Source: a virus
IMG/VR virus record: IMGVR_UViG_3300043436_002220
Span: 1-32,614 of that record
Direction: 5' to 3' (one strand)
DNA length: 32,614 bases
The translations under genes were made by a program, and so were the position numbers. Below are positions 1-32,614 of the stretch, piece after piece; position 1 is the first letter of the stretch, and each line of letters begins with the position of its first letter. Under the pieces are notes generated by a model. That model searched no databases, was not told the origin of the DNA, and saw only the letters and a program-made list of their open reading frames with translations.

Positions 1-127
1 CCCGGTGCCAATGTAACCACCATCAATGGATATTGTGCAGCATCTCTGCTGATTGCATCTAAAAAATCCCCTTGAAAAAACTCATTTATTTGCCGGTGTG
101 CGCTTGCTATCTCGCTGAGCTCTCGCA
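1..127. repeat. Terminal direct repeat, left copy (circle overlap)
   Basis: These 127 bases are identical to the last 127 bases of the window (32488-32614). A coding frame runs unbroken through the join when the copies are merged. The length of exactly 127, a common largest k-mer size in short-read assemblers, suggests an assembly overlap of a circular or circularly permuted genome rather than a biological terminal repeat. Confidence 0.95.
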
Positions 128-152
128 TTACCTGGTTTAGTGTTCTTATCAT
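1..152 (-). CDS. Putative tail completion/terminator protein, 5' part (continues at 32487 across the join)
   Basis: This is the amino-terminal 5' portion of a gene cut by the linearisation of a circular genome. Reading starts at an ATG ending at 152 (MIRTLNQVMRELSEI...) and continues through position 1 into the copy at the right end, stopping at 32055; the joined protein is about 194 residues. A second in-frame ATG lies at 128. It overlaps the small upstream gene by 71 bp from the first ATG or 47 bp from the second, so the exact start is unsure. Position just after the portal and the head-tail connector, and the general look of the protein, suggest a tail terminator/completion role (inference). 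Confidence 0.6.
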   Translation of the reverse strand, partial: MIRTLNQVMRELSEIASAHRQINEFFQGDFLDAISRDAAQYPLMVVTLAP

Positions 153-204
153 TGAGATATTGCTTTAATTTATCAATCTGTTTTTGGCTTACCTTGAATT
201 TCAT
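82..204 (-). CDS. Small lysine-rich protein, 40 aa, function unknown
   Basis: A 40-residue reading frame (starts MKFKVSQKQIDKLKQYL) begins with an ATGA overlap with the stop of the connector gene at 201-203, the same coupling used across this genome. It is highly basic, with a predicted amphipathic helix in the first half and a polar tail. It overlaps the start of the tail completion gene in another frame. The coupling supports translation; no family is recognised. It could be a short virion or assembly factor, or merely a leader that feeds ribosomes to the next gene. Confidence 0.45.
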   Translation of the reverse strand: MKFKVSQKQIDKLKQYLNDKNTKPGNARAQRDSKRTPANK

Positions 205-710
205 ACTATCCATCCGAATGGTTTATATCCTGTATGGTCCTTTCTCACAGCCTCATGATCACATGGGCTCTGAACATACTCAGGGAACAGCACGCCAGCA
301 TCATCTTTAAGGTATCCAATCAACCTCTCCTTATAAAAATATGCATCCTTGCGCAGCTGGTCACGCATCACCCGGCTTTGGCTGTCATCGTTTGCTGTCA
401 TGGTATCATCACTTTGCCTGCCAACTGACTTGTTAGTGATTTTTTCATTCAGCAATGTAGCACTCCTGTAGTCAACAAACGCCACCAAGCAAGGAATCAC
501 ATAGTCATTCATTAATGTCACATAGTCCTGATTGCTCCAATCATTGGTTTCAACCCTCACAAGCAATGCCTTGTATAGCGGTGTTCCCAATGCAGGCTGG
601 ATGTGCATATCCTGCGACCGCTTAATAACAACAGTGAGCAGCTTTGTATCTGTATTGGGATGAATCAATCCCAGCTTTCGTATATTTTCTGCGCTAATTA
701 GGTAGTTCAT
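201..710 (-). CDS. Head-tail connector protein (DUF6712-like)
   Basis: A 169-residue protein starting MNYLISAENIRKLGLIHPN. The opening, with a helix followed by a 'TKLLTVVIKRSQDMHIQPALGTPLYKAL' type region (only part shown elsewhere), fits the DUF6712 group of small phage proteins of Bacteroidota, generally taken as gp6-like head-tail connectors. The gene starts with ATGA overlap at the portal stop, which agrees with a connector placed under the portal. Mostly helical, with no signal peptide or membrane segment. Family assignment is from memory of the pattern; role is inferred from neighbours. Confidence 0.6.
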   Translation of the reverse strand: MNYLISAENIRKLGLIHPNTDTKLLTVVIKRSQDMHIQPALGTPLYKALLVRVETNDWSNQDYVTLMNDYVIPCLVAFVDYRSATLLNEKITNKSVGRQSDDTMTANDDSQSRVMRDQLRKDAYFYKERLIGYLKDDAGVLFPEYVQSPCDHEAVRKDHTGYKPFGWIV

Positions 711-2716
711 GGCTTACGTTTTACTAAGTTTTGCATCCATATGTGCCGGCACCACGGTGTTGTTTTGCCTGTTTCAGGGTTGGTATAGTACCCACCTCTG
801 TACCTCCATACATCTCTACCATCCTGTGCGCTGATGATTCCAAGCTCTTCCCTTGTGTAAAGCCTATCCAATCGCAACAATGCCAGGCAAAAGTTTCTGC
901 TTTTGGTTTTTACCGGAGGTACATCCTTGCGAGTCTCATATGTGTAGCGTATCTCATACGGTGCTTGCTCAGCTGTTGGTATCCTATTCACTATCTCGCC
1001 ACCGGTTGATGTAACAGAACCACCTGTGCGTACACCATCAGCATCAAGTGATGGCTTTTCGTACAGGCCCAAGATCACCAATTTATCAATGATCTGAACA
1101 ATCACCTGCAATGGCTCACCCAATGCCAGGGCAATTGACCCTGCCTCTTCATCATCCTCCTGTAATAATGTTAACACAGCCTTTTCCTGATCAGTGAGCT
1201 GGACCAATATCTGACCTATCTCATCAAACAGCTGTGCCTCCCGACTGAACACCTCATCTGCAGGAGTATCCCATTCAATTGGCACGCTCTTTATGATCTC
1301 AAACTGCTCACGTGGTGCACCATGTTGCTCAAAAAGTTCAATGCTTTGATCACTGAACATCTGCTTGTGGTTGCAGAATGACATATCACCGGACTGCAAT
1401 CCCACAATCTCACGGGCCTGCGCCTCTGCAATGGTTGGAAACGATGCCAATAATACCTGTAGTGCAGCCTCAGGTGTTAACACTCCCTCCTTAATGGCTG
1501 CCACCACATCAATAATTGATGCAATCTGTGCACCATTCAATGCTGTTTTAGCCACATCAATCTCACCAGCTGCCAATGGATCTGCCTCCACAGCTGCAGC
1601 AGGTGTATCCGCTGCCGTATCTCTCATCACTCCCAATGGAGATACATCCTGCAGCTTAACTACAGCTGTGCTGCCACTCAATGTACACATATAATTTAAA
1701 AGCCATTCAATCTGCTTCTGCCTAGATGACACATATGTTACTTTGAAAATCTCAAATAAATCACCGGACTCCGCTGCATTAAATGAGCCTTGCTGAATGA
1801 TTCCAAACAATGTTGGTGCTGTGATGCTATGAGCCACAAGGATGTTTTGCTGGACCGCTTTCTCAGTCATCTCATACCTCTTATCAAGGTCATTGCCCGA
1901 CAGCTGCATGATGCTTGGCGCATCGTCCTTGGTTTGGCTGAATGTGATGATAATTTCACCAGCTGATTCCACGGATTGTACAGGTCCTTTAATTTGTTCA
2001 CGGATCTTGCGCTCCTCTTCTGCTGTCTCCGGGAATCCTCCAGGCAGATTGATTAGTGTTCCTGCCTTGAATCCATTAGCAATCTCAAACATGTGGAATT
2101 TTGATATGTCGCAATCGGTCTGTATTGCTGTAATTCCACCCACATATGGAGGCTTTGGATAAATTCCTTTCTCACCTTTTGCCTGCTTAGCTGGCTCCTT
2201 GTAATATATGAAGAAAGACCCACCCGGATTATCTTCATCCAGCGCAGGATAGGTGCGAAAATTTGTATCCTCAGCACTCTGCCTGCGAGCATTCCAATCA
2301 TCTGATACAAACAATGTGCGCTCATCCTCAGAAAGCCTACAGGCATCCACATCCAAATGCTCCCATGCCACTACTCTTGTGCCCTCTCTGTTCCATGTGC
2401 CTTTTACACACATAGCACCAAACACCTCAAAGTCAAAGGTCATGCGCTGCACCACCTCATTCATATCAAAGTCACGGTATTCATTGTTGATGAAAGCCTC
2501 AGCATTGCCTGAAACAGTCTCAATGCCACCACCTGAAATATAATAGGTTTTATTTTTTATAATTCCTTGGTGCCAAGCAGAACCATGCAGGAGATCAATC
2601 AAGAAAAAAGGATAGTCATTTTTTTTACCCCATTTTATAAAGCCCTGACCTTTATCCAACTCCTCCGTGGGCACGGTGAATGACTTTGAGAATTGGACAT
2701 TTAACACTTTACTCAT
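707..2716 (-). CDS. Portal protein with a C-terminal extension
   Basis: About 669 residues from the ATG at 2716 (a TTG two codons upstream is less likely; the ATG overlaps the previous stop by 8 bp as ATGAGTAA). The first ~370 residues look like a phage portal: an early 'KWGKKNDYPFFLIDLLHGS' segment, a long mixed alpha/beta clip and wing, and a helix-rich stem region around 'HSITAPTLFGI'. The remaining ~300 residues are unusual: an Ala-rich linker, a segment around 'LTDQEKAVLTLL' that resembles a winged helix, and a Cys/His end (SRNFC, YTREEL, GGYYTNP, CRHIW) similar to the C-terminal part of MuF-like head morphogenesis proteins. It forms the dodecameric DNA gate at the capsid vertex. Position between tail/neck genes and connector supports this. 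Confidence 0.75.
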   Translation of the reverse strand: MSKVLNVQFSKSFTVPTEELDKGQGFIKWGKKNDYPFFLIDLLHGSAWHQGIIKNKTYYISGGGIETVSGNAEAFINNEYRDFDMNEVVQRMTFDFEVFGAMCVKGTWNREGTRVVAWEHLDVDACRLSEDERTLFVSDDWNARRQSAEDTNFRTYPALDEDNPGGSFFIYYKEPAKQAKGEKGIYPKPPYVGGITAIQTDCDISKFHMFEIANGFKAGTLINLPGGFPETAEEERKIREQIKGPVQSVESAGEIIITFSQTKDDAPSIMQLSGNDLDKRYEMTEKAVQQNILVAHSITAPTLFGIIQQGSFNAAESGDLFEIFKVTYVSSRQKQIEWLLNYMCTLSGSTAVVKLQDVSPLGVMRDTAADTPAAAVEADPLAAGEIDVAKTALNGAQIASIIDVVAAIKEGVLTPEAALQVLLASFPTIAEAQAREIVGLQSGDMSFCNHKQMFSDQSIELFEQHGAPREQFEIIKSVPIEWDTPADEVFSREAQLFDEIGQILVQLTDQEKAVLTLLQEDDEEAGSIALALGEPLQVIVQIIDKLVILGLYEKPSLDADGVRTGGSVTSTGGEIVNRIPTAEQAPYEIRYTYETRKDVPPVKTKSRNFCLALLRLDRLYTREELGIISAQDGRDVWRYRGGYYTNPETGKTTPWCRHIWMQNLVKRKP

Positions 2717-3077
2717 AGACAAAATTTGTCACGTTATAATCATAATAATTGGATGGACTATCCACCTCAAATACATGGGCACGGCCCTCCTCTACTATTC
2801 CATCACTCAATGCCGGATCTAAATTGAAAGAGCTGGCCTGTTGGTATATTTTATATGTGTAGAAACCGGCATAAGGAAATGTTACATCCACCCCATCAAT
2901 CAAAACAAACTCATCATAACGTGGAATGCCTGTGCTGATGTTGGTTAGGATGCAGTACAAAGCCTCCTGCGTTTGCTCCTCAATGAATTCAAAGAGGTAA
3001 TACGGGGCTGATATCGTTGTCAGTTCCGATACGGTCACTATCAACGTGCTCTGCTGGTTTCTTTCTATCCTTAGCAT
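2709..3077 (-). CDS. Virion-associated beta-rich protein, 122 aa
   Basis: A 122-residue protein beginning MLRIERNQQSTLIVTVSEL, rich in alternating hydrophobic residues and Tyr/Phe, as in an Ig-like or C2-like beta sandwich. Short proteins opening like this occur beside capsid and portal genes in Bacteroidota phages (recalled pattern). Its start lies inside the preceding gene (89 bp overlap, different frame) and its stop overlaps the portal start. A neck or head-decoration role is plausible from position only. Confidence 0.55.
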   Translation of the reverse strand: MLRIERNQQSTLIVTVSELTTISAPYYLFEFIEEQTQEALYCILTNISTGIPRYDEFVLIDGVDVTFPYAGFYTYKIYQQASSFNLDPALSDGIVEEGRAHVFEVDSPSNYYDYNVTNFVYE

Positions 3078-3243
3078 CCTTTTTCACTTTAACAATTGCA
3101 GGCTCATTGGTTTCAAAAATATTAATCAATCCAAGCTCCCAATAAAGCTGCTCATTTCCCTCCTCAATTATGTACCATCTATTCAATATGCCACCTTTGA
3201 CCTTTGAACCTATGCACTCCTTTTTGATTTTCAACTGTTTCAT
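2989..3243 (-). CDS. Small basic protein in head module, 84 aa
   Basis: An 84-residue protein (MKQLKIKKECIGSKVKGG...) that is lysine-rich at both ends with a central 'WYIIEEGNEQLYWELG' segment. It is the first gene after the strong terminator at 3257-3282, so it depends on read-through or on an unseen promoter. Its last 29 codons overlap the next gene. No named family is recognised; head or neck assembly is inferred from position between the tail tube candidate and the portal. Confidence 0.5.
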   Translation of the reverse strand: MKQLKIKKECIGSKVKGGILNRWYIIEEGNEQLYWELGLINIFETNEPAIVKVKKDAKDRKKPAEHVDSDRIGTDNDISPVLPL

Positions 3244-3256
3244 GGCTCTAATTTAC

Positions 3257-3282
3257 AAAAAAGGGAGGGACATTGCCCTCCC
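3257..3282 (-). terminator. Intrinsic terminator after the capsid/tail-tube genes
   Basis: On the minus strand GGGAGGG and CCCTCCC (7 bp perfect stem, 6-base loop) are followed by six T. It sits between the stop at 3306 and the next start at 3243. It would let the abundant capsid and tail-tube messages end here while portal and neck genes are made in smaller amounts by read-through. Confidence 0.88.
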
Positions 3283-3305
3283 CTCTTTAGATTTTATGAG
3301 TAATC

Positions 3306-3836
3306 TTAAATCGCAGGTGATTGTTGCGTTAACAACGTGGTGATTACACCATCAGCTACATCAGGAACCTCATCATTTTCCATACCATTCAACACAATTA
3401 CGTGCCCTTGGCGGTCAGACTTAAGAACCCCTGAGGTATATTCGTTGGCATCAGCCACCTGTAAGCCCTCATTCAAGCCTAATGCTACCCATGTGCCATT
3501 GGCTTTCTCCACCAAACAACAAACCTCATTCTGAGCAAGCATGTGAATCTCAGAACGTAGTTCTTTTGTATCACTTGCCAGGATCATTGAAAGGCTGTGC
3601 TCATACCAAAGTGTACCATTCTCTTTGTTCACTTTGATTGGTGCAGTGTAGCTGGAAAGGTTGCTCTTTAATTTGTAAAGAAATACCTCACCGGTCACAG
3701 TCATAGATGTGATCTCATTGGTAGTGATTGAGGATGCGCTGATGTTCCCCACAGGGAACAACAACACGCTCAATATACCACCTTTTCCGTTTGTGCAGGT
3801 ACGATCATTATACCCGCTTGTCATGTTACATGCCAT
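3306..3836 (-). CDS. Putative major tail tube protein
   Basis: A 176-residue protein starting MACNMTSGYNDRTCTNGKGG. The order of features (Cys-containing Gly-rich start, 'GGILSVLLFPVGNI', a central 'ENGTLWYEHSLSMIL' and 'LRSEIHMLAQNEVCCLVE', then 'WVALGLNEGLQV') matches a family I recall as common in Bacteroidota phages next to the major capsid gene and usually suspected to be the tail tube subunit. It lies directly downstream of the capsid gene and just before a strong terminator, as expected for an abundant virion protein. A capsid decoration protein is the main alternative. Confidence 0.55.
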   Translation of the reverse strand: MACNMTSGYNDRTCTNGKGGILSVLLFPVGNISASSITTNEITSMTVTGEVFLYKLKSNLSSYTAPIKVNKENGTLWYEHSLSMILASDTKELRSEIHMLAQNEVCCLVEKANGTWVALGLNEGLQVADANEYTSGVLKSDRQGHVIVLNGMENDEVPDVADGVITTLLTQQSPAI

Positions 3837-3865
3837 CTCTTATCTTTTTAGTTTACGTTTAACAA

Positions 3866-4837
3866 TTAGTTAGGAGAGCCTGTACCATTCCACACCCCGA
3901 TTTCATCAAGGAAAGGAACCTGAACACCAGCACGGAATTTAGAACGGATGTAGATCACATCATCATCAAATGAATACCACAAATCGTAGCTTTCAAAGTC
4001 AGAAGATAAGTCAGTTCCAAAGAAGAAGTGAGATGAACGTCCTGTGTAGATGTTATCCAAACCATTCAATCCGTTCACTTTTACCACTCGCATGTTAGTA
4101 CCTGGTACCAAACACTCATTCAAGTTAGCAATTGTCTCAGGGCTGTAATGGTAGAAATTCTGATCAACCAAATTTTTCAACAAGTAGTTGAAGTTCTCAC
4201 GGCCTGTGAAACAAATCAAATCAGCTTGCTCAGCAACTTGTGCAGGTGTGTTGATGAAACACTCATAAAACACATCGAATGCATTGGTAGAATCAATTGT
4301 TGCAGTAGATGAGGTATTCAAATCCACAGCACCGTTTGCTGTTGTAAGGAATTGACGGAATCCGTTCATCCATTGTAGGTTGCCTGAACCTGTTGCAACA
4401 TTACCTTTCCAAATAAGGTTATCCAATTCACGTGCATGTAACTTCAATAAATAATCAGTAAGCTGTGCCTCGAATGGTAACTCCTTATCCTCAGCCATTG
4501 CACCTGGACGAAGAGCCAACTGTGTCCAAAGACCAGCAAGGTCCTTCTGACAAAATCTTTTCATGTAACCAATAGCATTCACGCTCAATTGACGATCAGA
4601 AAAAACTGTATCACCCTCAGGAGTCATTGAACAGTTAGCCTCTTGGTACACGATGGAATCATCTAGTAACTTAAGGTCCTCAGTTCCTTTGATACCCTCC
4701 TGAATAGTGATATACTGTAATGTTTGTGCCTCAGTTACTGAACGCACGATAAGGTCCTCACGTGAATCATCCACGTATGGGCTCAAGTCTTGAACATCGT
4801 AGTCAAACTTGGATTTGATAAACTTTTTTAAACTCAT
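3866..4837 (-). CDS. Major capsid protein (HK97 fold expected)
   Basis: A 323-residue protein (MSLKKFIKSKFDYDVQDLSPYVDDSR..). Its place directly after the protease and scaffold genes, its length, and its layout agree with an HK97-type capsid subunit: a charged N-terminal arm, a middle part with 'PFEAQLTDYLLKLHARELDNLIWKG' typical of the spine helix, and a C-terminal beta part ending 'FRAGVQVPFLDEIGVWNG'. It overlaps the scaffold stop by 4 bp. It shows no obvious N-terminal delta domain, in line with a separate scaffold protein. Confidence 0.85.
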   Translation of the reverse strand: MSLKKFIKSKFDYDVQDLSPYVDDSREDLIVRSVTEAQTLQYITIQEGIKGTEDLKLLDDSIVYQEANCSMTPEGDTVFSDRQLSVNAIGYMKRFCQKDLAGLWTQLALRPGAMAEDKELPFEAQLTDYLLKLHARELDNLIWKGNVATGSGNLQWMNGFRQFLTTANGAVDLNTSSTATIDSTNAFDVFYECFINTPAQVAEQADLICFTGRENFNYLLKNLVDQNFYHYSPETIANLNECLVPGTNMRVVKVNGLNGLDNIYTGRSSHFFFGTDLSSDFESYDLWYSFDDDVIYIRSKFRAGVQVPFLDEIGVWNGTGSPN

Positions 4838-5412
4838 TTTTTCATATTATTAAGTAGAAACATTTGCCGGCTGGTCATTCCTGCATTACTTTTCTTGGCA
4901 AATTTCTCTGCCTCTTTGACCTCATTTGATGGTGCGTTTTTGTAGGCTGCAAATTCAGCTTTCAACTCAGCAAGTTCAGCACTAAGCTCATCATTTTGCT
5001 TGGCGATTGCTTCAACAATACCGGACATGCTTTTAAAAGCCTTGCCAAAAGTTGAAACCTCACCCTCTACAATTGATTTCACTTGTGCCTCAGACATTGC
5101 ATCCTCGGCTGGTGTGCCTCCGCTGCCCTCACGCTCATCAATTAATTCTGCGATGATGCCCTCTGCATCAACCACAATGGAAAGACCTGCCATGTCACCA
5201 CCTAGGCGATGTGTGCCCTCAGGTGCAGGGATCTCTTCGCCTTCAGCAACAACAAATACAGGTATTCCCGGGGTCAAATCTGTACCCTCCCAACGGATTT
5301 CTGTACCGTCCTCAAGAACAGCCTCACCAAACTTGGCAGCAACTTTGCGCCCGGCAAGGATAGTCTTGAATTCAGCCAGGGAATCCATTACCTTTTTAAA
5401 ATTGTCGTTCAT
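4834..5412 (-). CDS. Capsid scaffold protein
   Basis: A 192-residue acidic protein located between the prohead protease and the capsid gene. The N-terminal half is beta-rich and Gly/Glu-rich; residues about 110-170 form a long charged helix or coiled coil ('IVEAIAKQNDELSAELAELKAEF'), and the end (MTSRQMFLLNNMKK) is a short basic helix that could bind the capsid shell, as scaffold C-termini do. Its leader carries a degenerate copy of the AT-rich element seen before two other late genes. The function follows from position and coiled-coil pattern. Confidence 0.7.
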   Translation of the reverse strand: MNDNFKKVMDSLAEFKTILAGRKVAAKFGEAVLEDGTEIRWEGTDLTPGIPVFVVAEGEEIPAPEGTHRLGGDMAGLSIVVDAEGIIAELIDEREGSGGTPAEDAMSEAQVKSIVEGEVSTFGKAFKSMSGIVEAIAKQNDELSAELAELKAEFAAYKNAPSNEVKEAEKFAKKSNAGMTSRQMFLLNNMKK

Positions 5413-5429
5413 AATTATGTTTTTTGTTT
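5413..5429. promoter_or_regulatory. Degenerate third copy of the late-gene upstream element
   Basis: Plus-strand AATTATGTTTTTTGTT directly abuts the scaffold start at 5412. It matches the element at 6357-6377 and 18445-18465 except for one missing base and changes at the end. A separate TTTGTTCTA, the other half of that element, occurs at 5443-5453. It could be an A-rich translation leader rather than a promoter. Confidence 0.35.
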
Positions 5430-5449
5430 ACTCTTTATGCAGGTTTGTT

Positions 5450-6352
5450 CTAAAATTTCACGGCATCAACCTCAGTGAATTCCTTGATCAGCGCAATTTG
5501 CTCTGCATTGTTGTCATAATGCCGTTCAATTCTCAGCCTTTTTAGTGTTTGCCACTTATCTCTGCCACCTGTGAAATACACATTTTCCCTACGTATACCG
5601 AGCTTTTGAGCCATCTCATATACTGATGCACCATTGCTCTGCTGCCGTGCTGTCACAATGTACACCTCATCCCCTATGGTGATGTGACGCTTAGCCAATT
5701 GCTGCCCTTGTGATGTGGTCAATGTCTCATCAAAATCAAAGGATACCCGCATCTTAGCAAATGCTTGGCGTAATCCATCCAACTCCTCAGCTATCTGCTG
5801 CCACATGTTTTCTTCCATGCTTGCACCTTGCTCAGTCAACATAAACAATCCCTCAATGCTGAATCCCATCCACTCGCCTGCCTTGGCCTTGGCAAAAATC
5901 TCATCACTCACCTTGTATCCAACAATCCAAGATCCATCATTGACATCCTTGAATCGCTCCGGTGCTGTCAGTCCTTTGCTCTCATCCACTTGGTAGCTTA
6001 AAATCATGGCAACATCATCCACAACATCCGCGCTATTGTGCTCAATGTTGACATTGTTGAAATACCCCTTGCGGCTATAGTCATACACAATGTCCTTAAT
6101 TGCTTGCTTTGTAAACACCACATAGTATTCCTCATTGCTTATTGAATCATATCGGTAAATTGGTGTATCCGCTGAGATTGCCACCCCAATAATCACGTTC
6201 TCCTCATCATTAAATTGGAACCGCTGAGTCTTGCTAAACATCTCAAAGTTCACCTCATGCGCTGGACTGCTCACAAGGCTGTTGAATGTCACCTCTGTGT
6301 CCTGATCATTGAGATCAATCTTTATCTCGTATACCGGTAGATCTTTCTTCAT
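5450..6352 (-). CDS. Prohead protease (XkdF/S78-like) fused to a HAD-type phosphatase domain
   Basis: A 300-residue protein with two parts. Residues 1-175 resemble XkdF-like phage prohead serine proteases: 'VNIEHN' supplies His105 and 'WMGFSIEG' supplies Ser165, the likely catalytic pair, with 'GSWIVGYKVSD' in between. After a linker (residues 176-200) comes a compact HAD-superfamily domain: FDFDETLT (Asp206, Asp208, Thr210; motif I), VTAR (Thr234; motif II), a Lys-containing GRDKWQTLK (Lys266/Lys271; motif III) and HYDNN (Asp280; motif IV). The key HAD residues are all present, so phosphatase activity is possible. The protease would cleave scaffold and the capsid during maturation; the job of the phosphatase part is unknown. 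It is first in late block 2, with the shared 21-bp element 4 bp upstream of the ATG. Confidence 0.8.
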   Translation of the reverse strand: MKKDLPVYEIKIDLNDQDTEVTFNSLVSSPAHEVNFEMFSKTQRFQFNDEENVIIGVAISADTPIYRYDSISNEEYYVVFTKQAIKDIVYDYSRKGYFNNVNIEHNSADVVDDVAMILSYQVDESKGLTAPERFKDVNDGSWIVGYKVSDEIFAKAKAGEWMGFSIEGLFMLTEQGASMEENMWQQIAEELDGLRQAFAKMRVSFDFDETLTTSQGQQLAKRHITIGDEVYIVTARQQSNGASVYEMAQKLGIRRENVYFTGGRDKWQTLKRLRIERHYDNNAEQIALIKEFTEVDAVKF

Positions 6353-6356
6353 ACCA

Positions 6357-6377
6357 AATTATGTACTTTTGTTCTAT
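6357..6377. promoter_or_regulatory. Shared 21-bp AT-rich element, copy 1 (bidirectional candidate promoter)
   Basis: Plus-strand TATGTACTTTTGTTCTAT with flanking AAT matches 18445-18465 at 20 of 21 bases. It lies between the divergent starts of the protease (minus, 6352) and the Stealth-like gene (plus). On the plus strand it contains TACTTTTG, a perfect Bacteroidota -7 box (TAnnTTTG); on the minus strand it reads AGAACAAAAGTACATAATT, immediately before the protease ATG. Direction and function are not settled by sequence. Confidence 0.5.
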
Positions 6378-7017
6378 GGTATTTGTATATCCATACATCC
6401 GGCACCTCAATGATTGGGATATTCTGCGCTCAATTGAATGGCTGATGGATGCTTTTCCCCAGGCAAACGTGTTTACCATTGGTGATGCCCTACCAAACAG
6501 GGAAAATATACCCCATAAAAAAAGATATCATGAACGTGGTTGTGATGTGACTGACAAAATTCTGACCTTTGCCAGGGAGATTGGAGGGGATGCCATCTAC
6601 ATGAATGATGATTTTTTCATTAATGCAAATTTTGACCCATACACCAACTTGCGCAATGGCATGCTCAAGATTAATCCGGAACATTCACCGGTATATCAGC
6701 AGGCTTGCAAGCATACACTTGAATTCCTTAATCATTACCAATACACCACCTTCAACTTTGAATGCCATCAACCAATGATGTTCAATAGTGCCAAGCTGAT
6801 TGAGCTGTTTGATGAAATCACATGGCAGCAGCACAACCATTTTATCAAATCCCTATATCTTAACGTGCATACCTTCATGTCAATGGATGCTGAGAATCTC
6901 AAGATTGGTAGGCCTGACTTAATCAAAGCCAATCAACTGCTTGACAAATACGGATGCTTTTCAATATCCGATGATTTCAAGCAGCACAATGGACCCGATT
7001 TTCTTAATAGGTGCTGA
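6361..7017 (+). CDS. Stealth-like sugar-phosphotransferase / glycosyltransferase
   Basis: The only convincing plus-strand gene. From 6361 it encodes 218 residues; the in-frame ATG at 6376 (MVFVYPYIRHLND) is the more likely start because the candidate -7 box overlaps the first codons. It shows 'VYPYIRHLNDWDILRSIEWL', 'NVFTIGDALP', 'KKRYHERG' and the 'AIYMNDDFFI' signature (Asn82-Asp83-Asp84), the pattern of Stealth-type hexose-1-phosphate transferases and related phage glycosyltransferases. Such enzymes transfer sugar phosphates to glycans. Its 3' end overlaps the tape measure gene tail to tail by 14 bp, and its 5' end diverges from the protease. Probably an inserted accessory gene. Confidence 0.65.
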   Translation: MYFCSMVFVYPYIRHLNDWDILRSIEWLMDAFPQANVFTIGDALPNRENIPHKKRYHERGCDVTDKILTFAREIGGDAIYMNDDFFINANFDPYTNLRNGMLKINPEHSPVYQQACKHTLEFLNHYQYTTFNFECHQPMMFNSAKLIELFDEITWQQHNHFIKSLYLNVHTFMSMDAENLKIGRPDLIKANQLLDKYGCFSISDDFKQHNGPDFLNRC

Positions 7018-10000
7018 GCTTCTCCTGAGCTGCAACCTTGTTCTGAACACCTGTGATGTCTGACTCCAATACCACAACCTTTGCCATTGGTATCTTGCCA
7101 CCACTTTCACCGTTCATCAACTCAGTTAAATCTGTTCCTTGTGTGTTTTGAGATACCGTGAATGAGCTTGCACCTGCGCCTGACATGCCAGCACCTCCAC
7201 CCTCTGCAATGTTTGGCATTGCCGGTGCACTTCCTGCTTTGTATTTCTGCGCTGCTATGGCTGCAATCTGTGCTGCACCAATTGCCGTGGCTGATGCTAT
7301 CCCTGCAATACCCAATGGTGATGGAGGTGGACCAAACTCTGCAATGGCTTTCACTATGGCCATAGCTGTACCGGTGATTGCACTCGCTATCTTGAATGCC
7401 TTGTCGCGCTCAAACTGCTGTTTCTTAATTTTCTCCTCACGTTCAAACATTGCCAGCTGGATCTTGTATGTATCCATGGCATACTTTTTCTCAATGGCTT
7501 TCTTCTGATCAGCGGTCAGATTCTCATTGGCAAGCTCGGCAGCTTTCTTATCATCGAGGTCCTTGATGCGTGCCTCATCTGCTGTACGTTGTGACTCAAG
7601 CCTTGCATTTTGTGCCTCATTGATGCTGTTGTTTATCTCGGACATTGTGTCCAAGAATCCCTGAATCATCTCCAACGTGGAAGTGATTCCCTCAAGCTGC
7701 TTATCTCGGGCCTCCTTAGCTCTTGCCTCTTGGATTGCTTTCTCCTTTTCAGCTGTATCCTCAGACAATTTTAGCACAGCATTCCTGTACTGCTCCTCAT
7801 TTATATATCCATTCTTGTATCCAATGCTTAACTGTGCCTCTTGCTCATTGTGTTTACGCGTCAATTCAACAAGCTCAGCATCATACTTATCGCGAACCAT
7901 TGCCTGATATTTCTCATTGCGCTCAGCATTTACATCTGTTTGCTTTTGCGTGAATGCCTTATCCATTGCATCCACTTCATTGCGGTATTGCTCCTCAGTA
8001 ATGGCACCGGATTTCAACATCTCTGTGAGCTTCACCAATTTTTCACGCTGTGCCTTGGTGAAATCTCGCAGCTCCTTATCAAATTCATCGCCCTGCATGT
8101 TGGCATAATCCTCTTGCATCTTGGTGCGTAAATCCAAATACTTCTGATCAATACCAGCAAGGTCCTTATTGAGGAGTGCCTCCTTGCTAGTCAACACCTT
8201 GCGCTCCTGTTCACCTAGATTGTTGATGGCATTCAATCGCAGGTTGGCAAGATTCTCCTCATATTGTGCTTTGGATATTTTACCCTTGGCATATTTCTCC
8301 TCCTCTGCCTTGATTTCATCCTCAATGGATTTCTCAAGGAATTGATTCTTGTAATCCTCAAATGCACGGATGGCTTGTTCCCTTTCCTTATCCTGACCAT
8401 CCTCTTTCAAGGCTAGCAAATTATCCTGATATTCCTTTTCCAAGGCCAACAGCTCAGCACGCTCTGCTTTCTCAATCTCAATTATTTTCCTGCGCTTATC
8501 CTCTGCTGCCTGAGAGGATGCCTCTGCTGCTTGCTTTGCTGCCTCAGCTCGTTCCTTTGCTGCATCCTTCGCTGCTTGTGCTGCCTCTGCATCTGCAACC
8601 TTAAGGTCCTGAGTATTTTTATAATATTCTTGGTTATTTTTCCTATACTCAGTCCTGCTATCCTTAAACTGCTTTGTGAGCTTTTTGTACCGATCACTGT
8701 CAGTATCCCCCAGCTTGCGCAACATTTCAATCTCTTGCCAATAGTTTGCCATCCGCTGCTGTAGATTTGCCCTCAGCTGTTTGGTGGTATTAATCATTGC
8801 CACAATTTTCTTGCGCTCCAATTCGGTAGTGCTTTTACCTGCAGCACTTGCCATGCGTATTTCAAAATCATAGCCTGCCTGAATTCTTGCACTTCGGCCT
8901 TTGATATTACTAGCCTCTTTTTTCAGCTCTTTATCTCTCTCCTTGGTGCGTTTTTCAGCATTGGCTTTGGTCTTTCTCGTTTGCTCATCATCAATGATAC
9001 CAAATGCCTCCAACACTTTCATGATACCCATAATCATGATAAGGATTGGACCAAATGCTATCATAACCGAACCGGCCACAATCTTCATCAATGGGCCGAG
9101 CTTATTAAACCAATCGTACACACCAAACAATGCCTGGCTAACTTTATCCCAATTGGCTGCTAATAATCCCACACCTACCACTATGGCACCAATACCTGTG
9201 GCGATTAATGCGATTCTCAAGGCCTTTGTTGCCAATGTTGCACCTGTTGTGGCAACGGTATTGGTAGTGTTAGCTGCAGCAAGTCCTGTGGTAGCCACAG
9301 CTTGCCCTGTCTTTGTACCTGTCTCAGTCACACCGGCTGCAATCTGTTCACCTGTCACACCAACCTCAGCCTGTTTGGCTGCAGTCAATGCACCGGTTGC
9401 TGCTGTTGCACCCACATCTGCTGCTGCGCTCGCACCTGTTGCCACCGTCTCAGCACCTTCCACAGCAATCAATTCACCCTCTGCTGCTACCAATGCCTCG
9501 GTTGCTGCAAATTGCCCGGTTAAAACAAAGTTCCTAATCTTATCAGCAGCATTTGCCAAGGTGGTCATGATCAAACCCTGCCTTTGTAATGCAATGCTCA
9601 CCTGTTGGATGGATGTCAACACCGTGACAGCCAGCTGCATTTTTTGCATGGCCTTGGTCATTGCCTCAGATTCAATGCCTGCCAACTTCATTGATGCCTC
9701 AAACCCTTGCATCCCTGCCATGGCTGTGTTACCAACAGATAGCGCGGTATTCAATCGCATCCCTCCCTGCATCATGGCATCAATCTGCATATCAACACCC
9801 TGCAGCTGTTTCTTGTACTGCACCAATTGCTCACCGGTCTGCTTGAATTCCCTGGTATTCTGCTTGCCTTGAGCTTGCAATGCATACATGCGGTCCTCAA
9901 GTTTTCCAATGGACCCACTGAGATCATTGGTGCTGATCATCTGCGTCTCCACAGCCATATCAGCATCAAGCAATGTGGTCTTATATCGTGCAATCTGTGT

Positions 10001-10561
10001 GGTGAGGTCGCGGTATTCCTTGGTGTTCTGCTTTCCTTGCACAGCTAAGCGGTACATCCTGTCCTCAAGCAAGCCAACAGCTGCAGAGGTATCATCCATT
10101 GAGATGGAGGATTGGTCCACAATGGCATCCACCTCACGCTGTACTGTCTTTAGTCTAGTTAACTCCGCAAATAAATCTTTGAATTCCTGTGAATTCTTTC
10201 CCGTGGTAGCTGCCAATGTGTACAGCCTGTCCTCCATGGCGGAAATGGACCCACTAACATCGTTCATGTTGGCACCCAATACCTTGATGTCAGACTCCAC
10301 CCCACTAAAAACCGTTTGCAACCTAGACAGCTCAGCACCAAGGGCTTTGTATTCCTGTGTGTTGCGCTTGCCAGCCATGGCCATCTTTTCCATCTGACCC
10401 TCAAGCTCCTTGATTGCACCGCCAAGATCTTGCTCAGCTGTTTGGCTCAGTTCGTTCAGGTCCTTGTTCAGCGTTTGGGTTGACTTATCAAGCTTCTGCA
10501 CTTGACTCACCGCGTTTCCTGTGTCCAGCTTGAGCCTAAATATTGCCTCTTTGTTTGCCAT
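7004..10561 (-). CDS. Tape measure protein
   Basis: At 1185 residues this is the longest gene and has the usual tape measure layout: long coiled coils, a central hydrophobic part (about residues 450-530, 'IALIATGIGAIVVGVGLLAAN' and 'IVAGSVMIAFGPILIMIMGIM', each shown in part), a charged Lys/Glu/Gln coiled coil to about residue 1050, and an Ala/Gly-rich end. Residues 47-250 hold four copies of a unit of about 55 residues with the core 'LEDRMYxLAxQGKQNTxEY'. It sets tail length and passes into the host envelope with the DNA. A siphovirus- or myovirus-like long tail is implied. It is convergent with the Stealth-like gene. Confidence 0.9.
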   Translation of the reverse strand: MANKEAIFRLKLDTGNAVSQVQKLDKSTQTLNKDLNELSQTAEQDLGGAIKELEGQMEKMAMAGKRNTQEYKALGAELSRLQTVFSGVESDIKVLGANMNDVSGSISAMEDRLYTLAATTGKNSQEFKDLFAELTRLKTVQREVDAIVDQSSISMDDTSAAVGLLEDRMYRLAVQGKQNTKEYRDLTTQIARYKTTLLDADMAVETQMISTNDLSGSIGKLEDRMYALQAQGKQNTREFKQTGEQLVQYKKQLQGVDMQIDAMMQGGMRLNTALSVGNTAMAGMQGFEASMKLAGIESEAMTKAMQKMQLAVTVLTSIQQVSIALQRQGLIMTTLANAADKIRNFVLTGQFAATEALVAAEGELIAVEGAETVATGASAAADVGATAATGALTAAKQAEVGVTGEQIAAGVTETGTKTGQAVATTGLAAANTTNTVATTGATLATKALRIALIATGIGAIVVGVGLLAANWDKVSQALFGVYDWFNKLGPLMKIVAGSVMIAFGPILIMIMGIMKVLEAFGIIDDEQTRKTKANAEKRTKERDKELKKEASNIKGRSARIQAGYDFEIRMASAAGKSTTELERKKIVAMINTTKQLRANLQQRMANYWQEIEMLRKLGDTDSDRYKKLTKQFKDSRTEYRKNNQEYYKNTQDLKVADAEAAQAAKDAAKERAEAAKQAAEASSQAAEDKRRKIIEIEKAERAELLALEKEYQDNLLALKEDGQDKEREQAIRAFEDYKNQFLEKSIEDEIKAEEEKYAKGKISKAQYEENLANLRLNAINNLGEQERKVLTSKEALLNKDLAGIDQKYLDLRTKMQEDYANMQGDEFDKELRDFTKAQREKLVKLTEMLKSGAITEEQYRNEVDAMDKAFTQKQTDVNAERNEKYQAMVRDKYDAELVELTRKHNEQEAQLSIGYKNGYINEEQYRNAVLKLSEDTAEKEKAIQEARAKEARDKQLEGITSTLEMIQGFLDTMSEINNSINEAQNARLESQRTADEARIKDLDDKKAAELANENLTADQKKAIEKKYAMDTYKIQLAMFEREEKIKKQQFERDKAFKIASAITGTAMAIVKAIAEFGPPPSPLGIAGIASATAIGAAQIAAIAAQKYKAGSAPAMPNIAEGGGAGMSGAGASSFTVSQNTQGTDLTELMNGESGGKIPMAKVVVLESDITGVQNKVAAQEKLSTY

Positions 10562-10563
10562 GT

Positions 10564-10881
10564 TTATGCAACAGTCATATCAATAATTACCTCATATCCA
10601 AGTTGCTCGTATGCCATTTTACCATATTTGTGAGCCGTATTAATTGTTTGCTCTTCTGTTGGTTCAATTTGCGCGTTTACATTCCCACTTGGGATATCAG
10701 TAAATACAGGTTTACCTTGTTCAAATGTAGCCTTGCTTGTATATGTAGCTGTTGCAATCTCAATGGTTTTACCATCAGCTCTACCTACAAATTCAATTCT
10801 ACCATAAATTTCGCTAAGTTCTAATTCAGTTCCTGCGATGTTGATTTTTTTTTGTTCTGTTGCTTTAATAATTAATGCCAT
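10564..10881 (-). CDS. Tail-module protein, 105 aa
   Basis: A 105-residue protein (MALIIKATEQKKINIAGTEL..) with a beta-rich first two thirds and a helical end. It sits 3 bp after the tail fibre stop and just before the tape measure gene. Like the fibre gene, its DNA is visibly more AT-rich than the neighbouring tail genes, so the two may have been exchanged together. No enzymatic motif is seen; a fibre-associated or chaperone role is possible from position. Confidence 0.5.
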   Translation of the reverse strand: MALIIKATEQKKINIAGTELELSEIYGRIEFVGRADGKTIEIATATYTSKATFEQGKPVFTDIPSGNVNAQIEPTEEQTINTAHKYGKMAYEQLGYEVIIDMTVA

Positions 10882-10883
10882 GA

Positions 10884-11903
10884 TTATGCTTTTAAAAATT
10901 GATGATTATCTCTTAAATCTTGTATAAGTGCTGCCACTCTTTCCGCAAGTTGTGCTGTTGTTACTGTTGCTGTATCAAACGTAGTTCTTGTAAATGTACC
11001 TGTTGGTAATCCCCATCCGCCTACTCTATATAGTTTTACTATATCACCATTCTCAGTTCTAAAATGTGGTGCTGCATTACCAGCTACAATGTCGGCTGAA
11101 TACAATTTAAAAGCATCTGTGGCATTAGTTGTTGGAGCAGTTCCGTTTTTAATACCAAAACTATTTGTTTCTGTTGGAGGATTTCCCCATATATTTCCAC
11201 CAATACTATAATTTTCACCTGACCAGCAAAATGTCTCACTCCCACTTTTACTCAAAGACATCCTTTTACCAGCAGAAGTACCATTATTTTGAAAAGTCCA
11301 CAAATCTCCATCATTTCCACCACCACTTGTAAATCTAAATTGCCTTGCGTCTCTATCTAATAACCATACACTTGTTCCTTGTATCTCAATACCAGTTCCA
11401 GTTCCGTAACCACTTGTTCCTGTTGTTAAAGAAAAACCTGTTGTATCTGCTCTATGAAACAAACCAAGTGATGAGCCTGAGCTGTTGTGTCTTGTAATTA
11501 AATTACCTGTTCCTTGAAAATCTAACAAAGAAACACTATCCGCACTGTTCCTAACTCTAAACGCAACATCAGTACTCAATGCACCCTGTGCCCTTACATC
11601 TAATCTAACGGTACTGGCAGGTGTTGCACCAACCCCTAACCGCTTGTTCGTATTATCCCAAAATAGCGAAGAGTCTTGTTGTAAAACATTACCTGTGCCC
11701 TGAAACAATACCCTACCAACCGTACCGGATGCAATGGCTGTTGTGCCAACCGTGAGGCCTGAGGTCATGCTGTTTTTAATCTGCAGGAATGTTACCTTGC
11801 GACTGTCAAAGTTACCGCTACCAATATCCTCTGAAAGCTCAAAAAGGTCAGTATCTGCAACGTTGCCTGATAAGGCTGTGAGCTGTGTTATTTTTTTAGG
11901 CAT
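10884..11903 (-). CDS. Tail fibre / receptor-binding protein
   Basis: A 339-residue protein. The start (MPKKITQLTALSGNVADTDL) is the conserved attachment segment found at the head of many phage fibre proteins. The middle is made of low-complexity Gly/Ser/Thr-rich beta repeats ('GRVLFQGTGNVLQQDSSLFW', 'GTGNLITRHNSSGSS'), typical of trimeric fibre shafts. The last 30 residues (TTAQLAERVAALIQDLRDNHQFL) form a helical trimerisation-like end. It would bind host surface glycans or protein. The gene is AT-richer than the baseplate gene before it, a common mark of exchanged host-range genes. The gap to the previous stop is 1 bp. Confidence 0.75.
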   Translation of the reverse strand: MPKKITQLTALSGNVADTDLFELSEDIGSGNFDSRKVTFLQIKNSMTSGLTVGTTAIASGTVGRVLFQGTGNVLQQDSSLFWDNTNKRLGVGATPASTVRLDVRAQGALSTDVAFRVRNSADSVSLLDFQGTGNLITRHNSSGSSLGLFHRADTTGFSLTTGTSGYGTGTGIEIQGTSVWLLDRDARQFRFTSGGGNDGDLWTFQNNGTSAGKRMSLSKSGSETFCWSGENYSIGGNIWGNPPTETNSFGIKNGTAPTTNATDAFKLYSADIVAGNAAPHFRTENGDIVKLYRVGGWGLPTGTFTRTTFDTATVTTAQLAERVAALIQDLRDNHQFLKA

Positions 11904-11904
11904 A

Positions 11905-14238
11905 TTATTCTATTCGTCTGAATTCTCCATCTTCAACTTGTCTCAGCTGACCATCCTCGGTCTGCCTCCAATTCACGGTACCAATGGCATCGTAGATTAT
12001 CTCTATCACTCTGCCGGAAATACCCTCTCCCTCAATTATGCGTATCAGTTCTAATTTCGTACTTTCATCCTTTCCACTGTCATAGTCCTTGATGGCTTGC
12101 AACCTGAACACCACACCATCAATATTGATTAAGTTACGGAAATCCAGCGTATTGATATCATTGCTGTCCAACATGGCAGATAGTTGCACCTCCTTGCCGT
12201 ACCTGCTGAGTAATTCCTTGATGAATTTCTCATGGTAAAAGTACAGGTTATCTGTTGGATATTGCGCGGTGATCCAATACACGAAGTCAGGAACACCCCA
12301 ATTGAGATCAAAGGTAGGTGTATCCAAGCTGTCAAGGTGACCCACATACGGATAATCTGTTTCATTGTAACTCACACCACTCTCATCCACATGCACCCAT
12401 GCACCGGTGCGCAATCCACCAAGCTGCACAATGAACGGCTTGCCCTTAATCAGCTGCATCTCTGAGCTGGCATCCTCATTCTGCTGAATCTGAAATGTAC
12501 GTGGCACAATTAGATCAGTGAATGTCACATCATCAAATGGTATCTGCGCCAGCAACTTTTGGCTGAATGGTACAGTGTATTCAGTATCTCCCTGGGCAAA
12601 TTGATTGGTGCTGCTTATCTGAAAGTTACCATAGTCCTTGCCTATATCGGTCCTGTACTTTGTATTGAAGTAATCCTCGTCACTCTCCCAACGAAAAACA
12701 TAGTTCTTAGAAGCATAATTTATAGTAGGTATTACACTCATATCTTTACTGTAGTCCACTTTTGCAGTCCAATCAATGGCATCTGCTGAGCTGTTGTAAA
12801 AATCATTCAGGGGTTCAATCTCCATTACTGTTGGATTGTCCACATTGGGCTTAACATACAAATTAAACATGGTGACCAATCCCTTAAAGAAAGCTCCGGC
12901 ATCCATCTGAGGGAGGAATGTGCTGATGTTCACATTTGTACCTGCAGTTAAATTCTGTATTTTCTTAATCACATCAATGTTGCTGCCTGCAGATGCAAGT
13001 GTGTATTCAACAATCTCCAATGCTCCCGGTGTATCACTGTTGGTATTGAATCGAGCCATAATTTCACAGCGCAATTCTTGGTTAATCAACAGGTAAAAGT
13101 CACGGCTGTAGGTAAAATTGATGCTCAAATTCTGCAGCGTGCTGTAATTTAACACCGTTCCCTGGTATATGGTATCATTACTCACAAGGCTATTGTCAAC
13201 AAACACATGCAGCTCCAGCGCATAATTGGTGGTACCAAAATTTGCAAAGGTAGGATCAATATCAAGTGTGTGATCACCGTAATAATCCACGGTAAATGTA
13301 CCCTCACTAGATGCAACAAATCTCATGGCATTGGTTTGCTGCACCTGATTGGCTGGATCAGTTAATATCGTGACATCAACCGGATCATATTGGTATGCCT
13401 CTTGCCATAATCCATTGATGATTGATTGAAAGTAGTATATCAGATTTCCTGTGCCATCGTTATCCTCAGTCATGGTTGCACTCTGAGCTGCAGATGTGGT
13501 GCTGTCAATCTGTGGAAGTACACCACCCTCAAATGCCAACAGCAACCGCTTGAATCGCTGTGACTCAAGGAATGTGCTGGACCATGACAGCCCACAATAC
13601 TCAAACGCATGCTTGAGAATGTCATACACAAATATCTGTGGTGGTAGTTGGTCCACCTCAAATTGGTTGGCAACCACTCTCTGATATCCATAATCAATCA
13701 TCCCATAGTAATACCCTAGCCCTGTGTAATTTCCTGCCACCACATTTGGCGTTGTGACTCCATTCAATTCAATGTTGCCATTCCATGTGCTCACCTGATT
13801 TGTACGTGTGTACAGGTGATTGTACTCTGACATGTCCAGCTCAGACAGCTTGACCTTAGCCAACCGGCCAATGTAGTCAATGGTCTCAGAGATGAGCAAG
13901 ATGTCAAACTCCCATGTGCCTTGGCTGTATCTGCATTCACTGAGCTGTGCCACACCTTGGAATTCAAGCAGGCTGTTGTGGTAATATCGTGCAGGTATCC
14001 GCACCGCAGGATCAAAGTTGATGAATGTGCTGCTGATACCACTGTCAACCTCGGATGCGCTCCAGCTGAACACCTGTGTCATCAATGCACAGTTCACCTG
14101 TGTGCCCGGCAGCTTGATGGTCTTGGAATTGTTCCCCTTCCGCGCTGTTAAATCCTTGATATCAGAGATGTTGAATGTCAGAGGGAACGGCAACCTGTCA
14201 TTGAGGTCCACCTTGATATTGTTCAAATACAGCTCCAT
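11905..14238 (-). CDS. Baseplate / tail tip protein, 777 aa
   Basis: A large protein starting MELYLNNIKVDLNDRLPFPL, with 'NNSKTIKLPGT' at about residue 40 and 'RIPARYYHNSLLEFQGVAQL' at about residue 85. This opening recurs in large tail proteins of Bacteroidota phages (recalled). The rest is beta-rich, with Asp/Asn/Tyr-rich segments like baseplate hub or tip proteins; it ends with a charged repeat (RQTEDGQLRQVEDGEFRRIE). It overlaps the previous gene as TGATG. It probably forms the distal tail ring or hub that carries the fibre encoded next. Confidence 0.65.
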   Translation of the reverse strand: MELYLNNIKVDLNDRLPFPLTFNISDIKDLTARKGNNSKTIKLPGTQVNCALMTQVFSWSASEVDSGISSTFINFDPAVRIPARYYHNSLLEFQGVAQLSECRYSQGTWEFDILLISETIDYIGRLAKVKLSELDMSEYNHLYTRTNQVSTWNGNIELNGVTTPNVVAGNYTGLGYYYGMIDYGYQRVVANQFEVDQLPPQIFVYDILKHAFEYCGLSWSSTFLESQRFKRLLLAFEGGVLPQIDSTTSAAQSATMTEDNDGTGNLIYYFQSIINGLWQEAYQYDPVDVTILTDPANQVQQTNAMRFVASSEGTFTVDYYGDHTLDIDPTFANFGTTNYALELHVFVDNSLVSNDTIYQGTVLNYSTLQNLSINFTYSRDFYLLINQELRCEIMARFNTNSDTPGALEIVEYTLASAGSNIDVIKKIQNLTAGTNVNISTFLPQMDAGAFFKGLVTMFNLYVKPNVDNPTVMEIEPLNDFYNSSADAIDWTAKVDYSKDMSVIPTINYASKNYVFRWESDEDYFNTKYRTDIGKDYGNFQISSTNQFAQGDTEYTVPFSQKLLAQIPFDDVTFTDLIVPRTFQIQQNEDASSEMQLIKGKPFIVQLGGLRTGAWVHVDESGVSYNETDYPYVGHLDSLDTPTFDLNWGVPDFVYWITAQYPTDNLYFYHEKFIKELLSRYGKEVQLSAMLDSNDINTLDFRNLINIDGVVFRLQAIKDYDSGKDESTKLELIRIIEGEGISGRVIEIIYDAIGTVNWRQTEDGQLRQVEDGEFRRIE

Positions 14239-15431
14239 CAGTTCAGTTGTGAAATATATTCATTGGTCTTATCAATCTGAACAAGCTCCTGTATCAACCC
14301 ATCCTTGCGCCTCAGCTTTTTAACATAGTTCGGATTGGTGACCATCACAGAAACAAACGCGCTGCCCTGTTGAATGTACACCCGTGGACTCTCATACAGC
14401 TCCTCCACAAGCCAATGCTGAACAGCCTCCTTAATCCAATCACTATTGATGATCATCTGCTCCACCGCTCGCTTGCTGTAGTGTTTCATCTGTGCTCCAA
14501 GCATAGGGAATTCATAGGCACCACTGTTGCCCCATTGACCAAGCTGCTGCTGGTAATTATTGGCAGTAACATTTGCGCTGTCCTGACTAACCAAGTCAAA
14601 GCTGAATGAATCATACACCCCAAACTTGTTTAGCCAATGCAACCGGACAGGTGTGTACCTGGTGCACTCTTGATCATACCATATCTTGAATATCTCAGTG
14701 TAGTTGGTGGTGACCCCATCACTATATTCCACATAACACTCATAGTATGCTGCCAAGTCAAACTGTGCCTGTGTGATGGTAGTGTTGTTCACAATCACCT
14801 CAGGACCCACATTCAGCTCCCAATATCTCTCATACCCTATATTGTATGCATCGGATGTGATGCTGTTGCCATTGATATCATACAGCTCCACAAACAGCCT
14901 CCACACATCACCCATGACAAACCGCTTACCAAACAGGCCAAGATAAAAGAATTCATCATATCTGCACCATGCACGTTCACCCCTTGGAAAGTTGGTGGTG
15001 AATAGTGCACCATTTGTCTCCTTGACATCGTATGCATCACTGTTCCATTGCACAAATTGAGCATATTTGAACGATCCATTGAATGCTCTCCTGATTGCAC
15101 TTGTATCATTGGCATATAGTGTTGGCGTTAACCCATACTTCTCATACACCTCAATGTAGCAGGTGAGCATTGCGGTACCAAAGTCCTGTACAAAGTCAGC
15201 TGCTGCCACCGGTGTTGTGGTCAGAGCTCGCATGATTTGTGTTGCATCAAATTTACCATAAGCTCCTGACTCCGGGAATACCTGATGCGCGCTGTGCAGG
15301 TTGGCATTCACATACAGCTCCACGTAAAAGCTGAAATTAGGTTGAATCGTTTGATCACTGTCAAATGTCCATACTATTGGATTGCATGCCGGTGTGAATG
15401 TATCCGGCTCTTGTACTATTGTTACCGCCAT
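14238..15431 (-). CDS. Tail structural protein, 397 aa
   Basis: A beta-rich, Tyr/Trp-rich 397-residue protein starting MAVTIVQEPDTFTPACNPIV. Proteins opening with an 'EPDxFxPAxNPI' phrase occur next to the 700-800 residue baseplate protein in Bacteroidota phages (recalled). There is no enzymatic motif. It is translationally coupled on both sides (10 bp overlap before, TGATG after). Likely a distal tail or baseplate component. Confidence 0.6.
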   Translation of the reverse strand: MAVTIVQEPDTFTPACNPIVWTFDSDQTIQPNFSFYVELYVNANLHSAHQVFPESGAYGKFDATQIMRALTTTPVAAADFVQDFGTAMLTCYIEVYEKYGLTPTLYANDTSAIRRAFNGSFKYAQFVQWNSDAYDVKETNGALFTTNFPRGERAWCRYDEFFYLGLFGKRFVMGDVWRLFVELYDINGNSITSDAYNIGYERYWELNVGPEVIVNNTTITQAQFDLAAYYECYVEYSDGVTTNYTEIFKIWYDQECTRYTPVRLHWLNKFGVYDSFSFDLVSQDSANVTANNYQQQLGQWGNSGAYEFPMLGAQMKHYSKRAVEQMIINSDWIKEAVQHWLVEELYESPRVYIQQGSAFVSVMVTNPNYVKKLRRKDGLIQELVQIDKTNEYISQLN

Positions 15432-15952
15432 GTCTTTGTGTTTTTATCCCAAGCTACTTCCAAGGTCATACCCATCAAGGTGCTCAGGTCGTTACTCATT
15501 TTCTTTAATGCATCTGCGTTCACTGTATCCTCAAGGATGTTGCGAGGCTTCAACCCGAATCTGTTCTTTGTCACGTATGCTGATGCATATGCCCGTTGTG
15601 GACTGTAACCCTTCCATGATTGTAGGGCTTGAATGTGTGCAGGTGCAACCGTTGGTTTTTTAAAGCTGTAAGGAGATGGGAATTTCTTGCCTGTTGTGGG
15701 ATTGACTCCCTCATCCATAAATTTGAAATAGAAATCAGCCTGTATTTTGACAGTCATCTTTCCATCCGGCACCGCAGCAATGGAGGATGCAAGCCCACCG
15801 CTGTTGCTTGCCTTGTTTAATGTGGCTTCACGTAGCTCCAATGTGAGCTGCTTAGCCAATTCCAACAGCATCTCCTCATATGCATTGGCTGGCTTGGCTA
15901 GGTCACCCTTGCTGATTCCTAACGTATTCAGGTATTCAAACTTATCTGCCAT
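15422..15952 (-). CDS. Tail completion / neck protein (HK97 gp10-like candidate)
   Basis: A 176-residue protein (MADKFEYLNTLGISKGDLAK). The middle 'FYFKFMDEGVNPTTGKKFPS' and 'KPTVAPAHIQAL' segments resemble gp10-like tail completion proteins, where 'F..(E/D)xG' is followed by a Pro-rich loop. It begins 11 bp inside the end of the frameshifted chaperone frame (ATGGCAGATAA), which supports that frame being translated. Role is inferred from the pattern and from tail-module position. Confidence 0.5.
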   Translation of the reverse strand: MADKFEYLNTLGISKGDLAKPANAYEEMLLELAKQLTLELREATLNKASNSGGLASSIAAVPDGKMTVKIQADFYFKFMDEGVNPTTGKKFPSPYSFKKPTVAPAHIQALQSWKGYSPQRAYASAYVTKNRFGLKPRNILEDTVNADALKKMSNDLSTLMGMTLEVAWDKNTKTWR

Positions 15953-16238
15953 ATTTCGCCTGCATTTGTTGCTGTCGTTCCCTATCCCTTATGTATTCCT
16001 GTTCATCACGGATCTTCAGGTAGTTCATCCAAAACATGCTTTCTATGTACGGCTGCCTTGTGATTTGGTCAATCGACCTACTAAGCTCCTTAGCCAGCCT
16101 GAGGATGATTCCTGTCCATGTAAACCACTCGCTGTCTTTTGGACTTCCCTCATTATCTTCATCCTCTGTGCTTCCATCCTCACTACCTGTAGTGCCAAAA
16201 TAGCGTTTCTCCTGCTCTCGGATGAGTGCAAAAAAAAA
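15942..16238 (-). CDS. -1 frame extension of the tail assembly chaperone (gpGT-like)
   Basis: After the T9 run, the -1 frame is open for 95 codons with no start near its beginning, reading ALIREQEKRYFG, then an acidic linker, then WFTWTGIILRLAKELSRSID and PYIESMFWMNYLKIRDEQEY, and stops at 15942-15944. It looks like a true helical domain and its stop overlaps the next start by 11 bp. Joined to residues 1-175 of the zero frame it gives a protein of about 271 residues, the arrangement of lambda gpG/gpGT. An internal ATG could also give a 31-residue piece. A homopolymer sequencing error that splits one gene is the other explanation. Confidence 0.7.
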   Translation of the reverse strand, partial: FFFALIREQEKRYFGTTGSEDGSTEDEDNEGSPKDSEWFTWTGIILRLAKELSRSIDQITRQPYIESMFWMNYLKIRDEQEYIRDRERQQQMQAKYGR

Positions 16239-16756
16239 CCAAAGAAGTTCAGGAATTCATCACCGGGGAACCGCTCCTTGAATAGTGCCTCCCTCTTTTC
16301 ATTGGGATTAATGACCACACCGCGCTCATCCTTTTGGCAGTATTCCATCCCCTCCTCCACATAGCAGATGGCTAATGCTTTATGTGGCTCCTCAGGCACC
16401 CTCTCAATCAGCTTCATATCAATCATCTGCCCTGTTGATATCTTGCTGAAATCCTTCTCATAAACATATGCCTGCCCATCAATCACTATCCTTCCGGATG
16501 GCTCCTCCATCTGATGATCACTGATCATGTTCAGCAATCGGTAGCTTAGCCTCACCACATCATCAACCGCAGCTCTCTTAATCTCATTTACCTTCAATCC
16601 GGTGAACACACTCACCACCTGAACGTGGAAGTCAAGCATGCCACTAAGATTGCTCTGTGCCTCCTTCCACAGCGGTGCCATATGCAGCCACTTTGTGACC
16701 ATAATAGGACTGCACTCCCTGATATGCCTTGGATATTTTACCTCAATCACACTCAT
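16043..16756 (-). CDS. Tail assembly chaperone, zero-frame product (gpG-like)
   Basis: A 237-residue zero-frame protein (MSVIEVKYPRHIRECSPIMV). Its body carries 'YVYEKDFSKISTGQMIDMK', a phrase I associate with Bacteroidota phage tail chaperones. Codons 170-176 read FFGFF across nine T. The 61 residues after the slip site (HSSESRRNAIL..) look like a shadow reading and may be just a tail. Expected role: solubilise and load the tape measure protein during tail building. It overlaps the large terminase stop by 4 bp. Unusually, it lies far upstream of the tape measure gene, with the baseplate and fibre genes in between. Confidence 0.65.
   Translation of the reverse strand: MSVIEVKYPRHIRECSPIMVTKWLHMAPLWKEAQSNLSGMLDFHVQVVSVFTGLKVNEIKRAAVDDVVRLSYRLLNMISDHQMEEPSGRIVIDGQAYVYEKDFSKISTGQMIDMKLIERVPEEPHKALAICYVEEGMEYCQKDERGVVINPNEKREALFKERFPGDEFLNFFGFFLHSSESRRNAILALQVVRMEAQRMKIMREVQKTASGLHGQESSSGWLRSLVGRLTKSQGSRT
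16230..16238 (-). other. Slippery T9 run, candidate -1 ribosomal frameshift site
   Basis: On the coding strand the sequence is GG followed by nine T and GCA. In the zero frame codons are GGT TTT TTT TTG; slipping back one base gives TTT TTT TTT GCA. Both tRNAs can re-pair fully on T, an ideal slip sequence. Confidence 0.65.
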
Positions 16757-17955
16757 ACTCTCATCACTTTATATTGCCCTCGTTTACTGTATGCTTTCCT
16801 GCAATGCCATGCCAATGCCAGGGATATCACCCCATCATCATGCAACCCATCCGGTGCTGCATATTTCACTGACCTTGTGCTTGGATTGTAAATGTACGTA
16901 AAAGCCTCCAATTCATCAAGCAGCCACCTCTCATCGTGCACCATGATGGCTGCCTGTTCAAAGGCCACAGCCAAATCCTCAATCAATACCGGCTTGGACT
17001 TGGATGAGGTGACCCATGGCTCCACATTGTTCCGGCACCTTTTGGCCAGCATCTCATAGAACACATCACCCTGGTTATTGACCTCCACCAATGTGAGGGC
17101 ATTGTGCTGCTTAATGCGTGCCTCCACTTGGTCAATGATCTGACTCCACTCCATATGCCTCCACCTGTACACAGCCACCATGTGCCCATCGCTGTTGATC
17201 ACGGATAGCACGGTGTAGTCATCAGCCCTGCCGATATCAAGCCCGGCATATGCCTTACCTGTTGGCTGTCCGGTACCTATACATGCCTGTATGTTGCGGA
17301 ACAGCCCGGATGCATTGTCCACAAACTCAGCCATGTACTCCTGCCGAAAGATATGGTCAGGCAGTGACCGCTTGCGCTCATCCAAATCCTGTTGGTCAAT
17401 CAGCGGATTGTCGTAGCTGCTGAACTGAAAGTATTTATACCTCTCATCATAGTTGTGCTGTAATGCCAACCTGTGGAAGTGATTCCTTCCCTTGGGCGTT
17501 GAAATGAATAGAACCTTTTTTCCCTTGACCAACACGGTTGCACTCAGCACCTCATCCCATAGCTCTGCCCTGGTGAATGCCATCTCATCAATGATCAGGT
17601 AATCGAAGGTGTTACCTCGGATGTTATCGGGTTTCTCACCTGAATAGAATGTGATGGTGCTGCCAAATCCCTTGATCCATAAATCGGACCTGTGGAATTC
17701 AAACAGGCCGGATGCCCTTGTGACTCGCTCCATCTCATCAAACACCTTCTTGCTCTGTTTATACACCGGTGTGACCCATGCGATATTGCAGCCCTTATCA
17801 TTGATTGCCCACCACAGCATTTGATTAATCCCCAGCAAGGTCTTGCCAAACTGCCTGCCGATGTTCAGCACGTAATACTTATATGGTCCATGATTGATTG
17901 AATCATGAATCAGCCTTTGATTGGCATGGGGCTTATATCCTTTGACTGTGCTCAT
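16753..17955 (-). CDS. terL: Terminase large subunit
   Basis: A 400-residue DNA packaging motor. The ATPase half has a Walker A-type GRQFGKT (residues 33-39), Walker B YLIIDEMA (Asp123-Glu124) and the coupling motif 'LFISTPKG' (around 149-156). The nuclease half has GLDIGRADDYTVL (Asp240, Asp245/246) and a final HDDGVISLALAW with a metal-binding Asp pair, as in RNase H-fold terminase nucleases. Length is a little short for the family but complete. The start at 17955 follows directly on a minus-strand terminator hairpin and a candidate promoter, so its expression may be controlled separately from the small subunit. Confidence 0.93.
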   Translation of the reverse strand: MSTVKGYKPHANQRLIHDSINHGPYKYYVLNIGRQFGKTLLGINQMLWWAINDKGCNIAWVTPVYKQSKKVFDEMERVTRASGLFEFHRSDLWIKGFGSTITFYSGEKPDNIRGNTFDYLIIDEMAFTRAELWDEVLSATVLVKGKKVLFISTPKGRNHFHRLALQHNYDERYKYFQFSSYDNPLIDQQDLDERKRSLPDHIFRQEYMAEFVDNASGLFRNIQACIGTGQPTGKAYAGLDIGRADDYTVLSVINSDGHMVAVYRWRHMEWSQIIDQVEARIKQHNALTLVEVNNQGDVFYEMLAKRCRNNVEPWVTSSKSKPVLIEDLAVAFEQAAIMVHDERWLLDELEAFTYIYNPSTRSVKYAAPDGLHDDGVISLALAWHCRKAYSKRGQYKVMRV

Positions 17956-17960
17956 ATCAT

Positions 17961-17987
17961 AAAAAAGGGATAGCTGCTGCCATCCCT
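17961..17987 (-). terminator. Intrinsic terminator between the two terminase genes
   Basis: On the minus strand AGGGAT and ATCCCT form a 6 bp stem, extended inside by GC/GC pairs (GGCAGCAGCT loop region), followed by six T. It ends 6 bp before the large terminase ATG. On the plus strand no T run follows, so it works only on leftward transcripts. Confidence 0.8.
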
Positions 17988-18026
17988 ACCTAACCAAACT
18001 AAAACCGCTATGTTTTGTCAACCGTA

Positions 18027-18054
18027 CAAATATACACAATTATTCGAAATCAAA
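18027..18054 (-). promoter_or_regulatory. Candidate Bacteroidota promoter ahead of terL
   Basis: Minus-strand TTTG (18051-18054), 16 bp, then TATATTTG (18027-18034), a perfect TAnnTTTG -7 box. The -33 part lies in the end of the small terminase gene. A start near 18020 would give a leader of about 60 nt that ends in the hairpin and T run at 17961-17987, that is, either a small RNA or an attenuated message for terL. Confidence 0.5.
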
Positions 18055-18435
18055 CCGCTCCACGTTCCGGGTTTCAACCTGCTGCCTGTCATGCATGCCT
18101 AGCTTGTTCTTTGCGTAGAATATACCCTTGCCCTCATTGCCAACAATATCACGTGCCAAGCTGTCGAATTCATCATTAATGATTTTTATAGTGAGACTTT
18201 TTGGCCCCTCTTCATTCAGCCACCTATACCAAGTCCTTCGATTAATCAGCTCCATGCCCTCTCTCATTGGCACCCATATCCTCAAAAAGTAGTCAATGGT
18301 TGGTATATGCCTGTCCGGCACATGCACTACCTTGCCACTACCTGATACATGTGGCTTTGTATGGTTGATGCATTCCTGAATGTACTCCCATCCATATGCC
18401 TCCAGCTTGTCTATTGTATCCTGTCCTTTCGCCAT
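18040..18435 (-). CDS. terS: Terminase small subunit (putative)
   Basis: A 131-residue protein directly ahead of the large terminase. It has a helical first half including 'IPTIDYFLRIWVPMREG' and 'INRRTWYRWLNEE', which reads like a helix-turn-helix DNA-binding unit, and a charged C-terminal end. This is the usual size and position for the subunit that recognises the packaging site. It is the first gene of late block 1 and has the shared 21-bp element 9 bp upstream of its ATG. Confidence 0.7.
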   Translation of the reverse strand: MAKGQDTIDKLEAYGWEYIQECINHTKPHVSGSGKVVHVPDRHIPTIDYFLRIWVPMREGMELINRRTWYRWLNEEGPKSLTIKIINDEFDSLARDIVGNEGKGIFYAKNKLGMHDRQQVETRNVERFDFE

Positions 18436-18444
18436 GCCAAACCT

Positions 18445-18465
18445 AATTATGTATTTTTGTTCTAT
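18445..18465. promoter_or_regulatory. Shared 21-bp AT-rich element, copy 2
   Basis: Plus-strand TATGTATTTTTGTTCTAT with flanking AAT, 20 of 21 bases identical to 6357-6377. It lies 9 bp upstream of terS (minus). The plus strand again contains a perfect TAnnTTTG (TATTTTTG, 18452-18459). The surrounding 18436-18495 gap is very AT-rich with TATATATA-type steps. Confidence 0.5.
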
Positions 18466-18495
18466 TTAACATAATATATCTATATATAGGTATTA

Positions 18496-18645
18496 TTACT
18501 TCTTATTCTTACTCTGTATATATTGAGCAGAACATACTGCAACCCTCTGATTGGCTGGATATTCCTCATTCATCTTAGGATCACTTAGGCAGCGTTTCAT
18601 GAAATCAGCCTCTTTCTCATTGGGTTTTGGTTTAGGTATTGGCAT
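18496..18645 (-). CDS. Small Cys-containing phage protein, 49 aa
   Basis: Starts at the ATG at 18645 (MPIPKPKPNEKEADFMKRCL), overlapping the GT2 stop by 14 bp; a longer frame upstream only shadows GT2. The pattern 'P(I/x)PKPKxxEKExDFMxRCxxDxxMxxEYPxxQRxAVCxxQ' is a known small phage module, often seen as a stand-alone protein or at the front of prohead protease/portal-associated proteins. The two Cys may bind metal. It is the last gene before the late block; function unknown. Confidence 0.7.
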   Translation of the reverse strand: MPIPKPKPNEKEADFMKRCLSDPKMNEEYPANQRVAVCSAQYIQSKNKK

Positions 18646-19258
18646 ATCTCTGTTGTATTTGTTGAATTTTCTTCCCTCTAATGGTTTGGTCCACATGACT
18701 GCCAAGGCTTTTCTGCTGTGCATGTCTCCTGTATTTGTACAGGTAACTATTGGCAAAGCCTAATTTCATTCCAGCCTGTAGGCATCGCATATTGAATTCG
18801 TATTCCTCAGCACAATCAAGTGACTCATCAAACATGCCTATGCGCTCAAACACATCACGCCTGTACATCAATGTACCTCCGTGGATTACATTCCGCTGTG
18901 CCATCTCCTGTAAGGATGGGCTGGTATTTGGAGGTCTATAGATCTGCTCCCTTCCATCTGCCCAAAAATTAATGGCACATCCATGTATGAAGTCATATCC
19001 TTGAATGGCATAAACGCTGTGCAGCAATGAGTAAGGTGTGAGCATATCATCATCGCATAGGTATTTGACATATGTTCCGGTAGCACGCTCAATGCCTCTG
19101 TTCAAATTGTATGCCACTCCCTCATCACTTTGTGAATGGATTACCTGAATCTCACCATTGTAATTCTGTTCACGGATCGAGTCCTCAGCTTGCCTAAGGT
19201 ATCCACGGTCCACCTTGTAAGGAATAATTATGCTAACCTTTGGAAGTTCAGGAGCCAT
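18632..19258 (-). CDS. Family 2-type glycosyltransferase (GT-A fold)
   Basis: From the preferred ATG at 19258 (MAPELPKVSIIIPYK) it gives 208 residues. It shows the GT2 start 'VSIIIPYK', a helix, 'EIQVIHSQSDEGVAYNLNRGIERATGTY' with the nucleotide-sugar region, and CDDD (residues 68-71 from that start), the DxD metal site, then 'IHGGTLMYRRDVFERIGMFDESLDCAEEYEFNMR' with a (D/E)xxE/ED-type catalytic segment. A second ATG 13 codons upstream would overlap the methyltransferase more. It forms a cassette with the GT4 and methyltransferase genes. Likely acts on a virion or host surface glycan. Confidence 0.85.
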   Translation of the reverse strand: MAPELPKVSIIIPYKVDRGYLRQAEDSIREQNYNGEIQVIHSQSDEGVAYNLNRGIERATGTYVKYLCDDDMLTPYSLLHSVYAIQGYDFIHGCAINFWADGREQIYRPPNTSPSLQEMAQRNVIHGGTLMYRRDVFERIGMFDESLDCAEEYEFNMRCLQAGMKLGFANSYLYKYRRHAQQKSLGSHVDQTIRGKKIQQIQQRYANT

Positions 19259-19764
19259 ACCTTGGGAATTATTTGATGTTCTACTGAGCAATGCCAATCA
19301 TGGAATGCCAATTTAAAGTGTTCACGCTGCAGGTTAAATGTATGGAATTCATCCACCTCAATATCCAAGCCTGTGAGAATCATCACGTTCTGCCGGGCAG
19401 CTGCCTTCATCCGATCACATGCCTGAAAGAAATCCCTGCAGTTATCTAGGACAGCAAAGGCCACCACGGTATCCACCTCAATACCTTCCATATCCTCCAC
19501 TGCCATCTTGATGGTATCGGTACCTTCCACAGGAAATGCATCCATGCCAATGTATTCCACATCATCCGGCAGGCATGTCTTCAGGTGTTGTGATCCACAT
19601 CCAACATCCAGCACGCTGTTGCCAAATCCGCATCTAATCAGATGGCTTGCGTAATCCCTCACCGGGTTTGGATTGCTCCTATTGTCATCATTGTGACCAT
19701 TAGCCAATCGCCTTGCAATCAGGTTAATGGTTGCCAGCTCCCACCGTGCTCTTGATACCTTCAT
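19228..19764 (-). CDS. SAM-dependent methyltransferase (class I)
   Basis: A 178-residue protein with motif I VLDVGCG (residues 51-57), an acidic position after strand 2 ('YIGMDAF'), and 'DTVVAFAVLDN' in the motif IV place, as in Rossmann-fold methyltransferases that work on small molecules or sugars. No DPPY/NPPY or other DNA methylase motif is seen. It overlaps both glycosyltransferases (41 bp and 31 bp), suggesting the three act on one glycan, for example methyl capping of a sugar. Substrate is inferred. Confidence 0.75.
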   Translation of the reverse strand: MKVSRARWELATINLIARRLANGHNDDNRSNPNPVRDYASHLIRCGFGNSVLDVGCGSQHLKTCLPDDVEYIGMDAFPVEGTDTIKMAVEDMEGIEVDTVVAFAVLDNCRDFFQACDRMKAAARQNVMILTGLDIEVDEFHTFNLQREHFKLAFHDWHCSVEHQIIPKVWLLNFQRLA

Positions 19765-20644
19765 CTATAATCTGTTTAATTCGTTTACCTGTTGCCTGAA
19801 TGCTATGCTTATCCCTAAATCCAGTATGCAGCTCCTCACGCATGACATCGAATTGCTCACGTGGTACAGCCAATGACTCAATGGCCTGAATGAATGACAT
19901 CTCATCATTAGGTGTAAGGAATGGATGCGCACCATACACATCCTCATATGCCTGCCTGTTGACGTTGTTGGTTACCACCACTCCTCCCATTGCCGTGGCT
20001 TCAAAAGCTGTAACGCCAAAACAACCATAAGGCTGCCCATTCTGCGTAGGATTAAACAGCTCAATGTATATATCGGCAAGGCCAATGCGGTACAGATTCT
20101 TTTCATGTGGCTCACGGTTAGTGTTAATGTCAATCTCAAACCTATCCTTGAATGGCTCCAGCAATCTTTGGATGGTCTTTGTTCCCTTCACCAGGTGATT
20201 TGAGGGATAGTGTGCTATTCGGAGCTTGGTCCGGTATGGCCTTTGTGCAGGTTGCAATGTGGTATGCGTTGCCACATATAGCATGCTGGGATCATGCAGC
20301 AAAAACTCACACTGATCCGTGGCAATGGTTCGGCCCATATACAGGTTATCATAGTACCGTTTGTTCATCCTGTACCTTGTGCCTGTATGGTACACCACTA
20401 TGTTTGGATGTGCCATAATCAGCATGTAAGTCTTTTCACAGGAATGGAACAGCTGAATCACATCATACTCAATGAATCTCTCCATGATATGCTTGGCTGT
20501 CACCACCTCAGATTGGCTGGTGTATTGAAACGCATGAACCGACATGGTCCAATCATCGCAATCAATGCCAATGGACCGCAATGCCTGGGCATTATTGTGG
20601 CTCATATTGGCATAATCCACAGATGAAATGTTCAGCACTCTCAT
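19724..20644 (-). CDS. Family 4-type glycosyltransferase (GT-B fold)
   Basis: A 306-residue protein (MRVLNISSVDYANMSHNNAQ). The C-terminal half has 'RIAHYPSNHLVKGTKTIQRL' (about 142-161) and 'YGCFGVTAFEATAMGGVVVTNN' (206-227, shown in part), with the Glu of the ExxAxG motif that binds the sugar nucleotide in GT4 enzymes. The N-terminal domain is shorter than in host GT4 enzymes. Start ATG overlaps the previous stop by 4 bp. It begins the sugar cassette GT4, methyltransferase, GT2. Confidence 0.82.
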   Translation of the reverse strand: MRVLNISSVDYANMSHNNAQALRSIGIDCDDWTMSVHAFQYTSQSEVVTAKHIMERFIEYDVIQLFHSCEKTYMLIMAHPNIVVYHTGTRYRMNKRYYDNLYMGRTIATDQCEFLLHDPSMLYVATHTTLQPAQRPYRTKLRIAHYPSNHLVKGTKTIQRLLEPFKDRFEIDINTNREPHEKNLYRIGLADIYIELFNPTQNGQPYGCFGVTAFEATAMGGVVVTNNVNRQAYEDVYGAHPFLTPNDEMSFIQAIESLAVPREQFDVMREELHTGFRDKHSIQATGKRIKQIIDEGIKSTVGAGNH

Positions 20645-20814
20645 AGTTCAGCAGTCAATTCACGGATTTGCAGGAATGATTGGCAATAAGTATTGTCAAC
20701 CAGGCACACATACTCCTCATTGTGATCATCAAAGAACAGGTATTTGACTATCTCCCAATGCTTGCCATCCTCTGTGGCCTCGCACATATCACCCATGTCA
20801 ATGTGTTTATGCAT
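20641..20814 (-). CDS. Small acidic protein, 57 aa
   Basis: Starts at 20814 (MHKHIDMGDMCEATEDGKHW), overlapping the previous stop by 8 bp, and ends in an ATGA overlap with the GT4 gene. It is acidic, with three Cys and an N-terminal His pair. No family is recognised. Coupling at both ends and a full-length frame support it as real. Confidence 0.65.
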   Translation of the reverse strand: MHKHIDMGDMCEATEDGKHWEIVKYLFFDDHNEEYVCLVDNTYCQSFLQIRELTAEL

Positions 20815-21163
20815 TGCTCAATAGTGCAATGTACTCCTCACGCTTCAACGTGCCCTTAATTCCTTTCTCCTTGGCCATGGCTCTGAGCTCTTTGTAGCTC
20901 ATTTCTTCAATTGCCTTTGGCTTTGGCTGCACAATGCCTTTGAATGGCACCCTGCGGATTGCTGGCTGCGTTGATTGGTTGCCTGCTGCCACAAGATCAC
21001 GCATGGCATTACGTATGCAGGTACCACATCCAATGTTCAATGTCTTGCCCTGCTTATCTTTGTACCATGCAGCCAGCTCCACCTTGAGTATATTGCTGAG
21101 ATTGAATGATCTTGTGCGCTCGTATCTTTCAGCCTGTTGGCTGAGCTCCTCACTTATTTTCAT
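20807..21163 (-). CDS. SAP-like / Rho N-terminus-like domain protein, 118 aa
   Basis: A 118-residue protein. The last 35 residues ('MSYKELRAMAKEKGIKGTLKREEYIALL') have the helix-loop-helix pattern of SAP and Rho-N type nucleic-acid-binding domains. The first part has 'LNIGCGTCIRNAMRDL' with a CxxC-like turn. Basic overall. It may bind DNA or RNA during late gene switch or packaging; this is inference from the domain only. Confidence 0.6.
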   Translation of the reverse strand: MKISEELSQQAERYERTRSFNLSNILKVELAAWYKDKQGKTLNIGCGTCIRNAMRDLVAAGNQSTQPAIRRVPFKGIVQPKPKAIEEMSYKELRAMAKEKGIKGTLKREEYIALLSNA

Positions 21164-21356
21164 ATGTCAAAATTAGATCTGAAATCAGATAGCTTATAAA
21201 ACTTATGCCCACAAGTTCGGGCTCCGTGCATAAGCACACGATAAATGTGGACCAAAATGCCAAGCATGATTGGCAATTGAATGGTTTATAATCAGGCAGG
21301 TTGAATGTCTGCAATGCACGGGCTATCCCTATGCTCATAAGAATGATGTATATCAT
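21150..21356 (-). CDS. Small membrane protein with a CxxC motif (DUF1360-like)
   Basis: Up to 68 residues with two hydrophobic stretches (about 1-20 and 35-60) and 'FNCQSCLAFW' between them, the pattern of DUF1360-like inner-membrane proteins. The start at 21356 lies 65 bp inside the sigma-like gene; the ATG at 21338 is an alternative. Possibly holin-like or a superinfection factor, but no direct evidence. Confidence 0.55.
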   Translation of the reverse strand: MIYIILMSIGIARALQTFNLPDYKPFNCQSCLAFWSTFIVCLCTEPELVGISFISYLISDLILTYENK

Positions 21357-21792
21357 GTTTCACTTGTTTAATTGCCTTGTGAATGATGTCCAGGGATATG
21401 CCTGTCTCGGCACGTATCTCTCTGTAGGTCATTCCATAAAGGTACATCTTTGTAATCTCTTTGCAAAATGTATCTGAATCATCTGCCGGTGACTCCTCAA
21501 GATAGCTCTGCAGGAATTTCAGTAGCTCACTTGGCGTATCATCCGGATCAGATGGCAGTAACTCAGAAAGCTCCACCGTATTGGCAGAGCCTCTGAATTG
21601 CTTGTTGAAGTCTGATTGATACCAATTCCATTGGTTATGTGCAAACCGTACAAAGGTCCTTGGCAGATCCTCCTCTCTCACGTTGTACTTATCCATCAGG
21701 ATGTAAACATGGCTCACTAAATCCTCATACAAGGGATTACCCCTGGTGATTGACTTAGCCAACCTGTATGCCTCAATCCTCCAAAATTTCAC
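21292..21792 (-). CDS. Sigma-70-like (ECF type) transcription factor, putative
   Basis: A 166-residue protein. 'AYRLAKSITRGNPLYEDLVSHVYILM' (residues 8-33) resembles sigma region 2.1-2.2, and 'KMYLYGMTYREIRAETGISLDIIHKAIKQVK' (115-145) resembles the region 4 helix-turn-helix. The acidic linker between them is usual for ECF sigmas. It overlaps the neighbouring genes by 20 bp before and 65 bp after, and comes late in the early block, just ahead of the late genes. It may switch host RNA polymerase to late promoters; the shared 21-bp element is a candidate site (inference). Confidence 0.65.
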   Translation of the reverse strand: MKFWRIEAYRLAKSITRGNPLYEDLVSHVYILMDKYNVREEDLPRTFVRFAHNQWNWYQSDFNKQFRGSANTVELSELLPSDPDDTPSELLKFLQSYLEESPADDSDTFCKEITKMYLYGMTYREIRAETGISLDIIHKAIKQVKHDIHHSYEHRDSPCIADIQPA

Positions 21793-21997
21793 CCCGTGAA
21801 TTTAGTAAAAATCTGAACGCCTTGTTGATAAACACCTCGGACATTTTCTCACCCCGCATGAATCTCCATAGCTGGTGATAGGTTACATCCATATCCAAGG
21901 CCATGAATCCAAGCTTGTAACGTGGTGTGAGCATCTGTATCAGCTGATCCCTCACATAATCCGTGAGCTCATAACCCTTAGAAAGGGAGATCATCAT
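21773..21997 (-). CDS. Small helical protein, about 74 aa, possible DNA-binding
   Basis: From tandem ATGs at 21997/21994 (MMISLSKGYELTDYVRDQLI), overlapping the previous stop by 20 bp. Residues include 'LGFMALDMDVTYHQLWRFMRGEKMS', which reads like a Cro/XRE type helix-turn-helix ('..DVTYHQLWRFMRG'). Too short for confident naming. It could be a small regulator working with the sigma-like protein encoded next. Confidence 0.5.
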   Translation of the reverse strand: MMISLSKGYELTDYVRDQLIQMLTPRYKLGFMALDMDVTYHQLWRFMRGEKMSEVFINKAFRFLLNSRGEILED

Positions 21998-22220
21998 CTG
22001 CCTGGGCTTGTTTAGGTGCTGCTTGATTACCTTGCTCATTGTTGAAATCAGATATTTGAACGCTCATAAACTTGTTCCCTGCCTTGGACTCCTTTATCCA
22101 TGCAGCCAATCGTTTGCGCTCACCATTGATGGTGATGTTGCCGGTGTAGTCAGGTTGATTGCTACCCTGTACCTTGTTCTCATTGCGGAACAGTGCTCCG
22201 CTGTTGTCTTTGTTTTCCAT
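21978..22220 (-). CDS. Small SSB-tail / DUF736-like protein, 80 aa
   Basis: An 80-residue protein with 'YTGNITINGERKRLAAWIKE' and 'GNKFMSVQISDF', the strand pattern of DUF736-like phage proteins, and an acidic end DDDLPF that closely matches the C-terminal tip by which single-stranded DNA-binding proteins recruit partners. Likely part of replication or recombination. The upstream spacer (22221-22243) is AT-rich with four AAAT units. Confidence 0.6.
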   Translation of the reverse strand: MENKDNSGALFRNENKVQGSNQPDYTGNITINGERKRLAAWIKESKAGNKFMSVQISDFNNEQGNQAAPKQAQADDDLPF

Positions 22221-22243
22221 TGTTTATTTATTTATTTGATTTT

Positions 22244-22993
22244 CTAATATGAATAATACCAAGGTGTGCATTCTAATCTTAAATCCATTTTTGAACCATG
22301 ATTTACAAATGCAACTACTTTACCTGACGTTGAATTATTTATCAAATACATATCACGATTATTTTTACTTTTTCCTTTATAATTCAATGTAACCCATTCT
22401 ACTCCTGACCAAATCTTTTGCTCCTGTATTGCTTCACGATATGCATTTGCAAATTTCTCCCTCATTATTCTCATTTCTTCATACTGAGGTATGTGAATAA
22501 TTTCCCTGTGATTATTCGCAAGTAAATGCTCTGATATAAAATTTAAAGACTCACAATTAATTATCTGTATTTCAATACACATCACATTTGCAGCCTTAAT
22601 TTTAGTCAATTTACGCTTACCAATAAATGAAGTTTTAGCAAATTCAATGATATACATATCATCACCAATGTATCCAATGGCATCCGGAATAAAATCATGT
22701 AGCTTTTTTTCTAATTCAACCCTATCAAATTGCCAATAAGTCTGACCATTCACCGCATATGGTAATCTAATTTTTTTTATTCTACTGAATACCTCCTTGT
22801 ATGCCTTGTGAATAATAGATTCATATGAACATGTCTCATTATTTACATGGTAAAAATGATTCCTTACCTTTTCACCTCCACGCAATTTGACATCTGCTCC
22901 ACAGGTACATTGATATGTTACACCCTTTTGTGCTGTGCTAACATCAATACATTGACCATTGTGATATGCAAATGGTATCTTAAACTCGCTCAT
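22244..22993 (-). CDS. CoiA-like protein (Zn-finger plus PD-(D/E)XK-like nuclease core)
   Basis: A 249-residue protein. Residues 26-58 hold 'YQCTCGADVKLRGG', 'NHFYHV' and a third Cys (Cys29, Cys31, His46, His49, Cys55), the N-terminal metal-binding unit of CoiA-like competence proteins. Then 'FIPDAIGYIGDDMYIIEFAK' (101-120; Pro103-Asp104, Glu117, Lys120) fits a PD-(D/E)XK core, followed by long helices. The gene is much more AT-rich than its neighbours, so it is probably a recent arrival. Possible roles: processing incoming or recombining DNA, or anti-competitor nuclease. Overlaps the RlpA-like stop by 4 bp. Confidence 0.7.
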   Translation of the reverse strand: MSEFKIPFAYHNGQCIDVSTAQKGVTYQCTCGADVKLRGGEKVRNHFYHVNNETCSYESIIHKAYKEVFSRIKKIRLPYAVNGQTYWQFDRVELEKKLHDFIPDAIGYIGDDMYIIEFAKTSFIGKRKLTKIKAANVMCIEIQIINCESLNFISEHLLANNHREIIHIPQYEEMRIMREKFANAYREAIQEQKIWSGVEWVTLNYKGKSKNNRDMYLINNSTSGKVVAFVNHGSKMDLRLECTPWYYSY

Positions 22994-23343
22994 CTCTTAT
23001 AAATTTTACACTTACCTACCTCCGTGATGGTCACCTGTAGCACTCCCTTGCGTATCATGTTCATCTGCTTGGCTGCTCCATATGTCAAGTCAATCAATAC
23101 ACCGCTGGACTTGGGCAGCCTGTCGTTTACCTTGACCACAATCTCCTTACCTGACTTGTTATCATGTACACATAGCAATGTGCCAAACGGCAATGTCTTA
23201 TGTGCGCATGTCAGACTATCTGCGTGAAATCTCTCACCGCTTGCTGTGAGCCTCCCTGTCCAATGTTCTCCGTAATAGGTAGCCTTACCCTTGGATGAAT
23301 ATAGAAATGCGCTCAGAATGGCTAAAAATAGTATCTTAATCAT
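22990..23343 (-). CDS. RlpA-like peptidoglycan lytic protein (double-psi beta barrel)
   Basis: A 117-residue secreted protein: hydrophobic signal-like start (MIKILFLAILSAFLYSS), then 'ATYYGEHWTGRLTASGERFH', 'LTCAHKTLPFGTLLCV', 'VVKVNDRLP' (Asp74) and 'LIDLTYGAAKQM' (Asp85). These are the successive RlpA signatures (GxASYYG, T-A/S-x-GE, AHxTLPFGT, V-x-NDRGP, IDLS). RlpA enzymes cut stem-free glycan strands at the septum. The domain is near complete; the usual SPOR domain is absent. Its place amid replication genes, far from the lysis cassette, is odd. It might aid lysis or reshape the wall early. Confidence 0.82.
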   Translation of the reverse strand: MIKILFLAILSAFLYSSKGKATYYGEHWTGRLTASGERFHADSLTCAHKTLPFGTLLCVHDNKSGKEIVVKVNDRLPKSSGVLIDLTYGAAKQMNMIRKGVLQVTITEVGKCKIYKR

Positions 23344-23588
23344 TGGTCTAATTGTTTAGGTGTATCAACGCTCTTGAATAATTCAGTCTTTGAGTCCAAT
23401 CTACCGGTGACTTTTATGAAATCAACCTCAATCTTTGCTGATTGGATAATCATGCTGGACAAATTTGCCACTGCATTTGCCTTTTTGATTTCATTATCAA
23501 GCTCCTCCGGATTCAATTGGTCATCATCAATGCGCTCCAATGCGCTGAATAGGTGATCTCTTAGATCACTTAGTTTGTTTTTTGCCAT
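23340..23588 (-). CDS. Conserved small phage protein, 82 aa
   Basis: An 82-residue protein with the pattern 'LSDLRDHLFSALERID...AVANLSSMIIQSAKIEVDFIKVTG'. I recognise this helical pattern as widespread in phages of Gram-negative hosts, usually without assigned function. It couples by 4 bp to the RlpA-like gene and overlaps the HNH gene by 23 bp. Soluble, two long helices. Confidence 0.65.
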   Translation of the reverse strand: MAKNKLSDLRDHLFSALERIDDDQLNPEELDNEIKKANAVANLSSMIIQSAKIEVDFIKVTGRLDSKTELFKSVDTPKQLDQ

Positions 23589-24204
23589 GTTCTTTAATTT
23601 TTTTAGTTAACTTATTCTTTAATTTGACCACCTCCTTGAGGTGTTCAGGTACATTGTTGGATGAATTCCTTAGCATGTTCTCTTGCCTAGTAATCATATC
23701 AAGGTTTGACAGCTGGCAATTCAGGCTGTTGCCATCCTTGAATATTACCACCATGTTCTTTGGTATTGGTCCATGTGCCTCAATCCACATATATCTGTGC
23801 AATAACTCCCAATACTGTGGCCTTATCTTGATAAACTTGTAAGGAATCCCTCCGGAATCTGCACGAATGCTGATGCTGTACATAGGTTTGTTATTGAATG
23901 GTACATGTCCAGGTGGAAAGAAAGTCCTTGATAAGGCTTTGTACACATGTGGCTCTACTTTTTTGCCCTTGTTGTGTGCTGTTTGCCCTTTCTTAAACTC
24001 CGTGCCTGGACTATTGCGTTCACCTTTTTTAAAACCACCTGATTTTGGATTCTCAATCCACTCCTTAGGCTTTTTGATTCCATGCTTATACACCAAATTG
24101 TAAACCGTTGTAATGGATATGCCCATTGATTCGGCTATCTCCTTAGCTGTGTGATCGCAATACATGGACCTGATTAACTCAATGGTGCTCTGACTGTACT
24201 TCAT
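23566..24204 (-). CDS. HNH endonuclease with N-terminal helix-turn-helix
   Basis: From the ATG at 24204, which forms an ATGA overlap with the previous stop, it encodes 212 residues. N-terminal 'IRSMYCDHTAKEIAESMGISITTVYNLVYKHG' is a clear helix-turn-helix; then a Lys/Gly-rich segment with 'GTEFKKGQTAHNKGKK' of the NUMOD type; then the HNH core 'LLHRYMWIEAHGPIPKNMVVIF' and 'DGNSLNCQLSNLDMI' with the His...Asn...His/Asn ligands. Homing endonucleases of this layout spread between phages. Here it sits between the exonuclease and a small gene without breaking either. Confidence 0.85.
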   Translation of the reverse strand: MKYSQSTIELIRSMYCDHTAKEIAESMGISITTVYNLVYKHGIKKPKEWIENPKSGGFKKGERNSPGTEFKKGQTAHNKGKKVEPHVYKALSRTFFPPGHVPFNNKPMYSISIRADSGGIPYKFIKIRPQYWELLHRYMWIEAHGPIPKNMVVIFKDGNSLNCQLSNLDMITRQENMLRNSSNNVPEHLKEVVKLKNKLTKKIKEHGKKQTK

Positions 24205-24839
24205 TGGTTTACCTTTGACATCAACACCTCCTGCTTGTATTCGTTGTAATAATTCCAAGCAGCTTCCAACCTGTGTATCAATTGCTCCTGTGCATCCCAA
24301 TCACGTTCATACTTCAGCACAGTGATGCGTCTATACGGCTCAATGTGATCCACTTGATGCAGTTCAGGATACTCATATTTGCAAAGGTCCGGGTCTGTTG
24401 CTACCATGCAGTATATCAACTCAGCCTTTGGCCTGTCATACAGGAACATGTATGCCTGCAGCTGCCACTCATATGCTTTGTTGTACCCTTCCTTTGGTGT
24501 TGCTGGCCATGTAGCCCATGACCATGAGGTCTTGATATCAATCACGGTATCCTCAGTAAGGATATCGCACTCACCTGAGAGGAACATTCTTGACTCTCTA
24601 CCTGTGTGCTTGATGTAGTTATCAATTCGGACCTTGTTCACTAGCTCAATGCTGTCATGTTCCTGTGTGATTCCCTTATCAATGTACTTAGATACGATTT
24701 GATTCTTGAATCCAAACATCTCCTGCTTAGCATTTATCCTAAGCATTGCCTTGGCTGTCTCAGATAGTACCTCTGACTTGCTTTTTGGTGAGGTCATTAG
24801 GTCACCGACCTGATGAGCTCTGACGATGATATCATTCAT
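24201..24839 (-). CDS. PD-(D/E)XK exonuclease (YqaJ/RecB-like), recombination partner of ERF
   Basis: A 212-residue nuclease. 'LSGECDILTEDTVIDIKTSW' gives Asp92 and the Asp101-x-Lys103 pair, and 'YEWQLQAYMFLY' (Gln126) completes the RecB/lambda-exo type motif. Together with the ERF annealing protein directly upstream (4 bp overlap) it forms a two-part recombination system like lambda Exo/Beta: the nuclease makes 3' tails and the annealer pairs them. Length is typical. Confidence 0.82.
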   Translation of the reverse strand: MNDIIVRAHQVGDLMTSPKSKSEVLSETAKAMLRINAKQEMFGFKNQIVSKYIDKGITQEHDSIELVNKVRIDNYIKHTGRESRMFLSGECDILTEDTVIDIKTSWSWATWPATPKEGYNKAYEWQLQAYMFLYDRPKAELIYCMVATDPDLCKYEYPELHQVDHIEPYRRITVLKYERDWDAQEQLIHRLEAAWNYYNEYKQEVLMSKVNQ

Positions 24840-25357
24840 ACTGCCTCAATTAATTGGATTTGTGCCTCATTCAACTCATAGTTCACTTTAAACTTTTCAA
24901 TGGTCCATTTAGCTGTGCCATCTGCCAGGGATTGGGCAAACTTCTGCACCAATTCATCCGTGGCCTTTGGCTTGGCAGGTGCTGCCTTGCTTGCACTAAC
25001 TGCATCATCATCATCCGTTGTGGAGATGGATAGCAGGCTGCTCAAGGTGTACCTGCGGAAGTAACTAATCGCACTCCCCATCTGCTGTGGATTTGTAATG
25101 GCTGGCAGTTCAATGCTTGACTCCACCATATCACCACTATCAATGTCAATAAGCTGTGTTGTGACCTTGTTGTCATTGATTGGCTGCATGATGATTAGTC
25201 CAAAGCTAAACAGAACCGGCTCCACCGTGTCCAGGATAGCATTCAAATCAGCATAACGTGAGTGATGTGACTGTGCATTCTTATACACCTTGCCAATTTC
25301 CCTCTTTGCATCCCATACCTTCCGGTACAGCGATGCCTGTACTTGTTCTTTTTTCAT
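24836..25357 (-). CDS. erf: ERF-family single-strand annealing protein
   Basis: Starts most likely at the ATG at 25357 (MKKEQVQASLYRKVWDAKRE); a TTG 24 bp upstream overlaps the promoter box. The sequence carries the ERF family marks: 'KNAQSHHSRYADLNAILDTVEPVLFSFGLIIMQP' (in parts), 'TQLIDIDSGDMVESSIELP', 'NPQQMGSAISYFRRYTLSSLLSI' and the acidic DDDDA that follows. About 173 residues. It anneals complementary single strands in phage recombination, paired with the exonuclease next to it. Confidence 0.88.
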   Translation of the reverse strand: MKKEQVQASLYRKVWDAKREIGKVYKNAQSHHSRYADLNAILDTVEPVLFSFGLIIMQPINDNKVTTQLIDIDSGDMVESSIELPAITNPQQMGSAISYFRRYTLSSLLSISTTDDDDAVSASKAAPAKPKATDELVQKFAQSLADGTAKWTIEKFKVNYELNEAQIQLIEAV

Positions 25358-25378
25358 TCTCTCGGGTTTTAATTTATA

Positions 25379-25408
25379 CAAATGTAATAATTTATTTCAT
25401 ATCTGCAA
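25379..25408 (-). promoter_or_regulatory. Candidate Bacteroidota promoter ahead of erf
   Basis: Minus-strand TTG (25406-25408), 19 bp, then TACATTTG (25379-25386), a perfect TAnnTTTG box, about 20 bp before the erf ATG. It lies across the end of the VRR-NUC gene. It would give the recombination genes their own transcript. Confidence 0.55.
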
Positions 25409-25868
25409 TGAATTTATCATACCATTCAATGAATCCATCCACATCTCGGGCAATAATGTAGGTACCTCCTGCCTGTTCAATGCTCTCTTGGTATTGTTTC
25501 TGTGCATCTGACTGCCTATCCTTGCCATATTTGACCTCTATCTTTATTGATCTTCCGGAAATTGTGGCTGAGATATCAGCAGATCCCTTGGTGCCTGTTG
25601 TTGGAATGTACTTTCCCTTGCCAATTGTGCGCTCCCTACCATCAAAATCTGTGTATTTCTTTGGTCCAACAAACCGCCCCATGGTGTTGATGCGCTCAGC
25701 CTGGTATCCATTAAGCTGAACAAAGCGAATAATTGTCTTTGTGAGCTCATTTGCTGAGGTCTCTTTAAACGCTGAATGTGCCAAGCAATGCAATGGCACG
25801 CTTGGAAATTTACTTTGCAGCTCTTTTAGCTCCAGCTCCTTGAGCCTTGCTCTTGTTTCTTTCTTCAT
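25392..25868 (-). CDS. VRR-NUC / Holliday-junction resolvase-like nuclease
   Basis: A 158-residue protein. 'TTGTKGSADISATISGRSIK' (Asp98) and 'IEVKYGKDRQSDAQKQYQES' (Glu111, Lys113, Gln123), then 'GGTYIIARDVDGF' and a C-terminal Trp-Tyr, are the standard VRR-NUC pattern of PD-(D/E)XK nucleases. These act on branched DNA during replication and packaging. The start overlaps the primase-helicase end by 59 bp; no better internal ATG is near. Confidence 0.83.
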   Translation of the reverse strand: MKKETRARLKELELKELQSKFPSVPLHCLAHSAFKETSANELTKTIIRFVQLNGYQAERINTMGRFVGPKKYTDFDGRERTIGKGKYIPTTGTKGSADISATISGRSIKIEVKYGKDRQSDAQKQYQESIEQAGGTYIIARDVDGFIEWYDKFIADMK

Positions 25869-28086
25869 CTTGTATTTGTTTTAACATGTTATACACTGTT
25901 TTCCTTGACACACCCAATACCTCGCTGGCTGTTGTCTTGTTAAATTCCTTATTTGCCTTGTACATGCCCTTAAGCATGGTGTACTTATCGGAACCGGCAG
26001 CCCTCCCTGCTTGCATCAGTTCATTTTTCTCCTTGACATCCTGCTTAACTAGCTTACTCATGTTGATGAAATACTCGGATAGCCTCTCCGCTCTGAGGAT
26101 GTTATCCTTGCTCACCTGTTCAATGGTGCCACCCTTCTCAAGGATGGACCAAAGTGTATTGATCAACAGCGCGAATCTTGGGATATAGCTCTTTTGTTTT
26201 GGTAGCATGCTCTTCATGTACTCATTCTCATCATCTGAATTCTGCATATCTGTGAGCTTATCATGGATGCGGATCCATTCCTTATTGGCCTCCTCACTAA
26301 ACACCACATCCGTAGTAAGGATATCACCGTGCTCATTCATCTTGAAATAGATTGAATTGATACGGTACCTGATTTGATGCAGGATGCCAATCCATACCTC
26401 ACTCATCACAGGATCCATGCTGTTGGCATTGTAATGATTAACCTTGAGCTCAGGATAGCTTATAAGAATCCTGTCAACAAATCCGTTCTCCTTGTTCTCC
26501 CCTGTGGTAAATTCATCAAACACACTTGGCTGGATGCCACCCAATACAGGAATCATTGGCTTATCCACAAATGCACTCTTTGATGTCTTCCGATTTAAAG
26601 AGATGGATGTGCCCGACCAGGATGAAAGCCAAAATTCAAGGTCAGACCCTTGCCGGTATTTGTTCATGTCTTTGAACCATCCAGCAAGCTCATCCTTGAA
26701 TATCCCTACACTGTTTGGATTCTGTTCATGCAAATCAACCAATGCCTCCAGCGTGATATCACCCACAAGGAATTGCTTGCTCACAGGCTTATCAATGTGC
26801 TCAGCGTATTCCTTTTGTTTCTTATCCATGGCCTCGTATTCCTTCCACTTGGCAAATTGCCTGGCATATTCTTTCTGTTCCCGGATGTTCATCTCCCTCA
26901 ATGGAAAAATAATCTGATTGATTGACGGGGTTTTACCAATCCCTGGCTTACCAACCACCGCAATCCATATGCTTGCCACTTCATGCCAGCCCTGTTTGAC
27001 TTGCATCCTTAAGCTATTGCCAACAATAACCGACAGCACCCACATGAATGATGCACCCATGTAATCAATGGATAGCCCCAATGTTTCAGCACTCATCAAA
27101 ATATAGCTCTTGACTTTCTCCGGAAATATATCCACAGGGAATGTTTGCCTTGTAATCTTTGGCTCCTTAGGCATCTCCATCTTTGGCACATCCACCTTTG
27201 GCATTGCTCTGCTTCCAAATCCTTGATCATACAGGTCACGTGCTGCAGCTGTCATATCACCGTTGTGATTCTTATGTGCATAGATTGCAAATGGTGACAG
27301 CAATTGTTCAGCTGGATATCTTGTGCCGGTGCTAAATAGGTACATGCATCCACTATCCTGGTACACATAACCTGAATGTGGACTCTTGGCACCAAATCTC
27401 CGGATGATATATGCACTATTGGTGCGCCTGGTGATCTCAAAATCATCCTGAATCAAGTCCAATGCACTATATTGCTGATTGAATTCCTGCCATGGGCTCA
27501 CACCTTGCACCTCAAATGAGCCACTTTTCGGCTCTTCTGTGGGCATATCTCCTGTATAGTGATACGTTCGACTTATCTCCCATATAATTGTGCGCTCCTC
27601 AGGTGTTATGAATTGCATGTCATGGTATCTGCGACTACTTAGGTAATTATCATACAGCACCACCATTCCACCAATGCCTCTTGTTTCAATGATGGCCTCA
27701 CTCTGACCCTTCAATGTGGCAATCTTTGTATTGCCTTCAATCTCATAGCACCTATACAGGATGTGAAATCCAGCATTCTTTGTTTTGACTATGGTCACCT
27801 TGGACTCAAAATCCTCGATATTGTCATTAAGGAATTGCAGGTATTCACTCCACCATTCTTTTTGCTCCTTTAATCCGACAATCACCTTGAGATCCACATC
27901 AATGCACTCCACATCATTGTATCCACAAATCAATCCATACAGCGGTGCATCTAATGCCTCCACCTCATCCGGTGTACGGTGCTCTTTTTGGTATTTTTTC
28001 CATGGTCCTTTGGGCCTCTTATCATCCTCCACCGGAATGATGGAAAAACCCTCACTTGCTAACTTCCTCAGGTACGCTTTTTTCAT
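25810..28086 (-). CDS. Prim-pol primase fused to a DUF3987-type helicase
   Basis: A 758-residue replication enzyme. The N-terminal part is an archaeo-eukaryotic primase/prim-pol: 'FSIIPVEDDKRPKGPW', 'LYGLICGYNDVECIDVD' (Asp63, Asp65), 'GFHILYRC' and 'IIETRGIGGMVVLY'. The C-terminal part is a DUF3987/SF3-like ATPase: Walker A GKPGIGKT (379-386) and Walker B 'SVGIFKDELAGWF' (Asp465-Glu466). The end has a helix-turn-helix (TTASEVLGVSRKTVYNMLKQ) and a basic tail. It likely unwinds and primes DNA at the nearby origin. A candidate promoter at 28118-28125 and iterons lie just upstream. Confidence 0.9.
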   Translation of the reverse strand: MKKAYLRKLASEGFSIIPVEDDKRPKGPWKKYQKEHRTPDEVEALDAPLYGLICGYNDVECIDVDLKVIVGLKEQKEWWSEYLQFLNDNIEDFESKVTIVKTKNAGFHILYRCYEIEGNTKIATLKGQSEAIIETRGIGGMVVLYDNYLSSRRYHDMQFITPEERTIIWEISRTYHYTGDMPTEEPKSGSFEVQGVSPWQEFNQQYSALDLIQDDFEITRRTNSAYIIRRFGAKSPHSGYVYQDSGCMYLFSTGTRYPAEQLLSPFAIYAHKNHNGDMTAAARDLYDQGFGSRAMPKVDVPKMEMPKEPKITRQTFPVDIFPEKVKSYILMSAETLGLSIDYMGASFMWVLSVIVGNSLRMQVKQGWHEVASIWIAVVGKPGIGKTPSINQIIFPLREMNIREQKEYARQFAKWKEYEAMDKKQKEYAEHIDKPVSKQFLVGDITLEALVDLHEQNPNSVGIFKDELAGWFKDMNKYRQGSDLEFWLSSWSGTSISLNRKTSKSAFVDKPMIPVLGGIQPSVFDEFTTGENKENGFVDRILISYPELKVNHYNANSMDPVMSEVWIGILHQIRYRINSIYFKMNEHGDILTTDVVFSEEANKEWIRIHDKLTDMQNSDDENEYMKSMLPKQKSYIPRFALLINTLWSILEKGGTIEQVSKDNILRAERLSEYFINMSKLVKQDVKEKNELMQAGRAAGSDKYTMLKGMYKANKEFNKTTASEVLGVSRKTVYNMLKQIQDEERNKSKAQGAGAKRAAK

Positions 28087-28104
28087 CTCGTTTTTATTAA
28101 CATT

Positions 28105-28125
28105 TGTTGATAACTTACAAATTTA
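28105..28125 (-). promoter_or_regulatory. Candidate primase promoter box and DnaA-box-like site
   Basis: Minus-strand TAAATTTG (28118-28125) is a perfect TAnnTTTG -7 box 32 bp before the primase-helicase ATG. The expected -33 region falls in the first iterons (28135-28152). Just downstream, TTATCAACA (28105-28113) differs from the DnaA box TTATCCACA at one base. Together they suggest a promoter that initiator binding could shut off. Confidence 0.5.
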
Positions 28126-28134
28126 CTCAAAATA

Positions 28135-28334
28135 GTGTGTAAAATTACACACTTTTTACACACCGTTACACACTCATTTTACACACTAAGGTATCAGTGT
28201 TTACTGACCTTTCAGAGCAAAAGTGTGTAATTACACAGTGTGTAACGCCAAAAAACACTTTTTTTAAAATTACTCAGATTTTTTTTTCTTGAATCAGGCA
28301 GTGTGTAGTGTGTAATTACACACCATTTACACAC
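28135..28334. repeat. Iteron array, putative replication origin
   Basis: Ten exact copies of TTACACAC/GTGTGTAA: forward at 28145, 28156, 28166, 28179, 28316, 28327; reverse at 28135, 28223, 28238, 28308. One-mismatch copies are at 28231 and 28301. Spacings of 10-13 bp put neighbours on the same helix face. Three pairs face each other (28135/28145, 28223/28231, 28308/28316). Between the groups lie a small TCAGT/ACTGA hairpin (28194-28207) and a very AT-rich stretch (28255-28290), a good candidate for the unwinding element. The array reaches into the end of the DnaA-IV-like gene. The motif resembles a shortened DnaA box. Confidence 0.82.
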
Positions 28335-28744
28335 TGCAAAACCTCCTTGAATTGGTCAAAATCCATGCGCTCAATGTCTTCATATACCTCCTTATCCATG
28401 GGCAGGTATAAATACATGATTGCCGTGCCATGAACATAATCAATTTTGCGCATGCTGAATTGTGTTTGTTCATCCATCATGGAGATGTAATCCGCTCTGA
28501 TATGCTTGATGTATTCAAAATATATGGCATCTTTCATGTGCTCAAACATCCGTGCCATCTTGATTCCATGAATCACCGTGCTGTGATCCTTGCCAAAGAG
28601 CTTGCCAACCTGTTCCAAGGTCATCCATTTGCGCAGCTCCTTGTAAATATAGTACCGCTGGTACACTAATTCCCTCGTTCTCTTTGGTGTTTTCAGCCCA
28701 TATCTTTCAATGAGCTTTACCACTTCATTCATCTTGTGTATCAT
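28316..28744 (-). CDS. DnaA domain IV-like replication initiator
   Basis: A 142-residue protein. Residues 20-66 (TRELVYQRYYIYKELRKW, then MTLEQVGKLFGKDHSTVIHG) match DnaA domain IV, including the signature GKDHSTVIH (51-59), which in DnaA contacts the DnaA box. The AAA+ part of DnaA is missing, so it needs other help for melting. The rest is a helical domain of unknown kind. Its gene ends inside the TTACACAC array, which it probably binds. Start at 28744 (ATGA overlap) or 28732. Confidence 0.78.
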   Translation of the reverse strand: MIHKMNEVVKLIERYGLKTPKRTRELVYQRYYIYKELRKWMTLEQVGKLFGKDHSTVIHGIKMARMFEHMKDAIYFEYIKHIRADYISMMDEQTQFSMRKIDYVHGTAIMYLYLPMDKEVYEDIERMDFDQFKEVLQCVNGV

Positions 28745-28887
28745 ATCTCCTCAATCTTTAAAATTAAACCCGGCCACATAGGGAATTTATCCCTGATATG
28801 GCTGCTGTCGTATCCAAACATAACCATGTAGCCAAGCTGCCACTCAGATGTTCCTTTGAATTTGTAGGTCACTCTGTATTGTTTCAT
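28741..28887 (-). CDS. Small protein, 48 aa, unknown
   Basis: Starts at 28887 (MKQYRVTYKFKGTSEWQLGY) with ATGA overlaps at both ends. The sequence has alternating strand-like residues, Trp/Tyr rich, and ends KIEEI. Probably a small beta protein of the early region. No family recognised; real because of coupling and codon pattern. Confidence 0.65.
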   Translation of the reverse strand: MKQYRVTYKFKGTSEWQLGYMVMFGYDSSHIRDKFPMWPGLILKIEEI

Positions 28888-29096
28888 TTGTTATATCTCC
28901 ATTTATAATACTGCTCAAAGGATGACCATGTTTTTTTATTTCTTAGTCCATCCATATAGCCAAAATTTAAAGCAGATGATAGCTCATCCTTCTCCATTTC
29001 TTTGGCTTTAGCATATAGTTCTTTTCTTGTTATAATTTCTCCCCAATCCATAGACTCTATACAATTAACCAACCATTCTACTGCTGTCTGTTTCAT
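28884..29096 (-). CDS. Small early protein, 70 aa
   Basis: A 70-residue, mostly helical, charged protein (MKQTAVEWLVNCIESMDWGE). 'ITRKELYAKAKEMEKDELSSAL' suggests a helix-turn-helix-like pair, but the match is weak. It overlaps its neighbours by 4 bp each side. Small early phage proteins of this kind often target host functions; none is implied by sequence. Confidence 0.6.
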   Translation of the reverse strand: MKQTAVEWLVNCIESMDWGEIITRKELYAKAKEMEKDELSSALNFGYMDGLRNKKTWSSFEQYYKWRYNK

Positions 29097-29239
29097 TTTT
29101 CCCTAGTTAAATAATGTACAATAACTCCCACCGCTGGAATAATCAGCAATGCAATCCATCCAATCCATACCAATAGTGCCCACCAAAGTAGAACACACAC
29201 CGCAGCCAATGCTGCCCAAACTACTAAATAATTTCTCAT
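29093..29239 (-). CDS. Small double-span membrane protein, 48 aa
   Basis: Starts at 29239 (MRNYLVVWAALAAVCVLLWW). Two hydrophobic spans (about 4-20 and 22-42) with only a short turn between and a basic end (HYLTREK). ATGA overlaps on both sides. Could be an early membrane-acting factor such as a superinfection or lysis-timing protein; not assigned. Confidence 0.65.
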   Translation of the reverse strand: MRNYLVVWAALAAVCVLLWWALLVWIGWIALLIIPAVGVIVHYLTREK

Positions 29240-29403
29240 TCCTTTTCATTTAATAAATCGTCAATAATTTCCATGCACGTGGCGAGCTTATCCCTAAGCT
29301 GGTCAATAATTACCCTCTCCACATGCAGATGATCCCTGTGCTCAAATGCCACCTCCTTAATCCAATCATTGATATCCTTGAGGTGCTCAACCTTATCTGC
29401 CAT
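29236..29403 (-). CDS. Small coiled-coil protein, 55 aa
   Basis: From the ATG at 29403 (MADKVEHLKDINDWIKEVAF), overlapping the previous stop by 11 bp; the longer frame upstream only shadows the preceding gene. Almost wholly helical, with heptads 'VERVIIDQLRDKLATCMEII'. Function unknown. Confidence 0.55.
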   Translation of the reverse strand: MADKVEHLKDINDWIKEVAFEHRDHLHVERVIIDQLRDKLATCMEIIDDLLNEKE

Positions 29404-29506
29404 ATTGCTCAATTTTAATCCTACAAATCCGCATGTAATGATCCAGGTTAAATGATCCACCTTTATCATCAGTCACACTCTGATCACGCCACCACTTGAC
29501 TCTCAT
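29393..29506 (-). CDS. Short early protein, about 37 aa
   Basis: Likely starts at the ATG at 29506 (MRVKWWRDQSVTDDKGGSFN), 28 bp after the zinc-finger gene stop; earlier codons in this frame shadow that gene. Basic and Trp-rich at the front, helical 'LDHYMRICRIKIEQYG' at the end. The start is uncertain. Confidence 0.4.
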   Translation of the reverse strand: MRVKWWRDQSVTDDKGGSFNLDHYMRICRIKIEQYGR

Positions 29507-29534
29507 CACCAATGGAATGGCTGAATGTTTTGGA

Positions 29535-29717
29535 TCAGCAGACCTCTGCCGGCTCCTCTTGTTCTTCCCAATAGTACCCATTTCCGTTACAATTTTCACA
29601 TTCAACATCTTCAACACACCCACCACAACATGTGGATGCTGGACGGCTGCAGGCACCAATGACCTCAATCCAACCTTTGCCCTTGCAATCTTCACAAGTT
29701 ACCTCTATTTCGTACAT
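29535..29717 (-). CDS. DnaJ-type zinc-finger protein, 60 aa
   Basis: A 60-residue Cys-rich protein: CEDCKGKG, then a CC/CGGC middle and CENCNGNG, the CxxCxGxG pairs of the DnaJ central domain, enough for one or two zinc ions. Small proteins with this repeat are frequent in phages, with no settled role. Overlaps the preceding stop by 13 bp. Confidence 0.7.
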   Translation of the reverse strand: MYEIEVTCEDCKGKGWIEVIGACSRPASTCCGGCVEDVECENCNGNGYYWEEQEEPAEVC

Positions 29718-29941
29718 AACTCCTCAATGTTTTTCATAATCAACCCATAGCTGCGCATAGTTACCTTGACATTTGACTCAGCTGAGGCAATCTCTTTCTC
29801 AATTCTGTTTCGCTCTTCCACGGTTACAGCACGCTCATAATACGCCTGCAGGCTTTTCAGTTCATCGTGGTGCCTCATTACTAGCTCCCACATATCAGCT
29901 GCAGATGATTGCAGCCTTGTGATTAAGTCCACCGTGCTCAT
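29705..29941 (-). CDS. Coiled-coil early protein, 78 aa
   Basis: A 78-residue helical protein (MSTVDLITRLQSSAADMWEL) with long Glu/Arg heptads. It begins with an ATGA overlap after the 29-residue membrane peptide gene. No family recognised. Confidence 0.6.
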   Translation of the reverse strand: MSTVDLITRLQSSAADMWELVMRHHDELKSLQAYYERAVTVEERNRIEKEIASAESNVKVTMRSYGLIMKNIEELCTK

Positions 29942-30027
29942 AGGAATGTTTCAATTAAGCCAATGGCAATGGACATTAACAAACCCATCCCCAGGGCTTT
30001 CAATAATAGTTTTGTAAAGTCATTCAT
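29938..30027 (-). CDS. Membrane micro-protein, 29 aa
   Basis: Starts at 30027 (MNDFTKLLLKALGMGLLMSI) and ends in an ATGA overlap with the next gene. A single hydrophobic helix (about 11-29) follows a short Lys-containing head. It is the first gene after the early promoter, so it would be made first. Its coupling to the next start is the main support. Confidence 0.6.
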   Translation of the reverse strand: MNDFTKLLLKALGMGLLMSIAIGLIETFL

Positions 30028-30068
30028 TTCACTCAGTTTTAAGTTTGACATACGCAATAATAGTTATT

Positions 30069-30109
30069 TTTTGCATACGTGCAAAACTTTATACCTATTT
30101 TTTCAACAA
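30069..30109 (-). promoter_or_regulatory. Early promoter with overlapping dyad operator
   Basis: The plus-strand dyad TTTTGCA-TACG-TGCAAAA (30069-30086) has perfect 7 bp arms. It overlaps a minus-strand -7-like box AAGTTTTG (30082-30089, one mismatch to TAnnTTTG), preceded at 17 bp by TTG (30107-30109). A protein dimer bound here would block the start of the whole early block. A partial half-site, CATACGCAA, lies nearby at 30051-30059. Confidence 0.55.
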
Positions 30110-30127
30110 TTTAACATTTGAGGAAAT

Positions 30128-30151
30128 AAAAAAACCAGCCCAAAGGCTGGC
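30128..30151 (-). terminator. Strong intrinsic terminator at the end of late block 2
   Basis: On the minus strand CCAGCC, a 4-base loop (TTTG) and GGCTGG, then seven T. It follows the last late gene (stop 30186) and precedes the early promoter, so it separates late and early transcription. Confidence 0.9.
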
Positions 30152-30185
30152 TTTCCCGAGTGAATGAAAATACTAATTGAGGAAA

Positions 30186-30407
30186 TTAGCGTTTTCTGCG
30201 CAACCTGCTGAACAATGCCAGCACCTTGCCCAATATACCGGATGCATCATTGACCGTCACATTCAGACCGCTCTCTGAACGCTCAAGCAATACATCCAAT
30301 TTTTCAGAATCTAATTCAATAGTGACCTTGCCATCTTTACGTGTCACATTTACATCTACTTTCTTGCCATCAATATGTAAATTGAGGTCTTTTTTTGGCT
30401 TGCTCAT
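30186..30407 (-). CDS. Small basic protein after the lysis enzyme, 73 aa
   Basis: A 73-residue protein (MSKPKKDLNLHIDGKKVDVN) with alternating strands and a C-terminal amphipathic basic helix (ILGKVLALFSRLRRKR) that could touch membrane. ATGA overlap with the lysis enzyme gene. Possibly a lysis accessory protein by position; no family known. Confidence 0.55.
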   Translation of the reverse strand: MSKPKKDLNLHIDGKKVDVNVTRKDGKVTIELDSEKLDVLLERSESGLNVTVNDASGILGKVLALFSRLRRKR

Positions 30408-30991
30408 GCTGGAAATTCATTAAGTAAACAATAGCTAACTACTTTCTGATTGTCTTTGAACCATCCCATTAGCTGCTTATATTTCTCCGGATTATTTGGC
30501 ACCTGGCATCCTGCGCTCCATGCACCAATATCCTCCTTGATTGTCTTTGTGTTGATGTCGTGGCTGTTCAAATGGAAGTTGATACCATACCAACCGGGCT
30601 GCTCAGGTCCAAGCTCCTCAGACTTGTTATCCTTATCTCCATCCCTGTGCACAATCACCTTGCCACCGCGCTGTAAAAGCCCTGCAATCTTTCCCCTGTG
30701 CAGGCCATAGTGCCAAATATCATAGTACCACTGATCAGCCTTAAGAATTGCAGCACCTTGCTTGTTAAATGATTCAAACTTTTTTAATATGCTCACGCCA
30801 GGATTGGTTGTGCCGGACATGACCATTACAAACTTATTCCCATCAAACACATAAAATTTATCATCAAACTTATTAGGCACATCCTCATTAGATCGCACGC
30901 CTAAAATCCACCTACCTTTTGGCAGGCCCTTAAATGATTTCAATGTGGCCACCTTATCCAGCAGCTCCTTATCAGTGTATGCTTGTACCAT
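30404..30991 (-). CDS. Putative cell-wall lysis enzyme with an L,D-transpeptidase (YkuD)-like motif
   Basis: A 195-residue protein. Near its end, 'GWYGINFHLNS' (His140) and 'IGAWSAGCQVPNN' (Ser159, Gly161, Cys162) match the YkuD His...S/T-x-G-C arrangement, with Ala in place of the usual His and no following Arg. I recall 'WSAGCQV' enzymes in Bacteroidota phage lysis regions, where they are taken as endolysins. It would cut or rearrange peptide cross-links in peptidoglycan. No signal peptide, so it needs a holin-like helper. It sits in a row with two membrane-anchored genes. Confidence 0.68.
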   Translation of the reverse strand: MVQAYTDKELLDKVATLKSFKGLPKGRWILGVRSNEDVPNKFDDKFYVFDGNKFVMVMSGTTNPGVSILKKFESFNKQGAAILKADQWYYDIWHYGLHRGKIAGLLQRGGKVIVHRDGDKDNKSEELGPEQPGWYGINFHLNSHDINTKTIKEDIGAWSAGCQVPNNPEKYKQLMGWFKDNQKVVSYCLLNEFPA

Positions 30992-31238
30992 TGGTATCCG
31001 CTTTAATTACCCTGTAAATATAGCGATATTTTGGCTGAACATGCTCAAGGCTATCCACTTTATGATTGATGCTGTCAACAGCTTGCTGATTTGACTCCTT
31101 AAGATGATCAAGATAGTGCTCTGCTTGGATGGTTATTTCATCCTTTGGTGCCTTTACATGGTCATGTTTTGGAACCGGTGCAAATATCAGGGCTATAGCC
31201 CCAACAATTGATGTGATAATTAGGGCTTTATTTTCCAC
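30972..31238 (-). CDS. Membrane-anchored lysis-cassette protein, 88 aa
   Basis: Begins with a GTG at 31238 (no ATG nearby), coupled by an 11 bp overlap. It has one N-terminal hydrophobic span (ALIITSIVGAIALIFAP), then a periplasmic-type charged helix (HYLDHLKESNQQAVDSINHK). It fits a spanin subunit or holin-associated protein beside the lysis enzyme. The assignment is by position and topology. Confidence 0.5.
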   Translation of the reverse strand: MENKALIITSIVGAIALIFAPVPKHDHVKAPKDEITIQAEHYLDHLKESNQQAVDSINHKVDSLEHVQPKYRYIYRVIKADTNGTSIH

Positions 31239-31476
31239 CTAAGCGCGTTTTTAATTGTTCTTGGAATACTATCTCCTGAAGTAGTTGCTTATCTCTCACA
31301 CGCTCAGCATCACATTCATTGACTTGCTTTTTTAAGCTGGTAATTTCACTATCCTTTGAGGTAATTAATACCCTGCCTAAATAGATCAATCCAACCAACA
31401 GCACAAAAAATAGGTAAGTGAATGGTGACTTAATAAAAGTCCGGAAGTTTAGTCTGAAAATTTGCTCCTGGGCCAT
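31228..31476 (-). CDS. i-spanin-like or holin-like protein, 82 aa
   Basis: A short basic head, a hydrophobic span at about residues 19-38 (YLFFVLLVGLIYLGRVLI), then a coiled-coil tail (ITSLKKQVNECDAERVRDKQ). This is the topology of an Rz-like inner-membrane spanin. It opens the lysis cassette. A small inverted repeat (31478-31493) in its leader was judged too weak to call. Confidence 0.55.
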   Translation of the reverse strand: MAQEQIFRLNFRTFIKSPFTYLFFVLLVGLIYLGRVLITSKDSEITSLKKQVNECDAERVRDKQLLQEIVFQEQLKTRLGGK

Positions 31477-31509
31477 GTACGTGTTTATACGTAATTATGC
31501 CAAAGTGTT

Positions 31510-32055
31510 CTAATAAATTTTATTGAGAATAAACAAATCACTATATATACTATTCAATCCACTATTGGTGCTGAATTGAGCTGTGATATCCAATGTGTTT
31601 TGGATGGTTGTATCAAATGTAGTGCTGTTTACCGTATTCCAGGCAAAACCCTCCTGTGTTCCTGATGATGCTTTCAAGACATGAAATTGTGCCACACTTA
31701 CAATTGATGCCACACCTGCAGCTCCAATGGATTGAATAGTGAAATGTGCAGTCAAATAAAAAACTTGATTCACAATGCCAGGCATACTCAATGCTCCACT
31801 TGTGGCCAATACCACGGAACCTGTTTTTAATCTTATGGTGATGGTATCATTGTTTTTGGCTGACATCATACCTCCCATGCTTACCTGAAATGAATCCCCC
31901 ACAGCAAAGCCATTGGCTGGAACAGTTAAGGATCCTTGCCCTCCATCAATCAATGTACCCTCTGATGTTGTAGCTGTCAATGTTGGGCTGTTTGCTGTTT
32001 GAGCAAAAAGACCTTTAGCAAAATTACCTGTAATGTTTATGTTTGTTACTGCCAT
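31510..32055 (-). CDS. Beta-rich virion protein, head- or tail-fibre type, 181 aa
   Basis: A 181-residue, Gly/Ser/Thr/Ala-rich protein (MAVTNINITGNFAKGLFAQT). Its pattern of short strands and the closing 'TLDITAQFSTNSGLNSIYSD' segment look like the C1q/jelly-roll type knob common in phage fibres and head decorations of this host group (recalled). It starts on the stop of the tail completion gene, sharing one base. Candidate surface-binding protein. Confidence 0.55.
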   Translation of the reverse strand: MAVTNINITGNFAKGLFAQTANSPTLTATTSEGTLIDGGQGSLTVPANGFAVGDSFQVSMGGMMSAKNNDTITIRLKTGSVVLATSGALSMPGIVNQVFYLTAHFTIQSIGAAGVASIVSVAQFHVLKASSGTQEGFAWNTVNSTTFDTTIQNTLDITAQFSTNSGLNSIYSDLFILNKIY

Positions 32056-32614
32056 TATAAAGCGATATTAATAGTATTATTCTCTGTGGTTGGCTGGCTA
32101 AACGTATCCTCAAGTATGCCATTCACATATATATTGTATGTTGTATATGGATCACCGCATGCTGTAGGTGCTGCTGGACCATTTTCAAAGTCATAGCCAT
32201 CATATGGGATATCACACCAATTCAATTCATTGTATACCTCAAAGTTTACCTGCATAGTCCACCCTGCCACCATGTCCTGACCCTCATTTATGAACGGCTC
32301 AATGATTATATCATCGGTGATATCTACAAATTCAGTCCACCTGTACTGCCTGAATGTGGTGTTGATGTCATTCACTATGCTTAAACAGTCAGAATGCACC
32401 TCATTAATCTGCCTGTACTCTGAATGATTGTACTTATCGCAGATGGTTATGGTTGCATTAACATCAACGCTTACATCATTGACATTACCCGGTGCCAATG
32501 TAACCACCATCAATGGATATTGTGCAGCATCTCTGCTGATTGCATCTAAAAAATCCCCTTGAAAAAACTCATTTATTTGCCGGTGTGCGCTTGCTATCTC
32601 GCTGAGCTCTCGCA
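32055..32614 (-). CDS. Putative tail completion/terminator protein (main part; 5' end at 1-152)
   Basis: This is the rest of the gene described at 1-152; here it runs to the right edge because its true start lies beyond the circle join. The joined protein of about 194 residues has a helical first third and a beta-rich rest with 'QYPLMVVTLAP', 'ITICDKYNHSEYRQINEVHSDCL' and 'QVNFEVYNELNWCDIPYD'. The balance of strands and the site between the connector and the fibre gene suggest a tail terminator or completion protein. An ATG within the right repeat should not be taken as the start. Confidence 0.6.
   Translation of the reverse strand, partial: RELSEIASAHRQINEFFQGDFLDAISRDAAQYPLMVVTLAPGNVNDVSVDVNATITICDKYNHSEYRQINEVHSDCLSIVNDINTTFRQYRWTEFVDITDDIIIEPFINEGQDMVAGWTMQVNFEVYNELNWCDIPYDGYDFENGPAAPTACGDPYTTYNIYVNGILEDTFSQPTTENNTINIAL
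32488..32614. repeat. Terminal direct repeat, right copy (circle overlap)
   Basis: Exact copy of 1-127. See the left copy for the interpretation. Confidence 0.95.

Follow-up and report, generated by a model that had tools for sequence, protein, structure and literature searches.

A predicted phosphatase of the HAD superfamily fused to the XkdF-type prohead protease in a family of phages

Background

Enzyme domains carried on phage head proteins are a known theme. In the polymorphic polyvalent and MuF proteins of phages, the MuF or portal protein carries exchangeable enzyme domains (Iyer et al. 2017, PMC5512222; MuF toxins, PMC5576092). These include PBECR RNase, 2H phosphoesterase, InPase and metallopeptidase domains, and they are believed to be taken into the virion and on into the new host (PMC5512222; PMC5576092). 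The text of PMC5512222 names prohead protease in its reference list only, and has no whole-word match for phosphatase.

The window analyzed here is the whole stretch of 32,614 nucleotides of the IMG/VR virus record IMGVR_UViG_3300043436_002220, whose host is probably a member of the Bacteroidota, judging from relatives among Nonlabens and Flavobacterium phages. It encodes a protein that, like the polyvalent proteins, combines several enzymatic domains (a protease and a HAD) and has portal and scaffold genes as neighbors. Unlike in the polyvalent and MuF proteins, the carrier is an XkdF prohead protease and the cargo is a HAD. The XkdF prohead protease is new as a carrier, and a literature search of incomplete coverage found no paper on a prohead protease-HAD fusion.

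Two described fusions involve the same protease. Gene 1 of Nonlabens phage P12024L, in which XkdF is fused to a scaffold, has the same protease domain with the invariant His and Ser and is followed by scaffold/capsid genes, but the window protein has the HAD where P12024L runs into the scaffold, and its putative scaffold is a separate gene. The DNA methyltransferase-XkdF fusions (phrog_1530; Rhizobium phage RHph_Y1_11), known from GenBank annotation, also place an enzyme on the XkdF protease; their methyltransferase is annotated as N-terminal, whereas the phosphatase domain of the window protein is C-terminal.

Results and discussion

The features of the window that are relevant here are listed in Table 1.

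Table 1. Head, packaging and associated features of the window
Feature	Position	Strand	Basis
XkdF protease-HAD fusion ORF, 300 aa	5450..6352	-	
XkdF-type (S78_2) prohead protease domain, residues 1-195, with His105 and Ser165	5768..6352	-	PF14550 score; invariant His and GFS[IV][ED]G in relatives
Cap-less minimal HAD domain, residues 199-300, with D206, D208, T210, T234, R236, K266, D280 and N282	5453..5758	-	
Putative scaffold gene adjoining the protease	4834..5412	-	homologue of the C-terminal half of the fused P12024L protease-scaffold
Probable major capsid protein, phrog_11320 (no named function)	3866..4837	-	gene order after the protease, as in P12024L
Portal protein with long C-terminal extension	707..2722	-	phrog_11226, TIGR01540
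Terminase large subunit	16753..17955	-	PF03237, 70.7 bits
Small RCM-module ORF upstream of the small terminase gene (TerS)	18496..18645	-	

The fusion is a single ORF of 300 residues (5453-6352, or 5450-6352 including the stop codon). PF14550 (XkdF / Peptidase_S78_2) covers residues 48-168 with 30.5 bits, above the curated cut-off of 24, and both His105, in an EHN motif, and Ser165, in GFSIEG, are invariant among relatives, which bears out the original prediction of an XkdF-like protease with this His/Ser pair. The gene lies just before the scaffold and capsid genes, as in the XkdF family, the capsid being called from gene order. The product of the adjoining gene matches P12024L in a pairwise BLASTP comparison (26% over 161 aa, E 4e-07), and from its position and helical make-up we infer a scaffold role.

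The C-terminal part contains FDFDETLT at residues 205-212 (D206, D208, T210), followed by T234 in IVTAR, K266, and D280 in HYDNN. All catalytic motifs of a HAD that had been read from the sequence are thus present, except that K271, originally offered beside K266 as the lysine, is no motif residue; K266 is the invariant one. Met201 was considered as a separate internal start for the HAD and rejected, since other groups have K or V there. Recent foreign import was likewise rejected on base composition, as GC does not differ between the protease (0.439) and the HAD (0.448). No cleavage site was identified between the two domains.

The fusion does not arise from a frameshift joining two genes, an artefact that had been named as a possible flaw. 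A local frameshift is ruled out by intact XkdF-HAD fusions at 60-99% identity in 20 or more IMG/VR contigs, which come from many different samples. With a profile trained solely on HADs that are not part of a protease, the window protein reaches 143.7 bits (E 8e-43); among 10,000 shuffled versions of the tail the highest score is 12.5 bits, so the match is far above chance. A structure search also returned UniProt A0A6J5N6Z6 from an uncultured Caudovirales phage, which has 301 residues and is 61% identical over the whole fusion; it is named only as XkdF, without the HAD. The search for further protease-HAD fusions in phages, proposed at the outset, was productive: counting each ORF once, the collection holds 29 XkdF-HAD and 7 XkdF-c-HAD proteins (c being the module described below), along with 124 of XkdF alone, 60 XkdF-c, 36 HADs without XkdF and 5 HAD-c, numbers that are shaped by the queries and in part count ORFs cut off at contig ends, and so are no natural frequencies. 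Many of the sampled XkdF ORFs, in a sample biased by the queries, have an extra cassette, a scaffold or another domain. The fusion can be called unusual for the HAD as partner, but additions to XkdF are common.

Motifs and modeled topology make the HAD fold clear. In the AlphaFold2 model of the whole protein the HAD part has a pLDDT of about 89-96, and with an overall pTM of 0.53 the model does not fix how the two domains are arranged. Modeled by itself, the HAD reaches a pLDDT of 96.6 and a pTM of 0.90, with five strands, alternating helices and no cap domain. This is the five-stranded Rossmannoid core of the HAD superfamily, and VIA, run on the full-length and the HAD-only models, gives full-length matches to several HADs with Z of 9-12.8, in agreement with the fold originally proposed for the C-terminal part. 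Foldseek with the full-length model gave mixed Rossmann matches and was uninformative, and a profile search of solved structures found no significant relative. A scan of genome contigs with the HAD profile found no cellular relative, which is weak evidence of absence because the contigs were reached through a few short patterns.

The top match of the HAD model in VIA-align 2 is the T4 Pnkp 3'-phosphatase (Z 12.8, rmsd 1.9 over 99 residues), followed among the HADs by human phosphoserine phosphatase (Z 11.6), AphA (Z 10.9, 25% identity) and a deoxyribonucleotidase (Z 10.5). Like T4 Pnkp, the window HAD has an invariant Arg two residues after the motif II Thr. Unlike T4 Pnkp, it lacks a kinase domain and is shorter (102 versus 142 residues), with 14% identity. 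The T4 Pnkp 3'-phosphatase family has paired aspartates in motif IV, and these are absent in the window HAD, which has D280-N281-N282. Unrelated universal stress proteins reach Z 11.9, within 1 Z of T4 Pnkp, so that structural rank alone fixes no substrate. The 5'-nucleotidase model PF06189 is matched by 29 of the 36 HAD members (best E 2.9e-6), and the window HAD scores 26.6 bits, below the curated cut-off of 28.2. Among the substrates first suggested for the domain (a nucleotide, a sugar or a protein), a nucleotide appears likeliest by resemblance alone, and whether the substrate is of this type is close to an even bet.

The domain is apparently a catalytically intact phosphatase, a prediction from its conserved residues. 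D206, D208, T210, T234, R236, K266, H278, D280 and N282 are identical in 36 of 36 sequences, down to about 52% identity, so that motifs I-IV of the superfamily (DxDxT, S/T, K, D) are all invariant; in motif IV, position 281 is N in 35 sequences and S in one. The median omega is 0.12 for the HAD and 0.07 for the protease (16 unsaturated pairs), indicating that the tail is maintained by purifying selection. It is very unlikely, given this invariance across the 36-member family, that the HAD is a structural or binding domain of the head which keeps the fold without catalysis. The loop-inserted and RCM-fused copies described below also keep the catalytic positions, except for S instead of T in motif II of several. 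What favors a non-catalytic domain is L218:2968-4104, an independent and divergent XkdF-HAD fusion with DYHQT for DxDxT and ITN for T-A-R, which is perhaps a dead copy.

The HAD is a mobile cassette of the head/packaging gene cluster. It is located at the protease tail in the window, in L014, L017 and their relatives, and also in L023 and L025. In four proteins (L057, L068, L097, L098) a further module of about 102 residues, module c, lies between the protease and the tail HAD, and three of these (L057, L068, L098) are 91-97% identical to partners without module c. In five others (L299, L303, L314, L316, L318) the HAD is instead inside a loop in the N-terminal part of the protease. There it is flanked by module c and an RCM-like module (EPKAGES...FVSRC). 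L289 and L311 lack the loop HAD and are 91% identical outside the insert to L314 and L299, respectively; L299 and L311 thus show a clean presence/absence of 97 residues between otherwise 91% identical proteins. The same loop holds module c in L179, L194 and L208. The protease tree, labeled by presence or absence of the HAD, has at least three separate HAD placements, forced by starred branches, in a tree made by a quick method and with long branches.

Outside the protease, the HAD occurs as free-standing proteins of about 106 aa, with or without module c and a short N-terminal KWRIG-type module, which lie upstream of terminase genes in the loci read in detail. It is also joined to a small RCM module (MPIPxPxxxExExxFxxRC...QRxxVC) in an ORF upstream of TerS. 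In the window this ORF holds RCM alone and overlaps the end of the upstream glycosyltransferase ORF. RCM likewise stands alone upstream of TerS in three other genomes (G002, G004, G006), and in all four the protease ends in the HAD. Where the protease has no tail, in six relatives, the ORF is RCM+c (G011, G014, G015), RCM+c followed by a separate HAD (G012), or RCM+HAD (G009, G022). Cassettes are therefore on the protease or on the TerS-upstream ORF and never on both (4 versus 6 genomes, without exception), a split of 1/210 by simple counting that is no proper probability because the genomes are related; five more HAD-tail genomes, without an RCM match, are left out of this count. None of the 38 genomes searched has more than one HAD match. 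In many tail-less relatives no HAD was detected, and the domain must be dispensable.

This second location raises the possibility that the HAD serves genome packaging by processing nucleotides or DNA ends close to the portal and terminase, and that either the protease fusion or the TerS-side position places it there. The free-standing and RCM-fused copies directly upstream of terminase genes agree with such a role, as does the DNA/RNA 3'-phosphatase as top structural match. However, gene proximity is weak by itself, sister phages manage without any detected HAD, and the ends produced by terminase would not be expected to require dephosphorylation. A packaging role is thus considered unlikely.

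The HAD is one of several occupants of these sites. In L194 and L199 the C-terminal XkdF slot holds a zeta-toxin-type kinase (PF06414 in L194, 97 bits against a cut-off of 22.3), and both fusions (L194:2569-4428 for the former) also have module c inserted in the protease loop. A kinase domain of this type is also found on a minor head protein of cyanophage PSS2, with 37% identity. L239:2566-3954 and L320 encode an XkdF protease with a C-terminal domain that contains a HEMSH stretch; it is called zincin-like tentatively, since no Pfam model recognizes the L239 domain. L220 carries KTSC and module c. By record annotation, module c is also present on portal, prohead protease and capsid proteins of halo-, Vibrio and cyanophages.

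Two other features of the window deserve mention. The portal protein is extended at its C-terminus by about 330 residues, with a stretch that contains Cys and His (TPWCRHIW) at the end, and this extension is perhaps another fused module. The gene at 6361-7017, a member of phrog_7999, is on the plus strand among minus-strand late genes, between the protease and a tape-measure-like gene, and its DDxF-type stretch (YMNDDFFI) recalls glycosyl- or phosphotransferases.

The fusions might also be products of mosaic recombination between neighboring modules, so that location is meaningless and the HAD is an ordinary cytoplasmic accessory enzyme, such as a nucleotidase, hitch-hiking on the protease gene. 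It changes position freely, it exists as free-standing proteins, tail-less relatives often lack it, and distant homologues in huge phages are separate genes. On the other hand, the HADs found in the phage family of the window all occur either on the protease or at the ORF immediately upstream of TerS, as part of it or next to it, and the partners module c and zeta kinase occur elsewhere on portal, capsid and minor head proteins, a preference for head proteins that random fusion would not produce. A hitch-hiking cytoplasmic enzyme therefore seems rather unlikely. Some HADs, as in L118 and L153, are alone with no recognizable head module, so presence in the head is not universal.

A domain with intact HAD motifs and fold, under purifying selection, mobile and confined to the head/packaging genes of its family is best explained as an accessory phosphatase of the head module. 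Swapping between the protease and other head/packaging genes suggests that its place of action is inside the virus particle or alongside it. In the preferred reading, to which we assign a probability of about 45%, the phosphatase sits on the protease tail, enters the prohead, and acts on phosphomonoesters of nucleotides or nucleic acids. The cassette is attached to the C-terminal end of the XkdF protease and so lies ahead of the scaffold gene. Prohead proteases in general are assembled inside the prohead, and so the fusion would bring the phosphatase into the head; its presence there is about as probable as its absence. Inside the head it would stay fused, or be released by protease cleavage. 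Its substrates would then be phosphomonoesters, on nucleotides or at nucleic-acid ends, and it would work on them while the DNA is being packaged or once it has been ejected together with the DNA. Action after ejection is the more doubtful part. The idea that the tail removes itself at cleavage, part of the original prediction, is conceivable where the HAD is a tail, but is no general requirement, because the HAD is also loop-inserted, free-standing and RCM-linked.

Conclusions

Prohead proteases are normally viewed as disposable assembly tools. It is possible, though rather unlikely, that the XkdF protease is a third polymorphic cargo platform of tailed phages beside MuF and portal, which would take HAD, zeta-type kinase and zincin-like cassettes into the prohead and deliver them with the DNA; the HAD might then serve, just after infection begins and for a few minutes, as a phosphatase that heals ends or acts on signal nucleotides. 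Proteomics and mutants could address the question in the natural presence/absence pairs (L299 versus L311; protease tail versus TerS-side ORF). If the loops and tails of the protease are docking sites, a large uncharted set of phage effectors may be present under the labels 'prohead protease' or 'XkdF' only.
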